64,000 nt of DNA from Gonapodya prolifera JEL478. Its lineage: Eukaryota > Monoblepharomycota > Monoblepharidomycetes > Monoblepharidales > Gonapodyaceae. Below the pieces are notes generated by a model, which worked only from the letters and a program-made list of their open reading frames with translations, made no database searches and was not told where the DNA came from. The translations under genes were made by a program, and so were the position numbers. The stretch covers positions 296,724 through 360,723 of the forward strand of contig KQ965749.1 in NCBI GenBank assembly GCA_001574975.1. The letters run 5' to 3'. Positions 1 through 64,000 of the stretch are shown piece after piece. How positions within the stretch are numbered: position 1 is the first letter of the stretch; every line of letters starts with the position of its first letter.

Positions 1-956
1 AACACCCAGATTCCCCCTTGCACGATGATGCGGACGACTACAGCACACTTATTGACGAAGCGACATTATCGGAACCAAGTGTTATTGGTGGTCGTGAACC
101 CAGTTATCCCAATGTTGGAACTTCGTCACTTCGAGGAGGATCGTTTTACCCACGATCGATACTGAACAGCACTCCCTCCCGGAAGCGGCTTTCCTTTCAC
201 GAACCCGAAGCGATTGCGGACCATGACATAATCGGTAGTCCCACATCCTTACGGGCTAATGGATCTCGTGGTCAAATTACAGCGCGTGTGAGACGATTTG
301 CATCTGGGGAGTCCAACAGCGGCGATTACGGATACTTGTCGTCTGGTGCGGAGGCCTCAGAGCCAAATACGCTACGGGCGGGACGACGCCAGAGTGGCAG
401 CGTTTCCAGGTCGGGATCAACGGTGAAGCGTTACTCATTTATCGCGGACAGGATGGTAAACATCGAACCAGGTGCTGATGCACCTCAAGTCACTGGCGTT
501 CCCTTCCCAAACATGGCTAGTCTGAAAACGCCTTACTATTTGAACTACGACCTCTCCAATTACGACCTCGAGCGAATCTATATCACCCTCGCTCTGTCCC
601 CGTACGTCAGCCCTTATCGCGCTCGCTCGTGGGACAATCTGCCTCCTATTCTCTTCATGGTTGGGCAGAAGGAGTCCGTCTACAACGATGTCATGAAGTG
701 CGTAAAGAAAGCACGGAAATCCATTGTTGCAGCGGAGGCGAGGGTCGGACTGGACGAGAAGGCAATGCGCCCGCGAGGATTCGGGCGCGTCGATGTTATG
801 GACCGGCCTCTTGGCGTGCACGTGTATTTGTTGCTTCCTGAGGTGCTCGTTCGGGGGAAAGGAATGGAGGGACTGAGGGATATCTCGAACTGGATCGATA
901 TGGTGTATCAGGAGAGAATTGGGGCGCTGGATTCGATGCAATTGGTAGCCGTTTGA
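1..956 (+). CDS. Alpha/beta hydrolase-like protein, copy 1, C-terminal part
   Basis: This is the 3' end of a gene that starts before the window; the frame is open from the first bases to the TGA at 954-956. The C-terminal part has the conserved block LSNYDLERIYITLALSPYVS, then LPPILFMVGQ and PLGVHVYLLLPE, which copies 2 and 3 share almost residue for residue. In alpha/beta-hydrolase-3 (hormone-sensitive-lipase-like) enzymes this part holds the acidic residue and the histidine of the catalytic triad; YND and GVH are the likely equivalents here. A serine-rich, low-complexity insert fills roughly the first 140 visible residues. The nucleophile region lies outside the window, so activity cannot be judged. 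Substrate is unknown; the family includes lipases and esterases. Confidence 0.75.
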   Translation, partial: HPDSPLHDDADDYSTLIDEATLSEPSVIGGREPSYPNVGTSSLRGGSFYPRSILNSTPSRKRLSFHEPEAIADHDIIGSPTSLRANGSRGQITARVRRFASGESNSGDYGYLSSGAEASEPNTLRAGRRQSGSVSRSGSTVKRYSFIADRMVNIEPGADAPQVTGVPFPNMASLKTPYYLNYDLSNYDLERIYITLALSPYVSPYRARSWDNLPPILFMVGQKESVYNDVMKCVKKARKSIVAAEARVGLDEKAMRPRGFGRVDVMDRPLGVHVYLLLPEVLVRGKGMEGLRDISNWIDMVYQERIGALDSMQLVAV

Positions 957-1451
957 AGGGAAGAAATACCCTTGGTTATTTGTTACGACGTGGATCGTGT
1001 CTCGAATATGCACTCAATGATACCAAGTAATAGGTACCCACAAGTAAATTTCTGTATAGTATTTGGCAATATTTCAAAACCCGTGTGGGACTCGCCGTCT
1101 TTTGCTATAGAAGCTTGTTAGCAAAGCGAGAAGGGTAGGTGAGATGTGGAAAAGGCAAATGTACCTTTTCTACCACCGTTTTAACAAGCCAGTTACCAAG
1201 TTAATTGCAAGAGGTGGGTGCCTTCCGGTGGAATACATATTTGTGCACGGACGCGCCGAACATTCATGCGGTACGGAAGCACGTGCCTTACCTCAACCCT
1301 ATTGGTATAACATCCAAGCCGCCGACCGAGAGGATAATTGCGCCAGAGGATAAAGTGGTGAGTCTTTCAGATTTCCGTGGCTGTGTCTCAGGAAGGGGCT
1401 CGAATTGAATGGGCCTTGCGCAGATACAATCCTGGCGTTTCAAAACGGCGC
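957..1451. other. Intergenic, hydrolase copies 1 and 2
   Basis: No convincing coding potential; short open frames do not resemble the neighbours. It should hold the terminator of copy 1 and the promoter of copy 2. Confidence 0.5.
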
Positions 1452-3973
1452 ATGACCTCCTCCTATTTGCCCCCGCTCAGCATGGCTTCCATCCTTTCAT
1501 CCACTATATCGCTGGTTTCTAACGCCATTCCGGGTACCGCCAAGGCGCTTCTGACGACGGAGGACGGGAAAAAGTGAGCATCGTCTCGTCGGCGTGATTC
1601 CTTTCCGCTGCCCTGGGAGACACGATGAAAACCGGATTTCACCAACGAATTCAATTGTGAATCCACTTTAGACCGAGTACTCCGGCGATTATCACCCAGG
1701 CTGGTGAGTTTGAAACCCCGCCATCGGTCGCATCGCCCCACCTTTTCGCCTAATCGCGCTTCTACACTTCGTATAGCTCTTACTATCCCTAAAACTGTTA
1801 TGGGAAGGCTCAGTGGCACCTCTCTCAATCCTCAATGTATGACGCGGTGATTTCATCCGGCCAACACCTTCGAATCACATGCGTCGCCTTAATGATAGGG
1901 TCCTTCCCCGAAGAGGTCGTATTCAATGCTATGCAAGTAGTCGCCACCCATTCGGATACTGCGAACGCTTCGGCGCGGCTGTTTCTGCCGAGAATACTCG
2001 ACCTCCAAGCGCTTGCCTGTGTTGAGCCCATCGAACCCGCCACGGCGACCACGTGGTACGACGGAGGAGAAGTCAAGGGATACTGGATTGGGAAGCCCGT
2101 CGACCCTGCTAAAGACATCGTCATGCTTTACATTCATGGAGGATCTTTCATCGGAGGTCACCCACTCCAATGCTGCCATGCGCTTGCAGACCTCATCCGT
2201 ATCATGGCGAAAGAGAAGAATCTCAATGCTAGAGTCTTCGCCGTTGACTATCCGTTAGCTCCGGAGTCTCCCTATCCGGCAGGACTGGACGTGTGTGTTC
2301 GGGCGACAAAGTGGAAGTCTCTGACAATCGTATTGGTTCCAGTCGGTGATTCCGCGGGAGGTAACCTCGCTCTTGCGACAATCTTGAAGATTCGTGATTC
2401 AGGATCCACCCAGCACCTCCACAAAATCCTTGGATGTGTACCCATCTCTCCTTATGTTGACTTCCTCGGGCCTCGCCGTTCTGCAAATGAGTCCACCGAA
2501 AACACCAATCCTTTCCAAGTCGAAAAACCAACCGGAAGCGAGGCAAAGAAAGAAGATCGTTGGTCCGCTGGTGCAGATAACCTTCACCTAAACGCTGGTC
2601 GATGCGCCATTCGGTATTACCTTGGTACCAGGGGATTGAACTGGTACAGCTCCGCTGGTGGTTGGGTAAGCTACTAGGCATGAATCCTTATGTTGATTGG
2701 TCGCTGATCTAATATTCTGGTTATCGCGTGCAAGCCAAACCCCTGGGACAAGTCACAATGGGACTCGAACTGGCTCCGTGCTTGGGACACAATTTTGGGT
2801 ATCACGGGTGCCGAATCCATTTCGAGTGAAAGTGCGGGAGACCTTGCCGTCCATGGCACTGAGCCACGCCTTTCGCCAGAGCGGCTTTCACCGACGTCAC
2901 CACCATTTACCCATCGACGTTCTGTCTCCCAGTCACCGTCGCCGTTGGCGGTCGAATCCACTTTCCGCACTGGTCAAAGGATCACGATCCCCGAGCAGTA
3001 TCTCACTCCGACCAGATACTCTAGTGTTGGCATTCCTCGATCAGCCTCCAATCCTATGAATATCGCGGATAGTCCAGATGGATCGATCGACTCTCCTTTG
3101 CGAAGGCGCTCGCTCATGCAGCAGTCGGGAAGCAGAATCAGGAGTATTTCCACTTCCTCCAAATCCCGATCTCTCAGTCGATCGAGGAAGATATCCAGTG
3201 ACGATACCTTGATCACGCTGAAGCTCACCGATGAGCCTCTTGCGGAGTCGGAGTTTGAGACTGACGACGACAAGAATTCCGCCTCCGGATCCGACCATAG
3301 TTCTCCAAACACGGCAGTGTCATCGGTGATGACAAGTCCATTAATCGGTCGATCTGGAAAGCCCGTTAAGCGGTTTTCGTCTGTCGCCGACAGGATGGTC
3401 TTTGTGAAACCCAACGTGCAATCCGGTGTCCCGTTTCCCGGCCTTTCAACTCTCAAGACACCCTACTACCTCAACCCAGAACTTTCAAACTACGACCTGG
3501 AGCGCATTTATATCACACTTGCACTCTCGCCATACGTCAGTCCATCCAGAGCATACACTTTCGACAATCTCCCGGCCATGCTCTTTGTTGTTGGCCAAGG
3601 CGAAGCAGTTTACGATGACGTTATGAAATGCGTCGACAAAGCGAGGAAAAGCATTATTTCTGCGGAGAGAAAGCTAACGGCTGGAGAAATCGCAGGAAGA
3701 CCCCGCACCTTTGGGCGCGTGGATGTGATGGAGCGTCCCCTAGGCGAGCACACATATCTTCTGCTGCCCGAGGCCCTCGTTGGAGGCAAAGGAATGGATG
3801 GGCTTCGGGATATAGCCACTTGGATTGACCGGATGGTCAAGGAGAAGATTGAGTGGCCCACCCGGGTTCATGTTTTCAGAGCAACCAAGGCAAGCCCTGC
3901 CTTACGTCTTGATACTGGGAAGGGGAAAGGAGCCAGTAGGGAGCACTCTCAGGAGAGGTATCCCGTTTTCTGA
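1452..3973 (+). CDS. Alpha/beta hydrolase-3 (HSL-like) protein, copy 2
   Basis: The only complete member of the tandem trio. The start ATG at 1452 opens MTSSYLPPLSM and a hydrophobic N-terminus. Short introns are visible at about 1574-1671, 1704-1774, 1838-1908 and 2668-2738, the last ending at ...GCAAG before the PNPWDKSQW block. The oxyanion-hole motif HGGS is near 2138 and the nucleophile elbow GDSAGG near 2346. The C-terminal acidic and His regions match copy 1. A Ser/Arg-rich insert of about 190 residues separates the core from the C-terminal catalytic segment. Compared with copy 3, about 15 residues are missing just before GDSAGG, so this model may contain a deletion or a mis-split exon. 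Probably a lipase/esterase-type hydrolase; substrate unknown. Confidence 0.75.
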
Positions 3974-4564
3974 AGTGTTGGAGTATTCCTGGTGATACCG
4001 AGCTTGGATTCAAAAGGACCTTAATGTGTAACTATCTTTATCTGCAGATTACCTAGAGTTTGCGCTTTGCATTTTCAGTATGAGACTTATAGCAGTGACT
4101 CAATAAATATTTTGTACCCATCAAATTATTGAAGTGGCAGTATCATTGGAGTGGCAGAATCACGTGAATTGAAGAGGCACCACCACTCTCGACCGCACCA
4201 ATGGCTTCCATATTATCCTGGTCAGTATCTGCTCTCTCGAGACTCGTGCCCAGTTCTATAAAAACCCTCGTGGTCCCAGAGGAAAACGAGCGGTAGGAAG
4301 GGTCCCTTCATCCGCTCTACATTTCGCCCAAACGAGCAATCCACGCTAGGCCTCGTCCCACGGCCCTCATCGCGCAAACTGGTATGGCATGGTCGATCGA
4401 GCGCGCTGTCTGACTTCTGTCAAAGACATCTCTTTCCACATCGCTTGTAGCTCTGTCAATCCCGAAGACCATATTCGATCGCTTCACGGGATCGTCCGCA
4501 TGCCCGCAATGTAAACAACTTCATTTCGTGTCGAAGAAGACCATCGCTTAAATCTTTCGTGTTT
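3974..4564. other. Intergenic, hydrolase copies 2 and 3
   Basis: No intact reading frame. A TATA-like stretch (TATAAAAACC, about 4257-4266) and degraded sequence that may be remnants of the promoter and first exons of copy 3. Nothing else recognised. Confidence 0.4.
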
Positions 4565-6345
4565 TAGGGGCTCTACATGAAGAGGTCATGTTCCACGCTT
4601 TCGCTTTGTTGCAAGCAATTCGGATGGTGCGAAGCCACTCCTTCGCTCTATCGGGCCACGCTTGATTCGACTTCAGTCCCTTCTCTGCTGAGCGAATAGA
4701 GCCGGTAGAAGCGCGGGACATTTCCGGTGGTCTCGTGAAGGGGTATTGGATTGGCAGCCCTGTGAATTACACAACAGAAGTCACGATACTCTACATTCAC
4801 AGTGGCGCATTTGTTGCTGGACATCCTGTACAGTCATGCCACGGCCTTGCAGATCTTCTCCACGTGTTGTATCGGGAGAGGGGAATCATCGCACGAATCT
4901 TCCCGTTGCAGTATCCACTCGCACCCGAGCGCCCGTATCCGGCAGCCTTGGAAGCCAGTGTACGCGCCGTGCAATGGCTGATTGACAGTGTGGGAGCGCG
5001 GAAGCTTTTCCTGAGTGCGTGCAGTCAATCTTTTTCAAATTCAACCAAGTTCGTCTCCTAACACACCTGCTTTACTGCCAGTGGGAGACTGTGCCGGTGG
5101 AAACCTATCTCTGGCAAGTCTACTCTACATCCGAGACCACTTATCTCACTATCGTTACCTTCATAATATCCAAGGATGCGTCCCCATCTCACCGTTCGTG
5201 GACTTCCTTGGACCTCGTTCGCCCCCGAACTTTTCAGCGTCTAGTGAACCCTCTTCAGAACTCGATTCAAGCGATGAAAAGGTCTTTGGCTCGAATGCCG
5301 ACTTTCTTGGACTACCGACTGGCAGGGTTGCTGTTCGCTATTACCTGGGAACTAAGGCGAATGGCTGGTATGAGCGAGAAAGAGCATGGGTGAGTGGAAG
5401 ATCTCTAAGATTACATGTGGACTGACCACCCGTTTATGATGGATTTCATTTCAGCCGAACCTGTGGAACAAAACACAGGGGACGGAGGCTGGTTAAAAGC
5501 TTGGGACGGCATCCTTGGCATCGCACCAAGGACATCAGCAAGACGCAGCCCAATGTCGACTCCCGTTGTATCGGACAGAGATCCTACATCAGCATCGGAA
5601 AGTGATGTTGGCGCCATTGAAGTGCCGAAAAGCAGCCATTGCGGAAGCTCGGGTGAAGAAGCTAAGACGACTTTCAAAAGGATGAATCTGACATCAAACA
5701 AACAGTCATAAACAAAACGATATCCGATGTTGGTTTTGGAGACGTTGACATTTCCATGAAGGATCTCGATGACGTGCAGTCAGATACCGATTCGGTCATA
5801 TCAACTGACTCGGGAAAGTCCATGATATCGTCGTGGCAGCGACGCTACCCACTCGTGTCGGAGCGGGGAGGACTTTCGTTGGTCGCTGAGTTAGCCACAC
5901 AGCAATTCTCTGGGGTACCGTTCCCGGATTTGGAAAATGTTGACAAACCGTACCACACAAATCGAGAACTCTCTTCTTACGATCTTGAGCGTATCTATCT
6001 CATGCTCGCTTTAACTCCGTATGTTTCACCATATCGGGCGCAATCCTTCGATAATTTGCCACCGCTGCTATTCGTCGCCGGACAAAGGGAGCTTCTTTAA
6101 GGAGATATCGTGAAGTGTGTCCGTAAGGCACGACGAAGTGTTGCTTGGCGGAAATGAAGCTCTCGGACGCGGCGCGTGTGGGAAGGCCCAGAGGCGTTGG
6201 AAGAGTGGATTTTATTGAAGAGCCCTTAGGCGAGCACGTGTACCTGCTGCTACCCGGGACACTCGTGGGTGGCAAGGGGATGACAGGATTGAAATACATT
6301 GCAGGATGGATAGCTGATGTACTGCATGAGAGGAAGATGCCTTGA
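4565..6345 (+). pseudogene. Alpha/beta hydrolase, copy 3, decayed
   Basis: Collinear with copy 2 over its whole length but broken. Around 4640-4710 the frame must shift to stay aligned, with a TGA at 4663-4665 in the downstream frame. The oxyanion motif is HSGA instead of HGGS. The nucleophile elbow reads GDCAGG instead of GDSAGG, so the catalytic serine is cysteine. After the intron ending near 5455 the PNLWNKTQ block runs into TAA unless the frame shifts. A nonsense TAA lies at 6098-6100, where copies 1 and 2 have tyrosine in the VYND/VYDD context, and another frameshift sits near 6143. The rest still reads GEHVYLLLPGTLVGGKGM. The combined lesions argue for a pseudogene rather than sequencing error. 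Confidence 0.8.
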
Positions 6346-6768
6346 GCTTTCGGTGCGATTGGTTTGGATGAAGACACTTAGGAAGGTCGTGTGATGGGAG
6401 AGTTGGAAGGCGCGCTGATGGCGGATTTGCGTTTTTTTTTTCCCCCACTTGAAGTGAATTTGGAGATATAATTGCTGTACTCGGTTCACAAATTGCAAAA
6501 TAATTGATGATCGAAAGAAACACAAAGTGATATATTTGAAATGTTTACAGATCAGATGACATTCTATGATATCTATGTGAAAATAGGCTGCACAAATGAC
6601 TCCGCTTCATACGGGTACTTGTTGCGACGATAGTTACAGAGTACACATAATGCTAAGTTCTCTCGCACAGATAAGCTATTTACAGTTTTTTCGGATGATG
6701 CATAAGTTGATGTTATGTTGCAAAAGGATGTTGCTGTTCGTCCGTCCCCAAATTACACGTCCGTGCTG
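6346..6768. other. Intergenic, AT-rich
   Basis: Between the end of hydrolase copy 3 and the stop of the convergent cyclin gene. Contains a T-run at about 6430-6440 and no recognisable coding sequence; probably the terminator region. Confidence 0.45.
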
Positions 6769-7725
6769 TCACACACTACCGTCGATTTCCAATCGCCACC
6801 AGGCTGATAGCTCTCTAGTAGAGCGTACAGCTGCTCGAGCGTCGTACTCGTCTTCATCCTCCCACAGACGCTCCTCCATCACGGCACTCGCTTCCGCTAC
6901 CCAAGTGGTCCACTCATTCTGCGGGATCAGCAAAGAATGGTCCAATCCTAGCAAAAATTCTCTCTCCATTATGTTCAGTTCCAGTAATGGCACCGAAGAT
7001 GCGAGGGACCAGAACGACGAAGTGTAGGAACCATCGAGATCTAATGATGTGCCAGTACGGTTGATCATACATTATCAGTTTGGAGTATCAAGACGGCTCG
7101 CGACGCGACTCCGCTCACCGTTTGCATCTCCGCCCCACATTTTCGTGGAAAGAAGAAGACCAACGACAACAAGTCGGCTCTCAAAACCGGTCCTTCCAAC
7201 CAACCCCACGCCAAATCTTTGCCGGACTTTTCGAACATAGTAAAGTGCGGCGAGTATTTGAGGTAACGGAATAGTAAGCGACGCAAAAAGTCTGGTGCAG
7301 ATGGAAGAGATAGTTCTGATAATCTAATCGAGGAATGGGTTGCAAAGAATAGAAACTCACCGTGTGAGATACCGTCTGAAGTTCAGCGAAGAACGTACAG
7401 ATGGAAGTGCAGGGTAGTGTGGGTCCCATAAACGGTAGAACAGAGCTGCGACTAACGAGGATATGACATCCGGGCTTGGGCGTTTTGGACGACCTGAGAT
7501 GAGGTTGAGATTCCCGAGTGATTTGGAAACGGGGTGCCTAGGATCTCGGGAATCACACGATTCATCCCGTTTCAGTTGTGGTGTTATTGATTTTGGAGGA
7601 GTTGGATATCGCTTTTCGTCCAATGATGCGTCGTTGGATTTAGGAGTTTCTGTTGGGCTAGACGCAGCGATCCCATCAATGGTCGGTATTCTATCCTGCA
7701 AATCCGGGGTTCGGAGAAATCGCAT
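6769..7725 (-). CDS. PHO80/PCL-like cyclin
   Basis: Three exons on the minus strand (about 7725-7361, 7291-7119, 7040-6769) sum to 810 nt, an uninterrupted 269-residue protein. The N-terminal third is Ser/Pro-rich. A cyclin box follows: LVAALFYRLWDPHYP, then LFASLTIPLPQILAALYYV, then ESRLVVVGLLLSTKMWGGDA, and after the last intron ELNIMEREFLLGLDHSLLI followed by W-x-x-W-like spacing. This order (helix 1, an Arg-x-Leu helix, then the LExxFL helix) is typical of fungal PHO80/PCL cyclins, which activate Pho85-type cyclin-dependent kinases. An upstream in-frame start lies near 7824; 7725 was chosen because it is an ATG close to the first conserved segment. The partner kinase is not in the window. 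Confidence 0.8.
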
Positions 7726-8193
7726 GCTTGAAATCGACGCGAGGTGGGTCAAGGTAAGGTAGGTGGGTTGTTGATAGGTAAGATTCGGTTCTCGAGATGC
7801 AGCACACAGCGAGCTTGCCACCACGAATCAGTCGCAAGAAACACTGTGACTGGGCGAGAAGCACGATATGATTCGCGCCCTGAAGTTTTCTCTCATGACT
7901 GTGCCACATTTCCATTAACTCCCTCGCCCTGAACCACGACCCGACGATGCACTGCCGTCGATTCTTCTTCTCTATTTATCGTACGTTAGAAAAGACGTTG
8001 GCTTGATACAGAGGGTTCCTTTCAAGCAATCGATTTCTTTCAAAACGTCATCACAGTCACTTATTCCTGGGAAGCTCCAGGGAATACTATATATGCTCTT
8101 GGTCTGGGTTGGGTAAGTTTTGGTTGGACTCGTGCAAGAATGATACCAAGCTGTGCACTTCCACTTGAAATTCTTGTCCGCACAAACTGCACC
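7726..8193. promoter_or_regulatory. Divergent intergenic promoter region
   Basis: About 470 bp separate the starts of the minus-strand cyclin and the plus-strand ANCHR-like gene, so both promoters must lie here. Candidate TATA-like sequences are TCTATTTATC near 7970 and ATACTATATATG near 8086. No operator-like repeat was seen. Confidence 0.4.
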
Positions 8194-9094
8194 ATGGACC
8201 CGGATCTCGCAGAACGACTAAAGCGGCTTCGTGGCGACCCAAAACCAAGCCCATCTCAGAGCGAGCTCTTCGCAAAGCTCAACGAACTTCGAGAGTCTTC
8301 AACCCCAAACTCACTTCAACCGTTTTGTTGTCCTATTCTGTCGGATGAATTGGGAACCAGCCATTTTACACACATCGGAGATGAGCTTCTGAAGAATGAA
8401 GTTGATATCTCTGTTCGTCGTCCGATCGCGTTTCGTTGATGTTCCGTAGCAAACATAGATCCTGAGAGGCGTTTTGACAGCGAATGGGAACAGAACGGGC
8501 AATACACTGAGCGCCCTTCCGTTTGCACACGCTCCATCAAGCTCAGTCGACCCTCTGGAATATGTAGGACTCAACATCAGCGACTCAGGAGTTGACGACC
8601 TTCTTTCTTCGGTAATGGATGAGGTAAATCCGGACTGTAGACACGCGTCTCAGGCAGCAATAGAGGAGAGGGATCTCATTCAATGGAAGAGCTTTGAAAG
8701 GAGCCTCTTACGTTCCAAACTCCCACTGATCCAAACACCAAACACCAGCACCAATTCTGCCAAAAGGGACTTGAAGCCCAATCTTGCAAACCTTCCACCG
8801 CCTCTCTCAATATCACTCAGTGACTTTTTTCCAAATCTTGGAACAGAAGAATCAAAAGACGTCAGGAATGATTTGGAACTATGGTGCCGTCAGTGCTAAG
8901 CTGCAATTCCAATGAACGAGCGCATTTAACGGAAATATTTCACCTCCCTAGGTAACTGCAATGAGGACGCTGCTATCCGATGTGTCAAGTGCAAGGACAA
9001 TCCTTTCTGCCAACGCTGCTTCAAAGAAACGCATTCAGATGACCTCGACTTTCAAAAGCATTGCGTTCGCTCCGTCAAAAGACTCAAACATTGA
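8194..9094 (+). CDS. ANCHR/ZFYVE19-like B-box zinc-finger protein
   Basis: The ATG at 8194 opens MDPDLAERLKRLRGDPKPS, a short helical motif like the MIM-type N-terminus of ANCHR proteins. A middle exon from about 8481 gives a disordered segment. After an intron (GTCAGT at about 8888 to CCCTAG at 8951) the last exon reads WCRNCNEDAAIRC, then VKCKDNPFCQRCFKETH, ending KHCVRSVKRLKH and TGA at 9092-9094. The Cys/His spacing is a B-box-type zinc finger, as in the C-terminus of ZFYVE19/ANCHR, an abscission (NoCut) checkpoint regulator that acts with Vps4/ESCRT-III. No FYVE domain is seen. The first intron's donor is not clear by eye; length would be near 230 residues. Confidence 0.65.
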
Positions 9095-9171
9095 GGTTGA
9101 ACAACAACACGCACGTCGTGACTGTGGAAGTCAGTCTGAGTCTCACAGACAACTTTATGTAAAGGGTGTCA

Positions 9172-12100
9172 TTCTTGAACATTCTGCATTGACGATGGAA
9201 TTGTCAGGGTGTTATATCATAGTAAATAGTTTGTCAATAGTATTGTATGTACAGCATTCATTGTACAATATGTCCATATTTTGCTTCCAAGCCAATTGGA
9301 AGGATGCCCACAACAGTGCATTTCAAATTTAATTCTCAATTTGTACTTGAATGACAACTTCTGGGGCAACATTTGCACTTTGAGTTCCCATAATTTGCAT
9401 GCTTTGATTGTACTTGACTGACAACTACAGGCCTTGACTTCCCAATGAGCTGTGAGCTGTACCCGCTTCCAGACCCAACTATCTTCACTTTCCAACTCAT
9501 CTCTCACCTTATTTGGCAGGCCCCTGCTGGTCCCCTTCCAAACAACCAGAATCCAAGAAGAAGAACTTTTTGAAATCCTCATAATGCAGGGATGGCCAAA
9601 CTAGTGATGTTCCAGACAGTCTTCAAAGTGATCTCTTTATTAGTGTCTTGGATAACCATTTCACAGCTGATACATTTTCATTGAACTGGTCAAGCGACAA
9701 TTGAAGATGTATAGAAACTCCACCTGGATCAGTAACCATACAAGGCGCATGTGCATATCATTGCATTTAATTGTTTCTGAGTTCTCTTGGGCTTGAATTG
9801 ACAAAACAGGTTAACCCTCCTCATTGGAAAGTGTTTAAGGACTCAAATTGCAGTGATTGCAGTCTCACCCCACAAATCATAAAGCCTGAATGGCATCGCA
9901 ACAGAAGAATGTATATGCATAAAGTTCTGCTGAAAAGTGAGCCTGGGGGGCAAGGCAATCACTATTCTTTAGCGAACGTCAAGTGGCCGCAATATTACCA
10001 AGTACAGTGAATCACCGAGCTTTTGTATAACAATTGAAAGTTGAACTCACCACAGAAGTGTCTCCAAGTCCTGTCCAGTGAATTGGAGGAGGGTGGATGA
10101 CAAACAACTGGGCACCAGCAAAGCACAGTCAGTTGTACATGAAAGCAGCAATGAAAGGAAGGAAGGAAGGAAAGATGCTTTGTTGATGTCCTTTGGTTGT
10201 GCACTGGCCAAGGTTGGAAGCCCAACTTTCTTGCCAAATCTTTATTTTCCCTGTCTTTAACCTCCCCTCCCCATCTGTTGGGAGGAGATTGCCAAGTATG
10301 GAGTTCTCATTATGTGACATTCAATCCTGGGTAGGTGGGGGGAGGGGGGGGGGGGGGGNGGGGGGGGCAAGGGGAAAGTGTTGTGTCATACAGATGATAG
10401 ATCATCTCATCAAACCAGGCCTGGGGAATTGGACTTTATAAACTGAGTAAGCATCAAATAAAATGTGCATGGTACATTTTGAAACATAATGAACCTCCAA
10501 TTGCCATTTGTCACCTCCATGTCATTAATACTGTCAAAGGTTTATAAAGAAGATCAGGGACATACAAACTTCACTTCAATGTTACATCCCATACTGTAAT
10601 GCATTCTTTGTATGTAAATAAGAGAAAAGAGAGGATTCTGGTCTCAAACTGCTCATGTGACAAAAGTGTGCAATAAAGACAGCAAAGAGCTGATCAAATG
10701 CCTTGTTGTAGTGGCTAACTCCAATGCAAGGCTGAGTTTGTGACTGTGCTAGCCAAAAAATTCCAAATCACCCGGTTTTCCTTTTGTGTCATCCAAAATT
10801 GACCTTTGATTTTCTTTGGACACACACACACAAGGTCTTGAAACCTGCTCATGGTTGTCTGCAGCATCTCTTTGGCAATGTACATGGTGTGTGAAGTCAT
10901 TTTTGTTGATGTCGCACTCATGTCATCACGTTTGCTGACTGCCATTGCTCTGATCCAACAGCTCCCCACAGTGCCCAACCAGTCTATTCATGCACAAAGG
11001 TCACATTTGCAGTGTTTCTATTGGTTTCACTACCTGGTGAGTGAGATGCCTTTGACTTTTGTTCTTTTCACCTCGAACTCAGTATCTTCCCTTTCACTTC
11101 CTTGTACACTCCACTCCACTCCACTCTACTACTTTCATCACTTGTGTTACCATACATCAACTTGCCATTCTGGTGCTTTCTCTGGTCCAGACTTCTTGCA
11201 TCCCTCCTCCATCAAGTGATGTGACCCTCCCCCTTTCTTGTCTGCCCCCTCAAAGTCCCAATACAACATTTACTGCCCCCCACTTCCTCCAGTTGCTCTG
11301 CTAAGACCCCTTGCCTTAAAAACTTGATGTGTTCTCCAGGTGACAACCCATGGCACTTGCTGGACCACAGCTACCATCTGTTTTGGTATGACTGATTGAC
11401 ACTATGTTGATTGGGTGGTTGTAGAACCAGATGTTGATTTGATATTTGCTGGTTCTCAGGCTCATCAGGGGTTACAATGTGGTCCAGAAAACTCTGTTGT
11501 GAGTCTTCTCCCATTTGTACTTCAAAGGTCTTCTTTTTTAATTTTCTTTTGTCTCCTTTTCTGCAGGGTCACTCTTCTCCTGTCTCTCTAGTCTCTCCTG
11601 TCCCTCCTGTGTTTCAAACTCTTTGCTCTACCATCAACAATGCTGTCCTCCCCCTTGTAGAACCTGTCCCTACTCCCATCCCCAAAGTCCCCACTCCCAT
11701 CCTCAAAGTCCCCACTTGCCTCTCTGCACAGGAGCATTGTGCTTGTGTGGGAGCTTTGAGAGCTCCAGGATATCTCCAAGATATGGCTCAAGCATTACTG
11801 GTATAAGCAGCAACAGGAGGGGTTGGATAACAAATTTGCTGTAATCTTCTGGAGCCACAAATGGCAGAAATGTCAAGCCAAAAATGTGAGAAATGGAGCA
11901 CAAATGACTTGCAATGTTTGGGATTATTTAGTGAGCTTGGGTCTTTGCATCCAGGCTTTGCCACTACTCAGAAGCAGCCACGCCCGCATAGACATGCATG
12001 CAGGTGTGTCCATGCTCATCCTGCCCTGCAGCCACTGGCCAAAGGGCAGCAATGTCACCCTTGACAACACAACATGCTTGGCATGTGGGAGGATGGGTGA

Positions 12101-14727
12101 CACCAATGGAGGTTCTCAAGATAGCCCATTATTGCAACAACAGCAGATGAGTAAGTAGTGGTTGCATTGTCAGTTTTTATGTAAGGGTATAACTTGACAA
12201 TTCTCCTGTCAGAACCGTACCTCTCTGAACTCATGAAGTGTGCATTTAGGGACATCACATCTGAAGACAGTTGGAGTGACACCTGTTCTGAGTGGTCAGC
12301 ACTAGATGTTGACAATCATGATGACAATTGCTAAGTTTGGCACTATTTACTCTCAGCTAAACTTTAATTTCAAAACCCTCCCAAAAAAATCTTCTGTGTG
12401 TTCAGCTACTCCACTCCTTTCACATGAGTTTGATCCTTGCAGCCATTGTGAGATTCTCATGCTTTCACTCCAATTATTCTTCATTGAACTTTTGATTACC
12501 ATCACATCCAGCAAACAACCTGGGTGTGTAACCAGTACCACCACACCAACTGGTGGCTCCAGGAGCAGCAAGTGAGTCACTTCTTACTTTTGATGGCAAA
12601 TACATTTCCTTGTGTGAATGCAACTTCTCCCTTCCCGGATGTCCCCAGGGTGAACCCACCACCTCCCATGCAGGGCCAAGCTGGGGCTGACCTGCCACAA
12701 TGTAATTTTTGGTTGTCTTGTTTCTTGTTCATCAACCACCTGACACTGATGCCATTAATGTTCCTTCAGGTCCTGCAGCAGGTCAAAACCCCAACTGCAG
12801 ATCGCAGAAGTACCTGTGTGCAAATATCAACTTTGGCAATGGCAATATCAGCCATCCCATGACCATCTCCACTGCACTTGTGTTGTTCCTTAACTGTGCA
12901 TACTGCTATATGGCCCAGGATACTGGTTACATCATCAATCAGGTACATTGTGTTTGTGATGTTTGTTTTCAGCAAAAGTTACAATTTGTATGCATATTCC
13001 ACAGATCACCCAACTAGTGTGTGAAACATTCTTACTCTCCAGCATGTACACTGCAGCCAAGCAGACCAAGACTGGAACAACAACTATGCAGCATGGTACC
13101 AACACTGCTACGCAGTGTCACAAATTCCTACTGTGCCTACTGTACATTGACAGCAAGCAACAACCACCTCCACCAGCACCCCTTCCTCCACCCCCCCTGC
13201 TGGTGCAAATCCTCTGTCATGATTAACTGCATACACACCTTGGATACAGAGCAAGCTTTGCAAGGGGAACAGGATGCTATTTCCTTACACCAAGTGAGAA
13301 CCTACAATAAATCCACTGTGCCAAGATGTGAGTATTTCTATTTTGCTTCTTTTGCTATATTCTGGATTGTTCCCTCTTAGAATCCAGCCAAGTGGTCTGT
13401 TGCACTACCTTGCTCACTCCACTAATACCGCTGCATATCCTGAACCCTCATTTGAGGGTGTTTGTTACAGGGATGTAGGGTGCAGAGTGAGTTGATTCCT
13501 CTGAATTGGGATGTTGAAGAGAAAATTAAGTGACATCTATGCATTCTCAGACATTCCCACAATGGTCAACAGGATGGTCAATCTGCTGGATGTCAACAAA
13601 CAGGACATGGTGACTACAAACCTGGAACAATGCATCAAGCAAGACTTGTGGCTAGAAGTCTGGAAGGTTCTATGTGCTCTCAACAGTGGGCATGGAGAAT
13701 AACAGCTGGCATTTTCATGGTCAATAGCAATTGGTCTGGCTGGCCATTTTGGCAGCTACTGTATAATTGTGGTGTTTATCTTCCACAAGTTTTCATTCCT
13801 TGCTTACTTTCACTTGCTTGTACTGTGTACCATTACACTTTCCTCATCTTCTTCAACACAGGAAAACCTTTTTTGCTGAGCACCACAGTCCTCAACTTAA
13901 TCAACAAATCAGCTCAAAGGCAAGCATGTGCAGCAACTATGTGGTGCTTGCAATCTGTGCCTGGCTAGCATTCAGATTCCATGGGCATCATGGTATTCCA
14001 TCCTTTACCACATCCAAGCAAAACTTAATTGAAATTGCAACATTACTAAGGTCTTCTGCCACTTGCCCATGCCCAGTCCCAGATGTTCCTCTTCCCAACA
14101 GACGGACTCCACAAATGCATCTGCATCTCCCAAACCCTCATCAACCATGGCAACAAGACGCCTGCAGAGCAACAGTGCATACCTTATTTCCCCCTTCCTC
14201 TAATAGCAGCACTGACCCCAGGTGGGTGTAGCCCTATGTCAACAAGTTGCCAGATTTGGTGACTTTGAGGCCAATACTGGGCACAAGTTTGCCATGAGGT
14301 GTGTCATTGAATCTTGTTAATGGCATGTGACATTACATCAACTGACAAGTGCTTTTTTTAGTGCTCTCACTGATGGCATAAACACCTGCCTCAACATGCA
14401 ATGCACCCAGTATCCTGCTTGACATGGACACATGGCTTCAGAGGCTGGCAGCTGCTTGCAATCTCCATGGGCAAGCTTGTTGGATCCAATGATCCCAGTT
14501 GACATCACACTGCTACTCATGCAGTTGTCAATGTACCTTGATGAGTCAATTGGCCACCTTGCCCCTTCCTGCACCTGAGCAACTTCAACAGATGGAGGAA
14601 TGACTGTATACAAGGCTCCACCCCCAAGCACTACCATTGCGCAAAGCATGATTCCGCACTGTGAGTGAATTGAAAAATGTTCAAGCATCAAACTTTATTT
14701 AATGTTCTTCCATCTTGTCCACAACAG
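9172..14727. other. Unassigned interior of the insertion
   Basis: Plus-strand segments that could be old exons include a Pro-rich stretch at about 11,600-11,750, a His/Cys-containing stretch at about 11,830-12,150, and a segment at about 14,222-14,300 reading VGVALCQQVARFGDFEANTG after a CCCAG acceptor. None was assigned to a family. A RuvC-I DPG-type motif expected upstream of the Fanzor 3' part was not found; LLDP near 14,480 is the nearest resemblance and is weak. G homopolymer at about 10,335-10,368. Confidence 0.3.
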
Positions 14728-15429
14728 AAACCCTTGCACAAAGCTGATGGAGCAGGACCCCAAGATCACATACATCAACAAGGCAATGCCAACTGGGAAG
14801 ACTGTGGACAAGCCTAAACTTGAAGAGCATGTGTTGTTTGTCCTCTGCTACCTCATGAAAATGCTTAAATTTCTAGAAGCAAAGACACTGGAAGTTGTGA
14901 GTCAAAATTGTCTTTATTGTTGTTTCTTAGCACCCCTAATCAAACAATGGTATTCTTTGCATTCTCCCATCCACCCAACACAGGCTTTGATTCTCTTCCA
15001 TGCAGGGCTGGCAGTGCTTACCACACTGGTGCAGAAGTTTTTTGGAAAGCACTGGCCATCTGAATGCATTGTTGCATGGGGATCAGCTGTCTTCAACCAG
15101 TTGAGTGGCAGACACCATATGAGCCCAAACCAGCTTATATGTAAGGCGTTTGTCAATGCTAGCATGACAGTCATTCTTGTTGACAAGTTCAGGATGAGCC
15201 GGATCTGTTCGCAATGTCATCACGCATTCACCAAGGAGAGTGGTACCAAGCAGAAGCTTTATAGCATTTGGTGAGTTCCCCTTTTTGTCTACGCAGTTTT
15301 CCACTCTGTCTCACTGCAGCTTCTTACCTTTAGATCTTGTGTGCCTGGAACAGGGATGTCAATGCGGCGCGGAACATCTTGTACCTGTTCTTCTACATGA
15401 ATGCCACCGACAGCATCATCCAACCCTGA
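14728..15429 (+). pseudogene. Fanzor (eukaryotic TnpB-like) nuclease, decayed C-terminal half
   Basis: Three plus-strand exons fit: 14728-14896, 14984-15270 and 15334-15429. They encode a helical segment (KLEEHVLFVLCYLMKMLKFL), then the RuvC-like block VAWGSAVFNQLSGRHHMSP, then VILVDKFRMSRICSQCH with the first zinc-ribbon pair. The last exon reads LCAWNRDVNAARNIL, the RuvC-III signature of TnpB/Fanzor proteins, and stops at 15427-15429. Damage: the donor at 15271 and acceptor at 15333 do not keep frame, the second CxxC is missing, and the usual D-E-F/Y-R-T-S is DKFRMS. The two changes need only CG to CA (GACGAG to GACAAG) and CG to TG (ACG to ATG). Fanzors are RNA-guided DNA nucleases carried by eukaryotic transposons; this copy is almost certainly inactive. 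Confidence 0.7.
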
Positions 15430-15573
15430 CCCTTCAAACGATTCAGTCACTAGTTTGTATGTTTCCGTGAGTCGAAATGATGTTTTTATTCCATGCAGTC
15501 AACCTAATCTTTGGTCTTGTGCAGCTTCTTCTTTCTTAAACACATACTCTTTGACACCCTTCGCTGAACCGGC

Positions 15574-15789
15574 CTAAAAATGGTGTACTGTGGCTCTCAT
15601 GCAAGTATTGACTCCTGGTTTCGTCTGGCGACCTCCTATCTTTTCATTGGCGACGAACGTGGTGTGGGAGCCGGAAGTTGGGATGGGACGTTTCCAGATG
15701 GGAGGATAAAAAGCGACCGCATTAAAATCAGCGATCGCATTAGTTCCGTATAGAGATGACGGCTTCGGTAGTACGCCAGGTTGTAACAT
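15574..15789 (-). CDS. Hypothetical 71-residue protein
   Basis: A single-exon minus-strand frame starting MLQPGVLPKPSSLYGTN and ending in HHF. It uses host-like, CpG-containing codons, unlike the adjacent insertion, whose right end lies 13 bp beyond its stop codon. No signal peptide, membrane segment or known motif was recognised. It may be a small conserved fungal protein, or part of a larger spliced gene. Confidence 0.4.
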   Translation of the reverse strand: MLQPGVLPKPSSLYGTNAIADFNAVAFYPPIWKRPIPTSGSHTTFVANEKIGGRQTKPGVNTCMRATVHHF

Positions 15790-16363
15790 GGTCCTCCTGT
15801 GCCCACCTAATTACTTGTCTCGCCTATTTGTACTTCACTAAAGTATTTCAATTTGCATTGGTACCTTGAATTATTGGTTTGTACAAACGTGCCAAACCAT
15901 CCCTTCGACACAATAATCACCATCTCGGTTCCTTTCCGAGAGAGATTCATATCTTCTCCTTCCAACCATCCTTATCGGAACTTTGTGTGTCACGGACGCC
16001 TTTCTGCCGAGGCGTTTCTTCTTCCTTGACTCCCTTGCCGCCAAATTCGGCACCTCTCGCTGCCGTGTCCTTCTACCGCTATCTGGAGCGACCAAAGAAC
16101 AGAACCAGTCTTTTGCCACGGGTGTAGAGTGGATTGCTTCGTGGATGAGGAGGAAAAAGTCTGCAGGTATGTTTCTCTGGTCGGCCCACTTCTGCGGAAA
16201 AGATCTGATGGGGAGAATCTCCTTCATATAGTTGCCTTTTAGCTACACTTCTTTCCAAAAAGTTCGTCAGCTCACTCTTCGGCGTGTGTTCTTGCAACGC
16301 GGGACGCAGTTTGGACTCACACTCCCGTTCCCAATACACCGCATTAAATCACGAAAAGGAAAG
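15790..16363. other. Intergenic, 5' region of the Hos4-like gene
   Basis: Contains the promoters of the 71-residue gene and of the Hos4-like gene. Several open frames on both strands look like by-chance reading; a 5' UTR intron (GTATGT at about 16167) is possible. No firm gene seen. Confidence 0.4.
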
Positions 16364-19300
16364 ATGAGCACCGTTTCCACAAAAGCCCCAGACTCTCTTA
16401 CCTTTCGGAATATGGATTCTCGGTCAATAACACCGAGTTCAAGCAAACAATCTTCTACAGCCCATCCTGCACATCAGCCTTCACCTGTAGGATCGCCAAG
16501 AGCATTCTCCTCAATCTCAGGCAACAAATCTAAGGGTTCTTCACTACCAAAACCGACTTCAGGCGTGAAAACATCGGAATCGAGAGGTTCCTCGTCGAAG
16601 AAGGCGAACGGAACCCGACCAAACGGGAAATCACAGTCTTCAAAACGCAAGGCTACTGGAAGTGAGATTACTCTGGTAAGATGATGATATTGTCCATGAG
16701 TCTTGGGAAGCAGCCGGTCCTCACATTATCCTCAATCATGGTTTGCCCAAAGAAACGAAAAGCAACGTCGGCCGATGACTCGGACAGCAGGGATAGCACA
16801 GCCAGTCGCAAGGATCGTTCCAAGAAGCTCAAAAAGGGATCTTCTTCCAAGAAACGACGACGTGACCGACGTGAATCCACACTGACGTCTGTCACAGATT
16901 CACTCTCTGATGGATCCAGCTCGGATCTTTCGGATTCATCAGTCACATCACTATCCTCCTCAGCACCGCGAACCGCTCTGAAAAGCGACACCAGCCAACG
17001 GAAGGGCCAAACCCCGACCAGAAGACCTACTGCTAGCATGACTCCACGTCCAGCTGCCATATCCGTACCACCCCCACGGACTGGGTATCTTTTCAAGGGC
17101 GATACCACTGTTGTTAACGGATATAAGCGGCGTCCTGTAAAGCTACAACTCATAAACAATCCGGATCGCAGCGGTCGAACACCCATGTTTCGCTACTCTG
17201 GAGTGGGCGACATACGAGCCGTGCAAGCACTCATTGATGCTGGAGCGCAGGTCGACCTTCATGACCACGCCGGTTGGACTCCCCTACACGAAGCGTGTCT
17301 TTCGGGCAGAACAGAAGTTGTGGAGCTTCTTCTTTCCCGAGGAGCAGATGTCACAGCCGCCGCCGTAGAGAGTGGCGACACCCCCCTCCACGACGCTGCA
17401 GAAAATGGCCACGTGGGGGCTGTCGAGGTGCTTCTTCGACATGGTGCGGACCCGCGCCAACCCAATCGGGAAGGACGAACCGCGTTTGACGCAGCCGAAG
17501 ACCAGGAGGATGTTTTGAAGGTTCTCCAAGCTTGGGAGGATCGGGCGCGAAATGCACATGGTCGGGACTCGTATGGTCAGACCGAACTGCATCGTGCAGC
17601 TGGACGCGGAGACTCGGTCGCGGTCGGACACCTGTTGCGACTTGGCGCCGACGCAGACGTGCGAGACAATGCAGGTTGGGCCCCGCTTCACGAAGCGTGT
17701 CTCGCAGGAAGAGGTGATGCGGTACGGATGCTACTCGAGCATGGCTGTGAGGTGAATCCAAGATCGTCAGACGGAGACACACCGCTCATGGACGCATGCG
17801 CGAACGGACACTCCTCTTGCGTGCGCGCTCTACTTGAGTATGGGGCGGACTCGTCGTTGAAGAACGAGCAAGGTCGCACAGCTCTCGATGAGTGCCTTTC
17901 GGCGGGGGCAAGGAGTGAAGAATGTCTGCGTCTATTGAAATTAGATCCCGCTCAATGGAAGCCCCCGAAGAAGCCGCGGTACGTGAAGATGAAGTTTCCC
18001 AAGCAGGAGGGCGCGTTGGTGGTACACGGTGTGGTTGCAAAGGAGGAGGCGGGTGTACATATTGCACTGGGAAGTTCGTTTGCGTCTGCGACTGGGGGGG
18101 GCAGACGTCTTGCTCGAAGACCTTCAGCAACCAACTCTGACTCGGGATCCCATCGCAGCGGATCGGAACGTGGAAAATCGGCGTTCGAAAAGGAGATCGA
18201 CCGCCTTGGAATTGGGTTCCATTGGTGGGACAAGTCGGTCACCGCGGCAGACATGAATGCTCAATTCTCAAGTCGGCGCGAAGAGAAGAAGTTTAAGGAT
18301 CTCATCAAGCGACTCGAGGCAGAGAACGCGAAGAACGCGCTTTCCAAGAAGAGTCCGACCGAGGTGGATGCCATTTCACCAACACAGAATCCCACAGAAA
18401 TCGTACAGGATATTCCGGAAGACGTTCCGGATCACGCACTTGGCTCAGCAAAGTCATTCGATCAACATTCTGAAACGCCAGAACCGGAGCCGGAGCCGGA
18501 GCAATCATTACGAACGGACAACCGACCCCCTTCACCACCCACGTCCCCAAGCTTTCCACCCGAGTTTGTCCCGGACCCCGAGTACGCCGATCTCGACGCG
18601 AAGCTGTGGCGGCAGGGAAAAAGGAGCAGGACTGCGTCAGAAATCGACGACGAGTATGATGAGATGCCGCCACCTAAGCGAAAAAGTGGAGAAAGGTCGC
18701 GGAGTGGTGGTGCAGCAGGGTCCGCGACGATGTCTGACGTTGACGGTGAAGAGCTGGGTCGACTAGCTCCGGCTCCTGCTCCTGCGGTCTCGGTTGGAGA
18801 TGGCCGCAGTGCGAATAAGGAAGCCAATCGAGAGAAGCGACGGAGAAAACTGCCGGAATATCGTGAGTGTTCCAAATTCCTCATTGAAGGGTTGCAGTTT
18901 GCATGAGCAAAAAAACGGAATGTGTGTCCCTTCGACAGAGCCAGAAGTGGACGCCCAACTCGCGGCGCTTTTCGGCGGTGAAGCCTCCGACGATAGTGAT
19001 GTCGACGACGGATCTGCTTCAAAGCCGGGGCACCGGGAGGCGCATCATGGCACACCGACCAAGAATGCGCCACCCAAACTTCGTCCAGTGCAGGCACAAT
19101 CAGGTACCGACGTCGGACCGTTGAAAGAGCGGTCACGCGAGACGTGGATGAACACAGTACTTGGGACGACGGGTCCTGACCCCCCGGAATGGGCTCACCA
19201 GTCGGGCAACGCCCCTCAACAACCCCGCACGTCCATCGGAAGCACCAAGTCAGATTACCGGGAAGATCAGCATCGATCGCTCCCTTCTACGGGACAAAAA

Positions 19301-20254
19301 CACGATATCCAACCGCGGAAGAAACCCAAGAAGAAGGTGAACCTTGGTATCAGTGGGTATCAGCGTGCAGGAGCAGGAGCAGGAAACGAGGAATCTGTAG
19401 CTCGCAATGATGGAGATCTGGACGGAGCGCACGAGGTTGAACATGATGCTGGGGATGTTTCGATGGGTTTGGACGATGGCGTCCGCGCATCTGGTGCGGA
19501 TCAAGTTCACTCTGAAGTGTCAAAGAGTCCAACGCATCGTCTGTGTCTTCCTTTATTTGCAATCCGATTGTTGGAACCGGGAGGACCTCGACGGGCGGTG
19601 GATCTCCAAATTGGGCTCCACATTGGCCTCAACTCTGGTCGCGCGCTCCTCGACAAATTCCCCGAGTTGTCGTCACGAGTTGCAACAATGTCCGAAAAAC
19701 TTCGACTCAACAACAGCCCCGTCGCGACTGCGATACTGGACTGTCTCAACGCTCGGCGTGCTGCTGATAGTGAGGCTATGACGTCGATCGAGCTTCCGGA
19801 TTTGGATATACAGTTTCTGGAGGTTGAAGAGGTTGAGCGCGTCGTGCTGCAGGAGAGCCGAGCCATGTTGGAGGGGTCGACCGCTTCCACTTCCAATCCC
19901 ACGTGGGTAGAATTGGACCTTTCGAGTTTCGGCGAGTCCAGCGCCGTAGATGCCATGGAGGATGTCGTCACTTCCGTCGATATTACCCGCAATCCGGACG
20001 TACATGATTCGAACGTCTCGGGAGAGCAGTCTGGGCCTGCAATGTACCATCAGCCACAGTCTCACATTCAAGCATCCGGGGAACAACCACTAGCACCAAA
20101 TTTTTCTACCGCAACTCCCCTAAATCACGCCAAGGACATCCGTGGAGAAGCTTCGGACCCGCATGCTGACTTCTACGTCCACAAACTGAAGCGGGCGACG
20201 ACAGAATTGGGACTTCCACCGAAGTACGCTCTAAAGTACCTGGACAAATCGTAG
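16364..20254 (+). CDS. Hos4-like ankyrin-repeat protein (Set3-complex type)
   Basis: Exons 16364-16675, 16753-18862 and 18939-20254 give 1245 residues without interruption. The first ~240 residues are Ser/Lys-rich with basic nuclear-localisation-type clusters (KKRRRDRR). Ankyrin repeats follow at about residues 245-500, with clear units such as GWTPLHEACLSGRTEVVELL, GDTPLHDAAENGHVGAVEVL and GQTELHRAAGRGDSVAVGHLL. After a charged, disordered region with KKPKKK-type clusters, a compact C-terminal domain begins near THRLCLPLFAIRLLEPGG. The long basic N-terminus, a block of six to seven repeats in the middle and a long tail match Hos4, an ankyrin subunit of the Set3 histone-deacetylase complex. 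Orthology is inferred from architecture only; other nuclear ankyrin proteins are possible. Confidence 0.65.
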
Positions 20255-20748
20255 CGGGGGCAGAGCCAGTACCGTTAATTCTTTGCGAGTTGATAATACC
20301 TTGTGTTTCATAGTCTGTAATTGCCACGATGGAATATAGTAGCCACTGCTACTGCCTCCGAGGGTTGTTGCGTAATGTTCCTTTACAATTTAACTTAACG
20401 TGTTTGAAATGAAGGAAATGGGGAGAGGAGGGGAACGGATTCGCCGGTGGTCTCGTAAAAATATCTTTTTATTGTTTGAAGGGCTTATATTTCAGCCATA
20501 TATCCCTTCCCACCCCCCCTCCTCTCGACATCAGTCGGCCGGTCATCGGCGAACACGTTTTCTAGCTACTCTGTTGTGTATCCACCGCCTGATTTGTCCC
20601 TTCCTTCCGATTTGCGACACCCTGTTTCCGCTCAAGAAGAATCCCGGTGAGCGCATGGCCGGTCGTCGCTCGCGTACCATTCATTATTCTTCTTCATAAA
20701 TAACCGTGGTCGCTTTTCTGTAGGCCCCTTTGTTTGTGCGTCGCCATT
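20255..20748. other. Intergenic promoter region of the first HMG gene
   Basis: No convincing gene. Pyrimidine-rich stretches at about 20,510-20,600 and a possible 5' UTR intron ending CTGTAG near 20,723 precede the ATG at 20749. Confidence 0.4.
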
Positions 20749-23278
20749 ATGCGCTCAGCAACACTCCATGAACGGCTGGAGGAAAACAGCCCTGTCGTTC
20801 ACTTCGCCGACAGCCCCCCCCAATCCAATGGAAATCTCCCTACAATTCTACTTCAACCTCCGGACGATATGTCGCCGTCCAATTTCGATGGCACCCACCA
20901 GATGCTGATGGGAACTCCAGTGGTTGTGCCGGGCAGTCCCACCCCAAGCTATCATTCTGCAATGGACCCAGACGAATCCGGAGGAGTAGACCCGAATTTG
21001 ATCCAACCTCAGCCTCGTAGCAATGGCAGAGACCGACGGTCAAGTTTCAGTGAAGGCACGGGCAAGCGTGGCCGTTCACCTGGACGATTGAATGCAGGCA
21101 ACTCGCGAAGTCACAATCGACCAGCTCCTCGCTCCTCGTCGCAAACACCGGCCGTCGAGCAGCCTGGATTCCTCTCAATGCTGAACGTTCCAGTTTCGTC
21201 GCTCCGACGGTCTCGAAGTGTGGATTTCAACCAAAGGGGGGCCAGAGCCGCCGTGCAGCTTGGCCATGGAATCCTTCCCTCGACGCCCATCTCGTTACTC
21301 CCCAATATGCCTTCTGGGGGTCTCACGAGCCCTTTTCAACCGGCATCCCCCTTTCAACCAGGTGCGATGCTGGTGACATCGACCCCCGCGACAGACAACG
21401 TTCTGGCCCAACCTCATCAGCTTGAAGCGCAGACCCTCAACATTCTCAACCATGTGAGCATACTCTTGTCTTGCGAAAACTCACTTTTACTAATGCAATA
21501 CGGTACGGGTTTCAAACGAAAGATGCCTGACGTAAACCGAGGTCTTAACATCGCGAACCTCATCCACGTCGACCAAAGCGGTGGAGCTTCGGGTGCATCC
21601 CCTCTTCCCGGAGGACAACAACCGCTGCTCCTTCATCACCTCCAGACCCCGCACCCGTCGCTCCAAACGCTCGTTATTGCAGCGACATCGGCATTGAATT
21701 ACGGTGTTCCGTCGCCTGTCGATGGTCCAGGTGAGGAACAGGAGCAGGCTTGAAGAAGACTCTGCATTTTTGAAATTGATGAAAATCGTTATAGGCCACG
21801 GGTATTTCCCTGCGATCCAAACCGACTCGTCGTCTTCTCAATCTGGGTTGCAACCTCTTCCCACATTCTCTGTGCACCCACCATCACCCAGCATGGGCAT
21901 GGCGAATTCGAACGGATTCGCTCCCGCAAACGGACAAGACGTTTCAGTCCCTGAGTTCCACCGTTCTGTAAACACCGCACCAATGTCACCCGGACACGCG
22001 CATCCGCTCAACAGCCCGCTCTCGCCACGCCCGAACTCTTCCTACTTTTCCCAAGTCTTTGGTCATCATGTCGGGACTCCCATATTGGGCATGCCGAATA
22101 ACGGTGTTTTGTCGCCAATGGTAGGTGCCACTCATCACTTCGTTGCAACGCCCACCAACTCATCACCCCTTCTTGATTCGAATCAGGCTTCCCCCCTAAG
22201 CCCCGGCCTCTCCCCCCCGATCGACCGCATCCGTCACGAATACGCCTGCGCTTACATCCTCTTCTTCGGCGAGATCCGCGCGCGCCTCGAATCCATCCAC
22301 GGCACGTCAAACCCGGAGGACATCAAGCGGTTCGCGATGGACAGCTGGCGCTCGTCCTCCCCCGACATGCAGCAAGATTATCACAGACGCGCGGCGGATT
22401 TGTTGCAGGAGATTTACAAGCAGCAGGATGAGATTCTGAGGCGTCGAAAGGGGGGACAAGGGCAGGGGCAGGATCCGCACGGCAACGGTACTCCAGGAAT
22501 AGGACCGCATGAGGCGATAGAACCGAACGGATTCCCCACCGGCCTCTCTCATCACTCCCCGCTCCTGATGACGCTCAACTTGTCGCAACCACCGCGCTTC
22601 GCCAACGCTCACGCCCAACCGCAGAGAATGAATGGAGGGCATGTGGGAGACGTTGGCATGCTTCTCTCGGACGTCATTCTTCGCGGTGGATCCGTGCAGA
22701 ACGGCGGATCGGGTTGGCTTGACAATATGCACCCTGGAGCGGACATGATGCGTCATTCGACGCAGCCGTCCGTGCAGCGCCGTCACTCACATCAAGGCGA
22801 TGATGAGGATGATTTCGAGCCCCCCTCGCCGTCGGATAGTAGCGGGGATCCCACTTTCCGGGGCAATGATGATTATCACTCCTCAACACGGACGAAGGCA
22901 TCGTCCAAGCGGAAACGAGCGAGCTCACCTGCTCGACACCATGGTGCAGGAGGGCACAATGGGACTGCTCCGGACGCCACCGTGAACGGGACTGTGAAAC
23001 GCACACGGACGAAAAAACGGATCAAAGACCCAGACGCGCCCAAACACCCCATGTCCGCCTTCCTGCACTTCCTCAAAGCCGTTCGCCCGGCATACACGAA
23101 GCAATACCGGGGTGCCCGGATCGGTGAGATCTCCAAGATGATCTCGGAGGAGTGGAAGAAGCTGCCCGGGGAGGAGAAGGACAAGTATAATGCGATTTCG
23201 GAACGGGATAAGCAGCGGTATGCACAGGAGATGAAGGTTCATGTGTTGAAGAATTCGAAGGCGGGCGCGACCGCGTAG
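20749..23278 (+). CDS. Double-HMG-type protein, paralog A
   Basis: Exons 20749-21453, 21523-21730 and 21795-23278 sum to 798 residues. A CTAAT branch point lies in intron 1. The N-terminal half is Ser/Pro-rich. An HMG-like segment follows: YACAYILFFGEIRARLES, a short loop, then IKRFAMDSWRSSSPDMQQDY. The C-terminus has a canonical HMG box beginning DPDAPKHPMSAFLHFLKAVR, then SKMISEEWKKLPGEEKDKY and ERDKQRYAQEM. HMG boxes bind and bend DNA, so a nuclear role (transcription factor or chromatin protein) is likely. Paralog B at 31.5 kb has the same two-domain order. The basic cluster SKRKRAS before the second box is a likely nuclear signal. Confidence 0.85.
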
Positions 23279-23602
23279 GAGGCGGGAGGGTAGCCGGGGG
23301 ATGCAATGAGTTGCTGTAAATGCACTTTAGTTGCTTCGTATTGCGATGATTTTACCACATTTGTGCTTTCTCAATATAATAATGTTTTGCAATGGACGTC
23401 TTGTATTATGGGAGTGTCGAAACCGCTCAGGCCCGCTTTCCTCCACATCAGAATGAGAATTAAGAACGTCAAGCGGGGTTCACTATTAGTGGCCAAACAA
23501 ATCAAATATACAAATGGAATACAATGGGTGTAATAGTATGTCTAGCAGTACATGCAAAAGAAATCCGAGGGAATACACATTCGATCAACGAACCGTTCCC
23601 TC
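23279..23602. other. Intergenic, convergent ends
   Basis: Between the stops of two convergent genes; AT-rich with no open frame of interest. Likely terminator sequence for both. Confidence 0.5.
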
Positions 23603-24612
23603 CTAGATGGTATCAAGCTCATCAAGAGCCTCGCGTAAGTCCGCGGCGAGAATGTCCAGCGGTTCTGGCTCTGGTGGCGAAACACACTGGGGCTGCTTCT
23701 CGTATATTCCAAGTAGTGGTGATTCCGGCGGGGTTAGGAGGAATTCTCGGGAGGAGACGGAGCACGTGTCGCTCGTGTCTAAAGAAGCAAAAGCGCCAGC
23801 GCCGATGGGAGTTGGCGTCCGTGAAATAGAAGGCGGTCGCAGATCGTACGGCGATGTGGCGGAAAATGGGGAACTCGGTCTCCGCGCTTTCAAAAACGGT
23901 GCTGGCTCCGACGTGACGATAATGAGCGGCATCGAGGCCGAGAGGCGGTTGGGTGAAGCTTCTGACGGGGGAGTGATGAAAGTGCCGAACACGAGATTTT
24001 CCCGCCTGTCACGAGGCCGGCTGGACCGCCTCCTGTGCGGCGAGGGGGACATGGTGCGCCCAGAGTTTGGTGGGGAGTAAGGGTGGTGGTAGGAGGAGCG
24101 GCGTTGTTGCAAGGGGCGGCAGACGCGTTGAGTGTGTATGTGCATATGCGTGGGTAGGTCGCAGGGATCGTTGCATGACTCGGTGGCATGGGATTCCCAT
24201 CCGCTGCCTTCTGTCGTTGCTGGAGACGGAGTGTCCTCCCATATTTCGCAGTCGGGCTCCGTTGGCTTCCACTGCGGGTCAACCTCGTGCAAAGGCGAAG
24301 GTACGTGGAAGTTGGCATTGCCCACCACTAAGAAGCCATCATGGCACTCAGCGTCCACACAACCGAAGAGTACTGCAAATACTGCGACTCACCGTGTGGC
24401 TCAGTGTCCATCTCGACGTCGACTCCGCTGTCTGTTCGCTCGGATGCTTGGAGTATGACAGGGCTTCTCCTGGCGGGGGACGGAAGGCGGGTCTCTCCCC
24501 ATCGCTCGCAGGCCGTCAGGTTTGGCGGAGCCGTGTACGCGCGTTGGACTGGCATTGGAGTTCGCCGCATCGTGGATTTGGGGTTTATATCCAGCGGAAT
24601 TTCCTCATACAT
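23603..24612 (-). CDS. Hypothetical Ser/Pro-rich protein
   Basis: Two minus-strand exons (24612-24393 and 24327-23603) sum to 314 residues. The junction restores a clean VVGNANFHVPS reading and the start is MYEEIPLDINPKS. The protein is rich in Pro, Ser and Arg, with patches such as PHRRRSSRPRDRRENLV and a C-terminal acidic helix ending REALDELDTI. Likely disordered; no recognised domain. Function unknown. The tidy splice and consistent codon use support a real gene. Confidence 0.55.
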
Positions 24613-25086
24613 AGCCTGGTCAGCCCAACGCGGGCAGCACTCTTCCCGCAAATATATTTACACCATGCCTCCTTCGAAAACAGCACCAATACTTCCTCCC
24701 TGCTGCGTCGAAGAACACTGTTATTTTAATACTACCCAACTTCCCCGAGTCGTCTGCTCGCAACTGAGTTCAAACCAACTGCAAGTGAACTTTATCCGCT
24801 GTACACAATTTACAAAGCACCCACCACACCCGAAAAAAATAACGGTTTCCCACTTGATACAACAATCCTTGAATCGTACTTTTCATGCTCATGCAAAAGA
24901 GAAAAAGAGAATTGAATTGCGTCTTCCCTTTCTGTTCGTTCCCGTTGGACTCAGCTTACGTTTTAGCCGCCATTTACCCGACAACGCAAGCAAAGCTCCT
25001 CAGCAACGCAACCCATTCATAAGGAAACCATCACAAGGCGACCCCGAACGTTCAATCAAGATAGACACCCTTATCCTTCTACGACA
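24613..25086. other. Divergent intergenic region
   Basis: Holds the promoters of the minus-strand hypothetical gene and of the PB1-UBA gene. A TATA-like AAATATATTTACACC lies near 24,650. A plus-strand open frame crosses it but reads as low-complexity chance sequence. Confidence 0.4.
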
Positions 25087-27592
25087 ATGGATGCAGCACA
25101 ATCGTCCGGATATACAGAACTGTTGGTTCAGGCAACGCATTATGGGGACACGAAAGAGTTCTTGATCCTGGAGAAGCCTTCGTGGGCCGTTCTTTCAAGC
25201 AACGTAAGCTCTCGCTCTTGTCTTTCCTGCACGCCAGCTGATGCTGATCCATCCCCTTTGCATTTCAACAGATTCGCAGCGCTTTCTGCATCGATCGTTC
25301 CATCGCCATAACCTACCATGACGATGATGGAGACGCCATCACTCTTGATTCGGACGTGGAGCTTCAGGAGCTCGTTGCCATGCTGCGAGCTGGGGGTCAA
25401 GCGACACTTAAAGTCGTTGTGCAAACGCTCGGAGACGTAGCGCTTTATCCAGAGGTCCCAACCGTGCAGGAGATGGAGATGGAGTTAAGGTGCGTTGAAA
25501 GTCCTCTCTGATTTACGGTTGCGTTCAAATAGACCTGTGTACTCATGAATGATCTGGATCCCAACAGCCCACATTCCCCGTCCCTCATTCAACCTGCTCC
25601 GAACGTGTCGAACTCAGACGACTGGAACATGATCCCCCACCTTCCTGTCGATGCCGCAATCTCAGCAGTTGCACAAAGCGAATCGTCCAGCAGCGGTACT
25701 CATTCGACACCCGAGAATCCATTCATCGCACCCCTCGAAGTCCACGCACCACCAAGCGAGAGCAGTAGCACAAAAGGGAAAGAAAAGGTTGTGGACGTCG
25801 ACGTCGATATGGTTGAAGTGGAAGGGGAGCCCGCTACAGCTTCATCGAACGAGGCGATCGTGCAGGATATCATGCAGATGACGGCTGATTTGCAAAAGGC
25901 TATGGATCAGTTCGCGGAGTCTCAAAATGCCACCGCTCCGCCTGTGCTTGTATCCGAAGCTGGTGGTCTTCCAGCACCGCAACCTGCATCGACCACTCCC
26001 TTGTCTGCACCGCCACCGCCACCAGTGCCAGTACCCGCGCCACCGCAAACACTCCCTCCTGACCTATCGCAGTCATTCAACCGTGTGATCGGCGAGCTTC
26101 TCGAAGCCGTTCAGCTCCTCGCTGCGTCGAACTCGAGCGAGGGCGGGGATGAGTGGGCAAGACAGGAACGGGATCGGTTGAAGGCGGATCTGATGCGGGA
26201 TGTTGGCGTGCTTGTTGAGCAGGTATGCAAAGGAAGGATCTCATTTTCGTTGATGGGGAAAGAACTGATCACCACAAACCTCCTCACTCCTCACAGCTCC
26301 GCGCGACACTCACCCGCTCGGCAACCCTTCTCGCCTCCCAAATGCAAATCCAAGTCGCAAGAGTCGTCGCTGAGATCCAGGCGAGGGCTGCCGTGTATCA
26401 GGCCGCTGCTGCTGCTCAGCAATCCCAACGTGCCCCGGGCGCAAGGGCGGAGAACAGTGATTCAGACAGCTCCTCGGACTCCTCCGACTCAAGCAGCGAG
26501 TCGGACGACGACGAGAGGCCGACCGTGGGCGACCAATTCGACGACTGGGCGTACACTGGCATGACCAAAGAGCAGATCAAGGCGGCACGCAAGGAGTGGA
26601 AACGGGCCGCCAAGACGTGGAAGAAGGAGGCTAAAAGGGGAGCTCGGACAGCGGAGAAGGAGGGTCACAAGGCTGAGAAGGAGGCGCGTAAGGGAGAAAA
26701 GGGTGCAAGGAAAGAAGCCAGAAGGGCGCACGAGGCGACGCGAAGGGCCGAGAAGGAGGCGAGGAGGGAGGCGAGGCGGAGGGTAATGATGCAGGTGGGT
26801 TCGCCTCTCCGATATATGAATGCACATAAATCTTACCCGACATCTATCTCTCAGACCCGTGCTCTCGCTCTCGCCACAGCGTCTTTCGCAGGCGACTCGC
26901 TCCGGCACGCGGCCAACCAGCTTTCCACCTCTCTTCATTCCAAGAACCCTGAAGGCCCTGCCGCCGCCGGAGCTCCCCCAACGCTTCCACCGAACCCGAC
27001 CCCAGCCCAAACTGCCGAGTTTGCAAAGTACATTACCGTGGCGGTCGCAGAGCAGGTGAGAAGGGGAGTCGAGACGGCGGCGGCGTACGCGAGCACGGCG
27101 TATGGAAGTGGTGCGGGCGCGACGGGTCATGGACTATTTGCTGCCGGTGCTCCACCCCCTCCACCGGCTCCGGCTGTTCCGGCTGCACCACCCGCTACGG
27201 CTGCCCCCGCCGCACCCTCTTCTTCCCCTGCTCCGGCTGCTCCGGCTAGTCCTCCTACTCTTGCACCGGCTGCACCCGCCGCACCTGCCGCCCCTCCCGC
27301 TCCCGCGGTTCCCGCAGTACCCGCGCCTGTAGCCCCGGCTCCCCATGCAGTACCGGCGCCCGTACCTCACTTCCGACCGTGGACGGCAGTACCACTGGCC
27401 CCTTCCGCGCCGGTAGTACCACCCAGCGTTATCGGTGCACCGCCAGCTCCTGCTCGTGACTACGGCTACGAAGCCCGCCGTCTCCGAGAGATGGGTTTCC
27501 CAGCTGGACCCAACGGCGAACCCCTCGAGAGCATGCTTGCGCGGTATGATGGGAATGTGGATAACGTGTTGGCGGAGATTTTGGGTGCTTGA
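25087..27592 (+). CDS. PB1-LIR-UBA protein, p62/NBR1-like
   Basis: Five exons (25087-25203, 25272-25489, 25568-26222, 26297-26794, 26855-27592) sum to 741 residues. A PB1-like domain spans about residues 8-95: ITYHDDDGDAITLDSDVELQ is the acidic OPCA-type signature. At residues 129-134 is DDWNMI, fitting the Atg8-binding LIR pattern (acidic, W-x-x-I). Next come an acidic DVDVDMVEVEGE stretch, helical segments, a serine/aspartate tract, a highly charged Lys/Arg/Glu/Ala helix, and a long Pro/Ala-rich linker. The last ~45 residues (REMGFP...DNVLAEILGA) form a UBA domain. p62/SQSTM1 and NBR1 combine these elements; here no ZZ or FW/NBR1 domain was seen. Likely a selective-autophagy receptor or ubiquitin adaptor, inferred from domain order. 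Confidence 0.75.
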
Positions 27593-27983
27593 GGAGAGGT
27601 GGAGTGTGGGGCGGGGTTGTTGAAATTTGAAGTAGTTTTTGTAAATTCGATAGTTGGGATGCAGTGTGATTCTGTTTGCAATACATGATGTAAAGAACGG
27701 CAGTGGTCATCGGTACCATTAGTGTAGCACGATTCCCATCAGAAAATCATGCAGGAAAACGAGTGACGGCGAGGTGGAACAATTCTCGATGAATGTTTTC
27801 CAAGACGACTGAGGCCGAACGTGCATTGAAGCTTGGACTGGTCCAAGACGAGCTGAATACCTGCACGAGATCCACACAAATCGATGGTAAGATTCTCGTG
27901 CTGAGCTGATTGATGGCGCGATTTGACTGGTCTTGGCAACCTTGCTCACCAAATCAAACCCTTACAATGACTGCCGCTGGATA
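27593..27983. other. Intergenic, 27.6-28.0 kb
   Basis: No gene seen. Short minus-strand open frames do not resemble known proteins. It should include the 3' end of the PB1-UBA gene and the promoter of the F-box-like gene. Confidence 0.4.
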
Positions 27984-29820
27984 ATGATACCCAAGGCTCC
28001 ATCTCTTCCGTTTGAGGTTCAATTGTCGATCGCACTCGAGTCAAGCATTACCTTTTCGTACGGGTCACTGCTGTTGGTCTCGAGATCATGGCGGAGAGCT
28101 TCCCTTGACGCTGTACGGGAGCTGTTTCGTCATGCTTCCCAATCGGTCTTCCGGAAAGTGCACTCGATCCAATTAAACTTAAAGATGTGGTAGAGAACAT
28201 CCGGGAGGCGTTGTCTTATTCGCGGAGCCGTGTTTTTCTGAGTCCGGGGAACGATTCAGATCAGATGGCAATCATTTTGATAAAACTGAGCATTTTATAG
28301 GATTGAGAAAGTGGCGGAACGTCTTGCACACTTCCTCTTTGATGCTGACGTCGCAGCAGTCATCTCACAGATGGAACTTCCGGATGCAGAGCTTCTCAAA
28401 TGATCCGAGTTTTTACAAGCTTATTGGAGAGGAGACGTCGCCCTCATATTTTTCATAGTTTCGCTTCGTCGCTCATTCGGGAGGGCGGTGCAGATACCGT
28501 GAGGCTTCTGTCGGAGGTCTTGAACAATGATGCTGCAGTTGTTCGATGCATAAATGGTGCATGGCAAAGCGGTACTTTGATACCCGACGCCAGTCTTTTC
28601 GTAAAGACTGTTCTGGCAGCTAAGCCGTCCCACTGTGGTTCCACAACCGGCAATGGACAATGCTCCTCCTCGTCTGAAAAGGATGCCAGACGTCACAAAC
28701 TCAAGATGGACGCGACAATGGTCAATCACTATTCACCTCCCTTTTCACCACAATAGAATCAAGTTCCGCTGTGATGGTTCGACCGTTGTAAGTGCCCCAG
28801 CTATTCCATGGCTGTAGGTACTCTGTTCTTTCAGCTACGTCTTAATGTCAGCCTCGATTATTGTTACTTCACCTCCCAATCTCGGGAGCAATTCTGTGCC
28901 CAAGTTCTCACAGAGTATCTGAAACATTGTCAAATAACTATACAAGCACTGAGCATGGGATTTGTTGCAGTCCTACATGCGTATTTACCCCCCTTACAAG
29001 TCAGCCAACTTGGTTCAATGATAATCAACAGTCCCTTCACGTCTTCACGTGAACCAGTGGCGAAAAAAATTCGTCGAAGGAGGAGAGCGTGTATCACCTG
29101 TTCTAAAACTGATGCGGGACGGCATCTCCGGGATTCCAGCGCTTGTGTCGAAGAAAGTCTTTGAAAATATTTTTTTCAGTGCTTGGATGGCTTTACTTGG
29201 AGGAAAAGAAAGTAATGAGCACGACTTGGAGATGTTTTTGAGACCAGCGCTTGCATCTCTGTTCCAGCCTCTTGCACTATCAAACAAAGATCTTGGAGGA
29301 GGTGTGTTGAAGCGGCTCTTTGACATTAATCCGATTCTGAACATGTTTTCCATTAGTATTGACTTCATTGTCGGCCACAGGGTTCCCAGGACATGGGTCA
29401 AATGTAGGCAAGGTGTTAAGACTTTCAGGATGTTCCAAAGAGGATTTGTGCGAGATACTCGAAAACATGCCACAAGTAGTGATGCTCTCATACATCTCCA
29501 GACTTGTGTTTGTTCTTGCAGAGGCCATTGGAACTTTAACCCACGCTGCGCTAGCAACCCCAAGGGTGACCTTACTCTCCTTCCTTTCATGCTACATGTC
29601 AGCCTTTTTCGTGGCAATTGGTGACATCGACGACATTTATGATCCTGCCGACATTTCAGCAGGTTCGTTGTGCTCCAAACTTGTTCAAAGTATACTCTAT
29701 CCCCACATCAGCGATTTTGAGGTCAATTGGGATCACGTTGCGATGGTGGTTGCGGCCCTCAACGTGGATCGTGAGACATTTAAACGTGATGAACCGATTG
29801 AATCTAAAACCAGCGGATAG
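27984..29820 (+). CDS. F-box-like protein, frame partly unresolved
   Basis: The ATG at 27984 opens MIPKAPSLPFEVQLSIALES and LLLVSRSWRRASLDAVRELF, an F-box-like pattern of hydrophobics and a Trp. An intron at about 28,190-28,300 (GTAGAG to TTATAG) keeps the frame into WIEKVAERLAHFLFDADVA. Downstream, coherent helical sequence lies in different frames: HSFASSLIREGGADTVRLL near 28,460, FENIFFSAWMALLGG near 29,165, and ALATPRVTLLSFLSCYMSAF near 29,550. I could not find introns joining all frames, so there may be more introns or real frameshifts. F-box proteins are substrate receptors of SCF ubiquitin ligases. The stop is at 29818-29820. Function otherwise unknown. Confidence 0.4.
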
Positions 29821-31536
29821 GGATTCTTTTTCGGCAGCAATGGAGCAGCGCTATAGCGACCTAAGTCGCTCTATATGATGGTAAACTTATACACGTAGTG
29901 TGTTGCTCGGGCTAGGTGGGAGTTGGATTGACTATAAATTGTACAGTTTGATATTGCTGGGCGCCCATCAATATGTATGCCATTCAACTCGAATTTTGTT
30001 ACACGTTCCCCTGATCGCTGGATTCTCTATCTTTTTGCTCCCGAAATTCCTCTCCGGCAGGCGGCACGGAGTGGCAGAAATCCGAATGCAATTCTTACTT
30101 TGGTCCCCGTTCACCTCCTTTAAAAAGCATGCGGAATTCTTTCAGCACTATCAAATTTAATTACGCCGATATATTGTGAAGGCTCAGTGGAAAGGCAAAT
30201 GGGGCCCAAAACATAAGCCGACCAACACGGACCGACGGACATTGCCCCACACTTTTTCATCCGTGCATGCGCCATATTTTCTCTGCCTTCTAAACCGAGA
30301 CCGCTTTGCTCGGCGTAGACGCCGCTCGCCATAGGCGATTGAGGTGTGGAAGAGGAACGGGTTTTGCCTTGGAACAGTTTTTTGGTCAGTGTACGGGGGG
30401 CACTCAAGCAGTGTTACCGTATTAATTTTCCTGGAGAACGGTTTCCAAGGTAGTCGATAGCCAAGTAGCTTTGCACGTGTCAGATGCTGGTGGTATCGTC
30501 GTTGATTGTTTGCGGCAACCCGGTGGAGAGAGGTGGCGCTCAATCCATTGGGGGGCTACGCAAGTTGGGACAAGAAGACCGGTAGGCCCATTATTTCCGG
30601 AAATTTCCATGGGCCACGTTCAGGGAAAATGATAAATGAAGCATCGCGGAGTTTGAATTCCAGGTTTGTTTTCAGAGTTCGGCCCATTCCCGCCGGTGGA
30701 GGCAAGCTCCCTCTGCCTGTTTTGGTGTTTGCCATCTGATCTGTCAAAGCATGGATATACGTCCAAATTTATACTAGTATTATACCTGTGATATTTTTCA
30801 CTGTTGCTGTTGTGATTCTCACTAGTCCAGACGATGTTATCACCACGGAAGGGGGGAGAATGGACCCTCACAGCACCGATAGTGCACGACCCTCACTCCC
30901 TTTGCGCCCGCTCACTCCCTTTTCGTCTTGCGCACTGGAATTACACTCAAATACTCGTTGGACGCCGGTGTTCTCGGAGGTTTGGCTCAAGGGTCTCCGA
31001 GGTGCCAGATAAGGGAGACAGTGCGGGGTTGCAGAGCCACAGGCAAATGTTATTTACCTTCGGTACCAGAAACAACGGGGAAAAGGCGACTTTCATTACG
31101 TCAAGGCGTAGCCTGCTACCGGGGAAATTTTGCAGCGATGGTTGTGGTTTTGCGGTGGAGAGAAGACCGGACTCAGAACATCACCGGAGCCAGCCGCACC
31201 TGGCCCTTTTCCGCCCACCGAATGACTGGCCTCGTTTTCCAAGTCTATCACTACTTCCAAGTGTTAATTCATTTGGATTTTGCTTGCCCGCGTGTGATAC
31301 TACCCCCCCCCCCCCCCCCCCCCCCGGAATATTAATATATTGGAGAGTATATCTGGAAAACGGTTCCGGCTCAGCAGAATTCTGAGTCCTGCAGGTTTTT
31401 TCCAGCAACAGTTACAAGTAATAACTCTTCTCAAGCAACGCCCCGTGCTATTGTTACACAGGATTGCTCACGGGAGCTTGTTGAAGAACCGTTCTGGCGT
31501 GGAACCTTATTAGCTCCCTTCATCGGTTTGCCCGAA
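29821..31536. other. 1.7 kb without a recognisable gene
   Basis: Mixed composition, many short open frames on both strands, none supported by a domain or a spliced continuation. A run of about 20 C at 31,303-31,325. May contain an old repeat; nothing definite was seen. It also holds the promoter of HMG paralog B. Confidence 0.4.
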
Positions 31537-33612
31537 ATGACCGCACTCCTCCTCCGAGACTTCAACGAGCACTCCCACTTCTTCAACTCAATCGACATCG
31601 CTGCTACGCTGGATTTCTCTCGCAACTCCGTGGACGCTACCCACCCAAAGTTCAATCTCGTCGTCAGCCCTCCGGACCTCGACGACGCGCAGACTGCCAT
31701 CCTCGCTCTCGAAGGCATCGCCGCGCCAATCCCCGGAACTCCCATCCCCCCAAGCCCGGCATCGACCGTCTACAGCCAATCGTCACAGCTCAACCCGTCT
31801 CTCTTCGACTCAAGCAATCAATTCGACGTGGCGGACTCTAATCCGCTCGAATACTTTCTTAGCAACATGGTGACACCCCCCGGAACTGCCGGACTGGACA
31901 ACGCTGCACTCGTAGCTGCAGCTGCAACAGCCTACGGAAGTCGCCCAGCAAGCCCGGACCTCATGGACGCTGTGGGCCAAAGCATTCAACGGTCACTGTC
32001 ACGTGCCAGCGTTGGTGGTCCGACCGCGAGGGAATCTCTTGAAGTACCAATATTCGCTACATCACAACGCCAAACTCGCCCTCATTCACGCCAAAGCACA
32101 TCGGCTTCCCGAGGTATGTCGGAAAATTGCGAAGTGTTTACAAGCACCGCCATACTGACCTGACTGAAAACTGTTCATCGGTTCCCAAGTAGACGATGAG
32201 CTGCGAGCTCCTATGCCGAGTCCTGGACTCCCTAGCACTGGCGCCCCGCATCTCAGCGAGGTCATGATGACGCCGTGTCACACAAACAACGCCACACCAC
32301 CGTCATTCTTCTTCCACACCGTGCCGTTCCAGGGCATGCACACGCCCGCACCCACGACTTCCGTCTCCTCTACGCCATCGTACCACGACATGTCGGGCAA
32401 TCGTGCGGTCGCTGGCACGTCATTTGATCGCATCGACACATCAGCTTTGCTTAGGATGGTACCTACCCCGGTAAGTGTGACGCACTAAGCAAAAACACAC
32501 TTGCCCTTTGACACTCACCTGTCCGTACCTCTTCCCATCCCCCTCAGGCCCAAATCACACCTCAACCCCTCTCCCTTTGTCGCGACCCCGCCGCGCTCAC
32601 CCAGACGATGCCCGTCGTGCGGGACCTGTACGCCGCCGCATATGTGCTCTTTTTTGGTGAACAGCGTGGGGTCGTGGAGTCCTCATACGCCATCACGACC
32701 CCTGCCGAGGTCAACAAGCACCTGCTGAAGCGGTGGCGCGGGATGAGCGTTTATGAAAGGAGTGCGTATGCGGAGAGGGCGAGGACGCTCATGACGGATG
32801 TTGGTGGTGGTGCGGGGTCGGACTCGTCGAGTGCGAGTGGGATTTTGGTTGCGATGGACCCATCGGGAATAGCGATGTTAAACGGTGGCGCTGGAGCTCC
32901 CGACATGGGCATGGGGATGCAGCACTCCCAGTTCACACCCCAGCTGCGGACATTCCCCGGTCAGTACGGCTTCTACAGCCAGCCTTCGAACTCGATGCCG
33001 TCATACAACAACACCTTCGACGGGCAATACAACGCGGGTTCCATCCTTGCCCAACGCAGTGTACGCCGCTCGCACAGCGACTCACTTGCCCAACTCGGCG
33101 CTCCCTCGCCTTACACCAGCATGGACGGGTACAACCTGACCTACCCAGACCCGTTCGCCCAATCCCAGGCATCCAACATCTCCTACATCGCGCTGAACCC
33201 TCCACCGCCGTCCCGCGCCCACCGCCGTCGCCACTCCCAGTCCTGTTCCGCCGAGTCCCACTCCGCCGTAGGCGACGACCTCGACACCTCCAGTACGTCT
33301 GGGGCAGGCGGTCCCACACGAAGCAAAAGCACCCGCAAGAGCAAGACCCGGGACCCCACGGCACCCAAACACCCTCGTTCGGCATACCTGTTCTTCCAGC
33401 AGGAACAGATGTCCAACTACCCTGGCCTGAGCCTTCCCGCGCGGAGCAAGATGATCCGCGACGTTTGGTACGCGATACCGCCGGAGGAGAAGACGGTGTA
33501 CGAGGAGTTGTCGGCGAGGGATAAGAAGCGGTATCGGGATGAGAAGGAGGCGGTGGCGGCGAAGAGTGCGGTGAGGTCTGCGTCCGCGGGATCGTTGGCG
33601 GAGGGGTACTAG
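31537..33612 (+). CDS. Double-HMG-type protein, paralog B
   Basis: Exons 31537-32113, 32193-32470 and 32548-33612 sum to 639 residues. Architecture mirrors paralog A: a Ser/Pro/Thr-rich N-terminus, an HMG-like segment (YAAAYVLFFGEQRGVVESSY, then KHLLKRWRGMSVYERSAY), a long disordered Ser/Tyr/Pro-rich region, then a canonical HMG box starting TRDPTAPKHPRSAYLFFQQE and continuing SKMIRDVWYAIPPEEKTVY and SARDKKRYRDEKEA. Likely a nuclear DNA-binding protein. Exon structure differs from A in the N-terminal half, while both domains align. The ATG at 31537 was chosen because the frame is not supported upstream. Confidence 0.85.
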
Positions 33613-34035
33613 TTGCAGTGTCGATCACCGCGACGTCTTGGACTTTTCTTCGTCTTCGTGGGTTTGGGACTTTGTTACCTTCTTCTTTTTGCATATTGTG
33701 TCTACATCATCGTCAGCGGCAGGCTTGCATTATATAATTTTTTTCTTTTGTTTGTAATTGGGAGTTGGGAGAGTTGGCAGGGGCAGGCCCCGCTTGTGAA
33801 TAGAAAAACGTATAATGACAACGATTGCCAAGTGACTGAGTGCTGACAATGTCTTGAGAAGATTGGTCTGATGGGGTTTGAGGCGGCGGCCGCCGAGTCG
33901 CTGGTCAGTTTCCCAACAAATGGCATCTTATCAAAAAAAAAAAAAGCACTAGTTCAAGGCAATCGCTAAACCATTCCTTAATTCCCTCGGTATGAAAATT
34001 GCAGGCCCCGGATCTTACACAGTCGGGCCCGCCGC
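33613..34035. other. Convergent intergenic region
   Basis: Between the stops of HMG paralog B and the FAS1 gene. Contains an A-run at about 33,932-33,944. No gene seen. Confidence 0.45.
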
Positions 34036-35448
34036 TCACTGAGTGACGGTCGTCACGAAAATCGGCAAGGTGGTCGTGACGACCGCCGTCCCAACGGTCG
34101 CCGTACTCCCAGACCCAGGGGCAATCGATCCCGGTCCACCTCCCGTTGATCCTGGACCACCTCCGATAGGCGGACTTCCGGGTGCGACTGTTGGTTGCGG
34201 AGGAAGTGTCGTGATGCTTATCATGGGCGTTGGTGGGGCGGTCGGCGGAGTCATGATACCTGACGTGACCGTCGGAGTCGCTAGTTGCCCGAGATAGCAA
34301 ATCGAAAGGTCAGGGTCATACTCCCCAAAATATAATTGCACTCGCTAGTCTGTATTCACCAGAAACAAAGGTAACACTCGGTGAGGCGCCGGCAAGACCA
34401 AGTTCCGCGAAGGGATTCAGCACTGAATCAATACCGTGCACGACCACGCCAGGCTGGCTCGAGCTGTTCACGTCAGGCACCACGACTTGTGCACCGCCGA
34501 CATATATGGTGGCGTTGTCTGTGGAGTAGTGGGGGTAGGATTGTATGAAGTCATAGGATAAAGTAGTGTGTGACGGATTGTGAGCGGAAAGCTTACCAGG
34601 GAACTTTGTGACGTTGAGAGGAAGTCCGAGAATGTCTTGAAGTGATGTCGTTCCGACGGGGATATCCTTGCGGAAGTAGGTCTAGATGCAGGCGTCATTC
34701 CGCACATTGTCGCCAACAAGTCGGGGTGAGTGAAATATGAGAATTGAGAAAATAGAAACTCACCCCGTTCACGACATGGTGCTCAAGCAAGCCAGCGCCG
34801 AGTAGCGTGAAGCCTGTTGTACTATTGATCACCGAAATGAGAGCGGGATCGAGACTGAGAAATGCCTGTGAGTGAGAGGTCGAATGAAAGATGATCAGCT
34901 TGACATTGATGAAAATGACTAATGCACGAATGAGAAAACTGACGCTGTTGATAGGAACAAATATCTTTGAGTCAGTCGTGAGTCGGTTGAATGCAGGTTG
35001 AGAAGGAAAGTTTGAAAGGCCCAAGGTGCAAAGTGCTGTAATGAGTTCGAGAGGCGAGAAAGGCCCCAATCTCGAAGGCCCTCATAACGAACCGTCACGT
35101 TTGCTTCCGCAGCGGAAATCAGCGAAGTGGAGTTCGGGTCGATTGTTTCCAACGCTGGAAGTAGAGCTGCCCCGTTTGAGAAAACGCAAATTCGTTTTGT
35201 CGCGACGTCATCAGCGCATATTGACGGCAAGAAGCCTTAACCCACTCGAGGCACTCACACAAAAACGTCGAGAAGTTTCCATTAGCCGTCAGAGCATCGA
35301 CAATAGAATCATGACTTGCAGATGCTGCCTGCCTCTTTATGAGTTGGTAGTAGATGGACCTCTGTCGAAGAGGTGCAGCAGCAGTCGACAGTAGGATGAT
35401 GAGTAGAAAGCACAAGGCTGCGAGCTGGGTGAGTGCACGGACAGTCAT
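34036..35448 (-). CDS. Secreted single-FAS1-domain protein
   Basis: Minus-strand gene with at least five introns. The start MTVRALTQLAALCFLLIILL is a signal peptide. A fasciclin (FAS1) domain is rebuilt from small exons: ALETIDPNSTSLISAAEANV, then DSKIFVPINS joined across an intron to AFLSLDPALISVINSTTGF, and LLGAGLLEHHVVNG, the typical H2-like end. Later exons give YFRKDIPVGTTSLQDILGL and GGAQVVVPDVNSSSQPG. The C-terminus is Pro/Gly/Thr-rich (GGGPGSTGGGPGS) and ends in a hydrophobic tail, which may be a GPI or cell-wall attachment signal. FAS1 proteins act in adhesion at the fungal cell surface. The exact exon edges are approximate; an upstream in-frame methionine exists at 35,490. Confidence 0.75.
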
Positions 35449-35638
35449 TGCGATGGTATCCTTCGTCGAAGTGTGGTGACCGATTTTCACCAGTTACGGC
35501 GAATATTTTCACGGCACACGTCATCACAATTTATGAATTCAGTCACCATGTAATTAACGATGGCATAAACAGAGTGTTCTCGGTGTTTCTCGTCTTTGAC
35601 CCAGTTCGTTGCAACAAGAGATCTGACCAATCGTCCAA

Positions 35639-38450
35639 ATGGAAGCATTTCGTTCAATGGTTCAACATATACCTGGATGTGAAGCAATGAAACGGAGATT
35701 CCCGGAGGGTTGGAAAGGCAGTGAATACAAAATATCATGGCACTCGATCCTGTACGCACGTGTGCCCCCACACAATTGGAGTCTTCGGATGAAGCATTCG
35801 TTTTCGGCCTCCGGGCTGACGGAGAAGGAGTCCGACGGCACTCTCACCCCAGAGGAGCAGAACTTCGACCCGCGACGATGGTCGGAAATCCCGATGCTGC
35901 CACCCTCAGCCAGGCTGGCCCCATCCAGGAGACCGTCCGCCCGGGTATCGGTCGGAGACCATATCGGACTCCCTTCGGTCACCGCTGTCAGCCACAAGAT
36001 TTCTAATGCCGCAGCGAAGGTCGACCGTGTCTTCGACGAGTTCACGGAAGGCGCTGAAGGTCGCGCACACCCGAATCAGACCAAGGGAGTCGCCATCTGG
36101 CCCGAGGGGCGAGGAAAGCCGAAATTTCCGAATGGCCACTATTTGTATCGGCCGGTGAGTCTCGTTGACAGTGCCCGTTACCTTATAATATATTACTGTT
36201 TGACTTTTCCAAAAATACTTTTCATCTATGGTGACCTTGGGGACGAATGCATGAACAGCTTCACTTATGCACTCTTAGGAGACCGTTTTGTGAAGTAATT
36301 GGAGACGATGACATGGAGCAGGATATTCTCAGTCCCCAGCTCAACCAACATTCTGGTACAATGCTCGAGAAGAGGGACATTCTTGATGTTGCTCAGCAAC
36401 TTCAATTGCATCTTCTTATAAAAACTCAGTGCAAGTCGTCTACCGCATGGTGAGCTTTGAGATGCAATCGCAATGCTTCTATTATTGACTTCGAAGGTTC
36501 AAATGTGACCGAATAACTGGCAGGATTCTTGGCGCGATTATGTTCCACGTCGGACTGGGCCTCACCTTCTTCACACACACTTCTAACTTCATCACGTTCT
36601 TGCAAATTCAAGAGGGCAAGAGCAATTGGTACACGGATGGATGGAACGACATCACCGCAAACGTGACCCCCGAAGTCCGGCAGAAACTCTTCACGAGCTT
36701 TGGATATGCCGGATCCGTCGTCTTCGGGGCCGATTCCGTCATATTTTTCATCGTGCTGATGATCTTCGTCGGCGCCGTCCTCACCTGCTTCTGGCTGTTC
36801 TGGGTCGAGTACCAGTTCGTTAGAGTCCTCGAGAGGGATAACTTGGAGCATGTGGCCATCGTGGACTTCTTTGCTGACAGTGGACCGGCAGGAACCAACC
36901 TCAGTCAGCGTGAAAAGCGGAAGCGTAAGTACAGATATATTCGGAGGAGACGGCAATTGGCCGTGTACAATGTCGTGCGCGCATTCGAATGGTTACGATA
37001 CGGGTAAGTCTCTTCACACCATGTGTCCACGTTTGAAATTCCACAATATGTCGATCACCCAATGTCCATCAGTTCCTCCTTGTCCCTCCTCTCCTTCCTC
37101 AACTTTGACTACTCCTACCGTACTGCCAGCTACCTTATGACGCGCTGGATGGAATGGCTGACTAACCGGCGGCAAGAACTTCTCGAAATGGGCGACCCTG
37201 GCGTGGACCCCGAGACTCCTGGTGCGGCCTTGCAACAGGAGCGTGAACAGGAATACTTTATGTTCCAGGGGGCTATGCAGCACGACACACCGATCCACAC
37301 GCTGCTCTTGCGGCAGATCTTGACGGTCATCGAGGCCGCGTTTTCGCTCGGCGGGTCTGACCCCATGACGCACTTTTTGGACCAGGAGCAGGACTTTGAG
37401 GAGTATAAGCAGGCAGTCACGATTGGGACGAATGTGGTGTATTGGGGTTTTGTCATGCCTATGTGGGTCTTTGCAGGATCGGGTTGGGTTCCACATGCTC
37501 ATCAAATGTTTCGTGATCTGAACCCCATCATAGAATCGTCGGACTTGGAGGCTTCGCTTTCTACGCCAAGCTCGTGCAGATCGCGCCCCAGTTCATCCAC
37601 CCCATTGATCGTGAGTAATGCTGGCTCGTTGTTGTCACTGTCGAATCTCAGGCAAGAATGTGCTCTCCTTCAGAATGGTTCACCGACATCCGTGACGGGA
37701 AGTACAGCTTCATTCTCAACTTTGTGGGTAACCACACTATACTTGTAAAACATGGTTCTTGCTCTGGAAACTTATGGGTCACTTCACCTCGCAGTTGACT
37801 TTGATGTGGACGGTCGCATCACTCGCTGGGACCAACTACGTATGGGAGTACCTCGGTATGACGTACGGGCATCATGCCCAAATTCTGTAAGTTTTCTCCA
37901 TCCTGTTCTTCTCTAATCTGCTCACGATTACAGCTCTTCACTCACCCACTCTTTGTTCGCTCTCCCATCTGCCATAACAACTGATCATCCACCACTACTC
38001 CTACGACGACACAGCCCTGACGACATGTTCTTGAACGTGTGGGACCAACACGGCCTATGGACCGCCGTCCTGTACCACCTCAACTCGACCAACATGACCA
38101 TCTTCAAATGGTTCCTTAACTTCGGGCGGGACCCAAAAGTCCGTGACTACCTCCGTGAGATGGGCCTGTCCGAGGAGGAGACCAAGAAGATCATGGACGC
38201 TTGGTTCGACGACTCGGAGGAGCTCGGCAAGGCCTATCAGTTGGGCAAAAAGGGCAGCATGCGAGGAGCCAAGAAGAGCGAGAGCGGTGAGGAGTGGCTG
38301 CTCCCGCCAATCAGGGGTACGACACCGTTGTGGAAGATGTTCCAGTCGGAGAGGACGAACAGGCCGCCGAGTAAGTTGGGCAGGGCGCAGAGTAAATTGG
38401 GGAGGAGCGGGAGTAAGCTCGGACCCAGGAGAACACCGGTGGCGGTGTAA
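35639..38450 (+). CDS. Multi-exon membrane protein, unknown family
   Basis: The first exon (ATG at 35639) is soluble and Ser/Pro/Arg-rich. After exons that do not all join cleanly by eye (36.15-36.45 kb), the frame QVVYRM-ILGAIMFHVGLGL begins a membrane region with hydrophobic segments at about 36,530-36,600 and 36,700-36,830 (VIFFIVLMIFVGAVLTCFWL). A basic loop (REKRKRKYRYIRRRR) follows, then FDYSYRTASYLMTRWMEWLT and further hydrophobic stretches near 37,440, 37,560 and 37,800. The C-terminal exon ends with a basic Ser-rich tail and TAA near 38,448. Not recognised; not ATG9, whose core motifs are absent. Probably a fungal multi-pass membrane protein; several splice sites uncertain. Confidence 0.5.
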
Positions 38451-38793
38451 GGTAAAGGGAGGGATGGATGTTGCGGGCGGGAGTTTGACTGGGAAGGTGG
38501 ACTTTCGTGGACCCCATTTGGTCTGTCTTTTTTTTTTTCTTTTTTGCGAACAGTGGTTGAATTCACTTCTTTATGGCTAATAACTTATTATCTTTATGAC
38601 TGATACAATTTCGTTGTGACAAAATGTAACGTTTCAAACTTTCTACACTTGCATTCTTGCGCACCCCGACCAATTCCGAAATAGAACAGAAGAAAGAGAT
38701 TCAGCCATAACATCGATATTCGATAAGCGGACGCTTGCCCACGATGAGGTCTGCAGAGGGATGTCAAACAGGTTGCCAAGACCAGTGACAACA
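38451..38793. other. Convergent intergenic region
   Basis: Holds a T-rich stretch at about 38,527-38,548 and the likely terminators of the two flanking convergent genes. No gene seen. Confidence 0.4.
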
Positions 38794-39812
38794 TCAACAA
38801 GCACTGCTTGCAAGCTTCAAAGCTTCGTCCAGGTCCTCCCACGCTCTCTTCGCATCGAGATCCTCTTGAGACGTGACACTCTGAGGTATCAAAGTGGCGG
38901 GAATCAGTGGAGTCGTCAGTGGTTGTACTACCGATTCTGGTCCGTAAATGGCATCTGCGAGTGTACTGTATACATGTTGGTGACTTTCCAGGACTGGCTT
39001 TCCATTCGACACGGATGACGGTATCACAGGACTCGTAGCCGTCGACCTGCCTCCACTCGCCGTCGGCACTCCTCCCTCTCCCCAATCGCAATCATCGCCG
39101 CTTCCTCTTTCGCCATCTTCTTGTTTCCCTTTTACCCGGACCATCCGTGTTTAACCTCTCCGTTGCGTCTTTGCACCGTGGCCCGCATCTTGAAGCTTGA
39201 CACGTAGCCGTTCCATGTGTCTTCACTCTCGTAGCGGATGCAGGAAGCGGGGAAGCCTTGGGCTTGGAGGTGCTCCTGGAGGAGGGAAATGGGGTTTACG
39301 TGGAGTGCGAGTGTGGGCAGTTGTGAGGGGGATTTGAGGGGAGATGAAGGAAGTTGCGAAGGGGTTTGAGGTGGAGTCGTCGGACTGAGAGTTGGGGGAG
39401 TTGCGGTTCGGGTGATTGGGACAGTTGTCGTCGAAGCACCGCCCCCTTTAGGACGAAGAGAGCCATTACAAAAGAGAGATGATATGACCCAATCTTATCG
39501 ACTACACTCACCCCTGGAGGCCTCAATCCACTCCATCATCTTCCTCGCGCACTCCCTCTTCATGTCCTGCTTCTTCAACGCGGTCCCCGACATCTCGACA
39601 GAGAACCTCTCCCCGCAGAAGTCGCCGTGACAGATCCATCCGAGGCCTCTTGCGATCGGTGCGAAAGTGAATTCGGGGAATGGAGCGTATCGCAGGTTTC
39701 TCTGGACCAGCAGGTTCAGCGCGGTGAGAGGATCGGCGTTGCAGCGAGAATGGATTTTTGAGATTTCCGATGCCGCGGATTCAATGCTCCTAACGCTCAC
39801 AGACCTCGACAT
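38794..39812 (-). CDS. Tandem dsRNA-binding-domain protein
   Basis: Minus-strand gene; the likely start is the ATG at 39812 (MSRSVSVRSIESAASE). The first dsRBD-like domain spans DPLTALNLLVQRN, an aromatic/Pro core, then FSVEMSGTALKKQDMKREC and ARKMMEWIEAS. After an intron near 39,450-39,510 a Pro/Thr-rich linker leads to the second domain: NPISLLQEHLQAQGF, SSFKMRATVQRRNGEV, and the C-terminal helix GNKKMAKEEAAMIAIGE. KK-x-AK-x-x-A is the hallmark of dsRBD helix 2. An in-frame TAA sits between the two halves of this domain (about 39,132-39,134). A short GT...AG excision would restore it. The distal exon (to about 38,794) is uncertain. Function: RNA binding, partner unknown. Confidence 0.5.
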
Positions 39813-40322
39813 GGAATGTTTGAGTGGGAACTGGAATTGGCCACAGCGATGACGCTGCGCTCCGTTCCCCTTCCAGTTATTTTGATTCTTTGAATGGGGA
39901 TGCGATAGCGTTGATGAGTGTGAATACTTCTCTTCGTGGAATGAATTGTGCTTTGAGCCCCAGTTTATGGACCAATTCTCCTCATAGATGAAAATTATTT
40001 TCACCGAGTCAATTGAGTAGAACTGCTCTTGGTATAGAGAGGTACCGGAACTGCTTGAAGTTGGCATATTACTATGTACGAGGGAACAGTACCGCCAAGT
40101 ATTCCTCCAGCATCCATTGAACACCCGCGCTCCAACGATCGATGCCCAAAGGCCGACAAGCAAACGGAAAGCTTTTACCTGGATCGACTCGGACGTCTCG
40201 TTCTGTAGCGTCACGCCTCGGGCATTGTGATCGAAAGGTAAACCCCCCCTCTTCCTTCATGTCATTGAATTGCGCTAATCACGGGCCAAACTGACCATCG
40301 ACCCGTTCAAACACCCAAGACC
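39813..40322. other. Divergent intergenic region
   Basis: A minus-strand open frame continues upstream of 39812 but looks like chance sequence. Promoters of the dsRBD gene and of the small secreted protein are expected here. Confidence 0.35.
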
Positions 40323-40826
40323 ATGCTTTATCTGTTCCTCATACCGTCCATTGCCCTCGCCGTGCTCGGCCTGTTCACCGTCCTCCGATACAGCACATCC
40401 ACATCCAAATCCACTCCCAGTGGCCCCACGAGCCGTCTGTACCACCTGGACTCCTGCGCGGCCACCGGTCCCGGAACGAAAAAGCAATGGCACGAAGTGA
40501 CCATGTACGACACCTCCACGGGCCCGCGAACGTCGATGTCGGCTCCGCGCGCCGTGTTCAATTCAATGACTTGCGTGAACCCGGACCCGACCCAGGCGGG
40601 TGGGAACTGCATCTACGAGGATTATGAGGATTTGGGGGAGACGGTGAATTTGGACTTTGCGGCGAGGTGGCAGAGGATGGCGACTGGTGGGCAGGTGGGG
40701 TACGCTGCAATTAACGGTGGGCCTTTGAATGGTAGGAAGGTGCCCTGTTTCAAGAGCGTGAAGATGGGGGCGTACTCGGATAAGAGCAAGAAGTGCACGA
40801 CGATAGCGTTCTGTACTTCTCACTGA
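40323..40826 (+). CDS. Small secreted or signal-anchored protein
   Basis: A single-exon frame of 167 residues. It starts MLYLFLIPSIALAVLGLF, a hydrophobic signal peptide or anchor, followed by a Ser/Thr-rich stretch. The mature part has several cysteines (DSCAATGPGT, MTCVNPDP, GGNCIYEDY, PCFKSV, KCTTIAFC), suggesting disulfide bonds outside the cell. No known enzymatic motif was recognised. It could be a small secreted, effector-like protein, but that is only a guess from size and cysteine content. Confidence 0.5.
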   Translation: MLYLFLIPSIALAVLGLFTVLRYSTSTSKSTPSGPTSRLYHLDSCAATGPGTKKQWHEVTMYDTSTGPRTSMSAPRAVFNSMTCVNPDPTQAGGNCIYEDYEDLGETVNLDFAARWQRMATGGQVGYAAINGGPLNGRKVPCFKSVKMGAYSDKSKKCTTIAFCTSH

Positions 40827-41155
40827 CTTTGGGGGGCAGGTTATCGCAACCTACGATCACACCAGTTATTTCATAAAGAACAGGTCGAGACAAGGTCTCA
40901 GCGAGCCGATGACTTAATTTATTTAATATGATTTGCGGTTTACTGCACTGCCCGATTCCGTTGCGGTTGCCCTGTTCATGCACAACGGTCAAAACAGGAA
41001 ATGCGACCTGTTCGAATTCGCTTGTGCTACAGCTGCCTGCTTTCTGGAATACCGCTTTTCTGCAATTGAGATTAACGCGTTAAAATTAATACAGATTTCT
41101 CAACATATCATAAGTCACAAAATGGCCCTAGCTCGCAGTGCAAACGCCGAAACAA
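40827..41155. other. Convergent intergenic region
   Basis: AT-rich; the stops of the small secreted protein and of the dehydrogenase face each other. No other gene seen. Confidence 0.45.
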
Positions 41156-42298
41156 TCATACCAACCGATGCAACAACTCCTTCCCCTCCACCCACCGCTC
41201 CACATTCTCCGCCGTCTCCTCATACCACGTATGCATGAGGCCCTCCTCCACGTACCCCATATGCGGCGTGATGACGAGATCGCTCTTCCCGTTCGTGCCC
41301 CACTCGGTAGACCGCCAGGGACTGTCCGCGGGGAGCGGCTCGATGTCGAACACGTCGAGGGCTGCGCCTCTGATTTTGCCGTTGGTGAGAGTGTGGAGGA
41401 GGGCGGAGTCGTCGATCAGAGGGCCGCGGGATGTGTTGACGAGGAGGGCGGATGGTTTCATGAGTGCCAGCTCGGGTGTGCTGACCAGGTGACGGGTTCG
41501 GGCGCTAAGGACGTTATGCAGTGTGACCACGTCCGCTGAGCGAAAAAGCTCTTCTTTGGACACGACCAAGAAGGTCGGCGCGTCAGGGAACGACGGGTGA
41601 CCCCCTCGCGCAGGCAACCCCATATCGACGGCCTTTTGGTCCGCCTTGTCCTGGGTCAAGTTCGCGCTCCAGCACACGACGCGCATTCCCCACGCCAAGG
41701 TCCCGATCCGAGCCACTGCGGCGCCTAAACGGCCCAGTCCGACGACGCCCAGAGTGGATCCGGGAAGGCCCAGCGCGAGAGTCGTCTGCCACGCCCTGTC
41801 GGGACCTTTCATGGCCGCGTCGTCACGAGCAATTCCACGCGCCAGGGCCAAGATAAGCGCCCAGGTATGCTGCGTGGTCGGGTGACCACCCCCATTGCGG
41901 ATATCGAGTTTTGGGCGGACGGCGCGGCCGGGGAGCGTCTTGCCGTCTGTCCGTCCCTTTCCTGGTGCAGCGACGACCGTGATGCCGAGCTCCTTGGCCG
42001 CGTCGAGGTCGAAGGATTCGAACTGGGTTCCTGTCGCAAGGATGAGTCGCAGGTTGGGCAGCGCGCGGAGGAGCTCCACGGGGAATGGCGTGCGTTCGCG
42101 CATTGCGGAGATGGCTTGGAATGGGAAAAGGCGGTCGATGAGTGATTGTCGCTGGGATGGAGTTGTTGATGGTTGCGTGAACGGAGGGAGGGTGTCGTGG
42201 AAGACCGAGATCGAAAGCGAGGGAATTTGCGCCAGGTGCTGTCTAGCAATGTTGAGATAGTCGTCGAGAACGGCGAGATTGTGTTTGTTGGCTTTCAT
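41156..42298 (-). CDS. D-isomer-specific 2-hydroxyacid dehydrogenase
   Basis: A single-exon 380-residue frame. The N-terminal substrate-binding part includes LPNLRLILATGTQFESFDLD. The NAD(P)-binding signature GVVGLGRLGAAVA (GxGxxG) lies at about residues 186-198. The second signature LVNTSRGPLIDDSALLHTL carries the catalytic Arg region, ALDVFDIEPL carries the Glu, and ITPHMGY carries the general-acid His. Length and motif order match D-2-hydroxyacid dehydrogenases (formate dehydrogenase/glyoxylate reductase group). These reduce 2-keto acids to D-2-hydroxy acids with NAD(P)H. The exact substrate cannot be read from sequence. The start MKANKHNLAVLDDYLN is typical for the family. Confidence 0.9.
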   Translation of the reverse strand: MKANKHNLAVLDDYLNIARQHLAQIPSLSISVFHDTLPPFTQPSTTPSQRQSLIDRLFPFQAISAMRERTPFPVELLRALPNLRLILATGTQFESFDLDAAKELGITVVAAPGKGRTDGKTLPGRAVRPKLDIRNGGGHPTTQHTWALILALARGIARDDAAMKGPDRAWQTTLALGLPGSTLGVVGLGRLGAAVARIGTLAWGMRVVCWSANLTQDKADQKAVDMGLPARGGHPSFPDAPTFLVVSKEELFRSADVVTLHNVLSARTRHLVSTPELALMKPSALLVNTSRGPLIDDSALLHTLTNGKIRGAALDVFDIEPLPADSPWRSTEWGTNGKSDLVITPHMGYVEEGLMHTWYEETAENVERWVEGKELLHRLV

Positions 42299-42647
42299 TG
42301 CTTCTGTGTCGTGGGGTGACGAGGTGGGAGAGGGAAGTGGCCATAGCCGCGAGCCTTGGTAGTCTTGGCGAAACCGTAAGCGGGGACTCTCGCTTCATCG
42401 ACGCACTTTCATTATCCATTTATGTCGAGTGCTACGGGCATTGCTTCATTCGCACGTTGCCAATGAAAGAGAGCGTTCCTCATTGATGGAATGCACTTGT
42501 GTCATCACCATCCGAAACTCTGGTTTGATATGGTTTCGCTGACTCCACTTGGAGTGCGAATTGTGATTGAGAATTTTCTGTCGTTGAAGTTGGCCAGTGA
42601 AAGTTCATCCGTCCACGCCCAACATTTTATTCACGCCAACAGAAATC
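42299..42647. other. Divergent promoter region, 42.3-42.65 kb
   Basis: About 350 bp between the starts of the minus-strand dehydrogenase and the plus-strand WD-repeat gene. No gene seen; it must carry both promoters. Confidence 0.45.
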
Positions 42648-45600
42648 ATGCCCCGCACCCCACCTGCCGCGTCGTTCGCGCCATCACCACCCAGACATCT
42701 CCCTTCGATCGTGTCCAGTAGCGGTCGGACGCTTGTCGGGCAGTATTCGCGACGACCTGTGGATGGGCACACCGAGGAAACCCGAAAGAGCGGTCGATGG
42801 AGGGACAGCGGGTTTATCGGCGACGACGTAGACGTGATGTGGAAGAGGGATGTTGATGAGGGGAGGCTGGCGCCCGAGTGGAGGGAGAAGGCGGCGGAGT
42901 ATCGAGGTCCGGACGAGGTTCAGAGACAGTGGCAGAGAGGAGGACGGGCGACGCCGGTACGACTTCCGCCGATTGGATTTGGAGAGAGCACGGCGATGGA
43001 AGAGCGAGGCGGGGAGGAACAGAGGTTTGGACGAGGCCCTAAACAGTCGTTTGTCAAGGACGGGGGGCGAGATGGGGACCGAGTTCGCGATGCTCCCACG
43101 AAGCGGCACGACCAAGTACGCAAAACGGACGTGGCAGTGAGCCATCGCACCCACGAACGGGCTCCCGAGTCACTCACCCCTCGTGGACGAGTCGAGACCA
43201 CCGCCACCTCCACATCTCCCACACCAACACCCGCCCCACGCCGCCGCCGCTCATGGCTTCCCCGCCCCATGCACGGCACAAGCGCCAACACCGCCAACGC
43301 AGAGTATCGAGAAGAAGTCAAACGGCTTGTTCGAGCGACACACGTCGATTCTGTCGCAGAAGTGGTGGTGTCCAACAATGAAGCCGCGGTGCAACCGCCC
43401 GTTCGAATGAACAGGAACAGGAATGATTCGAGTCAGGTGCAAGGTGCCCTGTTTGGGGTTGCACCACCGGCCAGACCGGACCAAGAGTCCTCCATCACTC
43501 ATGCAACAATCCAAGCACCCCAACACCAATCACCTCCCGCCGCACCTGCTGCTGAAGTCAATCGAACGAACTCCATCTTTTCCATCCCACCTATTCCTCG
43601 GGCTCAAGCCCCACCTGCACCTTCGCTGGCTCCCCACCCTCCGCTACTTCCTCACCCGCCTTCGATACCGCCTTCAGGGAGAAGAAGGACACCCAGGCTT
43701 GCACGTGCGAGCTTGCAGGATGAGAAACCGCCACCGCTTCCTTCTGCTGATCCTGCACCGCCTCCAAGTATTTCGAATGTCGATACCTCGCATGCTCAAG
43801 GGTACTGGAGCAGTCAAGGACCTGGTACAACCGCCGATCCACAACCTATGGACGGAGCCAGCACCGCAAATGAATCAATCGACAAACCCACCTCTGGTGA
43901 CGCTCCTCCCTCTATTACCGTTCAAGCATCCTCGCTCCCGCCGGACCCAACTCTACCCGACCCACACTCCCTCGAACTCGCTCGCCTTCTTTCACACTCC
44001 CGGTCCAAGATAGCGGCTCTGGAGTCGTCTCTACGATCGACTAAGTCCAAACTCCGCGAGACTGACAAGTGGTGGGCACCTTTGGAAACTGCCGTGCGTG
44101 TTGCGACAAAGGCGGGAGACGAAGCGGGCGGACGTGGGAAGGGCTCATCCCGAAAGCGTGTTCTGTTTTCAACCAACAACACGGAACTTTCCCCAACTTC
44201 TTTCCCGCTTCGACCTCTTGAACTCCTCCACCAGCTCCTGTTGCTCTCGAACCTCCCAAAGACAGCGTCCATTCTCGATCTTGAGTGCAACTTCACACGA
44301 CGTCGACTAGGTTCACGTTTAAAACGGGCCATGGCCAAGAGGGACTTTGAGGAAGCTGTTGAGACCGCTAAGGAGGGGTGGAAAGTAGCAAGGGAGGAGG
44401 TGAAGCAGAGGAGAGGACGAATGGAGGACGATTCCGGAGAGGGCGAAAGTGATTGGATTGATCCAGGTGGGTTGGAATTTCTCCCAAATGGCTATGTACA
44501 CAGTTCTGTTCAGCTCGTGCGACCTTTTAAAGGCTTCTCCGACCTCCTGTATCTGCTCCGCCGGTATCTCTGCGTCTCGCACCTTCTACGTGGAGACGGA
44601 ACTGCGGCCAGTCTGGAGTGCGACAGGATGCGGTCGTTATTGCCTGGTGTTTTAGGAGATCCGGGGGAGGACGGTGACGACGAGAGCGCGAGGAGGCGGT
44701 GGTATGAAGATAGTGGGTATTTCTATTGCATTTTCTCGAAAGCTGCTTGCCTACCTACTTCCACTGTTCCGTTGTAGACCTCATTCGCCTCACCCACCTC
44801 GCCGCCCACCTCTCTACCTCCCCTGGAGCCGCTCCTGCCCCCAGTGAACTCAAGGCGTGGGACTGGGAAAAGGAGATCAGTGGGTTTTGGGACGCTGTGC
44901 GGAAGGGTGGAAGTGGAGAGACGTTTGGAGATGCAGTCGGGTGGATGGTCGGAGGTGACGGCGAGGGTCAGCTTGGTGACGATGTGAACGACCAGTCTGG
45001 CGACTGGCCGGAATGGGACCTTCTTACTCTTTCTCGGGTGATTGCTGAGGTGATCCGAGCCGTTTCTGAGCGACCTGCTCGAGGTGCCAAAGAAGGTGTG
45101 GAGACCTTGGACGAGCAATCAAGTCCGCCGGTGGACGAAGTTGAGCCAATCAAAGTTTCGGTGGTACCGGCTCCTCCAACACCAAAGGTGGACCAATATG
45201 GGACTTCTGGCAATGGCGAGGAAAGATCAAAGACACCTAATGCTGGGAAATGTGTAGACTCAACTCCCCAAGCGTCCTCGAAACCTCCTACAAACCTGTC
45301 GTCGGCCCGCCGCCCACGAACACCTCCTTCGACTGTGCGAACTCAACACCATGCACCCCCACCAGCCTCGGACGGCCGGAGCGCGGTATCTTCGGTGTCC
45401 TTTGCTGAGTTTGATGTGAGTACCGGCTAACACATGGCACAGCTGATAGTGATATCCTCAAACTCGACACAACTCTTCCAGACCTCTCCACTCCTGCCTC
45501 CGGCTCCGTCGCGACCAGAATCTGCCGAGTTCGCCTTCGCAGGATCATGCGGACCATTTGTGAGTGCAGCCAGGGTATTGGACGTCGCTGTCAGACCAGA

Positions 45601-46891
45601 CGGGAGGTGAGTTCGCGAGGCGATCAGATCTTCGACGGGCAAATTCCATGCGCCCCTCCTCCATCCCACTAGTGTCATCTCAGCCACCTGCCCCGCCGAT
45701 CCTCACCTCGACCGAACCATCTCCATCCACCTCCTCACTCTTCCCGGACCCCACCTCGTGCGGTCCCTCGATACGGGCACACCCCGCCCAGTCGTCGCCT
45801 TATCCTTCCACCCTACAAACCCGACGTGGCTCCTCACGGCCGACATGGACCATTGCGTCAAACTCTGGGACGTGGACACGGGCGCTGTTCTCCGCACGTG
45901 GCGCAAATGGCACACGCGGGTCGTCCATAGGTGTGGGTGGGTTCCGCACTCTGAGGCTCGGGCGTGGACGTGTTCCGGGGATCAGAGCGTGAAAGTGTGG
46001 GACGCAACGGGTGACGAAGGCGACGAGGATGTTGCCAGGGTGCATGGGACGGAACCATTTGTCGGGGTGGTGTTCAGTGGACAAGGGGTGGGGCAGATGA
46101 TGGTGGTGGCGATGGCGTATGCATTGAGGGTGTATAAAGTGAGGACGATGGGGGTGTTAAGGACGGTGGTTTTTGGAGAGTTGAGGGGGAGGTGAGACTC
46201 CGCTCCCAGTTGAGGAGTGCGAGATGTGGGGCTCATTTTCTGGTATCTGATTTTAGCAAGACGCCAATCACGTGCATCTCGTCACACCCTGTACATGACT
46301 CCTTCGCACTGGTTTCGTGCGACAACCAGGTGCGGCTCGTGGAGCTCGCCGGCATGACGACCCTCAAGGTGTACAATGCGAGAGAGATCGGGCCAGGGGT
46401 GAGTAGTGCCAAGCGACGGTGAATTGTATGTAGCTCTTGGGTGCTTATCTTCTCTGCGAAAACCAAAGACACGCATCGAGGCTCATTTCTCTCCATGTGG
46501 CGCCTTTATCTATGCAGGAAGTCTGGACCCGCGGACGCTCACTCAGCACACGCCCGGATCGCAACCCTCGAACACATCCCCCACATACTCACAGCGATAC
46601 GGTCTCCCCCGTCCGACACTCTCGGGTCCTCCTGAATCCGTCCTGCCACCTTCTGAGACGTCGCAGTACCACTCGCCTCTAGGGACCGGGGTGTTTGTCT
46701 GGCGGGTGCATACGGGAAAGTTGGAAAGAGTGGAGATGATGGCGATGGAGACGGGGGCAGGTGCGAGAGTGGGAGTCGGGGCGTGCCGGTGGGTTGCGGT
46801 TCAGGGGGATAAGGAACATGTGGGGGCGAGGGGAGGGAAGAAAGTTCTGGTCAGCGTGGGTGCGGATCGAGTGTTGAGGGTGTTTCGATGA
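42648..46891 (+). CDS. Large WD-repeat protein with disordered N-terminus
   Basis: One long gene of about six exons. The first exon (42648 to about 44,705) encodes a disordered Pro/Arg-rich N-terminus, then a short coiled coil (ELARLLSHSRSKIAALESSL). After a short intron near 44,705-44,748 the frame continues CLPTYFHCSVVDLIRLTHL. An intron at about 45,418-45,483 leads into the beta-propeller part: VISATCPADPHLDRTISIHL, FHPTNPTWLLTADMDHCVKL, GDQSVKVWD, ITCISSHPVHDSFALVSCDN, and FSPCGAFIYAGS. The last exon ends VLVSVGADRVLRVFR and a stop at 46,889-46,891. WD-repeat proteins are scaffolds; partners are unknown. It is possible that two genes are present. Confidence 0.6.
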
Positions 46892-47623
46892 GAGAATGCC
46901 TTTTGAGAGTTATTTGTGTTGAAGTAATCTGCAACTCTATTTCTATGTATTTATGGTTTTGTTTCTTGCGACATTGAAAGTTTCATTTCTTCAGGAGCAA
47001 ACTTCAATGTGAACTGTGTCGGGGACGTTCAAATCGAAGAGGCGCGCTGCCGACATCACGAGGCTTGCAGGTTCTTTCACGTTAAAGCTCGCAGTCATGA
47101 CACTGAGGTCGGAGAAGCGAGGAGCGACGGGATATGGGTATGGACTCGGGGAAGTGAGAGATTGGAAAAATGGTCGATGGGAAGAGCGGACAGGCAGACA
47201 AGCGGACAGACAGGGGGATTCTCTGACCGGTGCCATATTACGCTGCCCTCAATGCCGGTGGATCACCGTATGTAGTAGAGAACCCACCACCGGCAGCAGC
47301 GCCAAAAAGTCTCTACATTGTAATAAGTTACGCGCCAGTACTGCAGCTGGACCCTCTCGATGACTGTGAAAGATGAAGTGTCCTCTTCGCCCGTTGTTCG
47401 CTTCGTGCTCACGAATACAAGTGCGCAGCAACCCCGATGATCCGTTATAGGACTGCAAGTAGCCTGGACTCGTAATTGACCGGTCCTCCACGGGCCCATC
47501 ATCGTGATTGTGTCTCCCGAAGGAGAGGAGCCGGAAGCGAGCGGGAATCATGGTGGTGTTGCCCAAATGGTTGGAATGAACCTGTGGAAGCAAGACATCT
47601 AAACCCCACCTCATCCGTAACAA
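46892..47623 (-). other. Possible C-terminal exons of a split minus-strand gene
   Basis: Minus-strand segments look protein-like: ALVFVSTKRTTGEEDTSSF and RVQLQYWRVTYYNVETFWR at about 47,290-47,430, then RFSDLSVMTASFNVKEPASL and ARLFDLNVPDTVHIEVCS ending at 46,991. They end on the left side of the CACTA-like element; a similar minus-strand gene lies on its right side (55.0-55.64 kb). One reading is a host gene split by the insertion. The frames are short and a chance reading is possible. Confidence 0.25.
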
Positions 47624-47645
47624 CACGGCCGTGGATTTTAAGAGG
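47624..47645. repeat. Left terminal inverted repeat
   Basis: CACGGCCGTGGATTTTAAGAG plus one G. Inverse partner is at 54,563-54,584 with one mismatch. Confidence 0.7.
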
Positions 47646-47689
47646 GCGCCTGAATGAATCAGAAGGAATCTGATGGGGTCAATCTGACC

Positions 47690-47910
47690 GTTTCAGACTG
47701 AATCAGACCAGAAAAATCTGATCGATTCTGACCGTTCCTGAGAATCCGACGCAGGTATCAGAAACCTCAGATTTCTGGTCTGAATATTCTGAAGGATTCG
47801 GACTGAATCTGACTCGATTTCAGAGGTAATCCGATTAAATCTGAACAGTTTTCTGAGGATGTCTGAATGAATCGGAATGCTTTTCAGATAGAATCTGATT
47901 GATTTTATTT
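47690..47910. repeat. Left subterminal TCTGA/TCAGA array
   Basis: Roughly twenty copies of TCTGA or its complement TCAGA, with TCCGA/TCGGA variants, in about 220 bp. Probably the binding sites for the element's own DNA-binding protein. Confidence 0.65.
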
Positions 47911-47968
47911 ATTCTATTTTGTCAAATCAACTATTCTAAAGCACAGATCCATTTCTTGTGATGGTTAT

Positions 47969-50251
47969 TCATTCACCGCCAGCTGCCTCAGGTCCCATGG
48001 CAACGTCTCCCGTTGATTGACCCCTTCCATTGCGTGCCGCGCCGCGTCTCAACCCAGCAGAACCAACAGTCCCGCCAGCACCTTGCGACACACCACGTCC
48101 CCGTCCTCGACTCGCGACCGTGGTACCCAGTCCCTGTCCTGAACCAGCCGTTCTAGATGTTGTTGCGTCCCTTTGTGCTACTGCCCGTCTCTGACCCGTT
48201 TGTCGAGCAGCAGGTGCACCGCCAACACCTGGACCAGCTCGAACTCGAGTGATGATTGTCCCTCCTGTCGCGCCAACGCCTGCGCCCATTGTGATCTTTG
48301 TCCCTGCTGTCGCGCCAACGCCCACGCCCATTGTGATGTTGGCGCTTCCTGTAGTAGTGTTTGACGGGGTCAGTGGGAGATGTTCCTCTAGCTTCCTCTT
48401 CTTCCCTGTTCCAGGCTTCTTCTCCTTGGTAACCTTTCCAGTAGCGGTATGGAGGAGCCTGTCTGAGCTCACTATCGTGGCGATATGGTTCTGGATCCTT
48501 TCAGCGTCTGTTGGACTTGTTGTTTCCGTAACGCTGCCACCAAGTGTCAGAGTAAATAACATGCTAAAGAGTTGACAACTCACATAAAAGCCGATAGTTG
48601 CCGGTCAAGCTCGGACCAGTACTTTTCATTTGGAAGGTCGGCTGGAATTCTTGATGCGGAATACCTCTGAAGTGATCAAAACATGAAGTCCTGGTATCTG
48701 CAGCGTAGGATTTCCTGCAATGTTGGGGAGCTCACCAGTAGAACTGCTTTTGTGGCCATCGCATCTGTCACTTCGCCCAAAGAAACGCTCCAGATGCCTG
48801 AGGCCAAGTTCTTTGCGTCATGGTCCCAATAGCCCCGGATCTGTTGAGCAAAATTGGAAGCACAAAAGAAATTCGAAGTTCTCAAACAACTGTACCCACC
48901 TTGGCCTTGAGATAAGAGCGCTCATTGGAAATCTCAGTACTTATCCACGAGTTGATCCACTGTTGATATTTTGGAATGCCGTAAAGTTCCTTTGTAAAGA
49001 TACCATTGCTGATGGCCTTATGCTGATGGAAGGTTTGCATTTGCTGAGAAGCTGATTCCAAAGTAGCCAAAAGTAGAACATACCACAACGTCACCAACAG
49101 TGGCATATTCAGCAAAGCTCCATTGATCAAGGTCATACAGGCAAGGTTTGAATATTGCTCGAATAGATTTCTGTCAAATAAGACGTTTGTACTTGTCAGG
49201 AAGAAAGAGAAGCTAAGTGTGAAAGGTTGTGTGCCGACTTACCTTCTGGTTTATCGTCAGCTCAAACTTGTCAGATCCAGGTCTGGCAAACGTTTCCGTG
49301 AGGGGGGTAGCCGGAGTAGGTTCCGAGGGCGTTGTTGCTGCAGTTCCACCAACTGTGCCAGACTGCATCTGGTTCATCAGTACCTGTCGGACGATTTCCT
49401 CAACACGGTCAAGCCTCTCCTGTACATCCAAAGTGGGACCAAATAAGGGCATCTTGGAAAAACGTACGATAGATCAGCTCACCTCGGATGTACCCGTGTA
49501 CTTAAGCTTTGGAGGAAGGAGCACACCAGGACCTCCGGGCACGTCCAGGTTCCCAACTGGAGGGAAATTTTGACTTTCTTGAGGAGGAACTGTTGGGGAC
49601 ATCATTAGGGGAAACGCTGTCGGGATGGCACCAATTGAAGTTTGGCCGTACTGAAGCACATGAGGAATCAATTGTGAATTACAAACGGAAGCAGCACAAT
49701 GGTCAAGTCACTTACATGAAAAGGACTCCTGGTATTACCAACACTCGTGTCTCTGCTTATTCTGTTCGAGATACCATGCTTGTATCCGGTGATGGGCCTT
49801 CCAAGGGAGAGATCTGGGCTATAAGTTGTAGTCGCAAAAGGTTGGTGATTTGCTGGTTGTGGTGTGAGTGGGTTTCTTCCAGAGGTGTTGTTGTCTGGAG
49901 GAGATTGATAGTAAGGGTTGGTTGGCTGTCCAAAACCAGCGTCGCTTCTCTGATACGAGGTGTTCCAAGAACCATCAAGCACATTGCAAAGACGTGAAGT
50001 TCCGGTCTACATTAGCTGGATCAGGACCGAAAAACACCATCTCTTACCATAATATATGGTGTAGAAGTGGTTTTTGAGTTGGTCGTAAGTGATTTCTGAG
50101 GAAAAGAGGCGTGTGAGACTATGGGAGCATGGTACCGTGACGAGTCAAAGGTAGGCGTGAAGTCCCGATCAGGCTCGTTCTCGGCATCGTCCAAGCCGTA
50201 ATCATCGATTTCCAGCTCCAGAAAAGGCGATTTGGCCTCGTTCATGTCCAT
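47969..50251 (-). CDS. Accessory protein of the CACTA-like element
   Basis: A minus-strand gene of many small exons lies downstream of the transposase. A likely start is the ATG at 50,251 (MDMNEAKSPFLELEIDDYGL). Exon pieces include a Ser/Pro/Thr-rich region, DVQERLDRVEEIVRQVLMNQ (a short coiled coil, about 49,440), KYQQWINSWISTEIS (about 48,960), AKNLASGIWSVSLGEVTDAM (about 48,800), and a C-terminal Gly/Arg/Thr-rich tail after a KKRKLEE nuclear-localisation-type motif. In CACTA elements a second protein binds the subterminal repeats; this is the natural candidate. No DNA-binding domain was recognised, so the role is an inference from position. The tail contains an internal duplication (48,245-48,345). 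Confidence 0.4.
48245..48345. repeat. Short in-frame tandem duplication
   Basis: Two near-identical units within the accessory gene's C-terminal tail, reading on the minus strand as ITMGVGVGATAG and ITMGAGVGATGG. Confidence 0.6.
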
Positions 50252-50339
50252 TGGTGAACGAGGGAAAAGATTTGCCGGAAAAGTCACTGAAGGACCGGGC
50301 ACTCACTCATTCTCAAACCACAAACTGCCCAAATTTAAA

Positions 50340-53300
50340 AACATTCAGAAGGTAATAATTAGCTGCCGTATCGTGGACAAATTTGAGGCTGCCACTCCTC
50401 GAATTCCCAACAAACTGGCATGTCCCTAGTGAGATGGAACACATCAAAGGGAACTGCAGGGAAGAATTACATAATGGGTATTCCTCACCATTCCGAATGC
50501 AGTCGTGCTGAATTGACATGTGTTGAACGACCTCTGAAGCGTAGAGTAAATGAAGTTCGTGGGTTTGGAGGATAAGTCGCGGGTGCTCCCAGAAGACCTT
50601 GCCAACAAACGAATATGGATTCGCCAGGATTACGTTGAAAGAGCGCGATGCAAAAAATATCTGCGCAATTGACCCAACGCGGTAGAGTTTCTGGTCCAAA
50701 GAAAGTATAAGAGTTGGAAATTCAAAACTTCATTGATCACCTCAAAACTCACATTTGATTCGGTCACAAAGTTAGATCCGTTCTTCAGGATTGTCCCATC
50801 TGCTGCATACACTCCTGCATAGGTTGTGGCATCAGCTGAAAGGCGGACATAGTCAGCCAGAGACATTGAGGTTGCAACTTTGTGCAGCTGATCAGTGACT
50901 CCAAGACTCTGAGAAAGTGGATGGCAAAGAAGCTCTGCTAGCACAATCTGTGGGCTCTTGTTAATAGCTTGTAGATAAGAATCAAGTCGACCAATGGGGT
51001 TAAAGAGTTCCCCTGCAACAAAGAGTATCAATATTCAATACTCTTCAACAATCGCCTCAAGGGGAAGTAGAATGACCAGAACACACCGGCTTTACCACTA
51101 GAGGAGTAGTGGTTCTTGAGTTCTTCCATGTCAGCCAAACCAAACATTTGCGAAATGATTGGTTTCTTCCCCAGAGATTGCAAGTCAGGTGAGAGTGAGA
51201 TGCGGTCCCCATCAACATCCCAAGTTCCGCCATGAGTCATATAAACAAGTGGCGTGACTCGCTTGAAGCGAGTGATAACATCTCGTTCAGGTTGGAGATT
51301 GTTGGTCCGCTGGATGCATGCACGAAGCCGGCCGTGAAGTTGCTCGAGCTTCTCCGCTGACAAGTGGAGAAGTGGTCCAAAGATACGTACCCATTCCTCG
51401 ACATGTAGAGGTTGGTGCATCTTTACAAGTGCAAACCGTTTGGAGCAGTACCTGACAAGAGAAAGATTGGAGCTTTCGAGACAGAGTATGGGCTGAACTA
51501 AATAAACCCACCTCTTTACTGCCTCAATCCACCTGTCACGGGTCGATTTGAACTTTGCATAGTATGCGGCAACATTTCTGATGTCTGATTGATGCATCAG
51601 AACCATCATTGCAGATGTCAGCACCCAGACTTCAAGATATGTGACAGGGATCTTGAAGTCGCAAAGGGGACGTTGAGCAACTGTGGGAGCTTCTGTTGTT
51701 ACCGAGTCTTGTGAGCCAAGGCTTGATCCAGTGGAGAGAGCCCGTCCACGTGACCCAGCACCAGCGTCACGCTCCGCCTCAAGGTCATCCAAAGATCCCG
51801 GAATACTCCACACATTGTCGTCATCAACATCACCAAGGTGTGAGTCTTTTGATGTACCACTTGCTTTCGTGCGCTTTCCTCGAGTGAGCTTTGGTGCCGT
51901 TGTTGGAGTCTTTGTTGATCGACGGACATGGCGAATTCCATACACAAAGTGCATTAACGCGAAGAAGATTACCTGCAGACAAAGTAAATAAAGCCAACCT
52001 TTGACATGTCACCCCATCGCAGACAAGACACTCACCTGGCTCATCACTTTAAAATGACCAGCGTTCATTGAGCCAGTATACTTGCTAACCTGGATTCCAG
52101 TTAGCTTCAGCGGAAGCCCATCATGGTTGAGGGAGTCAACAATTGCTGCGAGTTCAGCAATTGAGCGGTCCCCACGGAGAAACCATTTCATGTCCTGCGC
52201 CAAATACTTTGGAACCCCTTCATCCCAATGCAAGAGGTCTCCAACGTTGCTTGTGTAAATGTCAAAGTTGGGGATGTGCAAGTAAGGATTGTTGGAGATA
52301 TAGCCATCCAGACCGACATCTTTGATGCCATACGAGAGGAGCAGCTCATCGGCCTTTGCAGGACCACCTACCTGAGCTGGCAGTAACAGTCTATCACTCT
52401 GTGCACGAGGTGGTGGGGGACGAGCTCGTACGATACGGGACTAGTGGTGCAAAGAGATTCTTGCTAACTTGATCCCCGCAATCGCAGGCCGCAATTGTTG
52501 GAAACTTACCTCGAAAATAACTTTCCTAGCCTCTTCAGCAGTTCGGAGCAACCCGAGCTGAAACCCCAAAGGTGCCAAAATATGGCAGTGGTGGCATGAC
52601 TGCTTCACAACAGTCTTGTAAGTCGAAACAAACTCTTTGATCCGCGGGTTATCACCCTTCACGCCACAGAGGTTCCCAGTAACAAAAACTTCCTCCTTGA
52701 AGGCGCTGTGATAAGCGCAGAACCCTTGACGCAGTTGCTTTGCACCAGTCTCCAACACAACCTTCGCCATTTGGAGAACCTTAATTGGAGGACGTGTAAC
52801 CGAAATGAGGAACTGGTGGCCTAGGTGATTGTTGATGTGGAAGGGGATTCCAGCTAGATTTGCGGCAAAATTCTCCCAGGGGTCGTATTTCGTGCCGCTT
52901 ACACCCGAAAAGCCATCGCTGCAAGCACGAAGCCTGGTGATGAACAATCAACGCAAAAGCCAAAAACATTCAACTCACGAATAATTCCACCATGGCAGAT
53001 TCACGTGCCGTCTCTCACCAATCCTTGCCGACAGCGGATGTGGTTCAATAAACCATTCGGTGAGGAGTGGTCCCGATAGTGGCAGGGCTTTTGGCTCCGA
53101 GAGCGCACACATGCGATCCCACACACCAGCCAAAAAGAATGTTCCACCCATTTCCAAAGACCGAGTGTCAACCACTCCATAGCACCGCGGTCCTAACTGT
53201 TCCACCAGCAAATAATGTTCTGTGGTCATGTCCACAAACCAACTCGCCCCTGCATCAAATGTTCGCAATGACCTGACTCTCGCTAGCATGCCTCCAATAT

Positions 53301-54297
53301 CCCTTTCCAGGAATTGTCGCGTCCAGACGATTCCATTCTCCAAGCGGTAAAAGGATCGCTGCCATACGAGCTTGCCATCGTCTGACCGTCGGATATTTGC
53401 GACCTGAAAAGCAGGATCTGTATGCCAGCGATCCGCCTCACAAATATTGGAGAGGCCTCCTTGCGTATTCAGTTGCGGAAGGAACCCAATGTGCGGTGCG
53501 AGCTCAGGATCCCCAAGTGCCAGTTGTGCAGTGGAAGCCAGACTGATGGAATGCATGGTTTTGGGCCCTTTCTCTGTCTCGATGGAAGTTGCAAATGTTT
53601 CCATGCTGATCCCTGCAGGGATTTTTTGATCTATCCGGTTCCATAGCTCATCCATGGAAGAAATGATATCTTGCGGGTGAGTTTGGCCGTAGCAAACTAG
53701 GAAAAGGACAAACTCAAAAAGGCTGCGTGAAGGAGGATCACAAGTTGAAGTTCGAAAGAGGGTGAGGAGGAAGTCAAGGCCGGATTTGAATGGGGTCCGT
53801 GGATCTTTTGCAGCTCCACTTCGGTGATGATTCAGTCCACCAGGTCCCTTGTGAAATGTCCCTTCATTAGCATCAGGAGGCTCATCTGGTACGAATGGTT
53901 CCGGTGAAGGCTCGACACTTTGTGTAATCGGCCTGGGTGAAGGAGGATGGGGACAAGGGGAAAACTCTCGCTTGAAGGGATGGGGATGTTGCTGCATGTC
54001 AACATCCTGGCGCAACGTCTGAAATTCCTCTGCGGGCTCTATTTCCTCGTCTTCTGATGGCGAGGAAGATTCAAAATCGGTGGGGCCCCGTTTGGGATGG
54101 ATGTCATCCACCATCTCGACATCGTCCTCCCTTACTTCACGATTCGGTCCATCAGCCCGTCCTTTAGCCCCAAGTGAGAGTTGATGTCGATTCGAAAACC
54201 AATGTCTCCGCTTAGCACTGGGGGTGATTCGAGTGAGAGGTGCCCCACAATCAGCGCACCGGTACCCGTTGCCTTCATGGAGCAAATTCACGTCCAT
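50340..54297 (-). CDS. CACTA/Plavaka-like transposase
   Basis: Start ATG at 54,297. The N-terminus has a Cys-rich motif (YRCADCGAPLTRI) and a long acidic, Pro-rich region. After an intron at about 52,945-52,980 the next exon reads CSDGFSGVSGTKYDPWENFA and GIPFHINNHLGHQFLIS, then CGVKGDNPRIKEF and SCHHCHI. The D-x-SG...KY-x-x-x-EN and GDNPR...CHHC patterns resemble the large fungal transposase group related to Plavaka/Tnp2 (CACTA/EnSpm). Further exons include HIPNFDIYTSNVGDLLHWDE, VWVLTSAMMVLMHQ, HVEEWVRIFGPLLHLSAEKL, and C-terminal segments down to about 50,340. At least five introns are needed. No stop codon breaks the recognisable exons, so it may be functional. The three catalytic carboxylates were not assigned. 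Confidence 0.55.
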
Positions 54298-54419
54298 CGT
54301 TCGCGCTGATAGATGCGCGATCCAGGTTGTTTGCAGAATCCGGAATGTCAGTCTTTCGAGGCATCCTTTCTTGCGTTTGAAATCTCGGGTTGGGTCAGGT
54401 TGGGTCGGAAAGGCTCTGA

Positions 54420-54560
54420 TTCTGTCTAAGGACCTTTTTTCCTGAACTTTTCTGATGTTTTCTGGTCTAAGTCAGATACATTCATAAAACATCTTGTTAT
54501 TCTGAACGTTTCAGACCTTTTCCTGAGGGTTCTGAGTGTTTCAGATCAGAAACTTCAGGA
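54420..54560. repeat. Right subterminal TCTGA/TCAGA array
   Basis: Around ten copies of the same motif as on the left, mixed with CCTGA variants, just inside the right terminal repeat. Confidence 0.65.
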
Positions 54561-54562
54561 AT

Positions 54563-54584
54563 CCTCTTATAATCCACGGCCGTG
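54563..54584. repeat. Right terminal inverted repeat
   Basis: CCTCTTATAATCCACGGCCG plus TG. Partner of 47,624-47,645; one mismatch in 22. Confidence 0.7.
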
Positions 54585-54999
54585 AAAGTGACGAAGTTCC
54601 GCCTGTGGCGCATTGCCAACTTGAATGAGGGGCTTCCTGGCAGAGAAATATTGACGAACCACTTGCAACTTCAGGTCGGGTCTCCAGTACATGGTTCAGA
54701 ATTTAAAAGCAAGTGCGTCTGTAATTTCTTCATGACACTTTACAATCAGGTCGCGACACAATCACCTAAGGTGTCCGACGGTCGCGGAGGCACTTCTAGT
54801 TCATCTGGTCGCTCTCAGTCCAAAATTCTATCAATCCATATTGGCAAACGCCCAATTAGCCACACGTTAACACAGAAGTCTGTCACACGGTTCAATCAAC
54901 GTCGTTGTTGTCGCACCCCACCCCGGTCGACTCTTCGGTTTTGGGAACTCCGCTGTAGTACTGCACTCGTGGCACAACTACCTTTTTCTCGGTCTCAGT
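54585..54999. other. Right flank of the CACTA-like element
   Basis: A plus-strand open frame (54,582-55,268) crosses this, but the minus-strand frame of the next gene is the more protein-like. Nothing firm seen. Confidence 0.3.
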
Positions 55000-55638
55000 C
55001 TAACAAGATTCCGAGCCACTCCCCGTTCCAACAAGACACGTTTCATCCATCTCGCAAGGCTCCGAGCAAACTTTCTCAAGAGGCGCAATCTCCGGGAGTA
55101 CAGGCCGGGGTCTCAGCAAGAGCTCCACGATGGCGTTCTCCAGCTCTGGATTTCGGCTGCGCCAAAGAGATCTACTTCCCGAAGAAGCGTGAGCTCTCGC
55201 AGGAGCTCGATTCACCACGCTTTGCACTGGGTGTGGGCGCTCAACTCGTGACGGTTGGGGGAGAATGAGCTTGTACGGCCCACAGATACCCCAATACCAA
55301 GGTTCAGATGTCCGCCAGCAGGCACAGACGGTTCCTTGTACTGGCGCTACGGTCGTCAACCGAGGAAGCGTCTTCCAGTGGGCCAGCGCAGAGGACCCAG
55401 GAAGTACGAGATGGTCCACGTATTGACCCACTTCCAGACGCACACTCGTCAGAAGAACCCTCCAGTCCGTGTCTGCGACCTCGCCCAACGGCAAACTCAA
55501 CAGATTTCCTTGAATGATTGAATGCGGAGTCCCCGTTAGAATCAGTCTTGTGTCGTCGATCCCCCAGGCGACGTCTTCCTGCAGAGACCGCCGGATGTCG
55601 ATCAAGAGGGGGCGCGATGCGCTAGATCCACGAGGCAT
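55000..55638 (-). CDS. Hypothetical protein, possibly 5' part of a split gene
   Basis: A 212-residue minus-strand frame starting MPRGSSASRPLLIDIRRSLQ. It includes DTRLILTGTPHSIIQGNLLSL, VLLTSVRLEVGQYVDHLVL, and ENAIVELLLRPRPVLPEIAP. An intron after WYWG near 55,290 is possible. No domain was recognised. The CACTA-like element begins about 415 bp downstream, and protein-like minus-strand pieces reappear on its other side (46.99-47.43 kb), so the gene may have been cut by the insertion. Alternatively it is a complete small gene. Confidence 0.4.
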   Translation of the reverse strand: MPRGSSASRPLLIDIRRSLQEDVAWGIDDTRLILTGTPHSIIQGNLLSLPLGEVADTDWRVLLTSVRLEVGQYVDHLVLPGSSALAHWKTLPRLTTVAPVQGTVCACWRTSEPWYWGICGPYKLILPQPSRVERPHPVQSVVNRAPARAHASSGSRSLWRSRNPELENAIVELLLRPRPVLPEIAPLEKVCSEPCEMDETCLVGTGSGSESC

Positions 55639-56110
55639 GTGAGTGATCGTTTTGCGGGTTGAAGTGAGGCTTGAGAAGTGGGTGACGCTGCGGTCAACTC
55701 GGAACCGTTCATGAGTGCCAAATCCACCACCCTGTCCTCCCTCGCTTTTCCCGCAATCTATCCCGAGTCCCGTGGCGGGCTCCCTTGAACTCGAGCTCCG
55801 AAATATGTTCCACTTTTGTCCATTTCACTGGTCCGCTCTTTCGCTTCGCCCACGCAACTTGCTCCACCTCCTTCCTCACCCCTGGACGCCGTACTAGCTT
55901 GCCTCCATTATCAAACGCTAGTCAGTACTTCACCTTGCTGAGGCGGGCCATGGCTAAGTAAGACACTGATTATGGACTTACTTGCCGCTGTCAAATCTTT
56001 CTCTGTTTCGACTCGCATAGTTTCCTTCGAGCGACACTATTCGAGGGAATCGATCATGACGCATTTCATACATAATTTACCATAACAAACTGTAGCCCGC
56101 CACATTAAGA
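55639..56110. other. Intergenic, 55.6-56.1 kb
   Basis: No gene seen. It should hold the promoter of the minus-strand hypothetical gene and the terminator of the ketopantoate reductase gene. Confidence 0.4.
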
Positions 56111-57609
56111 TCACAACCCCCACCTCTCCACCAACTCCTTTGCAATCTCGACCTGCTCCCTTGCACCCTTCCTCGCCTCTTTCTCACACGCCTGCAACAC
56201 CTCTTCTGCCCTCACCGTACGCGGCACATGACTACCCTGCGCCTTTGCGACAGACTCGTCCACCTCTTCCACCATCCGCGTGATGGCCACGTTGAACGGC
56301 GCCGGGACACCGTGCATGGCGCTGAGGCGGACGATGTACCCGTTGAGGAAACGAATTTCGGAGGGGCGGCGCAGTTGGAAGTCGGTGAACTGTGGTGAAG
56401 GTGTGCGAGAATATGCGAGGTGGATTGTGAAACGTGGAAAGGTGGACGCCGCGGCGTGAGATGACGAACGTACCATACTCGTCCGCGAATGTTCGCTGAT
56501 TTGAATGAGCTTCGCCGCTGCTTGCGTGGCGCCCGCTTCATCTTCCTTATTAGTTGGCCGAGCTTCGCCTCCCTTCAACGTGCCAACAGCTCTTGATCCT
56601 GAGGTCGACTTTCCAGCACTCGCTGCACCATTCGCCACTTCAGTGCGGATACCAGCAGCTTGGAGTACTGCGATGGCTTCACTTCTGCACGTCGAATAGA
56701 CAGTGGCGATGGTTGGATCTCGGAGCAGGTCGGCGGTTGGTATGTTGGCGAGGGCTCCGAGTCTTGATAGCACGTACCAAGTTGCGTAACTTCACAGTAA
56801 AACAAGAGGAAAAGGACTTAACCACTCACGCATTCGTAAGGTTGATGAGCAGCTTCCCATGCAAGTCCACCTCAATATCCTCGGAAATCGTTGTCGCCAG
56901 GGTCGCCGCCTCCAGCACCGCCTTGAGCCTCTCAGTCGTACCGTCCACCGACTTCTCCACAACAATGACGCCCTTTGTGCACTGCCTGAAGTGGATGGGG
57001 TCTTCTGGATCCGGAACGACGTTGAACGGAAAAACGCCCCCAAAGACGGGGCATGTGGCTGGTAGGAGTGAGCGGAGGATGGACGGGTTTTCGACGCCGT
57101 TTTGGAGGGAATAGATAGGGAGGTTGGTGCCAATGAGAAGAGGGGCGATGTAGCGCGCGGCGTCCGCGGTCTGTGTGGCTTTGAGTGTCACGATAAGGAA
57201 GTCCATGTCGCGGAAGGGGACACGGGCGATCTCATCGGTGGTGAAGTACTCGATTTCCTTTGGCGAATGTATTTTCAGATGCCGGACGATGGAGGACCCC
57301 GGAAAAGCCCATGGCTACCTACAGATGGTTCCAATCGGTCCAACGTTCCGTCAAACTCCTCCGCCACGACTCCTCGCTCTTTGAGAATCTTCCCGAGTCT
57401 CTCGCGTCCTATGAAGATGACGCGGGCACCGGCTCTCTTTTGCAGGAGGATTCCTGCGGAGGATGGACCGGAGTTCGCGGTGTCCGACGTTGCAAAATGG
57501 TTCCGATAAGTTTGCAAAGAGACGGATCAGAGGGAGGAGAGCACGCACCGGTGTAGAGTCCGCATGCTCCTGCACCCAGGATTCCGATGGTGGGTTTCTC
57601 GCCCGTCAT
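56111..57609 (-). CDS. 2-dehydropantoate 2-reductase (ketopantoate reductase)
   Basis: Minus-strand gene with several introns; start ATG at 57,609. Joined exons read KPTIGILGAGACGLYTG then ILLQKRAGARVIFIGRERL, the N-terminal NADP-binding fold with GxGxxG. Next come EIEYFTTDEIARVPFRDMDF and LIVTLKATQTADAARYIAPL, then YSLQNGVENPSILRSLLP. GKLLINLTNALGALAN carries the catalytic Lys and Asn. The C-terminal domain has RRPSEIRFLNGYIVRLSAM and HGVPAPFNVAITRMVEE, the family's E...NG...G...P.N motif. The enzyme reduces ketopantoate to pantoate in pantothenate/CoA synthesis, or a related 2-keto acid. The intron before LGALAN is about 45-70 bp. The neighbour at 57.8 kb is on the same strand. Confidence 0.9.
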
Positions 57610-57814
57610 GGAGACGATTATAAAAGTGACGTGGTGGCCTGTGGTCTGACCGATTGGTACCGTCCTCGCACAATTACAAAACCAACATCACATTAAAACA
57701 AGGAAAACAAGCTCTCAGTAGTAAGCTACTCTCCCTGTAAGCGAACGGATTCTCGTCCTCTGACAGGGGGACAAACGTTTAAACACAAGCTGAATCCCTA
57801 CTCCTGTCACCTTC

Positions 57815-59337
57815 TCAATACGAAATCTGCTCCGCATGCCACCCCTCGGCTCTCTTTTCCCAATAGCGCGTCCGCATCGCCATGGTGACCGGCCCGGGCT
57901 TCCCGCCGCACTTGTCCACGCCGTCGACTTTCGAGATGGGCATAATTCCACCAGCTGAGTCACAAACAAAAGGGCAGCAGAGTGTCAGTTGGATAACTTC
58001 AGTAGCAAGTCGTTCGGTACCAGTAACATGAACGGCCTTTCTCACCTGTAGTGCAAATGAAGACTTCATCCGCCCTCTCCATCTCCTCCTTTGGGACCGC
58101 ACGCACTTCACATTCAAAGCCCATATCCTCGCACAACTCTATCACAGACTGGCGCGTAACGCCTAGGAGACATCCTCTTTCGGGAGTGACGACGCGGATG
58201 GGGGTGGATGACGTGTGGATAAGGCATATGTTGAACCCGGGGCCTTCGGTGAGCTGTGAGGGGGTGGTGAGGTTGGTAAAAGGTGAAAGAAGGGTGTAGC
58301 GTGACGTACGTTGCCCTTTTGGTCCAGCAGGATGGCGGTGTCTGCGCCTTGGTCGTATGCTGCGAAGGATGCTTTCGTGAGGTCTCCCCCTGCAACCATG
58401 CAACTACGGGGTAAGAACTCAAAGCGACAAGTGAGTGAAATGCATCGGCAACGTACAGTGGAAGTTCTTGATGGTGGGGTCGACGCATTCGTCTGGAATG
58501 CGGGGGACTTTGGACGTGACGATGTAAGCTCCTCGTGTTTCCTGAAAGCGAGCATAGACGGGCTTAAAAATACCCAGAGACGACACTGTGCGGTAAAGCA
58601 CGTACCTGAATATCCTTGGCGATCAACCAAGCGTACGGAATGCAGTAGCAGATGATATACTGTGCACAGAAATCCGTCCTTCGTGGCGCTCCAGGAGGAG
58701 GCACACCGCGAAGACAGTCCATTGCAACGTAAGCGTTTTTGAGGCCCGAAAGACGTAGGATTTCGTGAAGAATGCGCTTGATGTCGTCGTTGGACTCTGG
58801 CGGGTGCATCCGAAGGCCGTCCATGGAGCGTCGAAAGCGTGCAATGTGGTCATCTAAGCGGAAGAAGTTACCGTCCCAGACAGAAACGACGTCCTAGTGT
58901 GGTAGATGAGAGATAGAAAATTGAGCTTGTTAAGGTGCCAGAAGAAATTATGGAGTCCAGAATTCAGGGCTCACGTATGTCGCATCGGAGCGCCGATAAC
59001 CATAATCCGTCACCGAAATCTTCGCCTCAGAGATGGGTACGTATCCCACTCCAGAAAGGTATGCCGCTCCTTTTGCGAACTTGTTCTCCACGGGAGGTGT
59101 TTGCCAAGATATCACATCTGATCCGATCGCCAAATGCGATTCTTTAACGGTTGCGTTGGCGATGATTTCTGCAATTCCAGGGATCGCTTTGAGCTGCGCA
59201 ATGTCGACGGGCTTCGCGAGCTGAATGCCCTCGTGCACCTCCACGATCGTGTTGCCGTGAGCCAGTTCGAGGGTCATAACGCGCAGTGCGTCGGCCGAGA
59301 GCGAGGCAATGGCGTTCGCGACTTGTTTGCCGAGCAT
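57815..59337 (-). CDS. Fold-type-IV PLP aminotransferase, (R)-amine transaminase-like
   Basis: Six exons on the minus strand. After an N-terminal segment the first conserved block is ISVTDYGYRRSDATY, joined across an intron to DVVSVWDGNFFRLDDHIARF. Next are VPRIPDECVDPTIKNF, then H-W-GDLTKASFAAYDQGAD (the Lys binds PLP), then LTEGPGFNICLIH and the phosphate-binding GVTRQSVIELC, and ICTTAGGIMPISKVDG. The spacing and the SVWDG and GDLTK blocks match the fold-type-IV group of branched-chain/D-amino acid aminotransferases, particularly fungal (R)-selective amine transaminases. These transfer amino groups between amines and keto acids. The start at 59,337 is preferred; 59,277 is an alternative. 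Substrate unconfirmed. Confidence 0.85.
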
Positions 59338-61198
59338 TTTCGGGTTGCAATCGTGCCAACGAGTCTTATCACGAGACTGGATCGGCCCGACCGGCAAAAC
59401 GGCCCGTCCACGGCATGCCTGGGAAACAATTCAAATGGAGTGCTAACAATTATTATTAGCGTGTATTTTATTATAGGAAAGTGTTGCGCGGTTGCTTCCA
59501 GTACTTGCAGTACATGTGCACTCTGACGAAAGAATGGATGTTGGCAATGTTGGACAGAACAGCACCGGGCGAAAAGGGATGCGTTCACGACCCTAAGTCC
59601 GAAATGCCGTGGGTCCCCCGTCCTGACGAGCGGCTCCAGGATTATGTAACCCTGCGTTCATGGAGAGGTTATGGTATTCAAATACACAGAATTGTTCTTA
59701 GTGCCATTCAATTCATCTGAGAGAGCTCTTCATCACGTCAAGCACGCTGATCGCGAGAGTTCTCCCCGGTGTGACGCAGTACTGTGAGTGCTTGCAGCTC
59801 TTCGTGTGTCAGGGGCTCGGTCTCGGCCCTGTCAAGTTCGCTAAGTCACGTGACCCCGACCCCGCACTTCGATATCTCCCCACACGGCTCACAACACACT
59901 CAGCCCAACCTCCTAACGACGGAACGGACCGTATCGCGGAACTAAACGGACCGGTGGCCCCGGACTTTGATAAGGATTAGGATGTGGGTGTATTTAAGTG
60001 TGACTTGTATCGTAGTGACCAAGAGAATACGACTAGACTTCCCCCGGTGAAACTCTGCTCCATTTCCCCATCTCCCCGACCACGTCTCGCTTCTAGTCTC
60101 TCGCGCGGTCTCTCTCCTGGCCGTCGGATCTCTCCCGCGACACCACCTCCATCGCCGATCGACCCCACTTCCCACACTCCAACCCCTGTGAGGATCGGCT
60201 GGTTCCCCATCATCACCAGCACCGTTCAACACGCCCTCGATTGTAGGACCAAGAACCAGCCCCTCACACGTGCCCTGGCAGAGCAGGCATGGAAGTTCTG
60301 CACGACGTTCCCGATGATGGAGCCCTCATCCATAACCCCACCTAAGCTTCTCGATGGTGACGTGGTTCTGCTTCGGGGGAGGGTGAATGGTGCAGGCTCA
60401 GAGTAGCGGCCCTGATGGTACTGTACTTAGCATCCCTTGCGCCGTCTCCAGTTTTGAGATATGGAACCCCCGAATTGTAAAGCAGGCGAAAGAAGGACAG
60501 AACTTTGCCGGACATGAATACCGCACCGCGATGCTTTCACAGGCAAGGAAGAATTCCTTGATTCGAAGTTGATCCCTGGTCGTAATTCACGACCTGCTGA
60601 CTTGACTCACGATTCCACACGACGGAGACGCCCGGGTGAACCCACTCCGGTTACTGGGCAGCCTCGCTCACCCAGTAACATGGCGACAAATGCGTGCGAC
60701 CCCGTCTGGCGTGTAGAACCGAGACCCTTTTCCCGGAGTCTAAAAGGGTAACTTCCCTGACTGGGAACGGCCCTCACCCTTGCACCACGTCTATTGTGCG
60801 TGCGTGACGATGGGCGTGTCCTACCGCATCACCTGCGGAGCTATGTGGCGATCACCGAAAAAAGCGACCAGGCAGAAGCATTGGGGCCCGCCCATATCCA
60901 TCCATCGCCAACGTTGGCGCTTTTGGAGTTGGTCACGAGGAGTTCACTACTTGCCCGACGAGTTTGTCAACTTCCCAAGCACCACCTGAGAAATGAAGGG
61001 AAGAAGAAACTCGGCGTAGAGACTCGATCACAATCGCCGCACAGAAGACAGCCGCCTCCGGACCATCGGGAGGCAACGTTCAGTCGCTGAGAGCAGACAA
61101 CACCAGCACCAGTCCAAGCACCCCACCCTACGTTCCGTTCCTACAACGATCAAAAAGTACCTGACTTCAGAAACTGCCCCGAAACCACGCATTACCAC
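59338..61198. other. 1.9 kb, no confident gene
   Basis: Contains TATTTAAG at about 59,991 followed by a pyrimidine-rich stretch that looks like a promoter or LTR-type leader, and an open frame at 59,984-60,406 with RIGWFPIITSTVQHALD and NQPLTRALAEQAWKF. No continuation or domain was found. Possibly old retroelement sequence. Confidence 0.3.
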
Positions 61199-62516
61199 GT
61201 GGTCAAGTCAGTTGTCTACGAAATAGCGGCTTTAATCACGAAGAGCGCGTTGATATCTCCAATCATCCACCTCCTACTCCTCAACCGTCTTTCTGCCCTC
61301 TGCGAGCCCTCATCAATCGAAGGAATCTTGATGCATAGAGATGTCATTGGCCCACAAACTGATTCTGCTTCAGATGGTCCGGTTCATCATGAGGGCGAGG
61401 GATCTGCTGGTCCTTGCAAAAAGCGACCAGTTGAAAATGATTCGCTGCCTGGTGTTTTCTTGGAGGTGGAAGACGAGACCGACGTTTCCAAGAAATTATG
61501 CGTTCTACTCACGGAATCCAGAAAGAAGGAGTTGACACAAATCCTCGCAGGTGTGAGTCAGCTTGCTGTTCCTCTCATATTCTGACATCTCAGACGCACT
61601 GTTGGAGCTGCTCTACCCCAGACAGTACCGGAGGACTTTGATGAAGAAGTGTGGAGGGCAGGAATGTGGAACTATGACAGCATCTTTATCGCTCTACCAG
61701 AAGCAAGATAGGACAGCACCTCTGTCACAACTCCAGTCGCTGCAACGGCAAGACGGCTTTACGAAGCTTTGCATGATTCATATGGGGCGACGGCGCTTGC
61801 AATCAAGCAGATACAATACAATATTGCGTCACATATTTTGAAATTTCAACTGCCACTCCGTCTCGCACTCCTGCACCAGACGTTTCTGCCAACTAGCTCG
61901 CAAAGGGCCCTTGACATCAGTACACTCAGCGTAGACGAGGCGGAGTCTTGGGTCCATGGCATTCCAACATCAACCTTCGTAATAATTTTTCCGTTGTGGC
62001 ATTCACGTCAGAAAACTGATGCTTGCTGTCATGGGTTTGCCGATGGATAGCGGGAATGTTTTTTCCCTTGAGGCGGTGAGTAGTTCGTCTTGTTGTCGCT
62101 GTTGTAGCTTCGAATGAAATACGTACCGTCCGTACCTCCGCAGGTGTGCAGACAGCTTGGGATACATGCTAATACCGAGTTTCATAACCCCGCGAACGAT
62201 GCAAGGGGTGGTACTGATGTTGGAATCGAGCTTTGTTGAAATGATCCGTGTGATATTTTCGCATGACGAGAACGAGCGCTTTGCATTTGCGAAAACCTTC
62301 AACATCGCCGGCTCCCGAGCGCACAGGCTAGCGATGGTAAGCATACGAGGTGTATCTGGCTCCTCGGGTCCTTCTTTTGCACCCACGGAGAGCACAGTGG
62401 ACAGTACTCACATAAGAGATGCAGAGGTGGCATCTGGAACATCAACTGGTGCCGACCTGCCGTCAGTCACCGAGAACGCCTTGCCCGATACCAAGTCCGT
62501 TGACGGTGGGCTGTAA
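61199..62516 (+). pseudogene. Possible exonuclease-like gene with broken frames
   Basis: A first exon (61,199 on) ends LTQILAG; an intron at about 61,553-61,595 (GTGAGT to CTCAG) joins in frame to RTVGAALPQTVPEDFDEEVW and ARRLYEALHDSYGATALAIK. Near 62,000 the reading must change frame to continue LMLAVMGLPMDSGNVFSLEA, then, after an intron (GTGAGT to CCGCAG near 62,145), VCRQLGIHANTEFHNPANDA. HN-x-x-NDA recalls the HNAGNDA motif of Gfd2/DEDDh exonuclease-like fungal proteins. Straight after, the frame shifts again (about 62,210) to SSFVEMIRVIFSHDENERFA and runs to a stop at 62,514-62,516. The family call rests mainly on one motif. Confidence 0.35.
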
Positions 62517-62624
62517 CAGGGTTCAATTTCGTGCTTCGAGGTCAGTGTACACGAAAACAAATTCGGAGTAGGAAACATAAATTTCTTCCTCCCGAAAAAA
62601 TGGCTGAGGAACTACGACTTATTA

Positions 62625-64000
62625 GGGCCTTTTTGGTAACACTTTAAAATAAAGTGCTTTATTGTGAAAAAACTCTTTAATCCCTTGGCCAATAAAGAGG
62701 CCGTGAATTAAAACGGTCGCCACCAAAAGACCCGCATTATTGAGGAATCTATGTTTAAAGCGGCTCATTATTTTAAAGAGCTTTGTAAACTCTCGGTCAA
62801 TTGACAATTGTCGCAGCCAATTCACCTTCTTCCACTGTGTGAATCGTCAATCAGCGCTTTCTGGATTATGGATGATGTATTCTGTGATACATCGGGTATG
62901 GACGTTGACGGGATGGATACCATAGGTCTGTGGATGGGACTGTCATTTGTTACGATTGCAGCAGTTGCTGCTGCAAGTCAGAACCGATCCGCTGCTGCCC
63001 AGACGCGGGTGATGGATTCTTCATTGCAGGGTGCGTTGTATGTACGCGAGGTGTTGTGTGGGGACCCGCGGCGTGCACGGGCACTCCTGGGGATGGAACT
63101 GCCGATTTTCCATCGATTAGTCGATTTGCTTCGGCAGGATCAGCTGCTCAAGGATTCGCGGAATGTCATGGTGGAAGAACAGGTCTTTATGTTTCTAACT
63201 ATTATGAGGAGGGGTGCGAGCCAACNGACGATCCAGGACCGATTCCAACATTCATCCTGGACCGTCTCAAAGTATTTTCATATTGTACTGAATGCAGTCA
63301 ACAATCTGGCACCACTATATGTTGGTCAGCCAACAGCAAATGCACCGGTCCCCTCCCGGATTTCTGACAACCCGCGATTCTCTCCATTTTTCGATGNAGC
63401 TCTTGGAGCAATTGATGGAACACATACACCTGTGTGGGTTCCATCATTGGATCAAACGCCATGGAGGGACAGGACCGGACGTCTGTCCCAGAATGTTCTG
63501 GCGGCGGTGAACTTCTCCATGCTTTTCGTCTTTGTCCTTGCTGGATGGGAAGGTTCTGCGCATGACAATCCCATCCTTTGAGATGGCATNGCAAAGGGCT
63601 TCACAGTGCCCGTGGGCCGATACTACCTTGGGGACGCTGGNTACGCACTTTCCCATGCAATTCTGACCCCATACAAGACAGTGCGCTATCATCTAAAAGA
63701 ATGGGGACTTGTTGGAGTAAGGTGCGTTTGTTTTGTCGACGATTTCATTTTAGGCCCAATGGTGGAGTCTGCATCTGCATCCGTTGTAGACCCCAAAACG
63801 CCAAGGAACTCTTCAACCTACGACACGCAGCCCTCCGGAACGTTGTCGAACGCGCTTTTGGCATTCTAAAGCGTCGTTTCGGTGCTCTTCGGACTGTGAT
63901 GGAGTATGATGTGGTCACACAGCGTGATATCTTCTCTGCTGCTGTTGTGCTACACAACTTCATTCGAATGGAGGGTGAGACTATGGACGACTGGATTGTT
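62625..64000 (+). mobile_element. PIF/Harbinger DNA transposon, left part
   Basis: The element starts at 62,625 with GGGCCTTTTTGGTAACAC, typical of PIF/Harbinger ends, preceded by TTA, the usual target triplet. A palindromic stretch (ACTTTAAAATAAAGT) lies just inside. The transposase gene follows. The right end is beyond the window. Confidence 0.75.
62868..64000 (+). pseudogene. PIF/Harbinger transposase, with an internal stop
   Basis: Start ATG at 62,868. The N-terminal helical part includes MELPIFHRLVDLLRQDQLL and RFQHSSWTVSKYFHIVLNAV. The DDE domain follows: ALGAIDGTHTPVWVPS (first Asp), a central block, GRYYLGDA-x-YALSHAILTPY (second Asp), and, after a 68-bp intron (63,722-63,789), PQNAKELFNLRHAAL then NVVERAFGILKRRF (Glu). 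An in-frame TGA at 63,579-63,581 interrupts the protein between the first and second Asp; the same frame continues beyond it. Three isolated Ns fall in this gene (63,226, 63,397, 63,590), and a fourth at 63,642, so this region may be a collapsed repeat or polymorphic. The 3' end is outside the window. Confidence 0.8.

Follow-up and report, generated by a model that had tools for sequence, protein, structure and literature searches.

The window, a 64,000-nucleotide stretch of the genome of the chytrid fungus Gonapodya prolifera JEL478 (G000:C19:296724-360723), very probably contains at 12.7-15.45 kb the remains of a Fanzor1-type gene with many exons, a dead copy borne on a dispersed mobile element of this organism. 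Judged from its sequence, the copy is a Fanzor1 by descent and not a working Fanzor. Defining Fanzor motifs were taken from the available portions of PMC3627910, PMC10711439 and PMC10432273; three of the defining Fanzor1 features are lost in the window copy because it has decayed, and its membership is therefore by descent only. The locus is a well-documented but ordinary pseudogene of a known family, ordinary because an intact relative and other broken copies are found in the same genome, and it is novel only in details.

The gene, its parts and the element are listed in Table 1. The extent was obtained with a profile comprising M427DRAFT_133504 and two relatives from Gonapodya sp. JEL0774, with which every frame of the window was scanned. 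Colinear matches were identified on the plus strand from 12.8 to 15.1 kb, the best scoring 33 bits. The N-terminal block (12796-12951) is followed in order by 13553-13696 (21 bits), 13925-14026 (18 bits), 14056-14223 (32 bits) and 14735-15106 (31 bits), with weaker matches between them. Nothing off this line scored above 5.2 bits, and the highest score among 60 dinucleotide shuffles of 12001-16000 was 5.0 bits. This colinearity makes the dead gene about four times longer than the interval given by the original prediction, 14,728 to 15,429: the gene placed there is real, but its remnant starts near 12.7-12.8 kb and 14,728 is the start of an exon.

Table 1. Features of the dead gene and of the element that carries it (window coordinates).
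Feature	Position	Strand	Remarks
Dispersed element holding the dead gene	10713..15840	+	Right end sharp at 15840
Decayed Fanzor1-type gene	12733..15453	+	Colinear with M427DRAFT_133504 (P0006) residues 15 to 841
N-terminal block	12796..12951	+	Profile positions 54-105, 26 bits
Middle blocks	13517..14401	+	P0006 residues 287-560, several frames
RuvC-I exon	14362..14660	+	GKLVGSNDPS; exon limits by eye
Exon ending ...KTLEV	14728..14896	+	Limits by eye
Intron	14897..14983	+	Stays open by chance
Exon with AWGSAVF, RuvC-II Glu position and first CxxC	14984..15270	+	
GT-AG intron, 63 nt	15271..15333	+	Same place in intact relative
Last exon	15334..15429	+	RuvC-III WNRD; early stop
Conserved right end, candidate omegaRNA scaffold remnant	15741..15840	+	

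The exons 14728-14896, 14984-15270 and the one from 15334 were delimited from splice signals by eye and then checked. In the intact relative, with its 13 exons, the final four take the place of the three originally predicted, whose coordinates were too short. A 190-codon open frame (14702-15274) is misleading here because the intron at 14897-14983 is read through. Frame decay inside 15,271-15,333, where the frame had been described as lost (15,270 to 15,334), was rejected, this stretch being the second intron of Table 1.

The three motif blocks that had been named are real in the sequence and lie where they had been placed: WNRDVNAARNIL is encoded from 15346, ICSQCH is at 15203-15220, and VAWGSAVF...GRHHMSP lies upstream of the latter in the same exon. 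The RuvC-I Asp is kept within GSNDPS (codon 14491-14493) and is followed by a stop at 14500-14502 and then by further stops, and the remnant of the EYYH motif reads KHYH near 14626. At RuvC-II the pattern ExxxxxxC would place a Glu seven residues ahead of the first zinc Cys, and the window has Lys (codon 15185-15187). This residue is not private to the window, since Lys was identified in 5 of the 12 copies (the window, L042, L044, L046 and L047), Glu being found in the other seven (L043, L045, L057, L058, L059, L060 and L061).

The first CxxC was identified at 15206-15217. The second is missing, as had been noticed before, because a 13-bp deletion directly after 15338 took it out; the deletion is seen against every one of the six aligned paralogues that cover the site, and the window therefore has no C4 zinc finger with two Cys pairs. 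The second-pair site reads SCxHC in five of these paralogues (L042, L043, L045, L046 and L047) and SCMHR in L044. Two residues before the zinc finger [TS][TS] is absent, the window reading MSRIC and P0006 TSRVC. The RuvC-III RD, expected 5-50 residues past the zinc finger, was found as WNRD at 15346-15357 (Asp codon 15355-15357), in a different frame from the first CxxC owing to the same deletion. Joining of the exons across 15271-15333 creates a stop codon over the splice junction, and the frame ends early at 15427-15429, versus 15451-15453 in the paralogues.

That this is a dead Fanzor copy, as originally proposed, is borne out by the stops, the 13-bp deletion, the Lys at the catalytic Glu position and a match above cut-off to PF07282, the TnpB/Fanzor zinc-ribbon family. 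The read-through C-terminal block scores 33.5 bits with this profile (cut-off 26.3, E 4.7e-8), and the runner-up is an unrelated zinc finger with 15.0 bits, under its own cut-off. The 190-aa frame alone gave no match in Pfam, NCBIfam or PDB, the last exon alone stayed under the cut-offs in family searches, and the window copy is absent from the 20 matches listed in the genome-wide PF07282 search. A short motif and such weak single-exon scores could also come from a chance zinc-ribbon-like stretch or from an unrelated zinc protein, but the PF07282 match of the read-through block and a long colinear match far above the shuffles leave this explanation a practically negligible chance.

Profile A1 was built from Fanzor-type proteins without an IS607 link (six rows, one protein being present twice). 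Scanned against 23 loci and every frame of the window, it matched the window at 15334-15426 with E 8e-5. It also matched the last exons of the window's paralogues, and it reached no further stretch in all window frames at E <=10. Few relatives came from the protein searches (4, 4 and 3 proteins), and none of 29 pattern matches in viral contigs was confirmed as a relative. No PDB chain was matched at E 0.001 in sequence and profile searches, the best by profile being LaTranC (E 0.36). AlphaFold2 modelled L050 and P0006 poorly (pLDDT 34 and 48, respectively), and the models therefore lend no fold support. A limited literature search found no paper pairing Fanzor with Gonapodya; absence of the family from print is not claimed.

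A live relative had been thought possible elsewhere in the genome, and a live-looking one was identified: M427DRAFT_133504, annotated as hypothetical protein / Cas12f1-like TNB domain. It is encoded on the minus strand of L061 (C17) by 13 exons with 12 introns of 68-97 nt, and the gene model yields its 845-aa protein letter for letter. The protein matches PF07282 with 45.5 bits (E 8.2e-12). SCDPN and WDRD are both retained in it, as is the Glu located seven residues ahead of the first zinc Cys. The genome thus still has at least one relative whose gene is unbroken and whose three catalytic positions are all in place, and it is a concrete candidate for activity testing. It belongs to the same gene lineage as the window copy, with colinear blocks and three of its last four introns placed identically, whereas it differs in its uninterrupted frame, its kept catalytic positions, its normal CpG content (o/e 1.01) and an extra intron between AWG and the zinc ribbon.

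Two details of M427DRAFT_133504 count against a Fanzor reading: a second zinc pair of the form C-x6-C, not CxxC, and DPN, not the DPG that is nearly always present in Fanzors according to the accessible part of PMC10711439. The two Gonapodya sp. JEL0774 relatives (P0007 and P0008; 41-42% identical in alignment A2) show CDPG, which counts in favour of a Fanzor reading. As annotated these two proteins end before the zinc ribbon, possibly through annotation or contig-end effects. No near-identical DNA copy of M427DRAFT_133504 was identified in the genome, the next matches being 72-82% over 61-185 bases, and no inverted-repeat pair flanks it within L061:2000-8001; it could be either an established host gene or a mobile copy standing alone. 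Further relatives of this gene were observed at G000:C11:615921-616295 and C50:257004-257640, and two C11 pieces without stops may be part of a second intact gene.

The genome search covered 47.6 Mb in 207 contigs. The 190-aa frame matched 22 stretches including the window (best other E 1.1e-64), and the DNA of 13200-15760 matched 13. Paralogues sharing the RuvC-III end were found together with the intact gene of the same lineage, the last-exon peptide matching 16 of 21 loci at E <=0.01; these loci had been picked from earlier matches and are therefore not an independent sample. One right end is common to eight dispersed copies, the window copy and seven others, which marks the gene as carried by a mobile element. 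Window DNA is shared up to 15837-15842, and beyond 15840 the copies look unrelated by eye. By DNA the seven paralogues have their left limits at 14367, 14642, 14740, 14932, 14957, 14976 and 15400. In one of them, L046, protein similarity extends as far as residue 93 of P0006, so some of this 5' truncation only reflects the limit of DNA comparison. In a second subfamily (query L060, 20 stretches) 11 of the 19 non-query stretches end at query 2535-2544, within 10 bases, with varied left limits.

The left limit of the element in the window, about 10,713, is the start of homology to seven loci. It is probably a truncation or rearrangement and not the true terminus, because five of the seven share more sequence to the left of it. 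No inverted repeats were identified at the ends of the element, and no target duplications were noticed by eye. Of the 14 frames of >=85 aa overlapping 9.2-13.5 kb, 10 were scanned against Pfam; none scored above the cut-off of any family, and no transposase was seen. A 240-bp dispersed repeat with fixed ends (at least 44 stretches, including L045:3348-3586, with 40 of 400 candidates scored) often lies at or within about 10 bases of the left edges of Fanzor remnants (L042, L045, L047 and L060), in either orientation. It was rejected as the left end of the element, its orientation being variable and the C4 and C60 copies continuing upstream without it. Directly to the right of the element lies an ankyrin-repeat ORF (741 aa, window 16681-18906), the nearest host gene candidate.

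The body of the element is nearly devoid of CpG. Its o/e is 0.04-0.08 in 1-kb bins at 10-15 kb and about 1 in most of the window; it is mostly <0.3 over 9121-15150, with a TpG/CpA excess of 1.5-1.7, as would be expected from cytosine methylation and deamination. The left edge of the CpG-poor block is near 9121. Close to it ends a stretch (window 8801-9242) that is 84% identical to C87:178742-179183 and is possibly the edge of an inserted block. A milder second dip (0.56-0.76) was observed at window 49000-54000, perhaps another old insertion. The near-total CpG loss also bears on whether the locus could be an expressed fragment of a Fanzor gene, re-purposed for a new role. One 190-codon frame is open and GT-AG signals are kept in the last introns, but the open frame crosses an intron by chance, and the stops in the RuvC-I exon, the stop at the last junction, the deletion and the Lys at the Glu position all speak, with the CpG loss, against a role that is in any case very improbable.

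A dead copy of a once mobile gene is thus the preferred reading, and the following course is proposed for it. The live gene would have encoded a TnpB-like protein of about 850 residues that combined a split RuvC nuclease with a zinc ribbon. By analogy with studied Fanzors, the protein would associate with an RNA transcribed from the right end of the element; this RNA would read through into the flanking DNA, the flank acting as guide, and nuclease and guide together would cut matching DNA. In its present state the body has almost no CpG left, and it shows stops, the 13-bp deletion and a Lys in place of the catalytic Glu.

CpG loss does not extend to the final few hundred bases of the element, either in the window or in the 11 other copies examined (8 copies of subfamily 1 and 4 of subfamily 2 in total). 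In 12 of 12 copies the CpG o/e of the last 200 bp (0.53-1.18) is above that of the bin -900 to -700 (0-0.61), and in nine of them the best change point lies over 200 bp within the element. The exceptions are L047 (at -5), L042 (at +150) and L034 (just left of its 441-bp remnant). The pattern is a hint, drawn from base composition only, of which part of the element stays open. Shared euchromatin is the simpler cause of the spared right end, because the downstream host DNA is also CpG-normal.

The right end is also conserved and may form a structured RNA. Its last 70 bp are 79-83% identical to the distant copies L046 and L047, versus about 65% in the adjoining non-coding sequence and 70-72% in exons. 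A predicted stem is closed at or near the 3' terminus of the element in both subfamilies. In alignment A4 (eight right ends) 92.9% of cells pair in the predicted stem and three pairs have two-sided changes (145 of 500 shuffles as high; 10 of 500 for the covariation score), and in A5 (subfamily 2, six sequences) there are four such pairs (0 of 500; 5 of 500 for the covariation score). The fold z of single sequences is +0.9 in the window copy and ranges from -0.4 to -2.6 in five other copies, the window right end folding no better than shuffles (164 of 200 as good). Against Rfam, window 9000-17000 gave a single match, to MIR815, which scored below threshold and lay elsewhere. The fold evidence is suggestive only.

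These features are consistent with an alternative in which the body is dead and the right end, unmethylated and transcribed as a guide RNA, would still serve an intact Fanzor in trans. The spared CpG in 12 of 12 copies, the conservation of the last 70 bp and the terminal stem with two-sided changes in both subfamilies would fit it, as would L034, in which DNA comparison finds nothing but the right end and the window's peptides find no match, and the likeness to gene-less ghost elements reported for Spizellomyces in the available text of PMC10432273. We consider it unlikely. The right end may just share the euchromatin of the CpG-normal host DNA; L047 has an upstream bin (-1100 to -900, 0.74) that exceeds its last 200 bp (0.53); the L034 remnant is so short that the upstream CpG bins fall outside it; most shuffles fold better than the window copy does; and the nearest intact protein is diverged, with no right end identified for it. 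An extension of this alternative, in which the spared ends would reflect lasting transcription and the dead copies would be a standing guide-RNA library for an intact Fanzor such as M427DRAFT_133504, appears quite unlikely; if true, dead copies would supply guide RNAs used in trans.

Within the dead-gene reading, sequence comparisons support Fanzor1 rather than Fanzor2. The last-exon peptide matches recombinase-unlinked frames (L048:2401-2460, L051, L052, L053 and L056) and none of the IS607-type Fanzor2 frames of L048, L049, L054 and L055. The L048 Fanzor2 ORF has no match in the compared window region, and no recombinase that would indicate Fanzor2/IS607 membership was found among the 10 of 14 frames scanned at 9.2-13.5 kb. 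Full Fanzor1-type ORFs do not reach the window itself at E 0.01, though they reach its paralogues. The IS607-type Fanzor2 elements (L048 and L049) resemble the window gene in their TnpB-like zinc ribbon and RuvC and differ from it in a serine recombinase partner (L048, the only recombinase ORF checked in Pfam). The two pairs are 73% alike over 386 columns. In both (L048:3289-5512 and L049:3492-5433) the recombinase and Fanzor2 ORFs are open and share about 0.7 kb in different frames, and a divergent Fanzor1-like frame of 280 aa (L048:2329-3171) adjoins the L048 pair.

A further locus, L050:3271-6924, comprises an uninterrupted Fanzor1-type ORF (468 aa), which contains all 449 residues of M427DRAFT_48926, and a DDE_3 transposase ORF. 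Both sit between 28-nt inverted repeats that are 86% complementary, and the element looks like a mariner type. Several Fanzor lineages thus coexist in Gonapodya: multi-copy families in decay, an intact Fanzor1-type gene of 13 exons, a Fanzor1-type ORF with a DDE transposase ORF within inverted repeats, and IS607-type Fanzor2.

Among known systems, the Fanzor1 family (SpuFz1 and relatives), as described in the portions available of PMC3627910, PMC10432273 and PMC10711439, is like the window gene in its split RuvC, its Glu position just before the zinc ribbon with RD after it, and its occurrence on mobile DNA with broken copies dispersed. The window copy is unlike it in being inactive and in lying on an element with no detected end inverted repeats or transposase. 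The Chlamydomonas families CRe-1, 2 and 3 are Helitron2-like in the accessible text of PMC3627910, whereas the Gonapodya element has no demonstrated Helitron replicase, terminal hairpin or target duplication, and the right ends of its two subfamilies differ in sequence. With these families it shares a multi-exon Fanzor1 gene and the pattern described there for Chlamydomonas Fanzor1 copies, in which the 3' end is intact and the 5' end is often truncated.
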